Notes under the pieces: generated by a model
The model's input: the letters and a program-made list of their open reading frames with translations, nothing else
Databases searched by the model: none
Told to the model about the DNA's origin: nothing
Translations under genes and position numbers: made by a program
Source: Haloferula luteola
GTDB taxonomy: Bacteria; Verrucomicrobiota; Verrucomicrobiia; Verrucomicrobiales; Akkermansiaceae
Assembly (NCBI RefSeq): GCF_014201715.1
Contig: NZ_JACHFD010000001.1
Location: 1-64,000, forward strand
Reading direction: 5' to 3'
DNA length: 64,000 nucleotides
Shown here: positions 1 to 64,000 of the stretch, one piece after another
Layout of the letters: every line of letters starts with the position of its first letter
How positions within the stretch are numbered: position 1 is the stretch's first letter

Positions 1-104
1 ATAGCCCACGATTTGAACCAGACACGACACCACTTTCCCAACCCTCAACCTACTCCAACGGTGCCCGACTGCTTCAAGTCGCAGCCATAGGGTCTCGCAA
101 TAAA

Positions 105-389
105 ATGATGCCCGATTGCACTGCCTTCATTGAATCCTCACTTCTCGGTGCACTGGTGGCACTCAAGCCAATGAGCTATGTGATCCGGCTCGGGTTCGCT
201 GTGTTAGCGTTTGGCGCAGCGATGAACGTCGATAAGACTGTGGCGCGCGTGATCGGCTTCGTCTGGCTGCTTCTCACAGGAGCGGGCTTGCTGTTGGTAG
301 GCATCCAGAATGGAACCATCGTAGACATCGTGCTTGGGGTAGCCGCACTCGGTGCGGCCGGCTACTCTTGGTGGTATACCCGCTCGTAG
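105..389 (+). CDS. small hydrophobic membrane protein, unknown function
   Basis: Encodes up to 94 residues with about three hydrophobic segments (roughly residues 25-42, 48-65 and 70-88) and almost no hydrophilic loop, so it should be an inner-membrane protein. I do not recognise a family. The start is uncertain: ATGs lie at 105 and 108, and another at 171 (MSYVIR) would give a compact 72-residue form. None has a Shine-Dalgarno sequence. Its stop is 12 bases before the ATG of the interrupted reading frame at 402, so the two could be co-transcribed. The neighbourhood also contains a transposase remnant, which suggests an accessory patch. Confidence 0.45.
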   Translation: MMPDCTAFIESSLLGALVALKPMSYVIRLGFAVLAFGAAMNVDKTVARVIGFVWLLLTGAGLLLVGIQNGTIVDIVLGVAALGAAGYSWWYTRS

Positions 390-401
390 AGAACACCACC
401 G

Positions 402-878
402 ATGAGCGACGACGACCAGATCGACACCGAGAGAGTCAAGCAGCGGTTCCGTGACGCCGGGTGACGTGTCACTGATTTCAGCGACGGATACTTCGAGGTG
501 ATTCGGCAGCCATTCCCGGCAGCTTCCTTGGTTCGTGCCAATCCCTATTTCGTCGAGTTCAACACACTGGTGTGGGCGAGGCCCTCCGGGTTTCTCGGAA
601 GGACAATATCACGGAGAGACCGCCTCTTGAACCGGATGAACCATGTAACTAAGATTGCGAAAGTCACTTGCGATCAATCGACCATCGACGCCGAAGAAGG
701 CGGGTGGAGGGTTCAGGCGATGGCGAGATTTGTCACGGGTCGTATCGAATCGGAATACGAGACCGAGGCCATCGACCACTGGGTGAATCTCTGGCTCCAG
801 GACATTGCCAACTTGATTCTCGAGGATACAGGGTTTGAGATCGTCGCGATGCTGAAGGACCAGCCCGAAGAACAATAA
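402..878 (+). pseudogene. hypothetical protein gene interrupted by an in-frame TGA
   Basis: A reading frame opens with ATG at 402 (MSDDDQIDTERVKQRF) and continues to a TAA at 876-878, broken only by a TGA at 462-464. The residues on both sides (RFRDAG, then RVTDFSDGYFEV) read like one protein, and a TGG (Trp) there would restore 158 residues. The downstream part alone could start at GTG 498 and give 126 residues. No domain is recognised; the C-terminal third is acidic and helical-looking. It follows the small membrane gene by 12 bases. It may be a decaying gene, a sequencing error or, least likely, a recoded stop. Confidence 0.5.
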
Positions 879-1139
879 GAATCGCAGCATCAAGGGTGAA
901 GTGCAACCTCATGGGTATTCAGGATGAATCGGTTGCGTTCATCGAGAGGGATTCCGTTTCGACACGAAACCCTAGATGCTAACGCCTTGGGGATTGCGTC
1001 GAGGCGGAATCCCTCGTTGGCCTAATGCTCCCGCGGTGTTGCACTTGCCTCCTGAATCCAAGGAAGCCGAACAAGAATCGATGAGAAGGCCGCAGGGCCG
1101 TGACTGGCCCAGGTGGGGCAATCTCCTTGCTGCGATGAA
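879..1139. other. intergenic stretch without a recognisable gene
   Basis: I see no supportable coding sequence here. Open frames exist on both strands because of the high GC, but none resembles a protein family or continues into a neighbour. The only structure noticed is an 11-base inverted repeat, listed separately. The stretch separates the interrupted hypothetical gene from the transposase remnant. Confidence 0.5.
946..1015. repeat. 11-base inverted repeat beside transposase remnant
   Basis: GAGGGATTCCG at 946-956 is matched by its reverse complement CGGAATCCCTC at 1005-1015, with 48 bases between. It lies about 130-190 bases upstream of the IS110-like remnant. IS110 elements usually lack terminal inverted repeats, so this may belong to another lost element, form a stem in RNA, or be chance. 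Confidence 0.3.
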
Positions 1140-1431
1140 AATCAACTCATCGACCCCAACCGTCGGACTTGCCTCGGCGACCGGAAGCTTGCTGTCTGCG
1201 TGCGCGGAGCCGGCGGGGAGATCAGCAAAGAAAGAAGCCTCCCCAACATCCGCCCCTTGCTCGACAAGCTCAGCGAACCATACCCCGGCGCGTTGATCGT
1301 GTTCGAGGTGGGCATGCACCGCCCGTGGACAAGCCACCACTTCGAGGCGCTCGGCCACCGGGTGCTGGTCGCCAACCCGCGCAAGGTCCGCGCCATCTGG
1401 CAGAACGACCGCAAGTGCGACGGCCGCGGTT
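1140..1431 (+). pseudogene. IS110-family transposase, N-terminal fragment
   Basis: The frame reads LGDRKLAVCVRGAGGEIS, then a block with FEVGMHRPW, LGHRVLVANPRKVRAIW and QNDRKCD. This follows the N-terminal DEDD catalytic domain of IS110-family transposases (typically EVGTHSPW ... LGHEVLVANPRK ... DRKSDRRDA). The true N-terminus with the first catalytic Asp is absent or degraded, and similarity stops just after the DRKCD motif. A full protein would be over 300 residues, so only about 85 remain. No C-terminal Ser-containing domain is found downstream. This is a dead relic showing past insertion near the tRNA gene. Confidence 0.75.
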
Positions 1432-1551
1432 CGGTTGCTCCAACCCGAATCCTCTCATTTCCCGCGGCCTCAGAAGAGGGGAAGTCTCCAGTCGGATTTG
1501 TTCCCACTTTCGCTCCCGATTCGGGGATTTGACGCCTGTGGGTTGCCCCTG

Positions 1552-1591
1552 AAAAAGGCGAAGGCCATTGAGCGTTCCTGCTCAATGGCCT
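1552..1591 (-). terminator. rho-independent terminator after tRNA-Lys
   Basis: A perfect 11-bp stem GGCCATTGAGC (1563-1573) / GCTCAATGGCC (1580-1590) with a 6-base loop starts 5 bases past the tRNA 3' end. Read leftward it is followed within a few bases by a five-T run (complement of 1552-1556). Confidence 0.8.
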
Positions 1592-1594
1592 CCA

Positions 1595-1670
1595 TGGTAC
1601 CCCGTCTAGGACTCGAACCTAGGACCAAAAGATTAAGAGTCTTCTGCTCTACCAACTGAGCTAACGAGGC
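1595..1670 (-). tRNA. tRNA-Lys (anticodon CTT)
   Basis: The reverse complement folds into a standard 76-nt cloverleaf. The acceptor is GCCTCGT paired with ACGGGGT, the D arm GCTC/GAGC, and the anticodon stem GAAGA/TCTTT with loop CTCTTAA, giving anticodon CTT for AAG lysine codons. The T arm is CTAGG-TTCGAGT-CCTAG, then discriminator A and an encoded CCA. No variable-arm insertion or intron is seen. It is transcribed leftward, away from gpmI, and ends at a strong hairpin terminator. Confidence 0.95.
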
Positions 1671-1840
1671 ATTTCCACCACCGCTGTTGCGGGTCGGGGC
1701 GCGGAAGAAACCTCGATCTGCGCCTCGCGTCAATCATGAAATGGATCTTTCTTCATTCCTGGAGTGCGGAAGGCGATGCCACGGTTTCCTCACGGATGCG
1801 GCTGGACTGAAACCTTCGCCAGCGTTAAACGCGCGCCGTC

Positions 1841-3385
1841 ATGGCCAAGCAACCAGTGGTTCTTATCATTCGCGACGGCTGGGGTGAAAACCCCGGAGGG
1901 CAAAAGACGGCAAAGAAGGACGGAAACGCGACCTTGCTCGCGGAGACGCCCTTTCATGACGAGGTGCTCTCCGGTTGCCCGAAAGCGTTCTTGAGCGCTT
2001 CCGGCATGGATGTGGGCCTCCCTGAGGGGCAAATGGGAAATTCCGAGGTGGGCCACCTCAATCTGGGTGCGGGGCGCATCGTCTATCAGGACCTGACTCG
2101 CATCAACAAGGCGATTGCCGATGGTGAGATGGAAGAGAACGCGACCTTCAAAGAGGCGATTCAAGCCGCCTCGGGGAAGGGGAAGCGACTTCATTTCGTG
2201 GGTTTGGTCTCTGACGGGGGCGTGCACAGTCATTTGGATCACCTGTGCTCCATGGTCGCCATGGCGAAAAAGGGAGGAGCCCACGAGATCATGGTGCATG
2301 CCATCACGGATGGCCGCGACACCTCTCCAACGGCAGGTGCTGGATATCTCTCGACCGTCGAAGATCGCATCGCGGAGCAGGGTGCCCGAATCGCGACGGT
2401 GGTGGGTCGCTATTACGCGATGGACCGCGATAAGCGATGGGAGCGGGTCAAGCTTGCATGGGATGCGATTGTCCACGGCAAGGGTGCGGAAAAAGACATT
2501 CTGGCATCGGAGGCAGTGGCCGAGATGTATCAGAACGAGAAGACTGACGAATTCCTGCTGCCGATGGTGTTTTGCGAGGCCAACAAGCAGCGCATTCGCA
2601 GTGGCGATGTGGTGATTTTCTTTAATTTCCGGGCAGATCGTGCTCGTCAGTTGTCCGAAGTTTTTCTTCACGAGGGCACCTGGAAGCCGTTCAAGGCAGG
2701 ACGTCGTCCAAAGGTCCACTATGTGACGCTGACCGAATACGATGCGGACTACGACTGTGATGTGATTTTCCCGCCGGAGCGATTGGAAATGGTGCTGGGT
2801 GAGGTGGTTGCCAATGCCGGCAGAAACCAACTCAGGATCGCGGAGACGGAGAAGTATCCGCACGTGACCTATTTCTTCAATGGTGGGGAGGAAAAGTGCT
2901 TCAACGGTGAGGATCGGAAGATCATCCCTTCGCCTAAGGATGTGGCGACCTATGATCTGAAGCCTGAAATGAGTTCTGCTGAAGTGACGGACACGGTCGT
3001 TTCGAAGCTGAAGGACTACGATCTCGTGATCATCAATTTTGCCAATCCCGACATGGTGGGACACACCGGAGTGGTGGAGGCGGCAATCAAGGCATGTGAG
3101 CGGATCGATGCATCGGTGAAAGAGGTCGTCGAAGAGACGTTGAGGTTGGGAGGTCAGTTGTTGATCACTGCCGACCACGGGAACTGTGAGTTTATGATCA
3201 ATGCCGACGGTTCGCCTCACACCGCGCACACCACCAACCTGGTTCGTCTCTTTTATGTCGCGAACGAAACGGCTGGGGTGCAGCTCGCGGATGGGATTCT
3301 TGCGGACGTGGCTCCTACGTTGTTGGCAATGTTGGGCCTTCCGCAGCCGAGCCAGATGACGGGCAAGTCGTTGCTGTCGAAGTGA
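1841..3385 (+). CDS. gpmI: 2,3-bisphosphoglycerate-independent phosphoglycerate mutase
   Basis: Interconverts 3- and 2-phosphoglycerate in cytosolic glycolysis and gluconeogenesis using two Mn ions and a phosphoserine intermediate. The 514-residue length is normal for the family. The N-terminus VVLIIRDGWG carries the first metal-binding Asp. MGNSEVGHLNLGAGRIVYQD near residue 63 contains the catalytic Ser. DGRDTSP near 155, FNFRADRARQ near 264 and the C-terminal TADHGN and SPHTAHTTN blocks supply the remaining metal and substrate ligands. ATG 1841 precedes the conserved start. A terminator hairpin follows the stop. It stands alone, between the tRNA and the convergent parA. Confidence 0.96.
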   Translation: MAKQPVVLIIRDGWGENPGGQKTAKKDGNATLLAETPFHDEVLSGCPKAFLSASGMDVGLPEGQMGNSEVGHLNLGAGRIVYQDLTRINKAIADGEMEENATFKEAIQAASGKGKRLHFVGLVSDGGVHSHLDHLCSMVAMAKKGGAHEIMVHAITDGRDTSPTAGAGYLSTVEDRIAEQGARIATVVGRYYAMDRDKRWERVKLAWDAIVHGKGAEKDILASEAVAEMYQNEKTDEFLLPMVFCEANKQRIRSGDVVIFFNFRADRARQLSEVFLHEGTWKPFKAGRRPKVHYVTLTEYDADYDCDVIFPPERLEMVLGEVVANAGRNQLRIAETEKYPHVTYFFNGGEEKCFNGEDRKIIPSPKDVATYDLKPEMSSAEVTDTVVSKLKDYDLVIINFANPDMVGHTGVVEAAIKACERIDASVKEVVEETLRLGGQLLITADHGNCEFMINADGSPHTAHTTNLVRLFYVANETAGVQLADGILADVAPTLLAMLGLPQPSQMTGKSLLSK

Positions 3386-3422
3386 CGCATTGTGCGTCAA
3401 ACGTTTTGATAGAAATCAACAG

Positions 3423-3454
3423 AACGGGAAGAAGGTGCGCTTCTTCCCGTTTTT
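3423..3454 (+). terminator. terminator between convergent gpmI and parA
   Basis: AACGGGAAGAAG (3423-3434) pairs perfectly with CTTCTTCCCGTT (3440-3451) across a 5-base loop and runs into TTTT. It ends gpmI and sits just beyond the parA stop, so it may serve both strands. Confidence 0.85.
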
Positions 3455-3472
3455 GGTGAGCTCGGACGGCGC

Positions 3473-4255
3473 TCAAACGGGCATTGCCATTCCATGCCGG
3501 GCGAGAAATTCTTCGGCGAGGGCAAGGTAGCTGTTGGCTCCGATTCCCGTGGGATCATGCTCCAAGATCGTTTTGGCGTGGCTCGGGGCCTCGCTGATTC
3601 GAACGGTCCGAGGAATGACCGTCTTGTAGAGTTCGTCAGGGAAGTAGTTTTTCACCTCATCGATCACTTGCCGGGAGAGGTTGGTCCGATTGTCGAACAT
3701 GGTCATGACAATGCCCTCGATTCGGAGATCGGGGCTGGCTCCGCTGGCACGAATTTCGTCGATGACGCGCACGATTTTAGCGAGACCTTCGAGGCCGTAC
3801 CACTCGCATTGCAAAGGCACCATCACTTCATCGGCTGCCGCCAGCGCAGAGGTCATCAAGACTCCCAGGGACGGGGGCGTATCGAGGATGCAAAGATCGA
3901 AGAGATCGTTGGGTTTCAGGCCCTGGAGGATACCACGAAGCCGTGTGAGGTGATCATCGCTGCGGGCAAGTTCGATTTCGACGCCCGCCAGATCCATGTG
4001 GGCAGGGATCAGGGAGAGGCGTTCGCGACCGGTTTCGCGGATGTTGTTGCGAACGTCGTGATCGGAAATCAGTGATGGATACACCGTATCTTCTCCTTCG
4101 CATTCGACTCCCAGGCCACTGGTGGTGTTGGCTTGGGGATCGAGGTCGATAAGAAGCACCCGTTGTCCGCGGGCGGCGAGCGCGGCGGAAAGGTTGAGGG
4201 CGGTGGTGGTCTTGCCGACTCCGCCTTTCTGGTTTCCTACTGCAACAACCTTCAT
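3473..4255 (-). CDS. parA: ParA/Soj family chromosome-partitioning ATPase
   Basis: A 260-residue P-loop ATPase of the MinD/ParA superfamily that typically segregates chromosome origins or positions cargo on the nucleoid. The start MKVVAVGNQKGGVGKTTT contains the deviant Walker A motif (KGGVGKTT). LLIDLDPQANTT gives the A' motif and CILDTPPSLG the Walker B region. Length and order fit chromosomal Soj. ATG 4255 is chosen because family homology begins there; in-frame starts upstream would add an unrelated Pro/Ser-rich leader. No parB follows, which is unusual because soj and spo0J normally adjoin. It is divergent from the SNF2 helicase with about 70 bases between starts. Confidence 0.9.
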   Translation of the reverse strand: MKVVAVGNQKGGVGKTTTALNLSAALAARGQRVLLIDLDPQANTTSGLGVECEGEDTVYPSLISDHDVRNNIRETGRERLSLIPAHMDLAGVEIELARSDDHLTRLRGILQGLKPNDLFDLCILDTPPSLGVLMTSALAAADEVMVPLQCEWYGLEGLAKIVRVIDEIRASGASPDLRIEGIVMTMFDNRTNLSRQVIDEVKNYFPDELYKTVIPRTVRISEAPSHAKTILEHDPTGIGANSYLALAEEFLARHGMAMPV

Positions 4256-4323
4256 TTTTTGAGTGGCACGAAGCATTCCGGTCTGGGGCCGGGGTGGCAA
4301 ACAAAACCGGGGAGGAATTGAAA

Positions 4324-7296
4324 TTGAGTGAAGATCCTCTTCTGAGGTTTTGCTGGCCAGCCCATCCCCTCCAAGGCGAAACAGCGGCCGTGCAGGAATG
4401 GACGAAAGAGCGGATCCGCAAGGAAACGAGTTGGGAAGCATTCAAGCGAGGGGAAGCTCTCGTCGCCGCCGGAAAGATCCCCGAGATGACTGAACGCCAG
4501 GGGATTTTGGTGGGGCTCTTCATCGAGGGTCGGACCAAGATTCGGACCACGGTGAAAACCCGCGGTGTTCTGGAAGTGGTCTGTTCTTGCAGGGAGAATC
4601 GCACCACAGGAGGCGTCTGTGCCCATGCGGTGGCGATGTTGCTCTCACGGCTCGCAGAGAAATCGCCCGCAGCCCGAGTTCAACCCAAGACCGAGCCTCG
4701 TCGCGCGCCGGCCAAGCTCCGTGCGGTAGCCGTGCAGTTTTTGCCGCGCTGGCAACGAGCGCTCACGGCAGGGGCCCTTTCAGTTCAAATCCAATGGGAC
4801 GAGGCCATGCCCGAGGAGGGGGAATCGGCCCTGACCCGATGGTGGGACCAATGGGGTTCGGGGGCTCCCAGTGCCCACCCTCTGCATCTCAAAGGGGAAG
4901 TCCTGGGCGCGTTTCTGCGAGCTTTGCGGACCCATCCTCGAGTTCTCTCTGCGGAGGGACCCTTGGAATCAGGAGGAGTGGAGCCTCTGCATTTGTTGGA
5001 CTCCCAGTGGACGGACCAGGGCTTGCAATTGCGGGGCGAACCCGTGGCGAGACATCTGGTCCAAGTCCCGGGATGGATGGGCTGGATTGAGGGGCTGTCA
5101 TGGGGAGGACTCGATGAGGAAAACTTTGATGCGTCGACGGTGGATCGTCTTCGTGGACTTTTGGAATCGGGCAGGGCTCTGGTTCCGAGGGCTCGCATCC
5201 AACAAGAATTGCAAGCTTGGTTGGACCTGAGTTCGGAGCCCCGTCCGGGATGGTTGGGAAGTCTCCGTTTGGAGACCGCTCCTCCCCGTGTCGAAATCCA
5301 CATCGAAGGTTCTTTGAATGCACTCGATGCGCGGATTCTGGTCGAGCCACCCGAGGCCTCTTCTCCGGAGTCGGGGCGCTGGATCACCGAGGAACCAGGG
5401 CATCGCGAGAATCTCTTGGAGGCGTTGAGGGGCCAAGGATTTGCTCCGAGGGAATCGGACCTCTGGGTGATCCGGGAGCCTGAGGAAGCGGTTTCGTTTT
5501 TAGCCAATGAGCTGGACCGGTGGAAATCTCGCTGGGATTTGCGGATCGGCTCGAAGTTGAGCCACGTTCTGCAATCGCTGCATGTCATTCGACCCGTAGT
5601 GGCTCCGGTGGAGGGTGGTCGCCTTTCGGTAGACATTTCATTCCAAACGGGCGGAGGCAAAACGATTCCTCGCGCCAAGGTACTTGAGCTGATTCGATCG
5701 GGGCGAGTTTCCAATCGAACTTCATCGGGAGCGCAAGTCGTGGTCGCACGCGAGGTCTTTGAGGATTTCGAGCCTTTGGCTGCAGAGTTGGGAATTGCCG
5801 GGCCGGAAGGGCGGGTGGCGCTCAGTCCTGCCCAATTCATCGGACTTCAAAGTCGCCAAGGAACTTCATCTGGCCAGCCCTGGAGGGCGCCTCAGTATCC
5901 GGCGCTCCATGAACTCAACGGGGTGAGCTTGCGGGACTACCAAACGGAAGGCGTGGCATGGTTGGCGGATCGGCTTGAGGCTTTAGGTGGGGCTTTGCTT
6001 GGAGATGAAATGGGCCTCGGAAAGACTCTCCAGACTATCGGGGTCATGAAGTTGCTAAGGAGTAAGAAGGCTGGCTGGAAGGCTCTCGTTGTCGTTCCGA
6101 GTTCCCTGCTGGCCAACTGGGAGGAGGAGGTGGCGCGCTTCGCACCGGGATTGAGAGTGGTGCGTCTCCATGGTGCGGATCGGGACGAACGGCGGAATCA
6201 ACCCGCGGATGTGTTTCTCACCAGTTATGCCACGTTGGTCCGAGATCTCGCATTCCATCGCCAAGCCGACTACGATCTGATGGTCCTCGATGAGGCTGGA
6301 GCGATTCGCAATCCGACCAGCGAGACGGCCAAAACGGTGGTGAAGATTCCCGCCCACTATCGATTGGCTTTGAGCGGAACGCCTGTCGAGAACCGGCTTC
6401 TGGATTTGTGGTCGATCTTCCGATTTGTATCGCCCGGCTATCTTGGTTCACGGGAGGATTTCAGTGGGCGTTACGATGGTCAGGGTGGGTCGTCGAAGCG
6501 ACTCGCTTCTCGCATTGCTCCGTTTTTCCTCCGGCGCACGAAGGCTCAAGTTGCCGCCGATCTTCCTGGAAAGAGTTTCGCGGACGTCGTTCTCGAACTG
6601 GCACCCAAGGACCGCGCAATCTATCAGGAAATCGCTCAGGCGGGACTCTCCAAGATGGAGGAGATGAAGGAAGAAGGCGCTGCGAGGATGCATCTTCTGA
6701 CGGTGCTCCTCCGCCTCCGGCAGTTTTGCCTTTCACCGGAGTTGCTCCAACCTGATTGGGCGGTGGGGGAAAAGGTCCATTGGTTGAAGGAGTTTTTGGA
6801 GGCCCGAGCGGATCAGGGAAAAAAGACACTCGTGTTCAGCCAGTTCTCACAATTTCTAAAAAAGATCCAACCTCGATTGTCAGAGGACTCCGGGCGTATT
6901 TTTCATTTGGATGGGAGCACGACTCAACGCGGGGAGGTGGTCAAAGCCTTCCAAAATCACGGTGGGCCGGCGGTTTTCCTGATCAGCCTCAAGGCGGGGG
7001 GCTATGGTCTGAATCTCACCGCGGCGGATGCGGTGGTTCATATGGATCCCTGGTGGAACCCTGCGGCCGAAAGCCAAGCCAATGACCGAGCCCATCGGAT
7101 CGGCCAAACGCTACCCGTTTCGATCTATCGGCTCCTGATGCGCGACTCTGTTGAAGAACGAGTCCGGCGGTTGCAGAACTCCAAACAAAGTTTGATAGAG
7201 GGTGTGAATGGCGGCGAACAAGGCACCGGTTGGTCTGCAGAGGACCTGCGTGGGCTGCTTCTGGGGAGCGACACCATGGGGCCTGGGCGAGGTTGA
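4324..7296 (+). CDS. SWIM zinc-finger SNF2-family helicase
   Basis: A large SF2 DNA-dependent ATPase of about 990 residues. The N-terminus has a SWIM zinc finger (C87-x-C89, C99-x-H101). A long SNF2-associated middle region follows, then the ATPase core: Walker A GDEMGLGKT at 560-568, motif II DEAG at 656-659 (DEAH or DEAQ is usual), SGTPVENR, and the C-terminal helicase lobe with FSQFSQFL, LKAGGYGLNLTAA, DPWWNPAAE and HRIGQ near 924. Such proteins remodel protein-DNA complexes or RNA polymerase; the exact role here is unknown. TTG 4324 is preferred because GGAGG lies 8 bases before it; GTG 4294 in the same frame is an alternative without such a site. It is divergent from parA. Confidence 0.9.
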   Translation: MSEDPLLRFCWPAHPLQGETAAVQEWTKERIRKETSWEAFKRGEALVAAGKIPEMTERQGILVGLFIEGRTKIRTTVKTRGVLEVVCSCRENRTTGGVCAHAVAMLLSRLAEKSPAARVQPKTEPRRAPAKLRAVAVQFLPRWQRALTAGALSVQIQWDEAMPEEGESALTRWWDQWGSGAPSAHPLHLKGEVLGAFLRALRTHPRVLSAEGPLESGGVEPLHLLDSQWTDQGLQLRGEPVARHLVQVPGWMGWIEGLSWGGLDEENFDASTVDRLRGLLESGRALVPRARIQQELQAWLDLSSEPRPGWLGSLRLETAPPRVEIHIEGSLNALDARILVEPPEASSPESGRWITEEPGHRENLLEALRGQGFAPRESDLWVIREPEEAVSFLANELDRWKSRWDLRIGSKLSHVLQSLHVIRPVVAPVEGGRLSVDISFQTGGGKTIPRAKVLELIRSGRVSNRTSSGAQVVVAREVFEDFEPLAAELGIAGPEGRVALSPAQFIGLQSRQGTSSGQPWRAPQYPALHELNGVSLRDYQTEGVAWLADRLEALGGALLGDEMGLGKTLQTIGVMKLLRSKKAGWKALVVVPSSLLANWEEEVARFAPGLRVVRLHGADRDERRNQPADVFLTSYATLVRDLAFHRQADYDLMVLDEAGAIRNPTSETAKTVVKIPAHYRLALSGTPVENRLLDLWSIFRFVSPGYLGSREDFSGRYDGQGGSSKRLASRIAPFFLRRTKAQVAADLPGKSFADVVLELAPKDRAIYQEIAQAGLSKMEEMKEEGAARMHLLTVLLRLRQFCLSPELLQPDWAVGEKVHWLKEFLEARADQGKKTLVFSQFSQFLKKIQPRLSEDSGRIFHLDGSTTQRGEVVKAFQNHGGPAVFLISLKAGGYGLNLTAADAVVHMDPWWNPAAESQANDRAHRIGQTLPVSIYRLLMRDSVEERVRRLQNSKQSLIEGVNGGEQGTGWSAEDLRGLLLGSDTMGPGRG

Positions 7297-7423
7297 AACC
7301 TTCGGTCTTTGGCTCGAGACGGCATTCGAGCCTAGAGGGTGGGTTCGTCAAGCGATCGAACGGGCTTGGAGGCCAGTTTATGAGACTTGAGGCTTTTCGA
7401 GAATCAAGCGAGACTGGCGCAAG

Positions 7424-7894
7424 ATGACCCGTGGGGTGGATGATAACCGGCGATCACGGCGGGGAGCCCGTTTTCAATGGATGCGGATGCCCATCACTTG
7501 GCTGGTGCTGGTGTTCGTCGTTTTTTTCGGTTGGGCTTGGTGGGATAGCTCGGTTCACCAGTCGGTTCTCTTCTTTCGTGGCTTCCCTGCAGGATCCTCT
7601 CATCGGTCATCCTACGGAATTGTCATTTCCGGCATGGGCCGAGTCGGGATGGGAATCCAAGAAGGCAGCCGTAAGGGCAAGGTGGTTGATGTTATTCGAT
7701 GGGAAGATGAGAGGGCACACGCTTACCGGTCAGTGCGTCAAAATCTGCGTAACACCTCATCTTCCTACCTGGAAATCCCGATTTCGTGCTTGTTTGGTGG
7801 ATCAGTTTTCTTCGGTGGCTGGGTCGTTCTGTGGAGGTGCCGGGCGCTCCGGCGATGGCAGAATCAAAGCAGATCCGCGTTTCCTTCGAGTTGA
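7424..7894 (+). CDS. hypothetical membrane protein
   Basis: A 156-residue protein with a strong hydrophobic segment near residues 23-40 (ITWLVLVFVVFFGWAWW, followed by DSSVHQS) and a second near 122-138. A basic tail follows the second segment, and the region between should face the periplasm. The W-W-D-S arrangement recalls small membrane proteins common in Verrucomicrobiota, but I cannot name a family. ATG 7424 is the longest start; ATG 7481 (MRMPITWLV), directly before the first membrane segment, is equally possible. It lies 127 bases after the SNF2 gene. Confidence 0.55.
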   Translation: MTRGVDDNRRSRRGARFQWMRMPITWLVLVFVVFFGWAWWDSSVHQSVLFFRGFPAGSSHRSSYGIVISGMGRVGMGIQEGSRKGKVVDVIRWEDERAHAYRSVRQNLRNTSSSYLEIPISCLFGGSVFFGGWVVLWRCRALRRWQNQSRSAFPSS

Positions 7895-8117
7895 AAGGGA
7901 ACGGAGCTGGGGAGCTCTTGGGTCGCTAAATCTGTGTCGATCCCGCTGAAAAGAGAACGGCGGGGCGATCTCCCCAAAGCGTCGTCGAAGGGGCCCAAGG
8001 CTTTCGCCAGTTCGGGCGATCGGTTGGATCCTCAAGGCTCGAACCGGCTTCTCGATATGCCGAGGCCGAAGCCGGAAGGGCCTGCGCAGTGAAAAGATTG
8101 GGTCTTGGTGGACTGGT

Positions 8118-8486
8118 TCAGGAGAAGTCCTCCTGCAGACGGTCCGAGATGGGACCCTCCACTCGCATGAGGGCAAGAGAATCCAATACGGCAAATAGGA
8201 GCCCTGCCCAAAGCACCGAAATCCCCAGCAATTTGCCTCCATCTCGGATACCAAAGGCGAATGCGGCGAAGAGGAGAATGGGACCCGCAAAAGCCCGGAT
8301 CGCTTTGATCCTCAATCGGTCCAGTTGGCATGCAAGGAAGGTGGATACGGCAGAGGATACGAGGACGGCGGCGATCCCAGGTCCCCAAGTCCCAAGACGA
8401 GAAGCCATGGGGTGCAGGAGGAAGGCGATTCCACTACCGGAGAGAGCACTGGCGGTGAAGATAAGGAATCCGAAGTGCAGTTTCAT
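8118..8486 (-). CDS. hypothetical four-helix membrane protein
   Basis: Encodes 122 residues dominated by four hydrophobic stretches (about 3-22, 34-53, 65-80 and 86-106) and ending in a short acidic tail, consistent with an integral inner-membrane protein. No family is recognised. ATG 8486 is preferred to TTG 8492. It is divergent from the dihydroorotase gene, with about 200 bases between the starts, and has no partner on its own strand nearby. Confidence 0.55.
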   Translation of the reverse strand: MKLHFGFLIFTASALSGSGIAFLLHPMASRLGTWGPGIAAVLVSSAVSTFLACQLDRLRIKAIRAFAGPILLFAAFAFGIRDGGKLLGISVLWAGLLFAVLDSLALMRVEGPISDRLQEDFS

Positions 8487-8690
8487 AGGCAATGGGCAGG
8501 GTGGCGTCTTTGAGTCGGGGCCTCAAGTTCAATCGGGAGGCGATGGCTGGGTTACGGTGGGAGGCCTCTGAGATGGCGTGCACGGCCCAGAGGGTGTTTG
8601 CAGATTTCGGCGGGCTCTTGCCCGGGCGTGACCTGGATACGGGCGGAATCGATGCTTTTCCAGGCCGGGTTCGGCTGGCATGGAAGGCGC

Positions 8691-9983
8691 ATGCCCGAGA
8701 CGCCGATGTTGTTTTTCAAGAACGTAAGGATGGTGGATGAAGACTGCGGTGACGCGGTGGATGTCGACGTACTGGTGGCCGATGGGCATTATCGGAAGAT
8801 CGCTCCCGGACAGCAGGCCCCTGCAGAGGCCCGAGTGATCGAGGGAAAGGGCCGTTTGCTGATGCCTGCCATGTTTGATGCCCATGTGCACTTTCGGGAG
8901 CCGGGAGGAGAGGCCAAGGAGGATATCGAGAGTGGGAGTGCGGCGGCTGTGAACGGCGGGGTGACGGGAGTGGTGATGATGCCCAACACGACCCCGTCCA
9001 TCGATTGCGGAGCGGTCGTCAAAACGGTTCTCGATAAAGCCGCCGCGGTGTCGCCGATCCAGGTGCTGACCTCAGGCTGCGTGACTTTAGGGCGGCATGG
9101 GAAGGAGCTGGCTGCCTTTGATGCCATGCGAAACTTGGGAGTGAAGATGCTGACCGACGACGGCGATTCGACGGGGGATCCGGCGGTTTTGTATCGAGCG
9201 ATGCTCTACGCGAAGGAGTTCGGGATGTTTTTTGCCAGTCACTGTGAAGTCCCGGAATTGGCGGGGCCTCGAGCATTGACGGAAGGAGCCATGGCCTATC
9301 GACTCGGGATCAAAGGGAGCCCGCCCTGCGCCGAAGAAATCATCATCGACCGTGACATTCGACTGGCTCACGCGGCAGGTGCGCCTATTCACATTCAGCA
9401 CGTTTCGACCCAGCTCGGGATGGAGACGATCCAATGGTGGAAGGATCGCGGTGACGTGAAGGTGACGGCGGAAGTGGCCCCTCATCACCTGATGTTCATT
9501 GACGAAGACATCGGCGACTTCGATACCCACTACAAAATGAATCCGCCCCTGCGGACGAGGAATGACAACGAGGCCCTGCTGGAAGGTTTGAAGACTGGGG
9601 TTTTCGATTTGCTGGCAACGGACCACGCCCCCCATACCCCATTTGAAAAGGCTCAGGACTTCACCTCTGCTCCGAATGGTATCACCGGATTGGAAACGGC
9701 GGTGGTTTCGATGTTTGACCGCTTCATTTCACGTGGAGAGCTGACTTGGAGCGATCTGGTGAAACGCTACTCGGCGGAGCCTCGCCGGATGATGGGGCTT
9801 GATCCGGTTCCGGTTGTCGAAGGCGGGGTGGCGGAGTTGATCCTGTTCGATGAAGGCGCTGAAACCACTTTCAGCACCGAGTTCATGAGGTCGAAGGCCC
9901 GCAACACTCCTTTTCTCAATCAGACGCTCAAGGGGCGCATCGACTTTGTGATGCGAGCCGGCGTGGTGTTGCTGGAGCGTTGA
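8691..9983 (+). CDS. pyrC: dihydroorotase, class I
   Basis: Closes carbamoyl-aspartate to dihydroorotate in pyrimidine biosynthesis. The 430-residue amidohydrolase has all expected signatures: DAHVHFREPG (metal-binding His pair), MMPNTTPS, LTDDGD (the Asp that replaces the carboxylated Lys in many class I enzymes), SHCEVPEL, IHIQHVST, TAEVAPHHL and LATDHAPHTPFEKA (catalytic Asp). NPPLR and the late FLNQTLKGRI region complete the barrel. ATG 8691 fits the family length; ATG 8706 (MLFFKNVRM) is an alternative. No other pyr gene is adjacent. A complete active site argues against the inactive PyrC' form that partners PyrB. Confidence 0.93.
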   Translation: MPETPMLFFKNVRMVDEDCGDAVDVDVLVADGHYRKIAPGQQAPAEARVIEGKGRLLMPAMFDAHVHFREPGGEAKEDIESGSAAAVNGGVTGVVMMPNTTPSIDCGAVVKTVLDKAAAVSPIQVLTSGCVTLGRHGKELAAFDAMRNLGVKMLTDDGDSTGDPAVLYRAMLYAKEFGMFFASHCEVPELAGPRALTEGAMAYRLGIKGSPPCAEEIIIDRDIRLAHAAGAPIHIQHVSTQLGMETIQWWKDRGDVKVTAEVAPHHLMFIDEDIGDFDTHYKMNPPLRTRNDNEALLEGLKTGVFDLLATDHAPHTPFEKAQDFTSAPNGITGLETAVVSMFDRFISRGELTWSDLVKRYSAEPRRMMGLDPVPVVEGGVAELILFDEGAETTFSTEFMRSKARNTPFLNQTLKGRIDFVMRAGVVLLER

Positions 9984-10040
9984 GGTGGGGGAGAACCGAG
10001 CCCTTCTGCACCGGGAGGGGCTCGGATGGAGATGAGGTTT

Positions 10041-10298
10041 TCAGAAGTCCGATCGGGCATCGATGCCTGAAGTGACTCGCAGTTCTGGATCCGGATCGAC
10101 CACCTGAAGACCGCCGAGGTCGTAGCGTTCCATCCGTTCGTCGGAGGCGCGGCGTTGATCGAGGCCATCGATCGAAGTGGAAATGGGCATGGCTTCCGCC
10201 GCCAATTCGCCGCTATCGAGGGGATCGACGCCGTTGAGAGGCTGACAGGAAGTCCAGCTAAGGGCGGCCACCGGCAGGAAGAGGTAAAGGGATCTCAT
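10041..10298 (-). CDS. small exported protein, possible lipoprotein
   Basis: An 85-residue protein that begins MRSLYLFLPVAALSWTSCQP: a signal peptide followed by a Cys that could be lipidated, although Trp at -3 makes a poor lipobox. The rest is acidic and polar with no recognised domain. It lies 66 bases downstream of the cyclophilin gene in the same direction, but a terminator hairpin separates them, so it is probably transcribed separately or only by read-through. Confidence 0.5.
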   Translation of the reverse strand: MRSLYLFLPVAALSWTSCQPLNGVDPLDSGELAAEAMPISTSIDGLDQRRASDERMERYDLGGLQVVDPDPELRVTSGIDARSDF

Positions 10299-10310
10299 GT
10301 TGAGAGAGGT

Positions 10311-10348
10311 TAGAAAATAAAAGCCCTCCGGTCGAAAGACCGAAGGGC
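10311..10348 (-). terminator. terminator ending the moxR-bat-cyclophilin operon
   Basis: Read leftward, GCCCTTCGGTC (complement of 10338-10348) and GACCGGAGGGC (complement of 10323-10333) form an 11-bp stem with one mismatch and a TTTC loop, followed at once by TTTTATTTT. It lies 17 bases past the cyclophilin stop. Confidence 0.85.
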
Positions 10349-10364
10349 GGGGAAGATGGAGCGC

Positions 10365-11000
10365 TCAGGGCTTCTTCGCATCCAGAACGGCGTCCCACTT
10401 TTTCAGGTTGTCTTTTTGAGCCTCAAAGAGGGCATCCGTGGAATCGAGAATTTCGATTTTCACGATTTTGTCGCCCTTGCCGTCATATTTGACGCCCGGC
10501 TCTCCGGTATTCACTTTGCCGACGATCTTGTCCACCACGTCCTGTCCTTTCGTGACTTCGCCAAAAACGGAATGACGACCATCGAGGAAAGGGGTGGGTG
10601 CCATGGTGATGAAGAACTGGGATCCATTGGTTCCCGGACCGGCGTTTGCCATGGAAAAAATGCCAGGCTTCGAGTGCTTGAGTTTGGGGTCGAATTCGTC
10701 GGCAAATTGGTAACCGGGGCCGCCGCGACCGCTTTCTGTGGGGTCGCCACCTTGGACCATGAAGTCCTTGATGACACGGTGGAAAGCCACGCCGTCATAG
10801 TAGCCGCGTTTGGCAAGGTTCAGAAAGTTGGCGACGGTCATCGGCACCTTGGAAGCAAACATGGTCGCTTCGATCGGGCCTTGGGTCGTTTCGATTTTGA
10901 CGTGGATGTCTTCGACCTTGGTGGGAGTTTCATCGGCTGCAGAGCTGAGTCCGGTGAATCCTGCCAAGCAGGCGAGAGCAATCAGGGTTCTTCTTTTCAT
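10365..11000 (-). CDS. exported cyclophilin-type peptidyl-prolyl isomerase
   Basis: Catalyses cis-trans isomerisation of prolyl bonds, here outside the cytoplasm: residues 1-21 are a signal peptide (KRR, then a hydrophobic core ending SSA). The cyclophilin domain shows [16 protein letters not shown] (catalytic Arg and Gln), [12 protein letters not shown] and [12 protein letters not shown], with His in place of Trp as in many bacterial members. At 211 residues it carries a Lys-rich C-terminal extension. It starts 24 bases after batD-batE with no terminator between, so it is the last gene of the bat operon and may assist folding of the periplasmic Bat domains (inference). Confidence 0.92.
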
Positions 11001-11024
11001 GGGATGAGAGAATGGGGGAGGCGT

Positions 11025-13463
11025 TTAGGCGTTCTTGTCGCCAGGAGCTTGGAGAGACGGGCGAGAGGGGGCTTCAGGACGTTCGTCGACAACGACGGGC
11101 GAAACTTGACCTGAAGGGACCCATCCTCGGGTTTCGTTGGTAAAGGCCACGTAGCTCCAGTCACCGGTGGTATGAAGCAAGCGGCAGAGGGAGCCTGCGG
11201 GTGCTTCAATGACGAGGGGGGCATTGCGTGCAGCATCCGTTCGGACCTCGGCGCGATCGGCGATGATCACGCCTTGCTGGCGAGCTTCGGCGAAGAGGGC
11301 GTCGTCGGGATAATAGTGATTTCCGAGCCACCCCACGGTGGCCAAGAGAGGGGCGGATGCGAGGGCGATGACGCCGGCAATGCGGAGTTTGGACCCGGTT
11401 CGCGTGGCAGGGAAGATCAAGCAGCCAAGGACTCCCAACCATGCCCCGACGAAAATGGTATTTTTCCAGGCCGCTTGAGAGAGCTTGGAGAGAGAATACT
11501 GATAATCGGGGCGACGGAGGGTGATGGAGCCAAATTTCCGTTCTAGAAATCGCAGGTTTTGGCGGGCTTCGGCATGCCGATCGTCCTTGAGAAGGGCGCG
11601 TCGCCAGTAGAGTGCGGCCTCACCCGGAGATCCAAGGCGATAGGAGGCATCCCCGATGTTGTAGAGGGTGTCCGCAGAGAGTTGATCCCACGGTGCGGAG
11701 TTCAACCAGAGATCGGCAGCTTCACTGAACCGCGAATCTTGGAAAGCCTGCTCGGCGGTGGGTGAAGGGGGGGGGCTGGAAGTTTCCTCAGCACGCACAT
11801 CCGATGCGGTACCCCACAGAACTCCCGCCATCAGAAGCGGCAATGCGAGTTTCCGGAGTCCGCGGAGAATCCGTTGGCGATCGCGACTGGGCAGGGACGA
11901 AGACGGCACTTCTTTGGTAAAGCAGATTTCGTCCCGCGTGACGAGCACTTCACGGGGAAGTGGATCGGGAGAATCCCCGAGCCATTTCTCCACAAAGGCT
12001 CCGGCGCGACGGTAAAACTCCCGGGGATCGCCTGGAGAAGCAGAGACTTGTCTCAAATCCTTCTGCCGGGCCTGGCGATCCGGATCGGGTTTCACTCGGG
12101 GCATCAGGTGGAGTTGGAAGATGCGGATCACGAGCCCCAGAACGAGTGCGAGGGGAATCCACTGCCAGGCCGAAGAAAGTGACTTTGGCCAGGCGGCGGG
12201 CGAAGTGCCCGTGGTTGGGAGGATACCCAGGATATCGGTCATTTCCTCCAAAGGCATGGGTTGAGCTGGAGGGACGGCCGAGCCGAGTGCAGGTGCTTGC
12301 GTCGAGGGAAACACTTCCAGCGGGATGGACTCACTGATCAAGGTTCGGAATTCCTCGGCTTCGGGGTCGAAGTAAACAAAGCGAAATGGCGGAACGCGTT
12401 CACTCATGCGCTCGGGGCGCAAGAATTGGCGGAAGATCGTGGTCCCGCTCCGTTCCCGGCGTTCGGGGGATTGAACACGGGAGGGTGGATAGACTTTCCA
12501 GCCATCGGGCTCTTGGAGAGTCGGTGGATCCAGAGAGTCGAGGTTGCCCCATCCGGAGAGGGAAAGCGACAAGGTGACGGGGTCTCCCTCCCGCACCTCG
12601 GTTTCCATGGCGGAGACATCCATCGCAAACTGCCCGACAGCATTCGTGAAACCCTCGGGAGCATCCTTCGGCAACGGCCGGGCGTTCAACTCGATCGGCG
12701 GGATGGACAAGTTGACCGGCTGATAGCGAGCTTCCGAAAAGCGATTGAGAGAGGTCTGAACGGTGATCAGCCGCAGTGTCGACGGCCCGAGGGAGACTTG
12801 TCCACCGCGGAGAGGCGAAAGCGTGCTGGGGTAGCTGATCGCGAAAAATCGCCCACCGGGGAGTTCGACCCGACTGACCTCGGGGCGGGGTTCGAAGCGC
12901 CACGCGGCAACGCCGTTGCGTTCGAATTCGGGGACCCCCCAGTCTTCGATTTGCTCCGTATCGGGGAGGTAAATCTTCAATTCCACCGGGATGACCTCAT
13001 TCACATAGGGGGAGTCCTCGGTGGTGTGGAAGGCCGCCGAGTAGCGGAAGGTTCCTTGGCCGGTGTCCGCCGAATCCCAACTCAAGTCGGTTTCACGGAT
13101 GACTTGGAAGGAAATTTCTTCGGTTTCAACGATGCCCTGACCGGTGTCGATGCGGGCGGGGGGGATGGTGTAATTGCCCGGTTGATAGCTGACGATCTGA
13201 AAGCGGAAGGCGTATTCGTTGGTGCGTCGGAATTCCCGATTCGGCAGGGCTGTGTAGCCGACCTGGCGAATGGTGACGCCGTCAACCGTAGGGGGTTCGA
13301 TGGCAGACCGAGGATCGACTCCACGCGGGAGGGGATACTGAAGGACGGCTTGCTCCCCGCGCACCAGGAACTGGCTGCTGAGGGTGGCACGGATTGGCTC
13401 ACCGAGCGCGGCAGCGAACGGGAGCATCCAAAGGAGCCAAAGGTAGGTGAGGGATCTCATCAT
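11025..13463 (-). CDS. BatD-BatE fusion: oxygen-tolerance protein with TPR and SH3-like tail
   Basis: About 812 residues. After a signal peptide, residues ~20-420 are the periplasmic BatD beta-domain region (YRPGNYTIP-like core, seen here as SYQPGNYTIPPARID). A membrane helix follows near 435-455. A cytoplasmic stretch then leads to a second hydrophobic segment near 545 (LALPLLMAGVLWGTASDVRA) that looks like a buried signal peptide. After it come a TPR unit (LYNIGDASYRLG), two more membrane helices and a C-terminal SH3-like domain with GWVPSGQV, the layout of BatE. ATG 13463 is chosen; the preceding batB-batC stop is 15 bases upstream. Known Bat proteins act in stress tolerance of the envelope. 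A run of eight G/C at 11767-11774 lies in the coding region. Confidence 0.8.
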   Translation of the reverse strand: MMRSLTYLWLLWMLPFAAALGEPIRATLSSQFLVRGEQAVLQYPLPRGVDPRSAIEPPTVDGVTIRQVGYTALPNREFRRTNEYAFRFQIVSYQPGNYTIPPARIDTGQGIVETEEISFQVIRETDLSWDSADTGQGTFRYSAAFHTTEDSPYVNEVIPVELKIYLPDTEQIEDWGVPEFERNGVAAWRFEPRPEVSRVELPGGRFFAISYPSTLSPLRGGQVSLGPSTLRLITVQTSLNRFSEARYQPVNLSIPPIELNARPLPKDAPEGFTNAVGQFAMDVSAMETEVREGDPVTLSLSLSGWGNLDSLDPPTLQEPDGWKVYPPSRVQSPERRERSGTTIFRQFLRPERMSERVPPFRFVYFDPEAEEFRTLISESIPLEVFPSTQAPALGSAVPPAQPMPLEEMTDILGILPTTGTSPAAWPKSLSSAWQWIPLALVLGLVIRIFQLHLMPRVKPDPDRQARQKDLRQVSASPGDPREFYRRAGAFVEKWLGDSPDPLPREVLVTRDEICFTKEVPSSSLPSRDRQRILRGLRKLALPLLMAGVLWGTASDVRAEETSSPPPSPTAEQAFQDSRFSEAADLWLNSAPWDQLSADTLYNIGDASYRLGSPGEAALYWRRALLKDDRHAEARQNLRFLERKFGSITLRRPDYQYSLSKLSQAAWKNTIFVGAWLGVLGCLIFPATRTGSKLRIAGVIALASAPLLATVGWLGNHYYPDDALFAEARQQGVIIADRAEVRTDAARNAPLVIEAPAGSLCRLLHTTGDWSYVAFTNETRGWVPSGQVSPVVVDERPEAPSRPSLQAPGDKNA

Positions 13464-13478
13464 ACTCAATAAATGAAG

Positions 13479-15536
13479 TTACCAGTCCTTTTCCGGAGGG
13501 CGGAAGCGGGCGCGGCCGGGAGACAAGGCCCCTTTTTGGAGATCGGCGTTTTCCCGAAGAATGCGTTCGGCGGCTTGTTTGTCCGTCTCGCCCGGTTTGG
13601 GTTGATTTTTTCCGTCCTGCCCCTGGTCCGATTCGTCCTCTTGGTCGCCGCCGGGGCCTTCTTGTTCTTCGCCATCTGGCTGATCCCCTCCTTCGGCCTC
13701 CTGAGAGTCCCCGTGGCCTTCCGAATCGCCTGCCTTGCCCTTGCCTTCACCATCTTCCGAGGGCTCTCCGTCACCTTCTCCTTCCTGGCCTTCTTGGGGC
13801 TCACCCTCGCCTGGCATGGGCAGTGCCTGGATCTGCTGGGCATTGTCTTCGACTTGCTTGAGGATCTCCTCCAGTTTTTCGAGATAGGTCAGGGTGAGGT
13901 CGCGATTGTGCTCCGAATCGTCGAGTCCCGATGCGCCGTGGTGCTTCATCGAGTCGATCCAATCTGACAGCAATTCGTGGAAGAGGAGAGACCCTGCCGA
14001 AGTCTCGCCGGGTTCTGTTTCTTCTGACATCCATTCGGAGAGGCGCTCCTTGGCCATCTTTTCGAAGCCGATGAGGTCTCCCTTGGCATCGTCTTTGGGC
14101 GGGTCGATGATGGCATCTGAAAGTTTTTTGAACCCATTGGATGCTCCCGATGGATCTTCAGTATCCGATTCTTGGGGAAGTTCCGGGTAGGGGAGTCCGC
14201 CGGAAAGTCGGGCCCAGCCGATTTCAAAAAGGGTATTGCCCAAGCCGTGGTGGGCCGCGGCCCGAATTTGCGAGTCGTCGGAGCGCAGAGCCTCGCTGAA
14301 AGCGTGGCGGGCGGTGGACCAATCTCCTGAGCGATAGGCGGCGGTACCTTGGGCGAGACGGAACGAAAATGACTGGTGGGCATCCGGGTTTTCGTCGGCC
14401 AGGAGGCCAAAGGCGTCTTTCGCTTCTTCCAACCGTCCCTCTTGGAGAGCGGAGCGGGCCTGTTGGTAGCTGATGGGGGTGATCGCCTCCACTCGATGGG
14501 GTGTCCAGACAAGTGCCAAGGTCAAGAGGGCGGTCGCGTGCCCGAGCCCGCGCCAGCGAGTGCCTGAGAAAACCGCCACCATCAGGCAAAGGATGGACGG
14601 AAGAAGCGCCCATTGAAAGTAGTCAATCATCAAGCGGGTTCTCCGGCTCTTGAGTTCAACTTGGTCAAGATCCTTCACTGCCTGGGTGACCATGGAGGGA
14701 ATGTCCGAGCCCGAGGTGGCCACGGCAAAGCGGCCACCCGTCACGCTGGCGACTCGCTTTAGAGGTCCGGGCTCGAGGTGACTGATGACCCGTTCGCCTT
14801 GGCGATCGCGGAACAGTCCATCGGAATGGCTATCATCGGGGACGTAGTCGCCTGCCGCGGTGCCAAAGCCAATGGTGATGATTTGAATCCCGGCAGCCTT
14901 CGCATCGGCTGCGAGGTCTCCGATGCGGCCAATGTGCTCTTCTCCGTCGGTGAGGAGAATCAACGCATTCTGTCGCGTGCCGGTCTTCTTGAGAGTGTCG
15001 ATCGCCATTTCCAGTCCGCCAGCCAGATTCGATCCGCCGGTAGGGATCCAGTCGATGTCGACCTGACTGATCATTTCCCGAACCGCCGAGTGATCGACGG
15101 TAAGGGGGGCAAAAAGATAGGGGGATCCGGCGAAGCCCACGAGTCCGATGCGATCGTCGGGGAGAGCATCCAACAACTCATAGCTCAAGGCTTTCGCCTG
15201 AGTGAGTCGGTCGGGCTTGAGGTCGGGAGTTTTCATGCTCCGCGAAAGGTCGAGGGCGATCAGGATGTTGCGCCCCAACACGGCCTCGGATTGGATGCCC
15301 GCATCCGATTGGGGACGAGCGAGAGTGACGGCAAGCCCGATCAGGGAGAGCTGGGCAAAGGCCAGGCTGACCCAACGGGGCACGGGATTGCCACGCAGCA
15401 ACAAACGGGATCGCAGACGGGGTGCAACGAATGCGGTCCATTGTTTCCTGCGCACCCGCGGGATCACCACTGCCAAGGTGACCAGAGCGGGCACCAGCAA
15501 GATAAGAAGCAGCCAGTAGGGTTGCGCGAAGTGCAT
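13479..15536 (-). CDS. BatB-BatC fusion: membrane vWFA protein with TPR tail
   Basis: A 685-residue protein. Two N-terminal membrane helices (about 7-26 and 57-73) precede a von Willebrand A domain with a full MIDAS (DLSRSM near 96, then TGGSN and LLTDGEEH). A third helix lies near 310-328. The next hydrophobic stretch (ATALLTLALVWTPHRVEA) resembles a buried signal peptide at the joint to a BatC-like TPR region (~355-450). The C-terminal quarter is a very acidic Gly/Glu/Asp/Gln linker, then a basic end. The ATG shares its A with the batA stop (TGATG), so translation is coupled. Confidence 0.85.
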   Translation of the reverse strand: MHFAQPYWLLLILLVPALVTLAVVIPRVRRKQWTAFVAPRLRSRLLLRGNPVPRWVSLAFAQLSLIGLAVTLARPQSDAGIQSEAVLGRNILIALDLSRSMKTPDLKPDRLTQAKALSYELLDALPDDRIGLVGFAGSPYLFAPLTVDHSAVREMISQVDIDWIPTGGSNLAGGLEMAIDTLKKTGTRQNALILLTDGEEHIGRIGDLAADAKAAGIQIITIGFGTAAGDYVPDDSHSDGLFRDRQGERVISHLEPGPLKRVASVTGGRFAVATSGSDIPSMVTQAVKDLDQVELKSRRTRLMIDYFQWALLPSILCLMVAVFSGTRWRGLGHATALLTLALVWTPHRVEAITPISYQQARSALQEGRLEEAKDAFGLLADENPDAHQSFSFRLAQGTAAYRSGDWSTARHAFSEALRSDDSQIRAAAHHGLGNTLFEIGWARLSGGLPYPELPQESDTEDPSGASNGFKKLSDAIIDPPKDDAKGDLIGFEKMAKERLSEWMSEETEPGETSAGSLLFHELLSDWIDSMKHHGASGLDDSEHNRDLTLTYLEKLEEILKQVEDNAQQIQALPMPGEGEPQEGQEGEGDGEPSEDGEGKGKAGDSEGHGDSQEAEGGDQPDGEEQEGPGGDQEDESDQGQDGKNQPKPGETDKQAAERILRENADLQKGALSPGRARFRPPEKDW

Positions 15537-16534
15537 CAGGGTGTGGGAGGTGGCTGGAGGGCCATGGAGAGAAGACCCAGTACCGTCAGGAGTGTGGCGA
15601 GCCCGACGAACCCGCCGAACAACTCGGTATCCTCGACGATGGTATGCGATTGCGCCTTTGATTTTTCAAGGCGGTCGATGGTGCGAAAGGTGTCCGTCAG
15701 CTCCGCCAAGTTTTGAGCCCAATAGAATTCTCCCCCGGTCTTGGCAGCAATTTCCTTCAAAGTGGGGAGATCGAATTCCTGGCGAGGGAAATTTTGGATC
15801 CGGCGAGAAACGCGGCCATCCTCGGTGCCAATCGCCACGGTATAAATCTTGATGCCAAGAGTCTTGGCGTGATCCGCCGCTTCGAGGGGGGAGAGCTTGC
15901 CCGAATTCGATGCTCCATCGGTAATGAGAACGATGATCTTCGACTTGGAGTCACGGGCGTCTAGCTTGGAGGCAGACGCGGCAATCGCCGATCCGATGGC
16001 GGTGCCCTGTTCTTCGAGAATGTCCAGACGGACGTCTTCGAGTTTTTGCAGAAGCCAATCGTGATCGAGAGTGATCGGCCCGGAGATATAGGGCTGTCCC
16101 GAATAGAGGACGAGACCGATGCGGTCATCGGGTCGTCCCTGAATGAAATCTTTGACGACTCCCTTGGCCGCGTCCATGCGCATCAGAGGTTGGTTCTGAT
16201 ACACGAAATCATCGATACTCATCGAAAGCGAAACGTCGAAGGCGACGACGATATCGATCCCGCTAGCGGATTTGGCCTGAAGGGAATTTCGCCACACGGG
16301 TCGCGCCATGCCCAACAAAGCGGGAATGAGGGCGACGAGAAACCAAGGGAGACCTGCGGAAAGAGCGGTGCGCCGGACCTTGGTGCCAAGGCTGATAAGG
16401 ACTCCAAGATAGGAGAATTTCACGGCGCTGTCGGCACCGCGCCCACGCCGCAGAATGACCAACAATGCACAGGGGAGGGCGAGCCACAGCCATTGGGGCT
16501 GGGCGAAGCGAAAGTGCTGGAGAAATTCGTTCAT
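15536..16534 (-). CDS. batA: BatA-type membrane vWFA domain protein
   Basis: A 332-residue protein with the BatA layout: N-terminal helix pair (~14-28 and ~60-78), a periplasmic or cytoplasmic vWFA domain with MIDAS DVSLSM near 100, GTAIGSAIA and LITDGASNSG, and a C-terminal membrane helix (~307-325). BatA and BatB are thought to form a membrane complex assembled by the MoxR ATPase. The start overlaps the DUF4381 stop by four bases (ATGA), and the stop overlaps the next ATG by one base. Confidence 0.88.
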   Translation of the reverse strand: MNEFLQHFRFAQPQWLWLALPCALLVILRRGRGADSAVKFSYLGVLISLGTKVRRTALSAGLPWFLVALIPALLGMARPVWRNSLQAKSASGIDIVVAFDVSLSMSIDDFVYQNQPLMRMDAAKGVVKDFIQGRPDDRIGLVLYSGQPYISGPITLDHDWLLQKLEDVRLDILEEQGTAIGSAIAASASKLDARDSKSKIIVLITDGASNSGKLSPLEAADHAKTLGIKIYTVAIGTEDGRVSRRIQNFPRQEFDLPTLKEIAAKTGGEFYWAQNLAELTDTFRTIDRLEKSKAQSHTIVEDTELFGGFVGLATLLTVLGLLSMALQPPPTP

Positions 16535-17031
16535 GCCGGGCGTGCCTTGTGGATTTCGTCGAGCATGTGGCGTGCGCGGGTGGCGACCTCTGGCCCTGAG
16601 CCTTCACGTGGCCGATCATACTTCCACTGCGAAAGCTCATTCAGAAAGTCGGCGGCCCGGGTGCGCAATTCCGGTGGCAGGTCTTGGAGGGCGGTTTCTC
16701 GTGCCGAGAACTCCTCGTGAGTTTCATACCAGGCGGGATCTCCAGATGCTTCAACGAGATAAGCTCGAAGGATGGAGGAGGCGGCGATCACGGCTTCGTG
16801 AAAGTCATCCGGCAGTGCCTTGAGATCCGCCACGGCGCGTCGATAGGCGGCGTGGGACAGAGCCGCCAAGCTAGGCGGCTTGCGTGATCGGCGAACGATA
16901 GCGATTGCCAGCAAAACGAGCCCGATAAGAATCAGAGCGGCGGCCAACCATAGCCACCATGGGATGATCCATTCCGGCAGCAGCGGATCGATGGGTGCGA
17001 GGTCGCGGAGTTGGAGGGCGTCGTCTTCCAT
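16531..17031 (-). CDS. DUF4381 family membrane protein
   Basis: A 166-residue protein with one strong membrane helix near 24-46 (WWLWLAAALILIGLVLLAIAI) followed by a basic stretch and a cytoplasmic helical domain. DUF4381 proteins are regularly found between DUF58 and BatA genes in moxR operons, exactly the position here, and the helix-plus-domain pattern fits. Its biochemical role is not known. It starts 7 bases after the DUF58 stop and overlaps batA by four bases. Confidence 0.75.
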   Translation of the reverse strand: MEDDALQLRDLAPIDPLLPEWIIPWWLWLAAALILIGLVLLAIAIVRRSRKPPSLAALSHAAYRRAVADLKALPDDFHEAVIAASSILRAYLVEASGDPAWYETHEEFSARETALQDLPPELRTRAADFLNELSQWKYDRPREGSGPEVATRARHMLDEIHKARPA

Positions 17032-17038
17032 CGGGCGA

Positions 17039-17938
17039 TCAGCGCGTGCGTTTGCGGGCGCGTTTTTTCAAAAGCTGGTGGAGGTCGCGGAGACGATCGC
17101 GATCCGTGGTCAGCACCGCGTGGTCGATGCCGTGTTTCCGACACAGTCGAGCGAGACCCTCGCGATGCCGTCGCATGAGTTTCTCGTATCCCATGCGCAG
17201 GTTGGCGTTGTTGGTGTTGATCTGGACCTGGCCGCCGGTTTCGGGGTCGTAGAGGAGAACTTTTCCGGCATGGGGAAGGGATTCCTCAAGAGGATCGAGA
17301 ATCTGCAGGGCCAAGGTCTCGTGTTTGCGAGAGAGCTTTCCGAGGGGCTTGTCGAGATTGTCGGAAAAGAAGTCGGACATCAAGAAGACGACGGCCCGGC
17401 GGCGCAAGGTGCTGAGCAGGAAATCACAAGCGGAGGAGAGTGAGGTGCCTGGCCGTTCGGGATGGGCCACAAGGATTTCGCGGACCATCCGGAGTAAGTG
17501 GCGGTTGCCTTTGGCGGGGGGAATGAAGGTGAGGGGTTGGTCGGCGAAGATCAAGAGGCCGACTTTGTCGCCATTGCCAAGAGCGCTGAACCCAAGGATG
17601 GCGGCTGTTTCTGCGGCGGCTTCGCGTTTGCTGAAGTGGACGCTGCCGTAATCCGATGAGCCGGAGACGTCGACGGCCAGGACGACGGAAAGTTCCCGTT
17701 CCTCCCTGAACTTCCGAATGAAGGGCTGGTTCATCCGGGCGGTGACGTTCCAATCGATAAAGCGGATTTCGTCGCCGTGCTGGTATTCGCGAAAATCGTC
17801 GAAATCGAGTCCCTGACCTCGGAATGAGGATTGGTATTCTCCAGCGAAGGATTCTCGAACCAGGCGTCGCGCCTTGAGTTCGAGCTTTCTTACGCGCTCG
17901 AGAACTTCTTCGATTTCCTTTTCGGTGGGTGGAATCAC
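17039..17938 (-). CDS. DUF58 domain protein, soluble vWFA-like
   Basis: A 299-residue cytoplasmic protein. The DUF58 signature is REYQHGDEIRFIDWNVTARM around residues 50-70, followed by a vWFA-like fold with a MIDAS DVSGSSDYGS near 90 and LMSDFFSD later. No membrane segment is present. The start is GTG 17938. It follows moxR by 50 bases and leads into DUF4381 by 7 bases. DUF58 proteins are constant MoxR partners and probably help metal-dependent assembly of Bat complexes (known association; mechanism unproven). Confidence 0.88.
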   Translation of the reverse strand: MIPPTEKEIEEVLERVRKLELKARRLVRESFAGEYQSSFRGQGLDFDDFREYQHGDEIRFIDWNVTARMNQPFIRKFREERELSVVLAVDVSGSSDYGSVHFSKREAAAETAAILGFSALGNGDKVGLLIFADQPLTFIPPAKGNRHLLRMVREILVAHPERPGTSLSSACDFLLSTLRRRAVVFLMSDFFSDNLDKPLGKLSRKHETLALQILDPLEESLPHAGKVLLYDPETGGQVQINTNNANLRMGYEKLMRRHREGLARLCRKHGIDHAVLTTDRDRLRDLHQLLKKRARKRTR

Positions 17939-17988
17939 AGGGTTTTGAATCGATGCGGTGGTGGTGTGAGTCCCGTGAAGCGGAATCT

Positions 17989-18972
17989 TTAGGGCACCGG
18001 GACTTTGCTCAGGATACGATCGATCAAGTGATCGGTGGTGATCTCCTCGGCTTCGGCCTCATAGCTGAGGAGAATCCGGTGCCGGAGAACATCATGGGCC
18101 ATGTCCTTCACATCTTGGGGGGTGACGAAGGCCCGGCCCGCGATGAAGGCCCGGGCGCGTGAGGTCAGGGCGAGGTTGATGGTGCCCCGGGGTGAAGCTC
18201 CGGCGCGGATGAGATGTTTCAAGCCCGGATCGATTTTGCCGGGTTGGCGGGTCGCACGGATCAGATCGACGATGTATTCCCGCACTGCCGGATCCACGTA
18301 AACTTCGTTCACCAACCTTCGCGACACTGCGACCTGCTCGGGAGTGGCGACGGTTTGAGTCTGGTAGGTCGGAGCGGAGGTGGCCATGCGGTCGAGAACC
18401 GTCAATTCTTCCTCTTTGGTGGGGTAGCCGACGCTGACTTTCAGGAGGAAGCGGTCGAGCTGGGCTTCTGGAAGTTGGTAGGTGCCTTCTTGGTCGATCG
18501 GGTTTTGCGTCGCCAGCACCAAAAACGGCTGGGGCAGCCGGTGGGTGGTGTCGCCCAAAGTCACCTGCCGCTCTTGCATGGCTTCCAGCAAGGCCGACTG
18601 CACTTTGGCAGGGGCGCGGTTGATTTCATCGGCAAGGATCAGATTGTTGAAAATCGGGCCGAGCTTGGCGGAGAAGGAGACCGACTGTGGATTGTAAACC
18701 ATGGTGCCGATGAGGTCGGCGGGCAGCAGGTCAGGAGTGAATTGAAAGCGTGCGAAGGAGGCGTGCAGCGATCCGGAAAGGGCTTTGACGGCCAGGGTTT
18801 TGGCAAGACCAGGAACCCCTTCGAGGAGGATGTGTCCGTTGCATAGGAGTCCGACGACCAGGCGATCGACGAGGCTTTCTTGACCGACGAGCACCTTGCC
18901 CATTTCGGTTTTCACATCCTTGATCCAGCCGCTGCTGGCGGCGATCTGCTCCTGAAGTTCTTCGGTCGTCAT
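17989..18972 (-). CDS. moxR: MoxR family AAA+ ATPase
   Basis: A 327-residue AAA+ chaperone that heads the bat operon. Walker A is GVPGLAKT, followed by the MoxR hallmarks FTPDLLPADLIGT, ADEINRAPAKVQSALLEAMQE (Walker B) and ATQNPIDQEGTYQLPEAQLDRF (sensor 1), then a C-terminal lid. The start MTTEELQEQI at 18972 is chosen because upstream codons in frame encode an unrelated Pro-rich leader. MoxR ATPases mature or insert partner vWFA proteins; the following DUF58 and Bat genes are the likely clients. Confidence 0.93.
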   Translation of the reverse strand: MTTEELQEQIAASSGWIKDVKTEMGKVLVGQESLVDRLVVGLLCNGHILLEGVPGLAKTLAVKALSGSLHASFARFQFTPDLLPADLIGTMVYNPQSVSFSAKLGPIFNNLILADEINRAPAKVQSALLEAMQERQVTLGDTTHRLPQPFLVLATQNPIDQEGTYQLPEAQLDRFLLKVSVGYPTKEEELTVLDRMATSAPTYQTQTVATPEQVAVSRRLVNEVYVDPAVREYIVDLIRATRQPGKIDPGLKHLIRAGASPRGTINLALTSRARAFIAGRAFVTPQDVKDMAHDVLRHRILLSYEAEAEEITTDHLIDRILSKVPVP

Positions 18973-19126
18973 GATCGTTGGTTGCGGGTCAGCATGGCAC
19001 GGGTTTCTGTTAGCGCCAGTGGGAATCGGGCCCGACTCGTCTTGTAGCGGCACCGCCACAGCGGACCGTCTGTCGGAATGTCATTTCTTTACTACGACGG
19101 CACGGTGCATCTTCAGTGCCGGTTTG

Positions 19127-19166
19127 AAAAAAACCAAGCCACCGGCCCGGTGGGTGGGTGGCTTGG
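19127..19166 (-). terminator. terminator after the DUF5069 gene
   Basis: Read leftward, a 10-bp stem CCAAGCCACC / GGTGGCTTGG (complements of 19157-19166 and 19134-19143) is followed by seven T (complement of 19127-19133). Confidence 0.8.
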
Positions 19167-19234
19167 GAAAGGAAAAGACGGAACTCGGCGAAAGGGAGTG
19201 CCTTGGATCTTTTTCGAGGGGGGCTCTCAGCGGC

Positions 19235-19750
19235 TCAGAATTTCAAGCAGCCGATCCAGTCGACGATCTTGGCATCATCATCGCCGGCCGCCCAGACGCG
19301 CCGGAGAAAATCGGCAGGGTGAATGTCGCCGTGCTCGCGGAGGAATTTGCGGTCGCCGCCACAACCATACATCAGATCAGGATCGAGTTCACCCCGGAGC
19401 TTGGCCCGGGCTTTGGCGAGGATGCGTGGCAAATACACCATGCCCGCCAATTCATCTCCAAAGGTGGGAATGTTGTCGCGGGTCACCGTGGGTTCTGCCG
19501 CCTTGCCTTCCATCACCACGTGGAAGTAATCGCGTCGCACGGCGGCAACGAGCAGAGCCGTGGTCGGGGAGGGGGTGTCTTCGTCGCAGAAATCCTCGAC
19601 GAAATCGAAGAACTCGCGCGGCCGACAGCCAATGGCATCGAGGAAGGCGGAGTCTTCATCGTTGTAGTAGCCGGTAAAGTCGCGATCCCCGATGCGATAA
19701 CGAGAGACGCAGCGGGAGTAGAGGTCGAGGAATTGGTCGTTCCAGTGCAT
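19235..19750 (-). CDS. DUF5069 domain protein
   Basis: A 171-residue soluble protein. MHWNDQFLDLYSRCVSRY, LLVAAVRRDYFHVVMEGKA, TFGDELAGMVYLPRILAKARAKL and the Cys-containing LMYGCGGDRKFL match the pattern I associate with DUF5069, a family frequent in Verrucomicrobiota and Planctomycetota. No catalytic function is known and no signal peptide is present. It sits 22 bases after the esterase stop in the same direction and ends at a good terminator, so the two may share a transcript. Confidence 0.75.
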   Translation of the reverse strand: MHWNDQFLDLYSRCVSRYRIGDRDFTGYYNDEDSAFLDAIGCRPREFFDFVEDFCDEDTPSPTTALLVAAVRRDYFHVVMEGKAAEPTVTRDNIPTFGDELAGMVYLPRILAKARAKLRGELDPDLMYGCGGDRKFLREHGDIHPADFLRRVWAAGDDDAKIVDWIGCLKF

Positions 19751-19772
19751 GATGGATGTTTGAAGAGAGGAA

Positions 19773-20480
19773 TCAGCGTTTTTGAGCGAACAGCCACTCC
19801 CAGAACTGAGGGTCTTCGTAGGTGCGAGTCCAGGAGTCGTGGGCGGTCTTGGGGTAAACGGTTAATTTGACGGGAGCGCCAAGGCGTTGGAGGGCCTCGA
19901 AAGCGCTGCGACTGAACTCCACATTGACGACCGGGTCGTCTTCGCCGTGGAAAATCCAGCAGGGCGTTTTGGCGATCCGTGGCAGGAGCAGAAAGCGAAT
20001 GCCTGCGCCGCCGCAGATGGGGGCAATGGCGGCATAGGTTTCGGGAAATTCAGTGGCAGTGTCCCAGGTTCCAAACCCTCCCATGCTTAAACCCGTCAGG
20101 TAGATCCTGGCAGAGTCGACGGATTCTTCGGCGGCGATTTTGTCGGTGAGGGCTTTGACGAGGTGCGGGTTCCAGACGGTGCTGGGCGAGCATTGGGGGG
20201 CGACCACGATGGCGGGGATCGATTTGCCTTCAGCAAGCAACTTGGGGGGGCCGTGTCTTTCGACATCGTGGACATGGGTGCCCCGTTCTCCGGCACCATG
20301 GAGGAACATGATGAGCGGCCAGCCCGCCTCGGGTGCTTCGCCGTCAGGAATGGAAAGCAGGTATTGGCATTCCAACGGAGTGGCTTCGGAGGTGAAGGAT
20401 TTCTCCTGCAATTCGGCCGCGTGGAGTTGGCAGGCGCTTCCCATGAGAGCGGCGGTTGCGAGGGAGCTGAGACGTTTCAT
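19773..20480 (-). CDS. exported alpha/beta-hydrolase esterase
   Basis: A 235-residue serine hydrolase of the PHB-depolymerase/feruloyl-esterase-like type. Residues 1-22 form a signal peptide (MKRLSS, hydrophobic core, QLHA-AE). IMFLHGAGERG is the oxyanion region, GLSMGGFG holds the nucleophile Ser, HGEDDPVV the Asp and KTAHDSW the His, so the triad is complete. Such enzymes hydrolyse esters on polysaccharides or small phenolic esters; the substrate cannot be deduced. ATG 20480 is chosen over upstream starts because the signal peptide begins there. It starts 10 bases after the kamA stop, so it is probably co-transcribed with it. Confidence 0.85.
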   Translation of the reverse strand: MKRLSSLATAALMGSACQLHAAELQEKSFTSEATPLECQYLLSIPDGEAPEAGWPLIMFLHGAGERGTHVHDVERHGPPKLLAEGKSIPAIVVAPQCSPSTVWNPHLVKALTDKIAAEESVDSARIYLTGLSMGGFGTWDTATEFPETYAAIAPICGGAGIRFLLLPRIAKTPCWIFHGEDDPVVNVEFSRSAFEALQRLGAPVKLTVYPKTAHDSWTRTYEDPQFWEWLFAQKR

Positions 20481-20490
20481 GATCTTGATG

Positions 20491-21678
20491 TTAGTGGCAG
20501 CAGGATGACTTCTCTCGGAGCGATGCCAGCGCCTCAGCAGGCGCCGGAGTTGGCTCGGGATATTCGAAGGTTTCGCCCTCGTAGTTGCGGAGCAAGGTTC
20601 GACCTTCATTGCGTTCGAGAACGTAATCCGGGTTGAGAGGGATCTTTCCGCCCCCGCCTGGGCCGTCGATCACGAACTGAGGAACGGCGTAGCCGGTGGT
20701 ATGCCCCCGAAGACCTTCAATGATTTCCAGACCTTTCGATACGGAGGTTCGCAGGTGGGAGGAACCGTTGATGAGGTCGCATTGGTAGAGGTAGTAGGGT
20801 CTCACCCGGCAGCGGAGAAGCTTATGGACTAAGGTCCGCTGAACCTCCACCGAGTCGTTCACGCCCTTGAGCAAAACACTTTGGTTGCCCATCGGGATTC
20901 CGGCATCCGCGAGTCGGCCGAGAGCATCATGGACCTCCGTGGTGAGCTCTTTCGGGTGATTGCAATGGATCGAAATGAACAGCGGATGGAATTTGCGCAG
21001 CATGGCGCACAGTTCCGGGGTGATGCGTTGCGGGAGGAAAATAGGAATTCTCGAGCCGATCCGCACGAATTCGATGTGCGGGATGGCGCGCAGTCGCGTG
21101 AGAATGCGCTCAAGTTTGGCATCGGAGAACAGGAGGGGATCTCCACCTGAGAGCAGCACATCGCGTACTTGAGGGGTGCGCTCAAGATACTGAAAAGCAG
21201 CCTCCCATTGGGTTTCGAGCTGCTGTTCGCCCACCCCGGAAACGACTCGCGAGCGAGTACAGTAGCGGCAGTAGGAAGCGCAGCGATCCGTCACCAGGAA
21301 CAAAACCCGGTCTGGATAGCGGTGGACGAGACCCGGCACGGGCATGTGCGAGTCCTCTCCGCAAGGGTCGGCCATCTCTTCAGGAGCCGTCCAGCCTTCT
21401 TCCAATCGTGGGATCACCTGCCGACGAACCGGGCAATTCGGGTCGTTGGGGTCGATGAGATTGAAGAAGTGAGGAGTGATCGACATGGCGAGCTTTGAGC
21501 CCGCGAGAAGAACTCCTGCCCGCTCCACGTCGGTGAGCGAGATCCGGGCTTCGAGCTCGGCGAGGGTGTTGATACGATTTTTCAACTGCCACTTGGCATC
21601 ATCCCAGTGTTCCATAGCGGAATCCGGCCAGTGCCCTGGCGCGTGGGATACGAAGTCGGAGTAAGGCGAGGCTGACAT
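20491..21678 (-). CDS. kamA: lysine 2,3-aminomutase (radical SAM, PLP)
   Basis: Converts L-lysine to L-beta-lysine using S-adenosylmethionine, a [4Fe-4S] cluster and PLP. The 395-residue protein has the cluster motif CASYCRYC (C-x3-C-x2-C), preceded by LFLVTDR, then LSGGDPLL, HCNHPKEL, and PGGGGKIPL, whose Lys binds PLP. It ends EKSSCCH; Cys-rich ends bind zinc in clostridial lysine 2,3-aminomutase. The closely related EpmB, which acts in EF-P modification, is shorter and lacks this tail, so KamA is favoured. Beta-lysine could feed N-acetyl-beta-lysine osmolyte synthesis, but no ablB acetyltransferase is beside it. ATG 21678 is the homology start. Confidence 0.88.
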   Translation of the reverse strand: MSASPYSDFVSHAPGHWPDSAMEHWDDAKWQLKNRINTLAELEARISLTDVERAGVLLAGSKLAMSITPHFFNLIDPNDPNCPVRRQVIPRLEEGWTAPEEMADPCGEDSHMPVPGLVHRYPDRVLFLVTDRCASYCRYCTRSRVVSGVGEQQLETQWEAAFQYLERTPQVRDVLLSGGDPLLFSDAKLERILTRLRAIPHIEFVRIGSRIPIFLPQRITPELCAMLRKFHPLFISIHCNHPKELTTEVHDALGRLADAGIPMGNQSVLLKGVNDSVEVQRTLVHKLLRCRVRPYYLYQCDLINGSSHLRTSVSKGLEIIEGLRGHTTGYAVPQFVIDGPGGGGKIPLNPDYVLERNEGRTLLRNYEGETFEYPEPTPAPAEALASLREKSSCCH

Positions 21679-21739
21679 GAATGGTGGAGACGTTAGGGGC
21701 AGACGGGTGACTGTCAAATAGGGGGGGGCGGTGAAGGTT

Positions 21740-22969
21740 TTACCAGCGGCTGGCAGGCATTTCGGATCCAAGCATGGCAGCGCGATGTTCGGGTAAACCA
21801 CTGGCCTCAGCGAATTCTGGCCAGCGACGGAGCGTGTCGAGGAGGTGCCCCAGCTTTTCTTCCATGCGGCGGACACCCTGATCCTTTCCGAGCTTGCGGA
21901 TCTCTTTGAGGGTGAGTTGAGAGAATCGACCATCGATGCCGGCTGCGCGAAATCCGGAACCCAAGGGGTAGGAAGTGCGAGTGAGGTCGTAGGCGGGGCT
22001 CAGTCGCCAGCCATCGTCGGGATTCCAGAGGTAGGCGTGGTTCCGGGCATGGTCATCATCATTGGCGATCGCGATGTTGAAGGCGGCCCGGAGAAATCCT
22101 TCCTCGACCTCACTTTCCCGCCCGGTGAGCTCACGGGTCAGGCCGAGGAGGTCCTGATAGTCGAGTCCCTCTCGAACAGGGGTGTGGGTCAGTCCGGCAA
22201 AGGTGTGAAGGTGGCGGGGTAGGTGATGGGGCTGACGATCGAAGCGCCGGGTGAGAAAATGCACCCGACCATCTGGAGTCGGAAACAGTCGAGTTTCTGG
22301 GGTGCGAATGCCTACGGCCTCGGCCAATTGGGTGACGGCGTGCTCCTCGGCTCCCACCGGATCATCCCGATCCAGCTGGAACTTCACCAACCAAGGCACA
22401 AATCCTTCAGGGATGGGACCACCTCCCGCCACCGCCCGGCTCAGGGTGGCGTCAAAAGCGACCAAAGCTTTGGGTTGAGCGCCGCCAGGTGAGAGGCCTC
22501 CACGCACCAAGGCAGGAAGCAGTTCTGCGGGGTCGTCTTCCAACAGCTGCCGAGCCGCTGCCACCAATTCGGTCACTTCAGTGGTCAGAGTATCCCGAAA
22601 GGATGCAGGGGAGAGGTCCGGTTCGTAAGCGATGGCGCCGAGACTGTAGGCTCCTTGGCAGGCCAGCTTCTCCAGAGGGCGCACTTGATCCCAAGGCAGG
22701 TTCATGGCGGCAAAATGTCGCCGCATGATGCGCTGCCCCCACCAATCGGGCATGGAATCCTCGAAGAGCCCAAAGAGGGGGCCGAAACCCGGCGTGGGAC
22801 TGCTGATCGGTCCCGGTTGGCTGAGGGGAAGGTGAAGAGGAGACAATTCGATGCCTCGAGTCCTCCATTCCGGGGCGTATTGGAAGTAGATGCGTCCGCG
22901 TGCGTCATCGGCCAAGGAGCCAATCCGGGGCGAGTCCTCGCATCCGAGGAAACGGACATCGAGCCTCAT
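21740..22969 (-). CDS. hipA: HipA-family serine/threonine kinase toxin
   Basis: A 409-residue kinase-fold protein. The N-terminal HipA_N-like part (GPLFGLFEDSMPDWWGQRIM) precedes the catalytic core: GGAQPKALVA (phosphate loop), LTRRFDR, NIAIANDDDHARNHAYL (catalytic Asp and Asn) and LSPAYDL (metal-binding Asp). All key residues are present, so it should be active. HipA kinases phosphorylate tRNA synthetases or related targets and slow growth. Its ATG overlaps the hipB stop by four bases (ATGA), giving the classical antitoxin-toxin order. The genes lie next to small lipoprotein genes and kamA. Confidence 0.88.
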   Translation of the reverse strand: MRLDVRFLGCEDSPRIGSLADDARGRIYFQYAPEWRTRGIELSPLHLPLSQPGPISSPTPGFGPLFGLFEDSMPDWWGQRIMRRHFAAMNLPWDQVRPLEKLACQGAYSLGAIAYEPDLSPASFRDTLTTEVTELVAAARQLLEDDPAELLPALVRGGLSPGGAQPKALVAFDATLSRAVAGGGPIPEGFVPWLVKFQLDRDDPVGAEEHAVTQLAEAVGIRTPETRLFPTPDGRVHFLTRRFDRQPHHLPRHLHTFAGLTHTPVREGLDYQDLLGLTRELTGRESEVEEGFLRAAFNIAIANDDDHARNHAYLWNPDDGWRLSPAYDLTRTSYPLGSGFRAAGIDGRFSQLTLKEIRKLGKDQGVRRMEEKLGHLLDTLRRWPEFAEASGLPEHRAAMLGSEMPASRW

Positions 22970-23274
22970 GCGTGTTTCGAGGACGGACGATGAGTGGCTT
23001 CAACCTCCTCAAGGCTCGCATACTCCGGGGTTTGAGAGAAGAGTTCACGGAGGCTACCATCGAGATCCAGAGCGACGGCGATCTTGGCGAGACGCTGAAG
23101 GGAGCCTTTGCCCTCGCGTTCGAGCAATTTCAGGGTCGAGAGCGATACCCCGGCACGCTCAGACAACTCCGCTTGAGTCCAGCCACGAGCTTTGCGATGG
23201 GCTCGAATTCGCTGGCCTACTTGGCGAATCAGCTGGTGAGGATTGCGCCACTGGAAGGGTGGTATTTTGTCCAC
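22966..23274 (-). CDS. hipB: HipB-type XRE-family antitoxin/repressor
   Basis: A helix-turn-helix protein of 102 residues from GTG 23274. The motif RKARGWTQAELSERAGVSLSTLKLLEREG is an XRE/Cro HTH around residues 24-50, with a family-typical C-terminal extension ending in a short basic tail. It should bind and neutralise HipA and repress its own operon. Candidate starts are few: GTG 23274 lies in frame, while ATG 23294 is out of frame. The inner arm of an 11-base inverted repeat reaches the start codon (23262-23272), as expected for autoregulation. It overlaps hipA by four bases. Confidence 0.8.
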   Translation of the reverse strand: MDKIPPFQWRNPHQLIRQVGQRIRAHRKARGWTQAELSERAGVSLSTLKLLEREGKGSLQRLAKIAVALDLDGSLRELFSQTPEYASLEEVEATHRPSSKHA

Positions 23275-23307
23275 AAGGGATATTTGAGCCTCATTTGGAC
23301 AAAATAC
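23262..23307 (-). promoter_or_regulatory. candidate HipB operator (inverted repeat) at the hipBA promoter
   Basis: GTATTTTGTCC at 23262-23272 and its exact complement GGACAAAATAC at 23297-23307 are separated by 24 bases, so the arms lie 35 bases apart (about three helical turns). They flank the hipB start and the region where a promoter is expected (a weak TTGTAT ... AAATAT pair is visible leftward). The arm contains TATTTTGTCC, similar in spirit to the TATCC/GGATA operators of the E. coli HipB system. Confidence 0.6.
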
Positions 23308-23347
23308 AAGCGATTCTTTAGGGGGCGAGAGGGGGCTGTGAGTCGAC

Positions 23348-23390
23348 AAAAAACGGAAGCACCGAATCCGCCCAATGCTGGATTCGGTGC
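23348..23390 (-). terminator. terminator after the 82-residue lipoprotein gene
   Basis: An 11-bp perfect stem GCACCGAATCC / GGATTCGGTGC (23359-23369, 23380-23390) with a 10-base loop is followed leftward, after five bases, by six T (complement of 23348-23353). Confidence 0.75.
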
Positions 23391-23419
23391 TCGAGTGGGA
23401 GGGACAGGAAAAGGGGTCT

Positions 23420-23668
23420 TTAGCGCACCCAGTGGCGATGGCCTTGGACGTAGTAAACCGGCCGGCCTTGATAGATGTAGACATCATGACCGCGGTGCTG
23501 GCGGCCAGCAGCAACTCCAAGGGCAGCAGCACCCACGGCAATCGCCGTGGCGGCACCGGGGTCGACGCTTTGCACCGGTCGGCCGTATGCGTCGTAGGTG
23601 GTCATGCAGGAAGCTGCGGTGAGGGACAGAAGGGCGATGCCGGTCAATTTCAAGAGGGTGGTTTTCAT
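23420..23668 (-). CDS. small glycine-zipper lipoprotein
   Basis: An 82-residue protein with a clear lipoprotein signal (MKTTLLKLTGIALLSL, then TAASC; Cys 21 lipidated). A short Tyr/Asp segment follows, then an Ala/Gly-rich hydrophobic stretch (TAIAVGAAALGVAAG) of glycine-zipper type and a His/Tyr/Arg-rich tail. Such proteins sit in the outer membrane or periplasm; no specific role can be assigned. It is transcribed leftward from the divergent promoter region shared with the ThuA gene and ends at a good terminator, so it is a single-gene unit. Confidence 0.7.
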   Translation of the reverse strand: MKTTLLKLTGIALLSLTAASCMTTYDAYGRPVQSVDPGAATAIAVGAAALGVAAGRQHRGHDVYIYQGRPVYYVQGHRHWVR

Positions 23669-23781
23669 GATTGCTCGGATGAGATGGATTCGATTCGGGA
23701 ATATTCACTCAGAATCGCGAAATGGCTAGAGGGGAAAGCGGAACTGGAAGGAATCCTGCGGGGAGGCGTATTCTCCCGCGC

Positions 23782-24741
23782 ATGAATCGAATCGTGAGAA
23801 GCATGATGATGGCGGGAACGCTCACATTGGGAGCCATGGCTGCGGACAAGCAAATCGTTTTCATCGCCGGTGATCGGAGTCACGGCTCAGGCGAACACGA
23901 ATTCAACGCGGGTTGTCTCCTTTTGGCGAAGGCGCTCAATGAGCAAAGCGGACTCGGGGTCCATGCAACGGTCGTACGCTCGGATTGGCCCACGAAAGAC
24001 CGGAGCGTGCTGGAAAAGGCCGATGGAGTGGTGATCTATTGTGATGCGTCCTCTGCGATTTCGGGTGAATGGGAGTACCTTGATGGTTTGGCCCAGCAGG
24101 GCAAAGGACTGATGTTCATGCACTATGCCGTTCACCCGGCGAAGCCCGACGCCGATCGTTGGCAGCGCCATTGGGTGGGGGCGACGATGGAGGACAACTA
24201 CTCCGTGAATCCGCATTGGGTGGCAAAATTGCAGGTAGATGAAGATCATCCCATCGCGCGTGGATTGCCGAAGGATTTCGAAGCCTTCGACGAGTTTTAC
24301 TACAACATGCGTTTCCAGGAAGACCGTGAGAAAGTGATGGATCTCGTCACGGCGGTTCCTTCACGGGAGCGGATGCGGCGTTACATCAACATGTGGGACT
24401 GGCACGGGGCTGAGGGCATGGGAAAGGAACAGACCTTGATGTGGGGGGTGCAGCGTGATGATGGGGGCCGTGGAGTCGGATTCGTGGGTGGCCACTATCA
24501 TAAGAATTGGGCTCTCGATCGCTTTCGGACCGTCGTGCTCAATGCGATCGTTTGGGTTTCCGGCATGGATGTTCCCGAGGGAGGGGTGAAATCATTGCCG
24601 GTGAGCGAGGATCAGCTGAATGAGAACCTCGACATTTATCCCGGTCAGGAGAACCCTCGCCTTTCGCTTCCGGATGTGGCGGAGGTCCTTGCTCAGGATC
24701 CCGCGCCAATTCCCACCGACCGGGAGAAGAAACCGGAATGA
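23782..24741 (+). CDS. exported ThuA-domain protein
   Basis: A 319-residue protein with a signal peptide (MNRIVRSMMMAGTLTLGAMA-A) followed by a ThuA fold, a glutamine-amidotransferase-like domain: IVFIAGDRSHGSGEHEF, GVVIYCDASS, GKGLMFMHYAV, FEAFDEFYYNM and GFVGGHYHKNW. Trehalose-utilisation ThuA and its relatives act on sugars or oxidised glycosides; secreted versions are abundant in Verrucomicrobiota and Planctomycetota, with unknown substrates. ATG 23782 is chosen because the signal peptide starts there. The stop overlaps the next gene by four bases. Confidence 0.85.
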   Translation: MNRIVRSMMMAGTLTLGAMAADKQIVFIAGDRSHGSGEHEFNAGCLLLAKALNEQSGLGVHATVVRSDWPTKDRSVLEKADGVVIYCDASSAISGEWEYLDGLAQQGKGLMFMHYAVHPAKPDADRWQRHWVGATMEDNYSVNPHWVAKLQVDEDHPIARGLPKDFEAFDEFYYNMRFQEDREKVMDLVTAVPSRERMRRYINMWDWHGAEGMGKEQTLMWGVQRDDGGRGVGFVGGHYHKNWALDRFRTVVLNAIVWVSGMDVPEGGVKSLPVSEDQLNENLDIYPGQENPRLSLPDVAEVLAQDPAPIPTDREKKPE

Positions 24742-25397
24742 AAGCCACCACCGTCGTCGCCCGCTGCACCACTCCCGATGGTTTCCCCATGCTGCTTCAG
24801 GAGCATGATGGGGATTTCTTCCTCAAAGTGGATGGGGTGACGCTGATGAGCACGACGGCGACGGCGTCGGAAGCAACGCTGGCAGAGCTCGGGTGTGCTC
24901 GTGGAGCTGGCAGGGTATTGATTGGGGGCTTAGGATTCGGATTCACCCTGAAAAGAGTGCTGGAGTTGGTTCCGTCCCATGCCGAGATCGTGGTTGCGGA
25001 GCTCTTGCCGGAGATCCCGGCGTGGAATCGACAGCACCTTTCCGAAGTCAATGGCCGCTACCTCGACGATCCGCGCGTCCAATTGGTGATCGGCGACGTC
25101 GCGGATCGAATTGCTCAAGCCTCTGGGGGAGGATTTGATGCCATCCTGCTCGACGTGGACAATGGAGTCGACGCGCTGGTCGCCGGTGGCAACCAGCGGC
25201 TTTATGGTCGAGGAGGCCTGCGCCGCATCAAATCGGCCCTATCTCCCCGTGGGCGTGTCGTTTTCTGGTCAGCGCATCGCGACAAGGCATTTGAGGCGCT
25301 TCTCGAAAAGGAGTTTCGCCAGGTGGAGACGGTGGGAGCCAAGGCGTATCCTCAGGCCAAAAGGTTTTCTCATACCTTGTTCGTGGCCGACCGTTGA
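24738..25397 (+). CDS. spermidine-synthase-like SAM-fold protein
   Basis: A 219-residue Rossmann-fold protein resembling polyamine aminopropyltransferases: RVLIGGLGFGFTLKRVLE is the nucleotide-binding glycine loop, IVVAELLPEIPAWNR the acidic strand end, and DAILLDVDNGVDALV the motif after it. The shorter length (spermidine synthases have about 280 residues) and lack of the usual N-terminal beta-domain suggest a methyltransferase or an aminopropyltransferase-like protein of unknown substrate. The ATG overlaps the ThuA stop (ATGA), so translation is coupled. Confidence 0.65.
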   Translation: MKATTVVARCTTPDGFPMLLQEHDGDFFLKVDGVTLMSTTATASEATLAELGCARGAGRVLIGGLGFGFTLKRVLELVPSHAEIVVAELLPEIPAWNRQHLSEVNGRYLDDPRVQLVIGDVADRIAQASGGGFDAILLDVDNGVDALVAGGNQRLYGRGGLRRIKSALSPRGRVVFWSAHRDKAFEALLEKEFRQVETVGAKAYPQAKRFSHTLFVADR

Positions 25398-25403
25398 GGT
25401 GCG

Positions 25404-25742
25404 CTATTCGGGTAATGGCAGGTCCTCGACCGGCGGCGAGGCAGGATATTCTCCGGCTCCCGAGTCGGCAGCAGGTGGGGCGGGCGGAGGGACGGGGAGA
25501 GTGTCGTGGGTGAGCGGAGTTCCTTGTTGGGCAGCCGCTTCGGCGGCTTCCTTCTTCTGCTGCTCAGCGGCCTTCTTGGCTTTGCGCTTCTTCAAGGCAT
25601 TTCCGGGAACATCGACGGCGGCTTTGGTGGCACGGGCGGTGCCTTCAACGACTCCTCCGACCACGTGGATGGGCATGCGAATCAATCCGCATGAGGGGAG
25701 AAGCAGGCAGAGTGTGGCGAGCGCCAACGGGAAAAGTCGCAT
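25404..25742 (-). CDS. lipoprotein with Lys/Ala coil and Pro-rich tail
   Basis: A 112-residue protein starting MRLFPLALATLCLLLPSCGL: a lipoprotein signal peptide with lipobox LPSC. It continues with a short hydrophobic VVGGVVEG segment, a Lys/Ala/Glu-rich helix (about 55-80) and a Pro-rich acidic tail. No family is recognised. ATG 25742 is chosen because the signal peptide starts there; upstream codons in frame come from low-complexity intergenic DNA. It is convergent with the preceding gene with only six bases between the stops. Confidence 0.65.
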   Translation of the reverse strand: MRLFPLALATLCLLLPSCGLIRMPIHVVGGVVEGTARATKAAVDVPGNALKKRKAKKAAEQQKKEAAEAAAQQGTPLTHDTLPVPPPAPPAADSGAGEYPASPPVEDLPLPE

Positions 25743-25829
25743 GGAGCGAAGGCTCCCAAGTGAGAAAGGATCCGTCAATCGCACGAGTCGTTTCCAGCGA
25801 AGAGACCGAAGAAGGCCCACGGCACCGAT

Positions 25830-25893
25830 ATTTCTTTTAAGAAATCCGGGAAAAAGAACGAAAAGAACACAAGGAAAGAGAACGAAAGGAATT
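25830..25893. repeat. A/G-rich intergenic tract, possible dispersed repeat
   Basis: ATTTCTT-TT-AAGAAAT at 25830-25845 is a 7-bp-arm palindrome. It is followed by an almost pure purine tract with GAACGAAA repeated twice (within 25855-25893). It lies between a lipoprotein gene and rlmN and encodes nothing convincing. Similar low-complexity strings occur scattered in intergenic DNA of Verrucomicrobiota and Planctomycetota (recollection, not checked). Confidence 0.35.
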
Positions 25894-25985
25894 CTAACGG
25901 GGTCACCGATGGACGCCATTTCGCAGTTTCTTCCGATCCGGAAATCCTCCAGAGTTCAGGCATTCCTGTGATTCGCACTTCTGTC

Positions 25986-27011
25986 ATGTCGGATGCTCTT
26001 GATGGCTTGAGACTCGAAGATCTTCGCACGCACCTCGTGGCGGAGGGGGTCAATGCAGTGCATGCAGCGCCCTTGTTTCGATGGTTGCAGACGGGGCATC
26101 GTGGGGGCTTCGAGCCTCCCTTGGAGCGCTGGCTGGAGCGCCAAGAGGACACGTTGATCACGCCTTTACGGCGAGTGCTTGAGACAACCAGTGAAGACGG
26201 CTGGACGACGAAGTTTCTCTTTGAGTTGGCCGATGGTGCCCAGATTGAGTCGGTGCTCATGGGCTTTCCGGGTCGCTTCACGGCTTGCCTGAGTACCCAA
26301 GTCGGCTGTGCGATGGGCTGCGTGTTTTGTGCGACGGGGCAGATGGGATTTCGTCGCCACCTCAAGGCTGGTGAAATCGTGGCCCAAGCGCGCGAAGTGT
26401 CACGCCTAGTGGCAGATCGATACGGTGAAAGGGTGCGCAACGTGGTGATGATGGGCATGGGCGAGCCTCTGCATAATTACGATGCCACGCTGCAAGCGTT
26501 GGCGGCGATCACCGATACTCACGGCATGGGAGTGGGCCCCAGCAGGGTGACGCTCAGCACTGTGGGGCATGTTCCCGGGATCCTGAAATTAGCAAAAGAG
26601 CCTGCGCCGTATACCTTGGCGGTGAGTCTCCACGGTGCCGACGACGAAGAACGAGGTCGTCTGATTCCAGTCAACCGGCGCTGGCCGTTGGCGGAGTTGA
26701 TCGACGCGATGAGAGTCTATCAGGCCCAAAAGGGGCGCATTCTGGTGGCTTGGACGATCATTGATGGCGTCAATGATTCTCCCGAGCATGCGCGGAAGAT
26801 CGTGAACCTGCTCAAAGGCTTGGATATCCATGTGAACGTGATTCCCCTGAATGCCACGGAAGGTTTTGAAGGGAGCCAACCAGAAAGCCGACGAGTGATC
26901 GATTTTCAACGAATTCTCAAAGAGGCCGGATTGCCTGCGACCGTCCGGCAACGTCGCGGGCTTGATGTTGCCGCGGGATGTGGGCAATTGGTGGTGAAAT
27001 CCGAGGTCTGA
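25986..27011 (+). CDS. rlmN: RlmN/Cfr-family 23S rRNA (adenine-C2) methyltransferase
   Basis: A radical SAM enzyme expected to methylate A2503 of 23S rRNA and A37 of some tRNAs. In the 341 residues, CAMGCVFC (C-x3-C-x2-C) binds the cluster, VVMMGMGEPLHNYD is the GEP motif, and LSTVGHVPGI and LAVSLHGADDEERGRLIP are family blocks. The C-terminal VRQRRGLDVAAGCGQL supplies the methyl-carrying Cys. The second catalytic Cys corresponds to RFTACLSTQ. ATG 25986 is preferred to GTG 25968. RlmN is favoured over Cfr because of the residue pattern and housekeeping context; no resistance gene is nearby. Confidence 0.9.
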   Translation: MSDALDGLRLEDLRTHLVAEGVNAVHAAPLFRWLQTGHRGGFEPPLERWLERQEDTLITPLRRVLETTSEDGWTTKFLFELADGAQIESVLMGFPGRFTACLSTQVGCAMGCVFCATGQMGFRRHLKAGEIVAQAREVSRLVADRYGERVRNVVMMGMGEPLHNYDATLQALAAITDTHGMGVGPSRVTLSTVGHVPGILKLAKEPAPYTLAVSLHGADDEERGRLIPVNRRWPLAELIDAMRVYQAQKGRILVAWTIIDGVNDSPEHARKIVNLLKGLDIHVNVIPLNATEGFEGSQPESRRVIDFQRILKEAGLPATVRQRRGLDVAAGCGQLVVKSEV

Positions 27012-27043
27012 GGGGTTGCGCAAGGAGCCTTAGCAGGAAGCCA

Positions 27044-28165
27044 TCAAAGTGCCGCAGCGAGAGCCTCCAAGGCTTCAGCCGGATGGGCCGCTGAAAGGGA
27101 AATGCGCAGTCGAGCGGTGCCTCGAGGAACCGTTGGATAGCGAATTGCTGGGACTAAAAACCCGGCATCTTCCAGGGCGGCAGAGGTCGCCAAGGCAGCG
27201 GCATTTTCCCCAATGATGCGGGGCAGAATGGGGGTCCGAGAGGTGGGGGATATTCTCCGGATGTTGTCCTGGAGCCTCTGCCTCAGTTGGGCTCCTTCGG
27301 CAGATCGAATGAGCTCCAGCGCTGCCGTAGCGGCATGGGCAAGCGCCGGTGGTGGGGCTGTGGAATAGATGAACGATCGAGCCCGGTTGATCAGCCAATC
27401 GCGCCAAATCGGACGGCATACCAGATAGGCGCCAGCGAGTCCCGCAGATTTGCCTAGAGTGCCCATCTGAAAATCGACTCGATCCTGCACCCCGAGTTCC
27501 TCGGCCCACCCCATGCCTCGAGGTCCCAACACCCCGAGCCCGTGGGCTTCGTCGAGAAACAAATGGGCTCCCCAATGGTCTTTCAGTTCGAGAATCTCCG
27601 CGAGGGGACACAAGTCCCCATCCATCGAGAAAACGGACTCAGTGACGATGAGGATGCGGCCATGAGGGTCCTTGGACCGAATTCCACTTAGGAGGCGGGC
27701 AAGCTTCTCGAGATCATTGTGCGGAAAGACTCGAAGGGTGGCTCCGGAGAGACGCGCGCCGTCGATCAAGCTGGCGTGGGCCAGTTTATCGAGCAGCACA
27801 TGGTCGTTCTTTCCGACCAATGCGGGAATGATGCCGACTGCGGCGGCGAATCCTGAGGAGAAGCTCAGGGCGGCACCTTGACCTTTGGCTAGGGCCAGGG
27901 ATTCCTCGAGAATCGAATGGGAAGGAAGGCTGCCAGTAATCAGACGAGACGCGGCGGCACCGTGCCCCCAACGTTCCAGGCCTTCATGAAAAGCTGCACG
28001 AATCGCGGGATGTTCAGCCAGTCCCAGATAGTCGTTGGAGGCAAAATTCCAGAGCGAGCGACCTTCTCGGTGGAGACGAACTCCCGTGGGCCCATCCAAT
28101 GGACGTAGATTTCGGAAAAGGCCCGCCTCCCGAAGAACTTCAAGTTCATGCTCAGGCTCATGCAT
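27044..28165 (-). CDS. bioF: 8-amino-7-oxononanoate synthase (or related alpha-oxoamine synthase)
   Basis: A PLP enzyme that condenses pimeloyl-ACP/CoA with alanine in biotin synthesis. The 373 residues show the class II aminotransferase fold: NFASNDYLGLAEHP, SRLITGSLPSHSILEE, TESVFSMDGDLCPL, DEAHGLGVLGPRGMG and GTLGKSAGLAGAYLV, whose Lys forms the PLP aldimine. FIYSTAPPPA is typical of BioF. No other biotin gene is adjacent, so a different oxoamine synthase (for example KBL) is possible but less likely. It is convergent with rlmN, with 32 bases between the stops, and follows the D,D-peptidase gene by 30 bases in the same direction. Confidence 0.82.
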   Translation of the reverse strand: MHEPEHELEVLREAGLFRNLRPLDGPTGVRLHREGRSLWNFASNDYLGLAEHPAIRAAFHEGLERWGHGAAASRLITGSLPSHSILEESLALAKGQGAALSFSSGFAAAVGIIPALVGKNDHVLLDKLAHASLIDGARLSGATLRVFPHNDLEKLARLLSGIRSKDPHGRILIVTESVFSMDGDLCPLAEILELKDHWGAHLFLDEAHGLGVLGPRGMGWAEELGVQDRVDFQMGTLGKSAGLAGAYLVCRPIWRDWLINRARSFIYSTAPPPALAHAATAALELIRSAEGAQLRQRLQDNIRRISPTSRTPILPRIIGENAAALATSAALEDAGFLVPAIRYPTVPRGTARLRISLSAAHPAEALEALAAAL

Positions 28166-28195
28166 GGTGGCAAACCGAGGGTCTTCGGAGGATTC

Positions 28196-29086
28196 TCAAG
28201 CCGTGGGCGATTCCAGGGCCCAGCGCAGAAGTTGCTCAGAATCGTCCCAGATGTGAGCGGTGTTGCTCTTGAGAACGACGACAATGGCCGCACGACCATT
28301 GAACTCCCCGGTGGCGACGAGACAGCGCCCGGCCGCGTTGGTGGTGCCGGTTTTCATGCCGTTGCAGTAAGGGACCCGTTTGAGGAGCTTGTTGGTGTTC
28401 TCCAAATATTTCGTGCGCCCGTTGGGAAACTGAAAGGTGTAGGCTTGGGTATTGACCCACGAACGGATCGTCGGACTGCGGTAGGCATGCCGGGCGGCAA
28501 TCGCGATGTCTCGCGCGGTGGAATACTGGCCGACTGCGGGCAATCCGTTGGGATTGACGAAATGGGAATTCCGCATGCCTAGCGAAGCCGCTTTGCGGTT
28601 CATCATGGCCGCAAAACCTTCCTGAGAACCGCCGATGTCGCGCGCCAACGCTCGGGCCACATCATTGGCGCTTTTCACCATCAGAACCTTGAGAAGATTT
28701 CCTCGGGAAAAGGTCTGCCCGGTTTGCAAGTAGAGCTTGGTCGGTTCGCAACGGGTGTCTTCCGCCGCAATGGTGACCGGATCCTCAAGCGTGCCTTGGT
28801 CGAGCGCCACCAATGCGGTGATGATCTTTTGCGTCGATGCGACCGGACGCGGGGAGTCCGCGTTTTTTGCATAGAGAACCTTGCCGGAATGGGCATCGAT
28901 CACGATGGCGCTCTCGCCGTAAACCTTCGGCGGTGCAATTCCTGGAATCGTGGTGGGAATGGCCGGAGCCACCGCCATCGCGGCCTGGGGATTCGAAAGT
29001 GCCGTCGGTTCACCTCCGCCACAGGCGCTAAGTGCTACCGAACTGGCGAGGGCGAGGAGGAATCCAAAGGTGCGTTGCCTGAGCAT
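28196..29086 (-). CDS. D-alanyl-D-alanine carboxypeptidase, lipoprotein
   Basis: A 296-residue penicillin-binding peptidase of the S11 (PBP5/DacA) family. It starts with a lipoprotein signal (lipobox LSAC, Cys near 24), then an Ala/Pro-rich linker. The catalytic motifs are STQKII (SxxK), SAND (SxN) and KTGTT (KTG). It trims pentapeptide stems of peptidoglycan, anchored to a membrane by the lipid rather than by a C-terminal helix. The usual C-terminal beta-domain of PBP5 is absent, so it is a minimal form. ATG 29086 is chosen at the signal peptide. bioF follows 30 bases downstream, so they may be co-transcribed; it is divergent from clpB. Confidence 0.88.
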   Translation of the reverse strand: MLRQRTFGFLLALASSVALSACGGGEPTALSNPQAAMAVAPAIPTTIPGIAPPKVYGESAIVIDAHSGKVLYAKNADSPRPVASTQKIITALVALDQGTLEDPVTIAAEDTRCEPTKLYLQTGQTFSRGNLLKVLMVKSANDVARALARDIGGSQEGFAAMMNRKAASLGMRNSHFVNPNGLPAVGQYSTARDIAIAARHAYRSPTIRSWVNTQAYTFQFPNGRTKYLENTNKLLKRVPYCNGMKTGTTNAAGRCLVATGEFNGRAAIVVVLKSNTAHIWDDSEQLLRWALESPTA

Positions 29087-29294
29087 CGGCGCGGATGAAA
29101 ACGTGAACCCGGCCAAGTGGAAAGGCCATAATCCTCTCAGGACGCGACACAGGCACTTCTTTCCTAGATGCAAAATGCGACAAATCATTTGAATAAACTC
29201 GTTGCTATGACATCGAAAGATCAGCCACGCGCGAGGACGACAGGAAAGGTCCTTGCGAGAGCCATTTCACCACACACATTCAGAATAAACTCTT

Positions 29295-31871
29295 ATGGGA
29301 CTCGATAAAATCACCACCAAGCTTCAGGAAGCGCTGCAAGCGGGCCAACGGCTCGCCTCAAAGTCGGCGAATCCCGAGCTGAAAAGCGGCCATGTGCTGC
29401 TGGCACTTCTGCAGCAAGAGGGCGGCATTGTCGTTCCTTTGCTTCAGAATGCGGGAGCGGACGTCACCCGGCTCAAGGCTGCGGTGATTTCGGCGCTCGA
29501 CAAGGAACCGAAGATTCAGGGCGCGGGATCGCAGCCTCAGTTGAGCTACGAACTCCGCCAATCGCTCGATGCGGCGGACGAAGTTCGCGAGGGGATGGGC
29601 GATGAGTTTGTCTCCGTCGAACACTTCATCCTCGGGGCCATGAAAGCGGGAGCGACGGCCGGCCAATTGCTTCAAGAGGCAGGGCTGGATGACACCAAGG
29701 CGCGGGAAGCCATCGAGGGCATCCGGGGATCCCAGAAAGTCACCGACGAGAATCCGGAGGGTAAGTATCAAACCTTGGAGAAATATGGGACGGACCTCAC
29801 GGCTCGGGCTCGTGAAGGCAAAATTGATCCGGTGATCGGGCGTGATACCGAAATTCGGCGTGTCCTGCAGGTGCTGTCCAGGCGAACCAAGAACAATCCG
29901 GTTCTCATCGGTGAACCAGGGGTCGGGAAAACGGCCATCGTCGAGGGCCTTGCCCGGCGAATTGTCTCGGGAGATGTGCCGGATACCATGAAGAACAAGC
30001 GGATCATTTCGATGGACCTCGGCGGGATGCTAGCAGGCGCCAAATACCGGGGTGAGTTTGAGGATCGCCTCAAAGCTTTTCTCAAAGAGGTCACGGCGTC
30101 GGATGGCGAAATCATCCTCTTCATCGACGAGTTGCACACCATTGTGGGAGCAGGGGCGAGCGAAGGGGCAGTCGATGCCTCCAACTTGCTCAAACCGCAA
30201 CTGGCCCGGGGCGAACTGCGGACCGTCGGAGCCACGACGCTCGACGAGTATCGAAAGCACATCGAAAAGGATGCCGCTCTGGAGCGGCGTTTCCAACCCG
30301 TGATGGTCGGAGAGCCGTCTGTGGAAGATACCATCGCAATCCTGCGCGGCCTGAAAGAGCGCTACGAAGTGCACCACGGTGTGCGCATTCAAGACGGTGC
30401 CTTGGTGGCCGCGGCGATGCTCTCGGATCGCTACATTTCGGATCGATTCCTTCCGGATAAAGCCGTCGATTTGGTCGATGAAGCGGCTTCCCGATTGAAA
30501 ATCGAACTCGATTCGATGCCTTCCGAAATCGACCAGCTCGAACGGCAGATCATGCAGCTTGAGATGGAGAAAAAGGCTATCGAGAAAGAGTCCGACAAAG
30601 CCTCAGCAGCTCGCCTCGAAAAGGTCACCGAAGAGCAGGAAAACCTGCGGGAAGAATCGGCAGCACTGGTGGCGCGTTGGCGCAACGAGAAGGAAGTCAT
30701 TGAAAGAGTTCGGGAACAGCAGGCGAAGATCGAGACCCTGAAAACCGAGGCAGAACAAGCGCAACGGATTGGAGATCTATCGCGCGCCTCAGAGATCACC
30801 TATGGCACGCTCCCCGAAGCTCAACGGGCCTTGGCCGCGGCACAGACGGAATTAGAAGCCATGCAAAAAGGGGGGGCGATCCTAACCGAAGAGGTGACCG
30901 AGGAAGACATCGCCGGGGTGGTCTCCTCCTGGACCGGGATTCCTGTATCTCGCCTTCAAGAGGGCGAGAAAGAGAAATTGGTGCAGATGGAACAACGGCT
31001 GGGTGATCGGGTGATCGGCCAGAAGGAGGCGATTCGCGCTGTTTCGAATGCTGTGCGACGCGCTCGGGCCGGCTTGCAGGATGAGAATCGGCCGATTGGT
31101 TCATTCCTGTTTTTAGGACCTACTGGAGTCGGCAAAACCGAACTATCCAAAGCCTTGGCGGAGTTTCTCTTCGACGATGAAGGTGCCATGGTGCGCATCG
31201 ACATGTCGGAATACATGGAGAAACACAGTGTCGCTCGCCTGATCGGTGCCCCTCCTGGCTATGTCGGATATGACGAAGGAGGGCAGCTATCCGAGCACGT
31301 ACGGCGCAAACCGTATTCCGTGGTGCTGTTCGATGAAATCGAGAAGGCCCATCCGGATGTCTTCAACGTGCTTCTGCAAGTGCTCGATGACGGGCGAATC
31401 ACCGATGGGCAGGGCCGCACCGTCGACTTCCGGAATACGGTCCTGATCATGACGTCCAACATTGGATCGCAATTCATTTTGAATGAAGAGAATGCTGAGC
31501 AGCGGGAAACCAAGGTGATGGAAGCATTGCGTGGGCACTTCCGCCCCGAATTCCTCAATCGGATTGATGAGACCATCTTGTTCGACCGTTTGCAGCGGGA
31601 CGAACTGTCGACGATTGTGGATCTTCAGTTGGAGCGGGTTCGGCAGCGACTCGCCAAACAAGGACTCGGATTGGCACTCAGCGAAGCGGCGAAGGAGTAT
31701 TTGGGCAACCAAGGATACGATCCCGTCTACGGTGCCCGGCCGTTGAAGCGGGCGATCCAGCGCCACTTGCTCGACGAATTGTCGCTGGAGATCCTCGATG
31801 GTCGCTTTGTCGAAGGCGACGTGATCCGAGGGGATGTTCAGGAAGGCAGGATCGTCTTCGAGAAAGTCTGA
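29295..31871 (+). CDS. clpB: ClpB protein disaggregase
   Basis: An 858-residue Hsp100 chaperone that rescues aggregated proteins with DnaK. The N-domain carries two Clp_N repeats ([16 protein letters not shown] and [14 protein letters not shown]). The first AAA+ module has GEPGVGKT near 206 and [20 protein letters not shown]. The coiled-coil M-domain lies around 405-525, and a second AAA+ module has GPTGVGKT near 610 and [18 protein letters not shown]. Arg fingers and sensor 2 ([11 protein letters not shown]) are present. Length and M-domain distinguish it from ClpA and ClpC. A 10-base direct repeat (GAATAAACTC) lies at 29191 and 29283, just before the ATG. No clear heat-shock element was found. 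Confidence 0.96.
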
Positions 31872-31886
31872 ACTCTCGAAAGTCAG

Positions 31887-31927
31887 CCGGCGGAGGAAGC
31901 TTGCGAAAGCTTACTTCGCCGGTTTCT
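31887..31927 (+). terminator. composite hairpin terminator after clpB
   Basis: CCGGCG (31887-31892) pairs with CGCCGG (31917-31922), enclosing GAAGCTT / AAGCTT-type inner pairs, and runs into TTTCTT. It overlaps the 3' end of the convergent Cys-rich peptide gene, so its DNA is both terminator and coding sequence. Confidence 0.55.
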
Positions 31928-32051
31928 TGCCACACCCACAGTCGTTCCCGCAACCGCCTTGAGGCTTCTTGGGAGCGAAAAATCGGCGCACGAGGATCGC
32001 AAGGGTGATGCCGACAATGGCGGCCGCCGCATAGCTTTGCCAATCGTTCAT
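31911..32051 (-). CDS. FeoB-associated Cys-rich membrane peptide
   Basis: A 46-residue peptide: a short polar start (MNDWQSY), one membrane helix (AAAAIVGITLAILVRRFF), then a Lys/Gly tail with three Cys (GGCGNDCGCGKK). This is the pattern of the FeoB-associated Cys-rich membrane protein family, which follows feoB in many genomes and may handle ferrous iron or stabilise the FeoB complex (role not established). It starts 4 bases after the feoB stop, which supports the assignment. It is convergent with clpB; the clpB terminator overlaps its end. Confidence 0.85.
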   Translation of the reverse strand: MNDWQSYAAAAIVGITLAILVRRFFAPKKPQGGCGNDCGCGKKPAK

Positions 32052-32055
32052 GGTA

Positions 32056-33945
32056 CTAGAATCCGAGGAGAAGCCCGATTTGGTAGACGCCTAGTGAGGC
32101 GAGACAGGCGAAGGCAGACATGAAGACAAATTGGCCAACGGCCCATTTCCACGAGCCTGCCTCACGGGCTACCACGGCGGAAGTGGGCAGGCATTGAAGG
32201 GCGTAAATATAGAAGACGAGTAGCGAGATCACACTCAACGGCGTGAACATGGGTCGCCCGTCGGGCCAAGCGGCGGCGGCCATGCGTTCGCGCAGCCGAC
32301 TTTGGGTCTCAGCTTCATCGTCGCTTTCCTCGACCTGAAACAACTGGGCCATGGATCCGACGAATACTTCTCGAGCGGCAAAGGAAGTCAGGATGGCGGT
32401 GCCAGTTCGACCGTCGAAACCCATCGGTCGCACCACTGGCTCTAACACGTGGCTAAGCCGCCCCACGAGGGAATGGGAAAGCTGCTCGGACGGATCGTCG
32501 CTATCACTTTTGGGATAGGTTTCGGCGGCCCAGAGGAGAATCATCAGCCCCAGAATCACCGTGCCGGCTTTGCGCACGAAGGCCCATCCACGATCAAGGA
32601 GATGACGGAAAATGTAGGGCCATTGCGGGGCCCGATAGGGAGGGAGTTCGAGGATGAAATGGTGTTCTTGATCATCGGGTCCCAGTTTCTTGCGAAGCAA
32701 CTTGGCGACAAGAAAGGCAGAGAGAGTCCCGAGAACATAGAGACCCACAAGCACGAGCGCCTGTTTCCACCCCCCTTCCCGATCTCCGAGAAGGAGGGGA
32801 ATCAGCAGAAGGTAGACGGGCAAACGCGCCGTGCAGCTCATCCAAGGTGCCACAAATAGGGTGGTGAGCCGCTCCTTGGCAGAATCGATGGTGCGGGTCG
32901 CCATCACCCCAGGAATCGCGCAGGCGTAGGAGCTGAGCAAAGGAAGGAAGGCCTTTCCGCTGAGTCCGACTCGAGACATCAGGCCGTCCATCAGATAGGC
33001 CGCGCGGGCCATGTAGCCGGAGCTCTCAAGCAAACCGATGAAGAAGAACAGCATCAGAATCTGCGGCAGGAAAATGATGACCGAGCCCACTCCGCCAATC
33101 ACGCCGCTGACTAACAGGTCGCGCAGATCTCCCTCTGGCATGGCTTGGGTGACGAGACCTTCGACCCAGCCTTGGAAGGACTCCACCCAGCCCATGGGGA
33201 TGCCCGCCAACGAGAAAATCGCCCAAAACACCGCGAACATGATGGCCACAAAGGCGATCCAACCACCCACCGGGTGCAGCAGCACCGTGTCAAGGCGATC
33301 GGAAACAGTCAGCGTATGGGCGTCATTGCGCCGGGCCGCGGTTTCACACAGTGAAAAAAGAAACCGCCGCCGCGCTTCATCGTCCGCGAAGGCACCTCGC
33401 CAAGACTTCGCTTCAGGTGCGGCCGGGAAGGGGAGACGCAGCGCTTGTTTGAGTTCGACGAGGCCCTTCCCTGAGCGGGCTTGCATGGGCACCACCGGCA
33501 CGCCGAGTTCTTCCGAAAGCTTTACGGGATCCAGCCGAACCCCTTGGTTCTCGGCGACATCCACCATATTGAGGGCGAGGACGACGGGAAGACCCTTTTC
33601 GATCACGTCGAGCGCGAGGATCAAATGGCGTTCCAAGGCAGAAGCGTCGACGACACACACGACGAGGTCGGGGTCGCCGAGTTCTGCGATTTCTCCTCCG
33701 AGGGCGCGTCGCGCAATTTCCTGATCGGGCGAACTCCCCCGAAGATCGTAGCAACCCGGAAGGTCAACCACCTGCAACTTGCGTCCGTGAGGAGTGCGGG
33801 TGTGTCCGGTTTTCACCTCGACCGTGACCCCGGCAAAGTTCCCTACCTTGGCATTCTGGCCGGTGAGGGCATTGAACAGCGTCGTTTTTCCGACATTGGG
33901 GTTGCCCACCAGCAACACCGTTTCCACTCGCTCCACTTCACTCAC
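32056..33945 (-). CDS. feoB: ferrous iron transporter FeoB
   Basis: A 629-residue inner-membrane Fe(II) permease with an N-terminal G domain. G1 is GNPNVGKTTLFNAL, G3 VDLPGCYDL and G4 NMVD, followed by the helical GDI domain. The membrane part has two gate regions, including LESSGYMARAAYLMD and GCAIPGVMATR-like SYACAIPGVMATR, then a conserved TSFAAREVFVGSMAQ. Length is at the short end of the family. The start is GTG 33945, five bases after the feoA stop. It is followed directly by the Cys-rich membrane peptide. Confidence 0.95.
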   Translation of the reverse strand: MSEVERVETVLLVGNPNVGKTTLFNALTGQNAKVGNFAGVTVEVKTGHTRTPHGRKLQVVDLPGCYDLRGSSPDQEIARRALGGEIAELGDPDLVVCVVDASALERHLILALDVIEKGLPVVLALNMVDVAENQGVRLDPVKLSEELGVPVVPMQARSGKGLVELKQALRLPFPAAPEAKSWRGAFADDEARRRFLFSLCETAARRNDAHTLTVSDRLDTVLLHPVGGWIAFVAIMFAVFWAIFSLAGIPMGWVESFQGWVEGLVTQAMPEGDLRDLLVSGVIGGVGSVIIFLPQILMLFFFIGLLESSGYMARAAYLMDGLMSRVGLSGKAFLPLLSSYACAIPGVMATRTIDSAKERLTTLFVAPWMSCTARLPVYLLLIPLLLGDREGGWKQALVLVGLYVLGTLSAFLVAKLLRKKLGPDDQEHHFILELPPYRAPQWPYIFRHLLDRGWAFVRKAGTVILGLMILLWAAETYPKSDSDDPSEQLSHSLVGRLSHVLEPVVRPMGFDGRTGTAILTSFAAREVFVGSMAQLFQVEESDDEAETQSRLRERMAAAAWPDGRPMFTPLSVISLLVFYIYALQCLPTSAVVAREAGSWKWAVGQFVFMSAFACLASLGVYQIGLLLGF

Positions 33946-33950
33946 TTAAC

Positions 33951-34202
33951 TCAGACGGGACAAACTTTCACTTGGTCCGCCAAATCGCGACTGAGCGCCA
34001 TCCGAGTGCCGCATATCGAGCAAATCAGGTTGCGCCCATTGGCCAATTTCCGAACCTGAATGGATTCGCAAAAACCCAGCCGACGAAGTTGATCGCAGGC
34101 GGGTCCTGCCAGAAACCGAATGCGGAAATCACAGCCCACACTGGCCTGAGTCAGGCTCTGGAGGGTGTCAGTTTCAAGATCTTGCGCTTCCGCGTGCGGC
34201 AT
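33951..34202 (-). CDS. feoA: FeoA family protein
   Basis: An 83-residue SH3-like protein that supports FeoB-mediated ferrous iron uptake. LRRLGFCESIQVRKLANG and MALSRDLADQVKV are the FeoA signatures, and CSICG is an unusual Cys pair in the middle. ATG 34202 (MPHAEAQDLE) is preferred; TTG 34223 would extend it by seven residues but would start inside the palindrome that may be a repressor site. It overlaps nothing and precedes feoB by five bases, so they form one transcript. Confidence 0.85.
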   Translation of the reverse strand: MPHAEAQDLETDTLQSLTQASVGCDFRIRFLAGPACDQLRRLGFCESIQVRKLANGRNLICSICGTRMALSRDLADQVKVCPV

Positions 34203-34223
34203 GACAGGAGGAATTTCGATCAA

Positions 34224-34240
34224 TTGAGACGTAGTTGCAA
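34224..34240 (-). promoter_or_regulatory. imperfect palindrome upstream of feoA, Fur-like site candidate
   Basis: TTGAGAC-GTA-GTTGCAA is a 7-3-7 palindrome with five of seven matched pairs, ending 22 bases upstream of the feoA ATG in a 57-base gap after the phosphatase gene. Position and length fit an iron-responsive repressor site. No consensus for this lineage was available, so this is tentative. Confidence 0.35.
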
Positions 34241-34259
34241 TAGGAAAAATGCGTTCACC

Positions 34260-34742
34260 TCAGAGTTCCTTCTCAATTTCCTCAAGCAATCCCTGGCAAG
34301 CATCTTCCACGAGATCGGCGACTCGCTCGAAACCATCTTGCCCGCCATAATAAGGATCGGGAACATGATCCGCATCGATCGACTGACAGTGATCGGTGAG
34401 GAGTCGAATTTTCGAATGATGGGTGCCGTGTCGATCCATGCGGCGGAGATCCGCAAGGTTTTCCCGGTCGGCGGCGAGAATGTGGTCGAAGATTTCCAGA
34501 TCCTGGGGCGTCACTTGCCGAGCGCTTCCGAGAATCGAGTAACCTCGCGCCTTAAGAGTCGCGGCCATGCGTCGGTCGGGTGCGTGGCCTGAATGGTAGC
34601 CGATGGTGCCGGCGGAATCGATTTTGATGCGCTCCTTCCAGCCGGCCTTTTCCACCAGATCGCGGAACACGATCTCCGCAGCAGGGGAGCGGCAAATGTT
34701 TCCCATGCAGACGAAAAGAACGCGAACCGGTGGCTTGGACAT
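34260..34742 (-). CDS. low-molecular-weight protein tyrosine phosphatase
   Basis: A 160-residue cysteine phosphatase. VLFVCMGNICRSPAAE is the P-loop C-x5-R-S signature at the N-terminus, and VPDPYYGG carries the catalytic general acid Asp-Pro-Tyr-Tyr. DSAGT and HxARQVT-like GSARQVTPQDLEIFD are family blocks. Substrates may be tyrosine kinases of envelope polysaccharide export or arginine-phosphate proteins; none is adjacent. ATG 34742 is the family start. It lies 57 bases before feoA in the same direction and is divergent from the WA-x-x-DP repeat gene. Confidence 0.92.
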   Translation of the reverse strand: MSKPPVRVLFVCMGNICRSPAAEIVFRDLVEKAGWKERIKIDSAGTIGYHSGHAPDRRMAATLKARGYSILGSARQVTPQDLEIFDHILAADRENLADLRRMDRHGTHHSKIRLLTDHCQSIDADHVPDPYYGGQDGFERVADLVEDACQGLLEEIEKEL

Positions 34743-34827
34743 GATGGAGTGGGGACGGAAGGCTGAAAAAGCAAAGAGAGGGAGACGAAGCAGCGCAACT
34801 TCGATCTTCGCCTCGGGTTTTCGCGCC

Positions 34828-36192
34828 ATGGCCATGAATTCATCAGTCACCGTAGGTGTCGCCGCCCTCCTTTTGGGAGGGGTTGGCGGCTTCATGGCGG
34901 GAAAGTCCGGCGGCTCGGATGCCGCGGAATCGACCGCCTCGTTGGAACGTGATGCCAAGATCCGGCGTGAGACGGGATCTTCTGCATCGGAAGATCCCTC
35001 TGGTCCCCGGGCCCACAGCATTCAGGAGGCTCTTCGCGAACCGGGGCAATTGTCCCGTCTGCAGGCCTTGGCGGACCTCTATGAAAACATGAGCGTCGAT
35101 GAACTCTCGGCCGCGGCCGACACTCTCGACAACCTCCCCATGGGAGATCGCATTCTTGCTTCCATCTTGCTCTTCAGCCGCTGGGGTGAACTCGACCCCC
35201 AAGGCGCTTTGGCCTACAGCCAAACCATGGGCTTCGGCGGGATGTTTGCACGGCCGACGATTCTTCGCAGCTGGGCCAGTGTGGATCCGGTGAATGCCGC
35301 ACAGTATTACCTCGATAATCCCAATGAGTTCCGCCAGATGGGTGGACGCGGTGGTCCAGGCGGCGAAAGCGGTGCGGATACGATTGCTCGTGAGTGGGCC
35401 AAATTGGACCCGGAAGCAGCAATGGCTTGGGCCAATGGTCTGGAGGGCGACGAAAAGGGAAGCGCCATGGTTTCGGTGATCAGCGAGGTTGCCGCCAGCG
35501 ATCCGGCCAAAGCGGCCGCGATGGCAGCCAACCTGACGGGAGATGACCAGACCCGTGCCTATGGCGAAATCGCGAAAAACTGGGCCACGACGGACATGGC
35601 TGCCGCGGAAAGCTGGGCGAATTCTTTGACCGGAGACGCCAAAGACCGGGCGATGTCGGAAGTTTTGGAAGTGCTGGCTCGCACCGATGTCGATGCCGCT
35701 GCCGCCAAACTTTCATCGGTGAGCGAAGGCGAATATCGGGACCGCCTGGTGGCCACTCTGGCTGGGAAAATGGCTCAGACCGATCCTGCCGCCGCCGCCG
35801 CATGGCTCGGAAGTCAGGACAGCGCGGACTACGGCAATGCCATGCGCGAAATCATGAACAACTGGGTCTCTCAAGACAGCGAAGGGGCCTTGTCATTCAT
35901 CGAGGCTCAGCCTGTAGGTGAGGTCCGCGATTCGGCGACTCAGACGTATCTCTGGCGCAGCCAGGACACGATTGAGCCCACGGCCGCCGTCGCTTTGGCG
36001 GAAGCCATCAGTGATGAGCGCAGCCGTAGCATGACCATTGGCATGACGGTGCGCCGTTGGATGGAAACGGACGAGGACGCAGCGCGCTCCTATGTGGAAT
36101 CGAGCACGACCTTGAGCGACCGAGCCAAAGAGCGCATTCTCAGCGGCCGCGGTGGTGGCCCGGGTTGGGGCCGCGGTCCGGGCGGACGCTGA
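34828..36192 (+). CDS. WA-x-x-DP repeat solenoid protein, membrane-anchored
   Basis: A 454-residue protein. An N-terminal hydrophobic segment (SVTVGVAALLLGGVGGFMAG) acts as an anchor or signal peptide. From about residue 80 come some ten units of ~30 residues of the form WA-x-x-DP-x-x-A-x-x-W/Y (SRWGELDPQGALAY, RSWASVDPVNAAQYY, REWAKLDPEAAMAW, KNWATTDMAAAESW, GKMAQTDPAAAAAW, RRWMETDEDAARSY and others). This predicts an alpha-helical solenoid. The end is a Gly/Arg-rich tail (GRGGGPGWGRGPGGR). The type is common in Verrucomicrobiota but has no known function. ATG 34828 is chosen before the anchor. It is divergent from the phosphatase gene. Confidence 0.8.
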   Translation: MAMNSSVTVGVAALLLGGVGGFMAGKSGGSDAAESTASLERDAKIRRETGSSASEDPSGPRAHSIQEALREPGQLSRLQALADLYENMSVDELSAAADTLDNLPMGDRILASILLFSRWGELDPQGALAYSQTMGFGGMFARPTILRSWASVDPVNAAQYYLDNPNEFRQMGGRGGPGGESGADTIAREWAKLDPEAAMAWANGLEGDEKGSAMVSVISEVAASDPAKAAAMAANLTGDDQTRAYGEIAKNWATTDMAAAESWANSLTGDAKDRAMSEVLEVLARTDVDAAAAKLSSVSEGEYRDRLVATLAGKMAQTDPAAAAAWLGSQDSADYGNAMREIMNNWVSQDSEGALSFIEAQPVGEVRDSATQTYLWRSQDTIEPTAAVALAEAISDERSRSMTIGMTVRRWMETDEDAARSYVESSTTLSDRAKERILSGRGGGPGWGRGPGGR

Positions 36193-36209
36193 GATCGTCA
36201 GGTCTTCGC

Positions 36210-36863
36210 TTACTCCGACTCTTCTTGCGGGGCGGGTTCGATGCTTGGAGCGTCGGCCCGCCCTTCTTCTTGAGCTGGGAGGGTTGAAACGGCTGCTTGC
36301 CCCTTGAGCAAATCCTGAGTCAGGGAGTGGCCGGGATGTTCCTTGGAGTAACGGATCCCAAGTCCGAGGTAGAGCGCGACGAGAGCCAATAGGGCGAAGA
36401 GCGGCATCGGCATCGGACGAGCAAAGGCCCCCAGTTCCTGGCGCAGGCTTTCTTTCTCAGCTTCGGAGACCAAGCCACGCTTGGGCGCGAATTCCGCCTC
36501 ATCGGAGGTGTCTTCCCGGATGATCGCAGGGGTGCTTGCATCTTCTTCGGCCAAGGTCACCTGTTCTTCTTCGGTGAGGTGGAAAAGAAATTCCACGTCT
36601 CCCAGAAGAACTCGGCGGCCATCGATCAATGGGGTGATGTCGCGCGACATGCCGCTGAGCTTCGTGCCATTGGTGGAGCCCAAATCGCGGATTTGGAACC
36701 CTCCGGGGATGCGCTCCATCACGGCGTGCTTCACAGATACGGAGGTGCAGTCGATGACGATGTCATTCTCACTCCCGCGGCCCATCATGACAGACTGGCG
36801 GTCCGTGTTGAAGCGATAGGGTTGGGAGGGTTTCCCGGGAGGCGTGATCGTGACTCGTGGCAT
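36210..36863 (-). CDS. FHA-domain membrane protein
   Basis: A 217-residue protein. The N-terminal FHA domain (about 1-100) has the phosphothreonine-binding pattern MGRGSENDIVID, SVKHAVME and DLGSTNGT. An acidic linker follows, then one membrane helix near 152-172 (LFALLALVALYLGLGIRYS) and an Ala/Glu/Pro-rich tail. FHA domains read Ser/Thr phosphorylation, so it may recruit phosphoproteins to the membrane. No kinase is adjacent. It is convergent with the repeat protein gene (17 bases apart) and divergent from bactofilin. Confidence 0.85.
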   Translation of the reverse strand: MPRVTITPPGKPSQPYRFNTDRQSVMMGRGSENDIVIDCTSVSVKHAVMERIPGGFQIRDLGSTNGTKLSGMSRDITPLIDGRRVLLGDVEFLFHLTEEEQVTLAEEDASTPAIIREDTSDEAEFAPKRGLVSEAEKESLRQELGAFARPMPMPLFALLALVALYLGLGIRYSKEHPGHSLTQDLLKGQAAVSTLPAQEEGRADAPSIEPAPQEESE

Positions 36864-36995
36864 GATAAGTGAAACGGAAGAAGTTGGCGATTTCTAGCGA
36901 TCGGCTTGGGGATTCGCACGGAAATTCCGGGGAAGATCCACCATTCGGGAAATCCCGGTTGCCAAGGGGCGGGTGCTTTGCTCGATTATCCGGCT

Positions 36996-37316
36996 ATGGC
37001 GAGCGCAACGAACGTTTTGTCGAGCGGGATCGAAATCATTGGATCGATCCGGTTTTCGAACGACATGATCATCGATGGTCAAATCGAAGGGGAAATCGTG
37101 TCCGAAAAGGGCAAGGTGACGATTGGAGAAAATGCCAAGGTCAAAGGCGACATCACGGCCGGAGAGGTGAAAGTCTTCGGCAAGGTCGAAGGCAAGATCA
37201 CCTCCGAGCGCTGCGAGTTGAAATCAAAGAGCCGCCTCGACGGCGACATCAAAACCAAGAATCTCTCGATGGAGGAAGGAGCTTCCCTTTCCGGTCGCAC
37301 GGAGATCGGAGGGTGA
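36996..37316 (+). CDS. bactofilin
   Basis: A 106-residue polymer-forming cytoskeletal protein. A short tail (MASATNVLSSGIEIIGSIRF) leads into the right-handed beta-helix with regular Gly/Ile/Val turns: IDGQIEGEIVSEKGKVTIGE, KVKGDITAGEVKVFGKVEGK and RLDGDIKTKNLSMEEGA. Bactofilins self-assemble without nucleotide and anchor cell-wall or polar proteins at the membrane. ATG 36996 is chosen; an upstream in-frame start would add a tail unlike the family. It is divergent from the FHA gene and ends at a strong terminator. Confidence 0.92.
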   Translation: MASATNVLSSGIEIIGSIRFSNDMIIDGQIEGEIVSEKGKVTIGENAKVKGDITAGEVKVFGKVEGKITSERCELKSKSRLDGDIKTKNLSMEEGASLSGRTEIGG

Positions 37317-37358
37317 TTTCGCATGGCCGACCTTAAGAGTCGGCTCGATTCACGATCG

Positions 37359-37388
37359 GCGCTTCGATGGTTTTCGAAGCGCCTTTTT
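37359..37388 (+). terminator. terminator after bactofilin
   Basis: GGCGCTTCGA (37359-37368) pairs with TCGAAGCGCC (37374-37383) across a 5-base loop and is followed by TTTTT (37384-37388), about 45 bases past the bactofilin stop. Confidence 0.88.
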
Positions 37389-37454
37389 GTGTTCTGAAAG
37401 GCGAAGCTCGCACGGGGGCACAGGCGTGAGTCCCGTGAACTTTCCCGCCCCACC

Positions 37455-38060
37455 TCAGGGCTCAAATCGTCGACAGATCCAGGCGACGCGAGCAGGAACG
37501 GATTCCATCTCCAGCAAGGTCTGGCGGTCATCCGCGTCGTGAATGAATTGCTGGGCCATCACATCGCAGAGGATGGCCGGATCATCGAGAGGATCGCACA
37601 TGGCGCGAAACGCCACCTGCACCTCGGGTGCAAAATTCGAGAGGGCCACTTCAGCCGCTTCCTTCAGAGCTTCGACCGCTGCCGGAGCCTGGGATTCCGG
37701 TTCAAAGACCGAGGGCAATGGTTCGATGCGTGCGGTTGGATACTCCGCACCCAGGATCCATTCCTTGAATCGCACACGGATCACGCCGTGCAGCAAGAGG
37801 TTCGAGGTACCATCGTCCATTTCTCGCGATGCCCGAATCAACCCAATGGTGCCGATCTCAGGGACACAATCCGTGGGGTCGGGGGATTCGTCGCCGATCA
37901 AGCGAGCGATCGCGAAGAAACAATCGCCAGCCAAGGTGTCGGCCAACATTTGTTGGTAGCGGGGTTCGAAGATGCGCAAAGGCAGGCCGCCGTGGGGGAA
38001 GACCACGCAATCGGGCAGCAGCATGGCCCCACAAATTTCAGGGATTTCCAAGGTCGGCAT
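37455..38060 (-). CDS. stand-alone Lon N-terminal (PUA-like) domain protein
   Basis: A 201-residue protein. MLLPDCVVFPHGGLPLRIFEPRYQQML and EIGTIGLI are the Lon substrate-binding domain signatures, with a C-terminal helical bundle ending in the expected region. No AAA+ or protease part follows. Stand-alone Lon-N proteins (E. coli YcbK-like annotations aside) are widespread and of unknown function, perhaps adaptor or substrate-recognition proteins. ATG 38060 (MPTLEIPEI) is chosen. It is 50 bases downstream of the zinc-ribbon gene in the same direction. Confidence 0.82.
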   Translation of the reverse strand: MPTLEIPEICGAMLLPDCVVFPHGGLPLRIFEPRYQQMLADTLAGDCFFAIARLIGDESPDPTDCVPEIGTIGLIRASREMDDGTSNLLLHGVIRVRFKEWILGAEYPTARIEPLPSVFEPESQAPAAVEALKEAAEVALSNFAPEVQVAFRAMCDPLDDPAILCDVMAQQFIHDADDRQTLLEMESVPARVAWICRRFEP

Positions 38061-38110
38061 GTCCAGAGCACAAGACCGGGTCGCCGGCGATGGCAACCGC
38101 TTTCTGACCT

Positions 38111-38503
38111 TCACGGACGACGAGCCCGGGAAGTTTGGCACGGTTCGCCACAATAGGGGCAGCGATAGTGCTTGGTGAAGGTGACCCGAGTGGCAATGTA
38201 GAGCCGAGGGCTCCCTAGCAGGGTTTTGCGGTGGCGCGAGTTCATGGTCGCGCCCGTCCGGCGGAAGACTTTCACGTGGCAAAGGGGGCACCGAATATTG
38301 CCCGAGAGGCCCAGAGTAAGAAGGAACAACAAGACCAGCGCCGCGATGATGGCGAGGGAGGCCAAGAGGCTTTCCCGGTGATCAAACATGAGCCCCCTGA
38401 CTAGAGTGGCGACGAGGGCGATCCAAAGAATGGGAAACAGAAGATAGAGCCCGGAAGCAGTTCGAAGAAGCTGGAGTGAACGGGCATTGGAAAAGCGATG
38501 CAC
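38111..38503 (-). CDS. membrane protein with zinc-ribbon cysteines
   Basis: A 130-residue protein with two membrane helices (about 18-37 and 45-66), then a cytoplasmic tail holding two CxxC pairs (CPLC and CPYC) 40 residues apart, a treble-clef or zinc-ribbon arrangement. The segment between them is basic (FRRTGATMNSRHRKTLLG). No family is recognised. The start is GTG 38503. It is divergent from the heme A synthase gene, and the Lon-N gene follows it, so the two may form an operon. Confidence 0.6.
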   Translation of the reverse strand: MHRFSNARSLQLLRTASGLYLLFPILWIALVATLVRGLMFDHRESLLASLAIIAALVLLFLLTLGLSGNIRCPLCHVKVFRRTGATMNSRHRKTLLGSPRLYIATRVTFTKHYRCPYCGEPCQTSRARRP

Positions 38504-38691
38504 GAGCGGGAATTACGAAGCTCTCCACGCAAGTTCCAGCAGGGAAGTGCAAGAAATGCATTTTCACAAAAAGGCCATGATTTTTGAAAGATGATCGAAG
38601 CCGAAATGAAGACGAGGTCGACGGGTGAATCCCTCGGAGACCGGATTTTGCGCTGGCTCATCCTCAAGATCTGCCGCTTTTTCGCCGCGCG

Positions 38692-39696
38692 ATGAATCGG
38701 TTTCAGAAGCTCGCCTTGGCGTCCCTCGTTTCGGTCCTGGTGTTGATTTTCGTGGGGGCGGTGGTTCGCGTCACCGGTGCCGGTTTGGGCTGTCCGGACT
38801 GGCCCACATGTTGGGGGTGCTTGGTGCCTCCGTGGAAGGTCGAGCAGGTCGATTTGTCGAAAATCGACTTCGAAAAGTTCCGCGCGAAGGCGGAGCGCTT
38901 GGGGCGCGACCCGGATACGGTCACGCCCGAGCACATTCTGGAGTCTTTCAATCCCAGACATGTCTGGACCGAGTTCGTCAATCGCCTGACATCCCTTCCT
39001 GTGGGGATTTTCGCAGTGGCGACACTGGTGGCTTCGTGGGGCCGATCGCGAGCCCAGAAAGCCGTGAAATGGACGGCCATGGCGGCATTGATCGTGGTCT
39101 TGATCAACGCGGTCATGGGCGCCAAGGTGGTATATAGCGGCCTCAAACCCGGGATTCTGACGGCGCACATGGCCTTGGCGATGCTGTTGATCGTGCTTCA
39201 AGTGTTCACCTTGTGGCGTGGCACGGATCAGCCCATGCGTCTCCACACCTCGCAGCAGGGAGCTCAGCGAGGATGGATTGGGGTGGGGATTCTGTTGGGG
39301 GCAATCGTGATCGAAGGCATCATGGGTAGCCAGATTCGGGAGTTGACCGATCAGATGGCCAAAAGTCATCAGGGGCAGGACCGGGTGGAATGGATTTCTG
39401 AGTTGGAGCAGTCGTGGATCTATTTGGTCCACCGCAGTTTCTCGTGGGTCATCGTGGTCGTGACGGCCATTTCCTGGGCATGGACGCGCAAGAATGTGGT
39501 CGGCCCCATAGGCAAGGCACCCCGATGGGTCGTGGGGCTGGTGGCTTTGCAGATGCTGCTGGGCTTGGTGATGGCCCAAGTCGAGGTTCACGAAGTGGCA
39601 CAGGTTCTTCACGTTGGGTTGGCGGGAATCCTGCTTGCAGCAACGGTTCATTGGTTTCTCACCTTGCTCCCTTCAAAAGCTGAAACAGCCGGACAT

Positions 39697-39699
<3 letters not shown>
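38692..39699 (+). CDS. ctaA: heme A synthase (COX15/CtaA)
   Basis: An inner-membrane enzyme that oxidises heme O to heme A for aa3-type cytochrome c oxidase. The 335 residues contain about eight helices in two four-helix bundles. The first has the family start VGAVVRVTGAGLGCPDWPTCWG (Cys pair), with conserved His in RHVWTEFVNRL and LTAHM. The second has His in LVHRSFSW and LHVGLAG. An insertion of about 45 residues lies between helices 1 and 2. No other cytochrome oxidase gene is in the window. Its stop codon forms part of a tight hairpin. Confidence 0.9.
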
Positions 39700-40918
<1,219 letters not shown>

Positions 40919-40925
40919 CCTTCCT

Positions 40926-40987
40926 GTCGCTTCATTTGGAAGCGACTGACTTCTGCCCGCTCCGGTGCTTCCGGGGCGGGCATTTTT
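40926..40987 (+). terminator. tandem hairpins terminating gapA
   Basis: GTCGCTTC-ATTTG-GAAGCGAC (40926-40946) lies directly after the stop. It is followed by TGCCCGC...GCGGGCA with inner CCGG/CCGG pairs (40954-40982) running into TTTTT. The second is a textbook terminator; the first may protect the 3' end. Confidence 0.85.
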
Positions 40988-41035
40988 GTGCCGCGCGCCG
41001 GGGGGCGTGATCAGCCTTGAGGTTCAGCTCTTGAG

Positions 41036-41070
41036 GCGATCTTTGAGAGAAAGCTTCCCTCAAAGATCGC
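41036..41070 (-). terminator. perfect 12-bp hairpin past the ligase gene
   Basis: GCGATCTTTGAG (41036-41047) pairs exactly with CTCAAAGATCGC (41059-41070) around an 11-base loop. It lies 32 bases beyond the ligase stop, but no T-run follows on either strand, so it may be a factor-dependent or mRNA-stabilising stem rather than a simple terminator. Confidence 0.5.
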
Positions 41071-41102
41071 GTGATTGAATCTCCGCAATCTGCTTCGGCT
41101 CC

Positions 41103-43244
41103 TCAACGCTCTGCAAGGAGTTGGCACCCCTTGAGATCGAGCTTGCCTGAGGCGAGGACGGGGATTTCGGTGACGGGAACGATCGCCCGTGGGCACCAGA
41201 GGGAGGGCACCCCAGCATCCATCAGCTTGTAGCGCAGGTCGATGCATTCTTGTTCCAAAGCCGGGCCGGCAAGAGTGGAGAGCAGGATGATGGCTTCGCC
41301 CTTCTGCTCGTCGGGAACTCCCACGATGGCGATTTTCCGCTCGGCTTCCGAATCGAGGCCCAAGGCCTTGTTGATGGCAGCCTCGACCGTTTCGTGCGGC
41401 ACCATCTCTCCAGCGATTTTGGAGAATCGGGAGATGCGCCCTTCGATGCGAAGGAAGCCGTCTTCATCGACTCGTCCCACGTCGCCCGTGCGGAACCAGC
41501 CGTCCGGGTGGATCACTTCGGCCGATTTCTTGGGATTGTCCAGATAGCCTGGAAAAATGTTCACGCCCCGGAACCAGATGATCCCCTGACGGTCGATCGG
41601 GCAGGGGAGATCGGTAGCGGGATCCGTCAGTCGCACGGCGATTCCGGGCAGCATTTGCCCGACCGTGCCCTGCCGGGAAGAAGGAAGGACCACGGCATTC
41701 CCTGCGGTGGAAGGCTCGGGCAAATTGACGTTGGTGACCGGAGACGTTTCGGTGAGTCCGTAGCCTTCCAATGGGCGAATTTGGAAACGCTGATGGAAAG
41801 CATCCGCGAGGTTTTCCGGTAGTTTCTCAGCACCCGTCACAACCAACTTCACCGATTGCAATTGCTCCGGCTTCACCCGTTTCATGTAGCCGCGAAGGAA
41901 GGTGGGGGTTGCCAGCAATAGCGAAACCTTTCGCGCTTCAATGAGTTCTCCCAACCGTTTCGTCTCGAGTGGGTTCGGGTAGGTCACGAGATCAAGACCT
42001 TCAATGCACGGGAACCACAGGGTGACGGTGCTACCAAAGGAATGGAAGAGAGGGAGGCATCCAAGAATGCGGTCACCAGGGCCGACTTCCAATCGACTCC
42101 CGAACTGGCAGACATTGCCCAGCACGTTGCGATGGGACAGCACCACGCCTTTGGGATCCCCCGAGGAGCCTGAGGTGAAAAGGAGAACCGCTTCGTCATC
42201 ACCCTTCCGTTTGCCCACCCCAAAAAGGGCGGCGAGAGTTGAGGCAGGAAGCAGTTTGGCCAGAATCGTCCACGCCACGATCTTCTTCTTCAGCAATGGA
42301 AGAACTCGTTCGATGTGGATGAGGTCGCGGTTGGGTGGCCACGGGAACGAGGCGACCTTGCGAACGAAGGGATCGGCCGTGATGTAACGGTCGACTCCCG
42401 ATTGTTTCATGGCCGAGCGGACGGCCTCGTGACTAGCGGTGAAATTGAAGTTCACCGGGACTTTTCCAGCAAAGACAACGGCAAGATTGGCCACCATGCC
42501 GGCTTTCCCCGGCGGCAGAACGATTCCGATCCGGGGAGCATCGGTGGCTTCGCGGAGGTATTTTGAGAAAACCAGAGCGGCCGCGAGTAGCTTATCAAAC
42601 GTTAGCACCGAATCGTCTGCTCCGTCGAACAGCGTGGTTTTCGAATGCTTCTTCAATCCTTGCAGGACGGCCATTGCCAACGAGCCCTTGAACAGATTGC
42701 GGGCCGAGTAGGCCTCTTGAGAGGCAACCAGCATCCCTTCGCGAATCGTGGCACCGGAGACCTTCGACTCAGAGATCAACTCTCCCAAAGCAAAAACCAC
42801 CCGAGGCAAGTTCGATGACTTGTCGACGGAGAGCGTGGTATCGCGAGGCGAGTCCATGCCGACGGGCAGAGTAGGGAGACGGAATTTGCCAAGCGTCGTC
42901 AGTGTTTTTCCCGGGATATGGCAAGGGGTGTTGGCCCGCGCCACCCCAGGTCCCGGAACGAACACCAACACGCCGTTGTCTTTGAGCGCCCCCTTGAGTT
43001 GATCTCCGACAGCAGCCGGATCTTCGTCATCATCAGAAAACACGGCACCGGACCCCGACTTCCCGAGAAAGTCCCGAACTTCGGGATCCATGGGGGCATT
43101 TTCTTCGATGAGCCAGGTGATCGGCCGCCCGTGAAAAAGCTGCTGAAATGTGGCAAGGTCCGGAGCATCAAGCTTTCCCGGAACTACGAGGCAACCGGAG
43201 GCAGGGAGACGTTCGCGATGAAGAAACTGGACGGCGGAACTCAT
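41103..43244 (-). CDS. Aas-like acyl ligase with degenerate acyltransferase domain
   Basis: A 713-residue protein. Residues ~200-713 form an ANL-superfamily ligase: LLFTSGSSGDPKGVVLSHRN (ATP loop), LPLFHSFGS, EGYGLTETSP, GWFRTGDVG and the catalytic C-terminal Lys in LASGKLDLKG. It should adenylate a fatty acid for transfer to CoA or ACP. Residues ~1-180 have the layout of a PlsC acyltransferase (as in Aas of E. coli) but lack the H-x4-D catalytic pair, and the FPEGTR motif is replaced by VPGPG. The N-terminal half therefore appears catalytically dead. It is convergent with gapA. Confidence 0.78.
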   Translation of the reverse strand: MSSAVQFLHRERLPASGCLVVPGKLDAPDLATFQQLFHGRPITWLIEENAPMDPEVRDFLGKSGSGAVFSDDDEDPAAVGDQLKGALKDNGVLVFVPGPGVARANTPCHIPGKTLTTLGKFRLPTLPVGMDSPRDTTLSVDKSSNLPRVVFALGELISESKVSGATIREGMLVASQEAYSARNLFKGSLAMAVLQGLKKHSKTTLFDGADDSVLTFDKLLAAALVFSKYLREATDAPRIGIVLPPGKAGMVANLAVVFAGKVPVNFNFTASHEAVRSAMKQSGVDRYITADPFVRKVASFPWPPNRDLIHIERVLPLLKKKIVAWTILAKLLPASTLAALFGVGKRKGDDEAVLLFTSGSSGDPKGVVLSHRNVLGNVCQFGSRLEVGPGDRILGCLPLFHSFGSTVTLWFPCIEGLDLVTYPNPLETKRLGELIEARKVSLLLATPTFLRGYMKRVKPEQLQSVKLVVTGAEKLPENLADAFHQRFQIRPLEGYGLTETSPVTNVNLPEPSTAGNAVVLPSSRQGTVGQMLPGIAVRLTDPATDLPCPIDRQGIIWFRGVNIFPGYLDNPKKSAEVIHPDGWFRTGDVGRVDEDGFLRIEGRISRFSKIAGEMVPHETVEAAINKALGLDSEAERKIAIVGVPDEQKGEAIILLSTLAGPALEQECIDLRYKLMDAGVPSLWCPRAIVPVTEIPVLASGKLDLKGCQLLAER

Positions 43245-43362
43245 TGAAGGCGTGCTGGGCGATTAGGGCTTCTGCACGACAATGGACGCGAAAACCGGGG
43301 CGTGGCACGGATTTTTTGCCGGGAATTGCAGGAGTTTTCCTCAGGGCGAGCCGAATCTCGGC

Positions 43363-44835
43363 CTAAGAAGCCAAATGCTTTCGAAACCTTTCCAGTGGAC
43401 CCTCCCACAGTTCCGGTCGATGAGGCTGGTAGATGGGGAAATCGAAAGACCTGCGAAGCAGCGCTCTTCCTTCTGCAAGCGATTTCAGATGCCCCGTGGC
43501 GACCATTTGAACGATCAGGTTCCCGCAAGATGTCGCTTCGACAGGGCCTGCGATGATCTCTAGCTGGCAAGCGTCGGCCGTGGCTTGCATGAGCGTTTCA
43601 TTCTGGATCCCACCGCCCCCAGCATGGAGTCGGGTGAAGGATTTTCCAGTGAGTTGACGAAACCGATCGAGAACCACCCGGTATTTCAATGCCAACGACT
43701 CGGAGGCAATGCGCAATATCTGCCCTTTGTCTTCAGGAACCGGCTGTTGGCGACGTCGGCAATATTCGCGAATGCGCTCCGGCATGTTTCCGGGCGACGC
43801 GAAAATCGGATCGTCGGGGTCGATGAACGCCTGAAAGGGCTCAGCCGCATCCGCAAGCTTGGCGAGCTCAGCGTAGCTCAGCGACTCTCCTTCAAGCGCC
43901 CATTGTCGACGGCATTCCTGGATCAGCCAAAGTCCGGCGATGTTCTTCAGAAAGCGCACGGACTGGTCGACCCCTAGTTCGTTGCAACAACGCGCATCGA
44001 ATGCTTCTCTCGACCGAATGGGCGCGTCCGTTTCGATGCCCATGATCGACCATGTCCCGGAGGAAAGCCACAGTCGCTCATCGTTCTCCATCGGGATGCC
44101 GGCCACGGCCGCAGCAGTGTCATGTGAGGCGGATGCCACGACCCTCACAGGCCCCAGGCCAGTGACGCGCTGCACGTCATCGCGAAGCACACCAAGGGGA
44201 GTTCCCGGGTCGACCAGATGACCAAAGATGGCCTTGGGCAAACCCATGGCATCGATCACCTCCCAAGCCCAATCGCCCGTGGCGGGATCGAGCAACTGGG
44301 AAGTCGATGCCACGGTGCGCTCGATGGCAGCACTTCCGCAGAGCCAGTAGGAAAGCAAGTCCGGTACAAATAGGAGCGCCGAAGCGCCGACAAGAGCGGG
44401 CGAAGGCTTCTGGTTTTCTGCCAGCAAATGCAAGGAGCTGTTGTAAAACTGAGTCGTGATCCCCGTGTGCTGATAGACGATCGCTTCGGGCATTCGGGCA
44501 TGCATCACCTCCGCCATGCCCTCGTGGCGAGGATCACGGTATTGATGGGGCAGCCCCAGCAATCGACCTGCCTCATCAAGCAAAGCAAAGTCACAGCCCC
44601 AGGTGTCGATTCCGATCGCCACGATCTCGTCTCCATAGCGTCCAGCCGCGATTCGAAGTCCTTCCTGAATCTCTCGAAACAATCCCACCACGTTCCAAAA
44701 GGAACCTCCCGGCAGGTCAGTCCCGGGGTTTTCAAAGCGGTGCACCTCTTCCAGAGAGAGTCGTTCTTCTCGGAAAACTCCTGCAATCAGGCGTCCGGAT
44801 CCGGCACCGAGGTCAATGGCAATAAAGATGGGCAT
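43363..44835 (-). CDS. rhaB: rhamnulokinase
   Basis: A FGGY-family sugar kinase of 490 residues that phosphorylates L-rhamnulose at C1. IAIDLGAGSGRLIAGVF is the N-terminal phosphate-binding motif, GIDTWGCDFALLD is characteristic of RhaB, and ASASHDTAAAVAGIP, SSGTWSIMG and LHAGGGGIQNETLMQ are family blocks. Context supports rhamnose: the DeoR regulator lies just upstream in the same operon and an aldolase/dehydrogenase fusion is divergent. No rhamnose isomerase or transporter gene is adjacent. ATG 44835, 21 bases after the deoR stop. Confidence 0.9.
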   Translation of the reverse strand: MPIFIAIDLGAGSGRLIAGVFREERLSLEEVHRFENPGTDLPGGSFWNVVGLFREIQEGLRIAAGRYGDEIVAIGIDTWGCDFALLDEAGRLLGLPHQYRDPRHEGMAEVMHARMPEAIVYQHTGITTQFYNSSLHLLAENQKPSPALVGASALLFVPDLLSYWLCGSAAIERTVASTSQLLDPATGDWAWEVIDAMGLPKAIFGHLVDPGTPLGVLRDDVQRVTGLGPVRVVASASHDTAAAVAGIPMENDERLWLSSGTWSIMGIETDAPIRSREAFDARCCNELGVDQSVRFLKNIAGLWLIQECRRQWALEGESLSYAELAKLADAAEPFQAFIDPDDPIFASPGNMPERIREYCRRRQQPVPEDKGQILRIASESLALKYRVVLDRFRQLTGKSFTRLHAGGGGIQNETLMQATADACQLEIIAGPVEATSCGNLIVQMVATGHLKSLAEGRALLRRSFDFPIYQPHRPELWEGPLERFRKHLAS

Positions 44836-44856
44836 GAGAGCAGGTGAGGTGGCCGA

Positions 44857-45609
44857 CTAGAGATACAGTTGAAAGGGGAGCGCCCGGAGTTTTCCTTTGA
44901 AGAACGACTTTGCAGAAGGATCGGTGACGACCGCATCAAGGTCTTCGGGACGGGCGAAAAAGTAGTCGCTGCGCAATCCCAGCTTGGTGTGATCGAGCAG
45001 GGCACAGCACCAAGCCGCGTGGCGGAGCATCAACGACTTCAGCCTCGCTTGGTCTGGATTGGGTTCACTGACGCCGCGTTCGAGATCCATCCCACGTCCA
45101 GAAAAGAAGAAGCGATCAACCTTGATCGAAAGCACGGCACTTTCCGTAAGGATTCCCGAAAAGCGACGACCTTTGGGTTCATAGACGCCACCCAATTGAA
45201 TCAGCTCAAGATCGGACCGCGGGGCGAGGCGCTCGATGACCGGCAGAGAGTAGCTGATCACACGCACACCCGCGGGCAAATGAGCGGCGAGTTCCAGTGC
45301 GGTGGAACTGGCATCCAAGAGTAGCGTTTCCCCTGCTTTGACCAGAGAGGCGGCGAGCAACGAAAGATGCCGCTTTTCCTGAAATTGGAGCGCTTCCCGT
45401 TCGTTTTGCGAGAGCTCGGGAAGTCCGGCCGAGGGGTCCAGGGCACCTCCGTGGGCCCGATGGAGGAGTCCTCGTTTGGCGAGAAGATCGAGATCGCGCC
45501 GAATGGTTTCCTCGGCCACCCCAAAATCCCTTGCAAGTTCCGTCGTGCGCACTGTGCCGGTTTCCTTGGCGCGGCTTAGGATGGCGTGATGACGTTCGGC
45601 AGGAAGCAT
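44857..45609 (-). CDS. DeoR-family transcriptional regulator
   Basis: A 250-residue repressor. The N-terminal winged HTH contains TTELARDFGVAEETIRRDLDLLAKRGLLHRAHGGA, the DeoR signature. The C-terminal DeoRC sensor domain has LLLDASSTALELAAHLP and a phosphosugar-binding region. It heads the operon with rhaB and is divergent from the rhamnulose-phosphate aldolase fusion with 110 bases between starts, so it probably represses both in response to a rhamnose intermediate (inference). No clear operator could be picked from the gap. Confidence 0.9.
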   Translation of the reverse strand: MLPAERHHAILSRAKETGTVRTTELARDFGVAEETIRRDLDLLAKRGLLHRAHGGALDPSAGLPELSQNEREALQFQEKRHLSLLAASLVKAGETLLLDASSTALELAAHLPAGVRVISYSLPVIERLAPRSDLELIQLGGVYEPKGRRFSGILTESAVLSIKVDRFFFSGRGMDLERGVSEPNPDQARLKSLMLRHAAWCCALLDHTKLGLRSDYFFARPEDLDAVVTDPSAKSFFKGKLRALPFQLYL

Positions 45610-45719
45610 GGTGAAGGAGAACAGGAAGGAAGTCGGGCGATGTGGGTTTTTGTGGGAAATTGCTTGCTTGAGTGGGTTTTGTCCGGCACGCAGAGCAGCG
45701 TCAATCTCAATTCGAATCC

Positions 45720-47912
45720 ATGCCCGACTTCAAGCACGTCAATTACTCCTGGGACGAGGAACACGCCGCCAAGCTCGATGCGGTTGAGCGACTGGTTTAT
45801 CGTTCGAACCTCTTGGGCGGTGATCAGCGGGTCACCAATACCGGTGGCGGCAACACGTCTTCGAAACTTACTGAAGCCGATCCGTTGACAGGGGAAGAGG
45901 TGGAGGTTCTCTGGGTCAAAGGCTCCGGTGGGGATTTGCGCACAGCCAAGCGGGAGAATTTCTCGTCCCTCTATCAGGAAAAGTTGATAGCCCTGCAGGG
46001 GGTTTATGCGGCCCGTGCTGAAACAGGACTCAAGTCACCTGCCGAAGATGAAATGGTGGGGATGTACACCCACACCACCTTCAATTTGAACCCGCGGGCA
46101 TCGTCGATTGATACCCCCTTGCACAGCTTTTTGCCTGGCAAGCATGTCGATCACATGCATCCGAATGCGATCATCGCGATTGCGGCCTCAAAGCGTTGTG
46201 AGGCGCTCACGCAGGAGATCTTTGGGGGCGAAATGGCGTATGTGCCGTGGATGCGCCCGGGCTTCGAATTGGGTCTAGCGATGCAGGAGATCGCAAAACT
46301 TCATCCAGGAGTTCAGGCGATCATGATGGGGCAGCATGGGTTCATTTCCTGGGATGACGACGATCAAGTTTGCTATCGGAAAACTCTCGAGTGGATTGAA
46401 AAGGCCGCCGCCTACATCGAAGATAAGTATCAAGCTAAAGGTGGGGACGCCACGGTCTTTGGCGGGAGCAAATACCAGACACTTCCCGAAACCGAGCGGC
46501 ATGCCATTCTGTCTGCGGTATTGCCATGGCTGCGAGGTCAAGTTTCCCAACAGAAGCGCTTCATTGGCACGGTCCAGGACGATGAGAAGATTCTTCGCTT
46601 CGTCAATTCTCAGGATGCCCCTCGTCTTTCCGAGTTAGGCACGAGCTGTCCGGATCACTTTTTGCGGACGAAGATCAAGCCGCTTTACGTCGATTGGAAT
46701 CCACAAGCAGAGGATTTGGCGAGCCTGAAAGCCAAGCTAGCCACCGGATTGGAGCAGTATCGTGCCGACTACGCGGACTACTACCACTCCTGCAAACACC
46801 ACAATTCTCCTGCCATGCGGGATCCGAATCCCACGGTGGTTCTGATTCCGGGCCTCGGAATGATTGCTTGGGGGAAAGACAAGTCGGAGTCCCGAGTGAC
46901 CGCCGAATTCTACAACTGTGCGGTCGAGGTGATGCGCGGAGCAGAGGCCATTGACGAATACATTTCCTTGCCGCAGCAAGAGGCATTCGACATCGAATAC
47001 TGGTTGCTGGAGGAAGCAAAACTGCAACGCATGCCCGCAGAGAAAGAATTGGCGCGTCAGGTGGTGGTGGTCATTGGAGCGGGTTCGGGAATTGGTAAGG
47101 AAACCGCTCATCGCCTGGTCAAGGATGGTGCCCATCTGGTGTGTGTCGACCTGAATGCAGAAGCAGCCCAAGCGACCGCATCGGAGATTTCCCAGCGATA
47201 TGGTGTCGGAATTGGGGTCGCAGGAACGGGGGTGTCGAACTGCGGACCGGCGACGTCTTTCGCTGCGAATATCACCGACCGTGCCAGCATTCGTGCCATG
47301 CTCGATCAAGTCGCTCTCGCCTATGGAGGGTTCGATCACATCTGTGTCACGGCGGGAATCTTCGTGCCGAGCGATACGACCGGTCACATCCCAGATGAGA
47401 AATGGGCGCTGACTTTTGCGATCAACGTTACGGGAAGCTATCTCGTTGGCGACGAAGCAGGGAAGACCTGGCGAGATCAAGGCCTGCGAGGCAACCTCGT
47501 GCTCACCACTTCAGCCAATGCGGCTGTGGCAAAGAAGGGCAGCCTCGCTTACGATACCTCCAAGGCAGCCGCCAATCATTTGGTTCGCGAATTGGCCATG
47601 GAGCTATCACCCTTGGTGAGGGTCAATGGGGTGGCACCTGCCACTGTGGTCCAAGGTTCAGCAATGTTCCCTCGTGATCGCGTGATCGGCTCATTGGCGA
47701 AGTATGGGATTCCTTATCAGGATGACGAAGCCACTGAATCCCTCGTTTCCAAGCTGGCCCAGTTCTACGCAGATCGGACGTTGACCAAAAACCCGATCAC
47801 GCCAGCGGATCAGGCCGAAGCCTACTTTTTGCTCGTCACCGAGCGTTTGAGTAAGACGACCGGGCAAGTGATCACAGTGGACGGTGGACTCCACGAAGCC
47901 TTCTTGCGGTGA
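45720..47912 (+). CDS. bifunctional rhamnulose-1-phosphate aldolase / alcohol dehydrogenase
   Basis: A 730-residue fusion. Residues ~1-430 are a class II aldolase: TNTGGGNTSSK, VKGSGGDLRTA, and HVDHMHPNA with zinc-binding His. Residues ~445-730 are a short-chain dehydrogenase: VVVIGAGSGIGKETA (Rossmann loop), VTAGIF, LTTSANAAV and YDTSKAAANH (YxxxK). It cleaves rhamnulose-1-phosphate to dihydroxyacetone phosphate and L-lactaldehyde, which the second domain oxidises or reduces (the family is called RhaE/RhaEW in other bacteria). It is divergent from deoR-rhaB. ATG 45720 precedes the family start. Confidence 0.88.
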   Translation: MPDFKHVNYSWDEEHAAKLDAVERLVYRSNLLGGDQRVTNTGGGNTSSKLTEADPLTGEEVEVLWVKGSGGDLRTAKRENFSSLYQEKLIALQGVYAARAETGLKSPAEDEMVGMYTHTTFNLNPRASSIDTPLHSFLPGKHVDHMHPNAIIAIAASKRCEALTQEIFGGEMAYVPWMRPGFELGLAMQEIAKLHPGVQAIMMGQHGFISWDDDDQVCYRKTLEWIEKAAAYIEDKYQAKGGDATVFGGSKYQTLPETERHAILSAVLPWLRGQVSQQKRFIGTVQDDEKILRFVNSQDAPRLSELGTSCPDHFLRTKIKPLYVDWNPQAEDLASLKAKLATGLEQYRADYADYYHSCKHHNSPAMRDPNPTVVLIPGLGMIAWGKDKSESRVTAEFYNCAVEVMRGAEAIDEYISLPQQEAFDIEYWLLEEAKLQRMPAEKELARQVVVVIGAGSGIGKETAHRLVKDGAHLVCVDLNAEAAQATASEISQRYGVGIGVAGTGVSNCGPATSFAANITDRASIRAMLDQVALAYGGFDHICVTAGIFVPSDTTGHIPDEKWALTFAINVTGSYLVGDEAGKTWRDQGLRGNLVLTTSANAAVAKKGSLAYDTSKAAANHLVRELAMELSPLVRVNGVAPATVVQGSAMFPRDRVIGSLAKYGIPYQDDEATESLVSKLAQFYADRTLTKNPITPADQAEAYFLLVTERLSKTTGQVITVDGGLHEAFLR

Positions 47913-47989
47913 GGGGCGAATAGAAATTTCCAGGTACGCATCTGGGCGTCGATGGCGAGAGCTGTCGGCGCCCTTTGCTTGCGGCTCTT

Positions 47990-49309
47990 TTAGGCCGGTT
48001 CTCCGACCGGAGCTTCCCGTTCTTCCACCGATCGAATCAGTCCGAGGTAGGCCACTGTGCCGGCAAAATACAAGGCGGCGGTGGTGAGGAAAACCATCCA
48101 GTAGGGGAAATCATGGGCTCGTAGTATTTGGAACGTTCGGGCCGCCAGCCACCATGCACCACTCCAGATGGCCCCGCTGCACGCACTGACCAATTCGCGG
48201 TTGCGTTCTCCGACGTAGCTCATCGTCAGTTCACTGATCGCCGGGCCAGCCATGCTCATCAATGGCTGTCGAAGAATGAAGCAAGCCACGGCGACAGGCA
48301 GGGCCCAGCTGGCGGCTTTCACTGTCTCCGTCAATCCCATCACCACAAGCAGCAGCACGGCGACACCTTGGACCCCGAGAATGGCACCCCGCCATCCGAG
48401 CCGACGTTTCACCTCTGGAACCATCAAGCCGGCAATCAGAACCAAGACCGAGTTGGCGGAGCCATACCATGCATAGTCTTTCGAGCCGACCCCATGGACA
48501 TGGTTGAAAAAGAGATTGAGGAACTGGATGCTCAGGCCCGCTCCGGTAGCGATGCACAACGTCGGAACCAAAGCCCGGGTGAGGAGGGGCCATTCCGCTC
48601 GATCGACGTGGAACCACTGGTGACTGCGCGGCTTCTCAGGGACGGGGTCAGGCAGGAGAAACTGAAACACGGGGGCCAGAAAGGCGACCAAGGTCAGGAC
48701 CAGCAAAGTGGCGTGTTCGTCGAGGGGCCAGACTGTCCCTCCGACGGTGATGGACCCGACAGCTTGCAGTCCTCCAGAAAGTAGCCCGCCGCACACACTC
48801 GCCGCCGCCCAGGTGGCGAAGAGTAAACTGAGGGCTTCGCTCGACTGATCCTCCGGGGTCAGGCGGAGTGCCATGGGGAGACTCGCCACGCTGAGCAGGA
48901 GGCTGGCAAAGCCCATGAACAAAAAACACCCGGAAGCCACCGTGAGATGACCCAGTCTGACAGCCTCCAAGGCGGCCAAAGCCGAGCAGGGAAATAAAAT
49001 CGAACCAATGAACAGAGGTTTTCTCAGAGGCTTTCCTCGTAGCCAAAGACCTGCAGGAAGCGCGAGAAGAAGCGTCGCAACAAAGCGCTGAGATCCCAGA
49101 GCGGCAATGGCGGGATCTTCCAGCCCCTGGCTTTTGAGGAATAGGTTCAAAAGCAGAAACTGAGCACTGGTGATCAGATTGATGAGAAACTGTCCAGCCG
49201 CGAGATGATAGAGAGGTCGCGGTAAGGAACCATACCGAGCGAGCCAACCGGGGATTCTGCGGCGGGGCAGGCGCGGAGGTTCGGGGGCATGGGGCGTCGC
49301 GCGCGTCAT
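47990..49309 (-). CDS. MFS transporter
   Basis: A 439-residue membrane protein with about twelve helices and a short basic N-terminus. The cytoplasmic loop between helices 2 and 3 has LRGKPLRKPLF and a mid-protein loop contains DPVPEKPRSHQW, giving the two six-helix halves of the major facilitator superfamily. The substrate is unknown; sugar or drug transport is possible. It is convergent with the rhamnose aldolase fusion (77 bases apart), so a rhamnose role is conceivable but unproven. Confidence 0.8.
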   Translation of the reverse strand: MTRATPHAPEPPRLPRRRIPGWLARYGSLPRPLYHLAAGQFLINLITSAQFLLLNLFLKSQGLEDPAIAALGSQRFVATLLLALPAGLWLRGKPLRKPLFIGSILFPCSALAALEAVRLGHLTVASGCFLFMGFASLLLSVASLPMALRLTPEDQSSEALSLLFATWAAASVCGGLLSGGLQAVGSITVGGTVWPLDEHATLLVLTLVAFLAPVFQFLLPDPVPEKPRSHQWFHVDRAEWPLLTRALVPTLCIATGAGLSIQFLNLFFNHVHGVGSKDYAWYGSANSVLVLIAGLMVPEVKRRLGWRGAILGVQGVAVLLLVVMGLTETVKAASWALPVAVACFILRQPLMSMAGPAISELTMSYVGERNRELVSACSGAIWSGAWWLAARTFQILRAHDFPYWMVFLTTAALYFAGTVAYLGLIRSVEEREAPVGEPA

Positions 49310-49392
49310 CGCGGGCGACGCCTAGCGAGCGGCTGCTAGGACGGCGATCAAAATCCCACGAACGGGGGAGGGACGAGAGATTTTCACGGAAA

Positions 49393-50079
49393 TCAGCACA
49401 CTCTTCTTCGCTGCCATGCGAGAGATCCAAACGTGAGGACGCTCACCCAAGCCCAGGACGGCTCAGGTACCGTGGTGATGGAGTCGAGCTGGAACGAGGC
49501 TCCAGGTGTGATCCGATAGCCATCCAAGTCCAGCGATGAAACCTGAGAGAGATCGATCCATGAGGTGAAGAAGGAGAAGGGGATCTCAACGGAAAAGGCT
49601 CCTTCGGATTCCCAAAAGAGGGGCACCACGGAAAGCGAGCGCTGGGCCGTTCTTCCCCGTTGGTCTCCCACTTCGATCGTGAAAGGAAACGCGATCCCAG
49701 TGTTGGCGGTGACGGTGCCTGATGCAAATTGCAGCATGAAAGCGGTGGCACCATCTGCCAGAAGATCCACGGCGGTGTCGAATTGATAGCTGACGTTGAA
49801 ATAGCCACGGGTATTCCCGCTGACCTCTGGGTCGGGATGGTCGATTCGATACTCCAGCAAACCTTCACTGGTGGTCTCCAAGGTCTGCGTGCGTCCATAG
49901 GTGAGCATGAATCGCCGCTCCGCCTCGAAGTCACCCGTGGGAGAGCCGAAATTCAACCACCGCCCGGGCAGGGAGCTATCCAGCGCCTGTCCCGCGAGAT
50001 CAAAGGAATCAATGACCGCTGCGGGCGCGGTCAAGGTGAGGGTCGGGACAAGGATCAAAGGGTGAAGATTGGGTTTCAT
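49393..50079 (-). CDS. PEP-CTERM exported protein
   Basis: A 228-residue protein with an N-terminal signal peptide (MKPNLHPLILVPTLTLTAPA-A), a beta-rich body of unknown fold, and a C-terminal sorting signal VPEPSWAWVSVLTFGSLAWQRRR: Pro-Glu-Pro, a membrane helix and an Arg cluster. PEP-CTERM proteins are processed by exosortase and delivered to the envelope or exopolysaccharide. No exosortase gene is in the window. The gene is preceded by an AT-rich inverted repeat. Confidence 0.85.
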   Translation of the reverse strand: MKPNLHPLILVPTLTLTAPAAVIDSFDLAGQALDSSLPGRWLNFGSPTGDFEAERRFMLTYGRTQTLETTSEGLLEYRIDHPDPEVSGNTRGYFNVSYQFDTAVDLLADGATAFMLQFASGTVTANTGIAFPFTIEVGDQRGRTAQRSLSVVPLFWESEGAFSVEIPFSFFTSWIDLSQVSSLDLDGYRITPGASFQLDSITTVPEPSWAWVSVLTFGSLAWQRRRVC

Positions 50080-50102
50080 CAGGGAATGCCCTAATGAAAC
50101 CC

Positions 50103-50135
50103 AAAAAGATTTACAATGTATTTCTATTGTAAATC
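50103..50135 (-). terminator. AT-rich inverted repeat with T-run between SGNH and PEP-CTERM genes
   Basis: GATTTACAAT (50108-50117) and ATTGTAAATC (50126-50135) are perfect complements 8 bases apart. Read leftward the stem runs into five T (50103-50107). It lies 21 bases past the SGNH stop and 28 bases before the PEP-CTERM ATG, so it may be a weak-stem terminator or an operator. Confidence 0.5.
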
Positions 50136-50156
50136 CATCGATCGATCATCGTCCTC

Positions 50157-51455
50157 TCAGGGCAGAGCCTTGAGAGTGATTTGGTGTTCGACCGGCTGCA
50201 TGGAGTCGGCCAGTTCGGCGACGAGCTTTTGATGAACTCGTTCGGTTAGATTCGCGACGGCCTCCATGTCGGCGTTGGCTTCTGGGCCATGAAACATGTC
50301 TTTGATCTGACGAGTCTCGTAGTTTTGTTTGCGCTCAGCCGCTGCCCAAACTTTACGGAAGGGCTCCAAAAGAGGGTGCTCCACAAACTCCGCTGCCAGG
50401 TTGATCCCCTGTTCCAGTTGTTCTGCGGAGAATTCGTGGGTTTCTTGACCCCAGGTGACGGCATAGCGCTCGGCGGTTGGGCGCTCGACTTTCAGGGTGA
50501 AGCGATTCAGTTCGGAATCGAAGGGCACCAGAGCTAGCCCGGCGCGCAGGCTATCATCGTTCCCTGGATCGCCGGGTCCTGCCGAGAAGGGAAAGCGTGA
50601 GCTGACCAGAGAGAGGGTTCCTTGGGTCATGCCTTTGACCTCGTGGCCGCCTTTAGCGGTGGCGCGATCGCCGACGACGGTGATTTCCCCAAGATTCCCG
50701 TCGAGACCGAGTCCCTTGAGGAAAGCATAAGCCATTGGAAGGTGGCCCGCCCATCCAGGATGCACGCCGTCTTTGCCGGCCACTTTGAATTCGGGTCCAT
50801 GTTCTTTTTTGGCCTTCCAATCGGCAATCAACATGGGCTCGAAGACGTCGGCGAAACCGGTCTTCTCTTTGGCAGCGAGAGCGATGTCGAGGTTGCGGAA
50901 TTCCGCCAGAGATTGGCTGAGATTGAGCGGGGTCGCGGCCGGATTCTGTTGCCACCCTGGAACGCCATCAATGATTCCGGGCGAGCCTACTACGACTTTT
51001 GTTCCGGCATCCTTGAAGGCCCGGACGACAGCCGTCTGATTTTTCACATACTCGTCGGCAATCCCTTGCTCGAATGGCACGTAGCGAAAGTCATTCATGC
51101 CGTAGCAGGTGGTTGCCACATCCGGCTTGAACCGGAGCACATCGTTCTCCATCCGCTGGAAGAACCCTCCCGCCGTTTCGCCACCCCAACCGAACTGGCG
51201 GCAGGTGACCTGCAATTCGGGCGTGCAGGCGGTCAGATACACTTCCATGATCAGTGAATAGCGCTTCTGCTCCGTGATCGAATCTCCGCAGATGGCCAAG
51301 CGGTCTCCCTTTTCGAGCACCAACCCCGAAGGCTCAGGCGCTGGGGCCAATTGGTAGGGTTCGAAATGCGGATCATCCGGCAGGCCGGCTTCAACGAGCG
51401 GCATCCAGCAGGCAGTCGAGATCAGTGAGGAAATCGCAAGGGTCCGTAGGGTCAT
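50157..51455 (-). CDS. exported SGNH/GDSL hydrolase
   Basis: A 432-residue secreted hydrolase. A signal peptide (about 1-23) precedes the SGNH domain: ICGDSITEQ (nucleophile Ser), FGWGGETAGG (Gly), YGMNDFRY (Asn) and DGVHPGWAGH (catalytic Asp and His). A C-terminal extension of about 170 residues is beta-rich and unassigned. Such enzymes deacetylate polysaccharides or cleave esters; in Verrucomicrobiota they often go with sulfated or acetylated glycans. No sulfatase is adjacent. ATG 51455. Confidence 0.85.
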   Translation of the reverse strand: MTLRTLAISSLISTACWMPLVEAGLPDDPHFEPYQLAPAPEPSGLVLEKGDRLAICGDSITEQKRYSLIMEVYLTACTPELQVTCRQFGWGGETAGGFFQRMENDVLRFKPDVATTCYGMNDFRYVPFEQGIADEYVKNQTAVVRAFKDAGTKVVVGSPGIIDGVPGWQQNPAATPLNLSQSLAEFRNLDIALAAKEKTGFADVFEPMLIADWKAKKEHGPEFKVAGKDGVHPGWAGHLPMAYAFLKGLGLDGNLGEITVVGDRATAKGGHEVKGMTQGTLSLVSSRFPFSAGPGDPGNDDSLRAGLALVPFDSELNRFTLKVERPTAERYAVTWGQETHEFSAEQLEQGINLAAEFVEHPLLEPFRKVWAAAERKQNYETRQIKDMFHGPEANADMEAVANLTERVHQKLVAELADSMQPVEHQITLKALP

Positions 51456-51542
51456 GGGCGATCGATACGCACCAAAACCTCACGGCATTTCCCATGCGTG
51501 AGAAGGATGACAGAAATTTGTCGGCGATTGGCCCAGCGCCCT

Positions 51543-54500
51543 TCAAGGGACCCGTTCCATGCGCAGTCGGAAATAACCCGATGTGGCGGGTGGGAGAGAG
51601 AAAACAAGCACGTTGAGATCCGAGTCGGTCTCCGGAAGGATTCCCGTCCAGCCGTCACTCAGGGTTCCTTCTGAGAAGGAAAGCCATGCACCGGACAAAT
51701 CGGATGATTGCTCCAACTGGTAGCGAACGTCACTCGGGAGGGGCGAGGGCAAACGAAGTCGCAAGGTGCCAGAGGAATCGGCGAGGAGCACAGGCTCGGG
51801 GAAATCCGCGACTGAGGGATCGGAACCGACCGCATGCTCATAAAGATTGTTTCTGCCGTCGCCATCGGGGTCATCGTCGTCTCCTCGTTGGTTGGGATCG
51901 GATATCGTGGCAACACTTTGCTCGAACGGAGTCGTTTCGATTCCGATGGTGGGGGCGACGACCGCCTCAAGGAGGGGAGAAATCAGGAACCGACGATCGC
52001 TGTTCCCGGTGGCGTAATTCAGGCCATGGATCGCCAGCACGTTGGTGCCGGCGACGAGCGCCCCTTCCGGAACGACGATTTCGAAGGTCGCATAGGAGAG
52101 GGCGTCCTCGTCGTTGCGATTGGTCAGCGCATGGCTGTTCCAACTCGGGGTGCCACTGGCAATGTTGTCTCGGGCGATTTCTGTGCCATTGAGGTAGGCA
52201 ACAAAGCCATCGTCATACTTCATTCTCAGGGTGAGCGATAGAATCTGTGGGGAGCCTTCGATTTCGAAGGGGACGCGGAGATAGCAACTTCCCGAGCTTC
52301 CACTCATGGAGTTGGCCACATTGAAGCCGTCGCCGATTTCGGAGAGATAGATACGCCGTCGGCTCGGGTTCTCCACATCGTAGCCGACTCCTGGAAAGCC
52401 TTGGATCCAGGCACCATCGTCAAATCCGGGGAATTGCCATCCCTCAAGGGGCTCTTGGGTGCCTACCCAAGCGGTTGCCGAACTCTCGCGAGAGGCGAGT
52501 TGGAGCTCTTGGTAGCGAGCCGTGAGAGTCACTTCGTCAAAACCCACCTGCTCCCCATCGCTCACCTCAAGTCGGATCACGACGGGAGTATCCGCGGCAC
52601 TGAAAGCCAGCACGGGCTCTTCAGCAGTCGGTGAGGACAGTTGCCCGGGGCCCGACACCACACTCCATTGGTAGGAAAGGGATGGGGTGTCGTCCATAAC
52701 GATCGCCTCCATCGTCAGCTCAGAAGCCGACACATCAAGATCACTCCCTAACTCAACTTGGGGAACCTGATCCGCATAGGTGCCCACCGTGCTCTCGACT
52801 TCGACGAGCAATTCATCGCTGCGAACCTCCTCTGACAAGTGGGCACTGAACCGCAAACGGTACGCTCCCGGCCCCGAAAAGACCGCATCGGTCGAGGCTG
52901 CCAGCGGAGAGGAAAGCACGACATCCTGGCCAACGGGAGATTCGACGACTTCCCAGGAGACCTCTCCTGCCGTGGCGACGGCGTCGAGGTGCAAACCGGT
53001 TCCGGTGGGCAGGCTGACCTTTTCGGCCTGCGGAGAGAGAATGGTGGCAGTCCATTCCGTCGATGTCGGCACGGTTCCCGCGACGCCATATTGGCCAAGG
53101 CTTCCATAGGCGGTGAGACCTGTCGATCCTGTGCCGAGGGCGGTTCCCGTGACACGCAGATAGTAGGTCCCAGCCCCGAGATCGGACTGAAGTGAAACCG
53201 CAAGGGGAAGGGCCGAATCGTCGGTCGCAACTTCGCCGCCCGATGCATTGAGGATCGACGCCTGGAGGTGAAGGTCAGGATCGGTACTCGGACTGGTGAT
53301 GTCGAAGCTCACTTGTCCCCCCGTGGTTTGGAAAACGAACAAATCGGTATCGGAGGATCTTTCGATGATTCCGGAGGCGGTGAGGAGATCGACCCCGCTG
53401 ATTTCCATCGGGCTCGCGCTGGCAAAGGAGTCGGAGTGGTCGTCGGTTCGATAACCGAAGCCATTGCGGGAACTGGAGATGATCGCGAGGTCGTCCTCCG
53501 TGTTGTTGGCGTCGCTGTACTCGCCGCGGCTCCATTGACTCACCGTCGAGGAATACGCGGCTCCCATGATGGGGCCCCAAGTGGAATTGCCGCTGTAATA
53601 GCTGGCCGAGGAAGTGCCGTCGTGATGCAGGCCCATGATATGACCTGCCTCGTGAGCAGCGGCTTCTGCGGCGTAGCTTGCACTGTTGGAGAGTTGATCG
53701 GTGAAGACCCAGGCAGGGGGATCGGTGAAATTGCTCGAAAAGACGTCCACATAGGCGACGCCACCATAGTTGCCGTACCAATCAGAATCTGGAGTGAAGA
53801 TCACCATGGTGCGACGTTGGATGGGGGTCGCATCGAAGACCGCTCGATCGGTGGTCACGTTGATCTGGAAAGGGGAGTAGTCTTCAGCCACTCCGCTCCA
53901 AATCGAGGTGATTTGCGCGGACGAAAAGTTCGGGCCACTGACAACGAGGTCATCGCCGCCATTGTAGGAAGTATTCCATTGGGTGCCACTGACGGTTTCC
54001 CCATCGAAGTCGAGGTAGATCACCGCCTGGGCCGTGGGAAGACTATTGAGGATCGGGGCTGCTTCCGCCAATTCAGGCAATGGGGCCGCGGCCATCTCAG
54101 AAGTCGGAGGCAGGCCTGCGGACTCCGGACCGGAGCAGATCAGCTCCGAGACGGCGACTTGCTGGAGAGTCGTGTGGCGCGCGTCTCCTGCAAGCAACCA
54201 CCCAGATTGGGTGTGTCGGGGAACCAGTCGAGCTTCCCAAGCATCTCCAAGGGCGGCGAGGAATAGATTTTCGCCGTCCTCCAAAAGCAAGTTCGCCAAC
54301 AGGCGACCGTCCGGAAGATTTTGCAAAAAGGTCACCACACCTTCACTGACGTTCCCAAGTGCAAAGGGAAGGTGAATCCGGTCTCCTTTTGCCCAATTTT
54401 CCCGAGTCGTTTTCTCCCAGGGAGGAGCCTCAAGAAGCGGGTGGGGCTTCGGACGGAGGGTGGGGGATTTCGAAGCGCCCCCCGTCGCTTTTGGAGCCGA

Positions 54501-54590
54501 ACTGGGGCGTTCGCTCGCGAAAAACGCAACCAGGCAAAAAATGGCCACCCCTGTGGCCAGGACGGAAAGAGGATGGAGCAAACGACCCAT
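51543..54590 (-). CDS. large secreted zinc metalloprotease with C-terminal beta domains
   Basis: A 1015-residue exported protein. An N-terminal anchor (PLSVLATGVAIFCLVAFFA) and a ~130-residue propeptide-like region precede a metzincin-like domain with AAHEAGHIMGLHHDGT near residue 310 (HExxHxxGxxHD: three zinc His and the Glu base). A PPC-type beta domain (DLFVFQTTGGQVSFDI, GTYYLRVTG), Ig-like domains and an FN/lectin-like block follow. Near the C-terminus, DPDGDGRNNLYEHAVG is a calcium-binding-like repeat. Likely degrades extracellular protein. ATG 54590 is preferred to an upstream in-frame start at 54641. Confidence 0.82.
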   Translation of the reverse strand: MGRLLHPLSVLATGVAIFCLVAFFASERPSSAPKATGGASKSPTLRPKPHPLLEAPPWEKTTRENWAKGDRIHLPFALGNVSEGVVTFLQNLPDGRLLANLLLEDGENLFLAALGDAWEARLVPRHTQSGWLLAGDARHTTLQQVAVSELICSGPESAGLPPTSEMAAAPLPELAEAAPILNSLPTAQAVIYLDFDGETVSGTQWNTSYNGGDDLVVSGPNFSSAQITSIWSGVAEDYSPFQINVTTDRAVFDATPIQRRTMVIFTPDSDWYGNYGGVAYVDVFSSNFTDPPAWVFTDQLSNSASYAAEAAAHEAGHIMGLHHDGTSSASYYSGNSTWGPIMGAAYSSTVSQWSRGEYSDANNTEDDLAIISSSRNGFGYRTDDHSDSFASASPMEISGVDLLTASGIIERSSDTDLFVFQTTGGQVSFDITSPSTDPDLHLQASILNASGGEVATDDSALPLAVSLQSDLGAGTYYLRVTGTALGTGSTGLTAYGSLGQYGVAGTVPTSTEWTATILSPQAEKVSLPTGTGLHLDAVATAGEVSWEVVESPVGQDVVLSSPLAASTDAVFSGPGAYRLRFSAHLSEEVRSDELLVEVESTVGTYADQVPQVELGSDLDVSASELTMEAIVMDDTPSLSYQWSVVSGPGQLSSPTAEEPVLAFSAADTPVVIRLEVSDGEQVGFDEVTLTARYQELQLASRESSATAWVGTQEPLEGWQFPGFDDGAWIQGFPGVGYDVENPSRRRIYLSEIGDGFNVANSMSGSSGSCYLRVPFEIEGSPQILSLTLRMKYDDGFVAYLNGTEIARDNIASGTPSWNSHALTNRNDEDALSYATFEIVVPEGALVAGTNVLAIHGLNYATGNSDRRFLISPLLEAVVAPTIGIETTPFEQSVATISDPNQRGDDDDPDGDGRNNLYEHAVGSDPSVADFPEPVLLADSSGTLRLRLPSPLPSDVRYQLEQSSDLSGAWLSFSEGTLSDGWTGILPETDSDLNVLVFSLPPATSGYFRLRMERVP

Positions 54591-54729
54591 GGAAACGCGA
54601 TCGCCGGTTTCCCGCAAAAGGTCCTCGGAATCAAACTTCAAGTTTCCTTACCTTCCTGACAGATCTACGTAAGGAAGATGAGACTTCTGACTCGCGAAAG
54701 CATCCGTGGCACGCTATGCGGAGGCCCGG

Positions 54730-55005
54730 ATGGCGAAGGAACCGAGTGCTTGGGAGATGGACAAAGCGGTGGCCGCGGGAATTCTCGTGGATCGGCGTCG
54801 GCGACGGAAATGGCTGGGAGGATTTGCCGCCGGAATGATCGCCATGGTGCTGTTGGGGCTCCTCGGAATTGACGATTGGCTCGAGAAATCCTTGGTGCGC
54901 TTCGCCACCTACTGGGTCGTCTGCGGAGGGTGGAGCTTGTGGGTGATGCTATTCGCCGTCTTCGACGCGCTGTCCGTGATCAAGGAAGAACGAGAGAAGT
55001 TCTAA
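54730..55005 (+). CDS. small two-helix membrane protein, unknown function
   Basis: A 91-residue protein with a basic N-terminal stretch (DRRRRRKW), a membrane helix near 31-47 and another near 60-80, and a charged C-terminus (KEEREKF). ATG 54730 is preferred because GGAGG lies 8 bases upstream; GTG 54706 would add eight residues. No family is recognised. It stands alone, divergent from the metalloprotease and convergent with glgA. Confidence 0.6.
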   Translation: MAKEPSAWEMDKAVAAGILVDRRRRRKWLGGFAAGMIAMVLLGLLGIDDWLEKSLVRFATYWVVCGGWSLWVMLFAVFDALSVIKEEREKF

Positions 55006-55016
55006 CGACGGCGCAC

Positions 55017-56555
55017 TCAGGCTTTCCCTGCCGGGACTGCGGGGCCTGTCACTGGGCGCCCGAGCATGCGCTCATAGGTGCGGATGTATTCGGCGGCGGT
55101 GGCCATGTGATTGAAGCGGTTTTTCGCGTCCCGCATGATCCGCTGGAGTTGCGCTTCCTTCACATCGTAGGGGAGTCGATAGAAATGCATCGCCTGATCG
55201 ATGGCCCATCGCAAACCATCGGCGTTGAAGACGTTGAAGAGGAATCCGTTCCCTCGGTCCTGATCGACTTGAAGAGTTTCGACAGTGTCGTGAAGGCCAC
55301 CCGTGTCGTGAGCAATGGTCAGCGAACCATATTTGGGCGCGATCATCTGTGGGAGACCGCAGGGCTCGAACGATGACGGCATCAGGATGAAGTCGGAGGC
55401 GGCGAAGCCCATGCGCGACTGGCGCTCGTTGAAATCGACGACGGCCACGCGGTTGCGGATGCCGTGCATGTCGACGATGCGTTGGAAATGCGGTTGGAAG
55501 GTGCCGCTGGCGATCACCGCGATCTGCAAGCCGAGATCCTCATAATCGCAGATGGTCCGATAGAGGATATCGGTGACGAGTTGGCAGCCTTTTTGCACGG
55601 GATCAAGCCGCGACGGCCAAAGGATCAATGGGGCATCCGGATTCGGATCAAGGCCGAGCTCCTGTTGCAGCCGGATCTTATTGGTGCGCTTCCCATTCAT
55701 CACCGTGTCGACCGAGTAGTGATCGTCGATGTAAGCATCCTTGAGTGGGTTGTAGGATGGGTCGGGAGCATTCAAAATTCCGGATGCACAGCCTGCGTGG
55801 CACTTTGCCCACAGCTCGTGGCGGATGTGGCCGGGAATGTGTTGGTGGAGACCGTCCACCACTTCGCTCAGGAACTTCGGACTCACGGTATTGACGTGGT
55901 CCGAGGAAAAGATGCCGGTTGTGAGCAGATCGACAATATTGCCGACGCGGCTTTCCTCGTAACTGTGGGGGGGGCGGGCAAAGAACAGATATTGCCAGAA
56001 CTCGGCGGCGTCGATGCCTCGATCCTCAATGGCTTCCACTGTCGTACGCTCCGTGTGAATGTTGTGCAGAGTGAACAAGGAACGGATGCCGAATCGTTTC
56101 GCGACCGCGGGGATCAACCCGGTCATCCAATCGTTGCAGTGGATGAGGTCCGGGCGAACCTGGGGGATGATGTGGTTGATCACCTCCCGCTGGAATGCGA
56201 GGGCCAAAGTGTGGTTCTCCGTCGCGCTATAAACTCGGGAGCGGTGGTAAAAGACGCGATCTTCGGCGAGGTGGATGCGTTGTTCGGGAAGAGCACGGCT
56301 CACCTTGCCGAACTCGTAATCATGCACGCTGGCGATGTCCAAGTGGAACATCCGGCGATAGTTAGGCAGGGCGACGTGAACGTCGGCACCTTGGTCGTAA
56401 AGAGCTTTCACCAACGAAGCCGAAACGTCGGCCATTCCACCCGCTTTGGCCGACAGTCGTTGCGCCAAGTTTCCCATGCCCTCCGGCAAATAGGTGATCT
56501 CCGGGGTAACAACGAGAATCCGGGGTCGGCTGGGGTCGGAGGGGAGCGTACTCAC
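55017..56555 (-). CDS. glgA: glycogen synthase (GT5)
   Basis: Adds ADP- or UDP-glucose to glycogen. The 512-residue GT-B protein has KAGGMADV near residue 37 (KTGGLADV in most members), HCNDWMTGLIP, LFTLHNI, NTVSPKF and the C-terminal catalytic block SSFEPCGLPQMIAPKYGSL with DTGGLHDTV. The start is GTG 56555. No branching enzyme or pyrophosphorylase is adjacent. The Thr-to-Ala and Leu-to-Met changes in the N-terminal motif are unusual but conservative. Confidence 0.88.
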   Translation of the reverse strand: MSTLPSDPSRPRILVVTPEITYLPEGMGNLAQRLSAKAGGMADVSASLVKALYDQGADVHVALPNYRRMFHLDIASVHDYEFGKVSRALPEQRIHLAEDRVFYHRSRVYSATENHTLALAFQREVINHIIPQVRPDLIHCNDWMTGLIPAVAKRFGIRSLFTLHNIHTERTTVEAIEDRGIDAAEFWQYLFFARPPHSYEESRVGNIVDLLTTGIFSSDHVNTVSPKFLSEVVDGLHQHIPGHIRHELWAKCHAGCASGILNAPDPSYNPLKDAYIDDHYSVDTVMNGKRTNKIRLQQELGLDPNPDAPLILWPSRLDPVQKGCQLVTDILYRTICDYEDLGLQIAVIASGTFQPHFQRIVDMHGIRNRVAVVDFNERQSRMGFAASDFILMPSSFEPCGLPQMIAPKYGSLTIAHDTGGLHDTVETLQVDQDRGNGFLFNVFNADGLRWAIDQAMHFYRLPYDVKEAQLQRIMRDAKNRFNHMATAAEYIRTYERMLGRPVTGPAVPAGKA

Positions 56556-56718
56556 AGGGATTGAGGAGGTTCCGAAAGTCGGTTGCCCTGAAACTAGAGG
56601 TCCTTATGGAGAGGGGCAAAGCCTAATCGTCGACATCGCGGAATTTGCAAGACATCGACTCGCCCTGACCACTGCTTTCGCCTTGTCGGACCCCCAAAGA
56701 CCGGGAGAAGTGTCCTTC

Positions 56719-58053
56719 ATGACTTCCGAGGTGGCGCAGTTGTTGGAGTTTCTCCGTTTTCCCAGTATTTCGACGGATACCCGTTTCGCCGGCGATGTCC
56801 GGGCATGTGGTGAATGGCTGGTCGAAAAGTCCCGAGAGATTGGCCTGAGTGCGGAGCTTCACGAAACGCCGCGGCATCCGGTCGTGATCGCCCGCAATGA
56901 ACACCGCCCCGGTCGCAAGCATGTTCTGATCTATGGGCACTACGATGTCCAACCCGTCGACCCTCTCAACCTGTGGACCAGTGATCCTTTCCAGCCGGAG
57001 ATTCGCGATGGCCGGATCTGGGCTCGTGGAGCGACCGATAACAAAGGCCAGATGTTTGCCCACTTGATGGGCGTCGCCCAAACCATGGCGACCCATGGCG
57101 ACCTGCCGGTGAACCTCACGTTTTTGTTTGAGGGTGAGGAGGAAATCGGCAGCCCTCATCTAGCGGCTTTTCTGGAAAACCACCGTGAGTGGCTGGCATG
57201 TGATGTGATTGCGGTCTCCGACACCGGAATGGTGGCCCCCGGCGTGCCGACCATGGGCTATGGGCTGCGTGGCATCACCTGTGGCGAACTGGTGGTGCGA
57301 GGACCGGCGCGGGACCTTCACTCTGGGCTCTTTGGGGGAGCGGTGATGAATCCAGCAACGGCCCTGGGCCGTTTGATTGCCTCTTTGCATGACGCCGAAG
57401 GAAAGGTGCTGATTGATGGATTTTACGACGATGTTCGTCCACTCGAAGCTTGGGAGCGGGAAATGTGGGCCCAAGTGCCCGGCGTTGGTGAAGCGGATTT
57501 CCTTCAGGTCACGGGAGCTCCTGCCTTGTTTGGGGAAGCGGGCTACTCGCCGGCCGAGCAGACCTGGGCACGTCCGACCGCCGAGGTGAATGGCATGGGC
57601 GGTGGCTATCAGGGAGAAGGATCCAAAACGGTGCTGCCAGCGGAAGCGATGGCGAAGTTCTCATTCCGCCTGGTCCCCGATCAAGATCCTGCGGACATCA
57701 TTGAGAAGGTTCGTCGCCATTTCGAGAAGCACTGCCCTCCGGGTGTGACGATTGAGTTTGTTCCCGGCCACGACGGCAAAGCCTATCACGCCGATCCGCA
57801 TGGCGTGTTTGGCAAGGCGGCCCAACGAGCCCTTCAAAAGGCGTTTGGCAAAGAGCCGGTGCTGATCCGTGAGGGGGGGAGCATTCCGATCATCCAAAGC
57901 TTCCGCGAGATCCTCGGTGCGGATACTTTGTTGCTTGGCCTCGCCTTGGCCGATGCGCAAATCCACTCTCCGAACGAGAACTTCCCGGTCGAGAACTTCG
58001 AAGCCGGGATTCGTCTGAACCAGGCTCTGCTTGAAGAGTTGGCGGCGAGTTGA
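56719..58053 (+). CDS. M20-family metallopeptidase
   Basis: A 444-residue zinc peptidase of the dipeptidase/DapE-like type. LIYGHYDVQPVDP (zinc His, catalytic Asp), WARGATDNKGQ (bridging Asp), FLFEGEEEIGSPHL (catalytic Glu and metal Glu), SDTGM (metal Asp), and ADAQIHSPNENF (final zinc His) are present, together with a lid domain. Probably hydrolyses dipeptides, as in CNDP-type or PepV-like proteins. ATG 56719 is the family start. It is divergent from glgA. glnS lies 194 bases downstream, after a region with a CCTCCCC/GGGGAGG hairpin at 58080-58097. Confidence 0.88.
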   Translation: MTSEVAQLLEFLRFPSISTDTRFAGDVRACGEWLVEKSREIGLSAELHETPRHPVVIARNEHRPGRKHVLIYGHYDVQPVDPLNLWTSDPFQPEIRDGRIWARGATDNKGQMFAHLMGVAQTMATHGDLPVNLTFLFEGEEEIGSPHLAAFLENHREWLACDVIAVSDTGMVAPGVPTMGYGLRGITCGELVVRGPARDLHSGLFGGAVMNPATALGRLIASLHDAEGKVLIDGFYDDVRPLEAWEREMWAQVPGVGEADFLQVTGAPALFGEAGYSPAEQTWARPTAEVNGMGGGYQGEGSKTVLPAEAMAKFSFRLVPDQDPADIIEKVRRHFEKHCPPGVTIEFVPGHDGKAYHADPHGVFGKAAQRALQKAFGKEPVLIREGGSIPIIQSFREILGADTLLLGLALADAQIHSPNENFPVENFEAGIRLNQALLEELAAS

Positions 58054-58247
58054 AGCGAACCGACGCATGGAGCGCATGGCCTCCCCTCGTGGGGAGGTAG
58101 GCGAGGACTCCGACCAAGGTGAGGGGTGGCGCAGCCGAGAGGGTCACCTCGCGCACCATGCGTCTCCCTGAGCCTTTGCTAGAGGTCCGGCATTGCTTTC
58201 CGGTTGCCTCCTAGGCCGACAGGCGGCATGAAAGCCCCGTTCCGAAG

Positions 58248-59927
58248 ATGTCTGAATCCTCCAGCTCGAAATCCAATTTCATCCGTGAAATCATCGCCGC
58301 CGATTTGGCGAATGGGAAGCACGCGACCACGATCACCCGCTTTCCTCCGGAACCCAATGGATACCTGCACATCGGCCATGCCAAGGCGATCTGTCTGAAT
58401 TTTGGGATCGCGCTGGAGAATGCGAGCAGCGGTGCGGAGTGTCACTTGCGTTTCGATGATACCAACCCTTCGAAGGAAGAGGTGGAGTATGTCGAAAGCA
58501 TTCAATCTGACGTTTCTTGGCTCGGCTTTGACTGGGGCCAACACCTCTACTACGCCTCCAACTACTTTGAGTATTTCCACGACTGCGCGGTTGCCCTGAT
58601 TGAGAAAGGCCTCGCCTACGTCGACCAACAGACGGCTGACGAAATCAAAGCCACTCGTGGCAACCTGACCGAGCCAGGAACGCCGTCTCCCTGGCGGGAT
58701 CGTCCGGTAGCGGAAAACCTCGACGTGTTTGCGCGGATGCGCGCGGGTGATTTCAAAGAAGGGGAAGCCGTGCTGCGGGCAAAGATCGACATGGCAGCGC
58801 CCAATGTCGTGATGCGCGACCCGGTGATCTACCGTGTGATGCATGCGCATCACCACAACACGGGTGACGCCTGGTGCATCTATCCGATGTATGACTTCGC
58901 CCATCCTCTGGAAGATGCGAAGGAGCACATCACGCACTCGCTTTGCACGCTCGAGTTCGAGATCCACCGCCCATTTTACGACTGGGTGATTGAGCATTGC
59001 CCCGTGCCGTCGCAACCTCGTCAGATCGAGTTTGCTCGCCTGAACCTAAGCTACACGGTGATGAGCAAGCGCAAGCTACTCCAACTGGTGAAGGAAGGTC
59101 ACGTCGGTGGGTGGGACGATCCGCGCATGCCCACGATCAGCGGCCTCCGTCGACGGGGCGTTCCGCCTCAGGCGATTCGGAATTTTTGCGAGCGAATCGG
59201 AATCACCAAATTCAACGGCGTCACGGATGTGGCTCTGCTTGAATTCGAGATCCGAGATTTCCTGAACAAGGAAGCCCCTCGCCGGATGGCGGTGCTCGAT
59301 CCGGTCAAGCTGGTGATTACCAATTACGAGGAAGGCCGGAGTGAGGAAGTCGATGTCCCGAACAATCCCGAGAAGCCCGAGGAGGGATGTCGTCGCGTGA
59401 AACTCACCCGTGAGGTGTGGATCGAAAGGGACGATTTCATGGAGGATCCTCCGAAGAAGTTCTTCCGGTTGTTCCCTGGAGGCTATGTTCGTTTGCGCGG
59501 GGGTTACATTCTCCACTGCACCGGGTTCACCAAGGGCCCGGACGGGTTGGTGACGGAAATTCACTGCGAATATCTTCACGACACGATTGGAAAAGATGCT
59601 CCAGAAGGCGTGAAATGCAAAGCGGCGATCCACTGGGTCTCCGTGGAAGCCGGGATAAGCGCTGAAGTGCGTCTCTACGATCGCCTTTTTACCGTGCCCA
59701 ATCCCGATGGAGCCGAAGGCGGATTCGTCTCGGTCCTCAATCCCGATTCACTCCACACTCTGCGAGCTTGGGTCGAACCGGCCCTGGCGGAAACCGCTCC
59801 GGAGGGAATCGTGCAGTTCGAGCGAATTGGCTACTTTGTTGCGGATCGCAAGGATCACGTGCCGGGTGCCAAGCCGGTGTTCAATCGCACCGTTGCGCTG
59901 CGGGATTCCTGGGGCAAAAAGGCCTGA
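58248..59927 (+). CDS. glnS: glutaminyl-tRNA synthetase
   Basis: Charges tRNA-Gln. The 559-residue class I enzyme has PPEPNGYLHIGHAK (HIGH) near residue 33, FDDTNPSKEE, SDVSWLGFDWG, and VMSKRKL (KMSKS-like). Two C-terminal anticodon-binding beta-barrels are present (VKLTREVWIERDDFM and YLHDTIGKDAPEGVKCKAAIHW). These features, and the absence of the GluRS zinc region, identify GlnRS. A direct GlnRS implies that glutamine is not made by the GatCAB route. It is convergent with purL. Confidence 0.95.
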   Translation: MSESSSSKSNFIREIIAADLANGKHATTITRFPPEPNGYLHIGHAKAICLNFGIALENASSGAECHLRFDDTNPSKEEVEYVESIQSDVSWLGFDWGQHLYYASNYFEYFHDCAVALIEKGLAYVDQQTADEIKATRGNLTEPGTPSPWRDRPVAENLDVFARMRAGDFKEGEAVLRAKIDMAAPNVVMRDPVIYRVMHAHHHNTGDAWCIYPMYDFAHPLEDAKEHITHSLCTLEFEIHRPFYDWVIEHCPVPSQPRQIEFARLNLSYTVMSKRKLLQLVKEGHVGGWDDPRMPTISGLRRRGVPPQAIRNFCERIGITKFNGVTDVALLEFEIRDFLNKEAPRRMAVLDPVKLVITNYEEGRSEEVDVPNNPEKPEEGCRRVKLTREVWIERDDFMEDPPKKFFRLFPGGYVRLRGGYILHCTGFTKGPDGLVTEIHCEYLHDTIGKDAPEGVKCKAAIHWVSVEAGISAEVRLYDRLFTVPNPDGAEGGFVSVLNPDSLHTLRAWVEPALAETAPEGIVQFERIGYFVADRKDHVPGAKPVFNRTVALRDSWGKKA

Positions 59928-60002
59928 GGATTTCCAGTTTCAGGCAGGCAGCCCCGGATCGGTGGTCGACCCGGGGCCAAGCTTACCTTTCATGAGTCGC
60001 CA

Positions 60003-63000
60003 TCAGGCAAACCAGCGGACGCCTGCCTCGAAGATCGGCTGGAACTTTTCACCGGGAATGTTCTTCGCGACGTGAGTTCCTCGGCGTTCAGAGTGGCCCA
60101 TTTTTCCTAGGACCCGGCCGCATGGGCTGGTGATGCCCTCGATGGCCGCCATGGATCCATTCGGGTTCACCGTGATGTCCATGGAAGGTTGACCCGAAGC
60201 ATCGCAATATTGAGTGGCGATCTGGCCCTGAGCGATGAGGGAGGCGAGAACCTCGTTCGTCGCGACGAATTTACCCTCCCCGTGAGAGAGCGGAATGCGA
60301 TGCAATTCACCGGGCTTGCTCAGCGCAAACCAGGGAGAGCGATGATCAACGACGCGAGTCCAAGCGTAGCAGGAAAGGTGGCGACCGATATCGTTGTGGA
60401 AGAGGGTGGGGCTTTCGACATCCGGTTCGCGGATTTCGCCATAGGGAACGAGCCCTGTTTTGATCAATGCCTGGAAGCCATTGCAAATCCCAAGGATCAA
60501 CCCGTCCCGATTGCGGAGGAGGTCCATGATGGCATCGGCCACGCGGGGGCTCCGCAAGACGGTGGCGATGAACTTGGCAGAGCCATCGGGCTCATCCCCG
60601 GCACTGAAACCACCAGGGATGAACAGGATTTCACTGCTGCGGATCTGCTTGGCAAGTTCCTCGATGGATTCGTCGATGTGGCGTGCACTGAGGTTACGGA
60701 AGACTTCGATGTGCGTGGCGGCGCCTGCTTCAGCAAATGCCTTGGCCGAGTCATATTCCGAATTTGTGCCAGGAAACGCCGGGATGACGACCCGTGGCTG
60801 CGGCACAGCGTCGCTGGTGCGCTGAGGACGTGACAGCCCACTGGGGGTCAAAGGATCGACAATGCCGGTCGATGGCTCATCGGGAAGCGTAGGATAGACC
60901 GATTCCAGCTTTCCGGTCCAAGCTGCGAGCAGATCGGAAAGGGAGTGTTTTTCCGAACCAAAATCGACGATGGGTTCTTCCGTGACGACGCCGAGGGTCT
61001 GCGCTCCGAGCGAGGCATGAAGCGGATCCGCGTGTTCGAGAATGAAGGCTGCGGGGCGGCGAGTTGCGAGCTCGGTCGCTGACCACGACGAGGCACTCTT
61101 GAAGCCAAGATGATGCCCGAAACAGCAGATGGCGATTGCATGGCCGAGACCCGCTGTGCCCACGTGTTTCATCGAAAGGATGCCCCCCGACTGATGGAGA
61201 CCGTGCAATTGGGTCGCCAGGCTACGAATGGCATCGTAGTCGGGAAGACCGTCGTCGGTCGGAGGAATTTCGATGAGGCTGACGGTTGTCCCGGGTTCCT
61301 TGAACTCCGGGGAAAGCGCCAGAGATGCGCCACCGGGTGCCAGGGCAAATGAAACCAGAGTTGGGGGAACATCCAGCTCGTTGAAGGAACCGGACATCGA
61401 GTCCTTTCCGCCAATCGCGGCGAGGCGCAGACCGTGTTGGGCATCGAATGCCCCCAACAGAGCAGCAAATGGCAGGCCCCATCGAGCAGGATCGCTGCCC
61501 AGTTTCGGAAAGTACTCTTGCAGGGTGAGTCGCGCATCCTGCAGGCGAGCGCCCGCCGATACCAACTTGAGCACGGATTCCGTGACCGCCCAAGCTGCAC
61601 CATGAAATGGGGAGGCAGAACTCAGGCATGGATCGTAGGCCCAGCTCATGAACGAGGCCAGGTCGGTATCCCCCTCAAGCAAGGGGATTTTCGCAACCAT
61701 GGCATCAGGTGGCGTCAATTGGTGCTCTCCTCCAAATGGCCACAGCACGGTAGAGGCCCCCACAGAGCCATCGAACATCTCTCCGAGACCCTTCTGGGAT
61801 GCTAGAGGAAGCTCTGCCAATCGCTTCACCAAGCTCTGCTCAACAGGCTTCGGCGGGGCTGAGGGGGAAGGGACGTGGACGATCGCCGATTGCTGGACGC
61901 CATTGGTGTCCAAAAATGCTCGCGACAGATCGACGATGGTCTTGTCACGCCAAGTCATTCGCAAGCGACCGTGGTCAGCCACCTTGGCAACGAGAACGCA
62001 CTCGAGGTTTTCCGCGTCCGAAGCCGCGATGAAGAAATCGACATCTGCAGGATCGACGCAGACGGCCATGCGTTCCTGTGACTCTGAGATCGCGAGTTCT
62101 GTGCCGTCGAGGCCGTCGTATTTCTTGGGAACGGCATCGAGATCGATGTCGAGAGAAGGGGCGATTTCCCCGATGGCAACCGAGACGCCGCCGGCGCCGA
62201 AGTCGTTGCAGATTTTGATGCGACGGGAGAGGTCCGGGTTTCGGAACAGGCGCTGGATTTTGCGTTCGGTGGGGGCATCGCCCTTTTGCACCTCAGCGGA
62301 GTTTTCCAAGGCGGTGTCGGTGTGCTCCTTCGATGATCCTGTGGCGCCTCCAACGCCATCGCGACCGGTGCGGCCGCCGATCAACAGAATCACATCGCCC
62401 GGCACAGGAGTTCCGCGGAAAACATTGGAGCGAGGAGCGGCCGCGACCACCGCGCCAATTTCAAGCCGTTTGGCCACGTAACCAGGGTGATACACTTCAG
62501 CGACTTGGCCTGTGGCGAGGCCAATTTGATTGCCATATGAGGAATATCCACGCGCGGCGACCTGGCAGATTTTTCGCTGAGGAAGTTTGCCCGGCAGGGT
62601 TTCGGAGATGGGCACGGTAGGATCCGCCGCGCCGGTGACTCGCATGGCCTGATAAACGTATGAGCGGCCCGAAAGGGGGTCGCGAATGCATCCGCCAAGA
62701 CAGGTTGCAGCCCCCCCGAAAGGTTCGATCTCCGTGGGGTGATTGTGAGTTTCGTTTTTGAACTGGATCAGCCACTCTTCCGGTTGGACCGAGCCATCGG
62801 GTTTGGAGATCTCCGCGGTGACGATGATCGAAGCGGCGTTGACCTCCTCCGACTCCTCAAGATTGTCGAGCTCGCCTGAGGCGCGAAGTTCGCGCATTCC
62901 GATCAGAGCGATGTCCATTAGGGTGACATCGCGATCCTGGCGGCCGAGTTTTTCTCGAACGGCTAGATAATTCTCCCAGGCTCTCCTCACGGGATCCGTG

Positions 63001-63707
63001 CCCTCACCAAATGTGGCTTCGGCAATCCGGGTCAGGAAAGTCGTGTGGCGGCAGTGATCGGACCAGTAGGTGTCGAGCATCCGAATTTCAGTGATGCTCG
63101 GTGCTCGGCCTTCTTCGTCACGGAAGTAGTTTTGGCAGAATGCCACATCCTCCGAAGACATGGCGAGACCCAGTTCCCTGCGAAGCGCCACGGGATCGGC
63201 CTGGCAAAACCCATCAAGCACCACCACGTCACCAGGGACGCTGGGCATAGCCTGGAAAGAGGGGGCGTCGAGAGAGACCTCGTGGGAATCGACGGTGTTG
63301 ATCAGGAAATTCTTGATCCGGGAGATTTCGTCGGGCTCAAGAGCTCCTCCGGGCAAAATGACCCGTGCTGAAGCGACCCGAGGGCGCTCCAATCCGGTAA
63401 GAATCTGAATGCACTGGGCTGCGGAATCGGCGCGTTGATCGAATTGCCCAGGAAGATACTCGATGACAAAAGGATGCTCGTTCTCCGCCACTCGGAGTTC
63501 GCGACTGGCGAGGTCGATTTGAGGCTCGCTGAGGATTCCACCGATGGCGTCCTCAAACTGTGCATCGTTCAGTCCATCCACATCGTATCGCTGGACCAAG
63601 CGCAGGGTTTCGAGGTGGGGAACGTCGAGGGATTCCTGGAGTTCGTGGAGGAGGTGGCGCGCTTCGTTGGAGAATGCCGGCGTTCTTTCGACGAAAAGAC
63701 GGTGCAT
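60003..63707 (-). CDS. purL: phosphoribosylformylglycinamidine synthase, one-chain form
   Basis: Makes FGAM in de novo purine synthesis. The 1234 residues contain an N-terminal PurS-like part (RVAENEHPFVIEYLPGQFDQR), two PurM-like ATP modules (LDTYWSDHCRHTTFL, NETHNHPTEIEPFGGAATC, and the second half with LAAIGGKDSMSGSF) and a glutamine amidotransferase domain. The latter has GICNGFQALIKTG (nucleophile Cys near 1074), LSHGEGKF and MGHSERR at the C-terminus. The short N-terminus matches the clostridial-type enzyme rather than the 1290-residue proteobacterial one. ATG 63707. It is convergent with glnS. Confidence 0.93.
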   Translation of the reverse strand: MHRLFVERTPAFSNEARHLLHELQESLDVPHLETLRLVQRYDVDGLNDAQFEDAIGGILSEPQIDLASRELRVAENEHPFVIEYLPGQFDQRADSAAQCIQILTGLERPRVASARVILPGGALEPDEISRIKNFLINTVDSHEVSLDAPSFQAMPSVPGDVVVLDGFCQADPVALRRELGLAMSSEDVAFCQNYFRDEEGRAPSITEIRMLDTYWSDHCRHTTFLTRIAEATFGEGTDPVRRAWENYLAVREKLGRQDRDVTLMDIALIGMRELRASGELDNLEESEEVNAASIIVTAEISKPDGSVQPEEWLIQFKNETHNHPTEIEPFGGAATCLGGCIRDPLSGRSYVYQAMRVTGAADPTVPISETLPGKLPQRKICQVAARGYSSYGNQIGLATGQVAEVYHPGYVAKRLEIGAVVAAAPRSNVFRGTPVPGDVILLIGGRTGRDGVGGATGSSKEHTDTALENSAEVQKGDAPTERKIQRLFRNPDLSRRIKICNDFGAGGVSVAIGEIAPSLDIDLDAVPKKYDGLDGTELAISESQERMAVCVDPADVDFFIAASDAENLECVLVAKVADHGRLRMTWRDKTIVDLSRAFLDTNGVQQSAIVHVPSPSAPPKPVEQSLVKRLAELPLASQKGLGEMFDGSVGASTVLWPFGGEHQLTPPDAMVAKIPLLEGDTDLASFMSWAYDPCLSSASPFHGAAWAVTESVLKLVSAGARLQDARLTLQEYFPKLGSDPARWGLPFAALLGAFDAQHGLRLAAIGGKDSMSGSFNELDVPPTLVSFALAPGGASLALSPEFKEPGTTVSLIEIPPTDDGLPDYDAIRSLATQLHGLHQSGGILSMKHVGTAGLGHAIAICCFGHHLGFKSASSWSATELATRRPAAFILEHADPLHASLGAQTLGVVTEEPIVDFGSEKHSLSDLLAAWTGKLESVYPTLPDEPSTGIVDPLTPSGLSRPQRTSDAVPQPRVVIPAFPGTNSEYDSAKAFAEAGAATHIEVFRNLSARHIDESIEELAKQIRSSEILFIPGGFSAGDEPDGSAKFIATVLRSPRVADAIMDLLRNRDGLILGICNGFQALIKTGLVPYGEIREPDVESPTLFHNDIGRHLSCYAWTRVVDHRSPWFALSKPGELHRIPLSHGEGKFVATNEVLASLIAQGQIATQYCDASGQPSMDITVNPNGSMAAIEGITSPCGRVLGKMGHSERRGTHVAKNIPGEKFQPIFEAGVRWFA

Positions 63708-63820
63708 GAGTGAGTGGTTCGCGGTGCGAAACCGCGGAGGGTAGCGATGGAAGCCCCGAGGGCAAGACGGGGTTTCGACCGCAGGGTCAAAAGGCGCAGG
63801 GATCGGCTGGATCGGATCGG

Positions 63821-64000
63821 TCAGGCGCCGGGGAATGGCCGGGCTTTGCCTTCATCGATGCACTCGCAAAGCCAATCGATGAGGCTGGCGGTTTCTTCAC
63901 TTTCCCTCCTCAGCGCTTCCATGGCGCCCCATTCGATGTGCTGACGGTGGCGGGGCGCGGCAATGCGCTCGAACTGAAGTCGTTCCAGCAAAGCCTCAGT
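63821..64000 (-). CDS. hypothetical protein, C-terminal part (partial at window edge)
   Basis: The last 59 residues of a gene that runs off the right edge. The visible part is helical and charged (LLERLQFERIAAPRHRQHIEWGAMEALRRE, in two blocks) and ends with WLCECIDEGKARPFPGA. No domain is recognised. It lies upstream of purL on the same strand with about 110 bases between, so it could be part of the same transcript. Confidence 0.55.
   Translation of the reverse strand, partial: TEALLERLQFERIAAPRHRQHIEWGAMEALRRESEETASLIDWLCECIDEGKARPFPGA

Follow-up and report, generated by a model that had tools for sequence, protein, structure and literature searches.

A 31-residue helical-repeat protein of Haloferula luteola with relatives fused to sigma factors

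Introduction

What might be the role of a repeat protein that matches no domain model? The question is raised by a gene in the first 64,000 nucleotides of contig NZ_JACHFD010000001.1 of Haloferula luteola (Verrucomicrobiota; assembly GCF_014201715.1), the whole stretch of DNA analysed here, which we call the window; the gene product is called the window protein in the following. A sequence-only reading had described it as a membrane-anchored solenoid of ten units with an RGG-like tail that could bind nucleic acid or polysaccharide, belonging to a family prominent in Verrucomicrobiota yet uncharacterised. The main new point of our analysis is a link of this family with sigma factors.

Results

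A helical solenoid with a 31-residue repeat

The features of the locus are as follows.

34260..34736, minus strand: gene for a low-molecular-weight protein tyrosine phosphatase (PF01451, by Pfam), divergent
34834..36192, plus strand: repeat-protein gene, 452 codons and stop, start set by orthology
34843..34908, plus strand: N-terminal hydrophobic, Gly-rich segment, likely a membrane anchor, about residues 4-25 (A1 alignment and hydropathy)
34909..35001, plus strand: variable low-complexity linker, about residues 26-56, pLDDT below 50
35002..36156, plus strand: alpha-solenoid, residues 57-441, 11 two-helix units of about 31 residues (AlphaFold and period)
35314..35367, plus strand: Gly/Arg-rich loop inside the solenoid, residues 161-178
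36151..36189, plus strand: C-terminal Gly/Arg tail, residues 440-452
36210..36863, minus strand: gene for an FHA-domain protein (by Pfam), convergent

The open reading frame at 34828-36192 (+) comprises 454 codons and a stop, its first ATG lying in frame two codons upstream of 34834. In an alignment of 30 proteins (A1: the window protein and 29 relatives, 17 of the same genus, 9 of the same family and 3 of the same order), the orthologues begin at the second methionine, so that 34834, rather than 34828 as assigned earlier, is the likely start.

By autocorrelation, the window protein has a period of 31 residues (best lag 31, followed by 32, 62, 63 and 94), and the observed value was reached by none of 2000 shuffles, which confirms the regular pattern of about 30 residues noted before. 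The proposed WA-x-x-DP signature, however, occurs in its strict form only twice, while the remaining units keep the pattern loosely: a relaxed W-x-x-x-[DE]-x-x-[AG]-A is found five times, against a maximum of two in any of 5000 shuffles. At the DNA level, Tandem Repeats Finder detected no tandem repeat, and a scan for promoters and terminators gave about as many sites as in shuffled sequence.

An AlphaFold model computed from the 30-row alignment (mean pLDDT 86.0, pTM 0.78) shows a helical solenoid over residues 57-441, mostly at pLDDT 90-98 and lower around residues 171-180, flanked by residues 1-56 and 442-452 at values below 50. Of its 25 helices, we paired 22 into 11 two-helix units, so that the count of ten had been nearly right. 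The prediction, proposed beforehand as a check, yielded a repeat solenoid and no known enzyme fold, which a model that is helical throughout rules out. At E <= 0.001, Foldseek returned a single match; by title, most of the 50 matches listed of 1024 are helical-repeat proteins. With VIA-align, PPR proteins rank first at Z 15.4 (rmsd 20.7 over 346 aligned residues), 15.1 and 14.9, followed by TPR, importin and HEAT-type chains; the tool itself points out that helical repeats commonly score as high as about 13. Such matches between a predicted model and PPR, TPR or HEAT-type chains may reflect a common arrangement only, showing neither kinship nor function. A sequence search of solved structures gave no significant match (best E 0.65).

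The anchor proposed for the N-terminus is supported. The Gly-rich segment is hydrophobic in all members, with a mean Kyte-Doolittle value of 1.78 over the 30 rows of A1 and 1.35 or more in each of them; this hydropathy is moderate, however, reaching 1.6 in only 18 of 30 rows, and the model is of low confidence there (pLDDT below 50). Inspection of the listed N-termini by eye revealed no general lipobox.

At the other end, the RGG-like tail proved both present and conserved: under a rule demanding at least 5 residues, 60% G or R and two RG/GR, it occurs in 23 of the 30 rows, including 18/18 of the genus and 5/9 of the rest of the family, and in 0/3 of the order. In 24 of 30 rows, G and R account for at least 40% of the inner loop at residues 161-178. 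For comparison, 15 proteins from a set of 17 further loci were examined, one of which (L078) is itself a row of A1; in the other 14, G/R make up 25% or less of the last 20 residues in 12 cases and 45% in two, so that the tail largely marks the orthologous group of the window protein.

Distribution and gene neighbourhood

That the protein was called uncharacterised holds true, inasmuch as no Pfam, NCBIfam or PADLOC model matches it. Sigma-70 regions 2 and 4 in particular were found in it by neither Pfam nor NCBIfam, and TPR and PPR models of Pfam match neither the window protein nor any of the 30 members of A1, among which Pfam gave scattered weak matches only (HEAT_2 in one, at E 0.42). A role in anti-phage defence was considered and dismissed, with 0/4 proteins matched by PADLOC.

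All 18 genomes of the genus that were searched, the window's included, contain a match at E 1.9e-125 or better. Among relatives, 43 of 57 genomes match at E <= 1e-3, and in a draw from the phylum 19 of 115 do so at E <= 1e-10, while one genus of the window's own family, g3, is without a match at this threshold in all 14 genomes listed. The family may thus be called prominent in Verrucomicrobiota only in part. As the g3 genomes almost certainly encode TPR proteins, we infer that the repeat profile does not simply respond to any helical repeat. Its matches number 22 in the window's genome, 83 in genome G010 and 121-122 in genome G049, where several may fall in one gene. A query of a named genome collection with the single protein retrieved one locus, a distant relative in Catenovulum sediminis (L045, 4481-6759), which has 396 residues, an N-terminal hydrophobic stretch and repeats; its divergently encoded neighbour resembles an ECF sigma factor by eye. 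In the literature, as judged by titles and the beginnings of abstracts, we found no paper about the repeat, nor any about sigma fusions of this type in the lineage. A 2021 re-classification of ECF factors may well include these sigma factors as groups.

The gene neighbourhood was compared over regions of 10-16 kb for 20 of the 26 orthologues in the family other than the window's. The most constant neighbour is the divergent phosphatase gene, present in 16 of the 20 regions at distances from next door to about 6 kb. A sulfatase gene (PF00884) separates it from the repeat gene in L054 and L061, two of the three genomes tested; the spacer gene at the same place in the third (L068) has no Pfam match. 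FHA, bactofilin and LON-domain genes occur near the orthologue in 4/20 regions each, and FeoB in 3/20. In the window, a bactofilin gene is situated beyond the FHA gene at 36906-37316 (+), and this FHA/bactofilin order recurs in 4/20 related regions. There is no sigma gene beside the window copy. None of this fixes a function for the window protein.

Fusion with sigma factors

In six genomes searched with the repeat profile and Sigma70_r2, both occur in single open reading frames among the matches listed. In these fusions, sigma regions 2 and 4 are followed by a linker, in most cases by a hydrophobic segment, and finally by the repeats. The gene behind often encodes a further protein that has repeats and is hydrophobic in an N-terminal segment; it overlaps with the fusion gene by 4 nt in six instances (L051, L087, L088, L092, L093, L138). 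Pfam places Sigma70_r2 above cut-off in all six fusions scanned and in one more, and TIGR02937 is above cut-off in 5/5, whereas zinc-finger and TPR domains of Pfam are found in none of seven. Some of the underlying gene coordinates come from a simple longest-frame caller, with spurious opposite-strand frames in places (e.g. around L056 and L059).

The association exceeds expectation. In G010, 8 of 50 sigma places have a same-strand repeat match within 3 kb downstream, compared with a random mean of 0.60, and none of 10000 random placements reached 8 (the 83 matches were grouped for this purpose into 60 "genes", with some genes thereby split); in G049 it is 17 of 90, with 1.19 expected. Placements were uniform in both genomes and ignore gene clustering. 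Sigma domain and repeat share one open frame at 12 of the 90 places in G049 and at 2 of the 50 in G010. Sigma genes with no such repeat nearby are nevertheless the majority (42/50 and 73/90 in G010 and G049, respectively). In G049, the repeat goes with length: it is matched in 15 of 24 sigma frames of at least 480 codons, leaving 9 without, and in 2 of 66 shorter ones.

With one fusion, L086, as query, 17 of the 18 genus genomes match at E <= 1e-20. Full-length matches occur in G010, G016, G007, G003 and G005, while the sole match is confined to the repeat part in G001, G004, G006 and G015 and to the sigma part plus linker in G002 and G017. G014 has the window orthologue and no L086 match at this threshold, which makes the orthologue independent of the L086-type fusion. 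The window's own genome encodes a fusion of 659 residues (L145/L146), with a sigma match and a repeat-profile E of 2e-12, and a sigma protein of 686 residues (L051) with a repeat gene behind it, which itself reaches only 0.0026 with the repeat profile.

Is the repeat module of the fusions homologous to the window family? Comparing the profile of A1 with that of an alignment of 13 sigma fusions (A2), we obtained a probability of 99.8 and an E of 1.5e-28 over 394 columns, the aligned span (residues 3-443 of A1, 235-636 of A2) taking in the membrane segment and everything up to the solenoid's end. The sigma part of A2 alone gave a probability of 0.3, and permuted columns 0.1 or less in 8/8 runs. 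The A1 profile matches, at E <= 1e-3, 26 of 28 chains that had been picked as candidates for a sigma-plus-repeat fusion, as against 0 of 560 shuffled chains, the controls being shuffles and permuted columns; one of the two that miss the threshold is L051. In most A2 rows the membrane segment is immediately preceded by a methionine, which would fit an origin of the fusions in which a sigma gene was placed in front of a gene for an anchored solenoid. A model of a fusion contains the sigma helices, a low-confidence helix at 231-247 and a solenoid at 290-629, with block means of 71-94; at a pTM of 0.49, the relative placement of sigma and solenoid parts is loose.

Some other loci deserve mention. 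On contig G000:C39 (L047, 3289-7234), one strand carries in succession the gene for a sigma factor of 175 residues, a 71-codon frame, and the genes for a protein with a signal-peptidase S26 domain (PF10502) and for a repeat protein of 746 residues; a peptidase placed between sigma factor and solenoid is suggestive. On G000:C2 (L144, 55-2285), a sigma factor of 451 residues extends past region 4, with no repeat motif by pattern; the gene that follows, with an overlap of 4 nt, encodes a protein of 292 residues that by eye has a hydrophobic stretch at its N-terminus. Extension of sigma factors together with a partner gene thus seems to reach beyond this repeat family. In G049, four sigma-repeat fusions of 806-833 residues (L095-L097 and L100) are each preceded by a small same-strand frame of 146-213 residues.

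Discussion

What do the fusions tell about the window protein? Sigma factors work in the cytoplasm, and so must the sigma part of the fusions. With this part inside and one membrane segment in between, the solenoid would come to lie outside the cytoplasm. The hydrophobic segment of the A2 rows has a best 19-residue mean of 1.41-2.04, at 1.6 or more in 10 of 13; four of 18 fusion loci (L087, L095, L098, L102) have no segment at 1.6, and L103 has two, whereby the topology would turn round there, so that the outside placement may not hold for every member. Flanking charges leave the topology undecided: the window orthologues have 0.77 K/R before the segment and 1.27 in the 15 residues after it, and 29 stand-alone relatives, some of them with spurious starts or not repeat proteins, have 1.72 K/R per 10 residues before and 1.59 after, a difference too small to decide. 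Should the solenoid indeed be situated outside the cytoplasm, nucleic acid, one of the two ligands first envisaged for the tail, is the less likely one.

Taken together, our analysis suggests a sensing or scaffolding role of the solenoid family in systems of membrane-tethered sigma factors. Our preferred reading, to which we assign a probability of roughly 0.45, is that the window protein stands alone within a family of alpha-solenoids that are anchored in the inner membrane, face the periplasm and serve ECF sigma-factor signalling in this lineage; its own role is inferred from homology alone. In the fused relatives, the sigma factor would be held at the membrane by the chain's own helix, with the solenoid in the periplasm. 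The solenoids might then form pairs or bind a ligand in the envelope, and this pairing or binding could control the release of the tethered sigma factor, for instance by regulated proteolysis as in IutY. The least supported steps are those concerning the window protein itself, which might work in trans within that network or serve as a constitutive scaffold, and whose Gly/Arg loop and tail might grip an anionic envelope polymer. Against the preferred reading speak the phosphatase, rather than a sigma gene, as the neighbour kept by the orthologues, the presence of the orthologue in G014 without an L086 match, the moderate hydropathy of the membrane segment, the two fusion candidates that miss the profile threshold and the majority of sigma genes with no repeat nearby.

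Tethered sigma factors are a known kind, and the window copy itself has no adjacent sigma gene; those with an outer domain of their own are few and little studied (PMC8999054). IutY (ECF243) is a sigma factor fused to a membrane-bound anti-sigma part and freed by Prc and RseP (PMC8999054), and it resembles the fused relatives in combining an ECF sigma domain, a membrane helix and an extracytoplasmic part in one chain. It differs from them in being siderophore-responsive and in its anti-sigma part, where the fused relatives have a repeat solenoid as the outer part, and from the window protein, which lacks a sigma domain. ECF48, ECF52 and ECF53, which the same paper expects to work like IutY, share with the fusions a sigma domain followed by one or more C-terminal membrane helices (e.g. 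SCO4117), but they are actinobacterial and contain a zinc-finger domain (PMC8999054), unlike the fusions scanned (0/7). SCO4117 in addition carries a carbohydrate-binding domain (PMC5826349). ECF42, too, is a sigma factor extended by helical repeats; its extension, however, is a TPR of about 200 residues (PMC8999054), whereas that of the fusions spans about 300-650 residues behind a membrane segment and has no TPR match. PPR and TPR proteins, the best fold matches, are two-helix repeat solenoids like the window protein, which is set apart from them by its 31-residue repeat with a W-x-x-x-D-P-like signature and no match to either family.

Which other explanations have to be weighed? A possible though somewhat unlikely one is that the protein acts in the periplasm as a scaffold on which envelope or exopolysaccharide is assembled, with no role in transcription, that its Gly/Arg regions bind an anionic polymer and that the sigma fusions merely reuse the fold. 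In its favour speak the constancy of the phosphatase neighbour, low-molecular-weight phosphatases being regulators of polysaccharide export in other bacteria, the sulfatase gene in two of the three genomes tested and the restriction of the tail largely to the orthologous group. These phosphatases have many roles, however, the spacer gene of L068 matches nothing in Pfam, and among the window genes scanned no polysaccharide genes were identified beside the repeat gene.

An ordinary TPR- or HEAT-type adaptor too diverged for Pfam appears improbable to us: it would be of the same two-helix repeat class, and the fold matches include HEAT, TPR and importin chains, but TPR models are silent in all 30 members, the single HEAT_2 match has an E of 0.42, and the window family has its own sequence signature and its own gene neighbourhood. 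A cytoplasmic PPR-like solenoid that binds RNA or DNA with the help of the RGG-like tail is, by a small margin, the most improbable of these readings. While PPR proteins lead the VIA-align ranking and few positive charges precede the membrane segment in the orthologues, the PPR Z values have to be seen against the 13 or so common among helical repeats, the rmsd is very large, and the likeness may be one of common arrangement only. PPR repeats are 35 residues long, as opposed to 31 here, no PPR model matches, and the sigma fusions put the solenoid across the membrane segment from the sigma part.

Returning to the reading that links the window protein with ECF signalling, a bolder version, which we regard as unlikely, would see in these proteins a new class of transmembrane signalling systems with many copies per genome, in which a tethered sigma factor with a periplasmic solenoid pairs with the solenoid encoded by the next gene, and in which the window protein would be a lineage-conserved, sigma-free hub docking on the envelope with its Gly/Arg tail. 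If the reading proves right, some genomes would hold a dozen tethered sigma factors with a solenoid as the outer part (12 in the same frame in G049), and the recurrent pairs of fusion and partner gene would be test units for envelope sensing and sigma release. It would also provide the first functional handle on a large family for which no model was returned by Pfam or NCBIfam.
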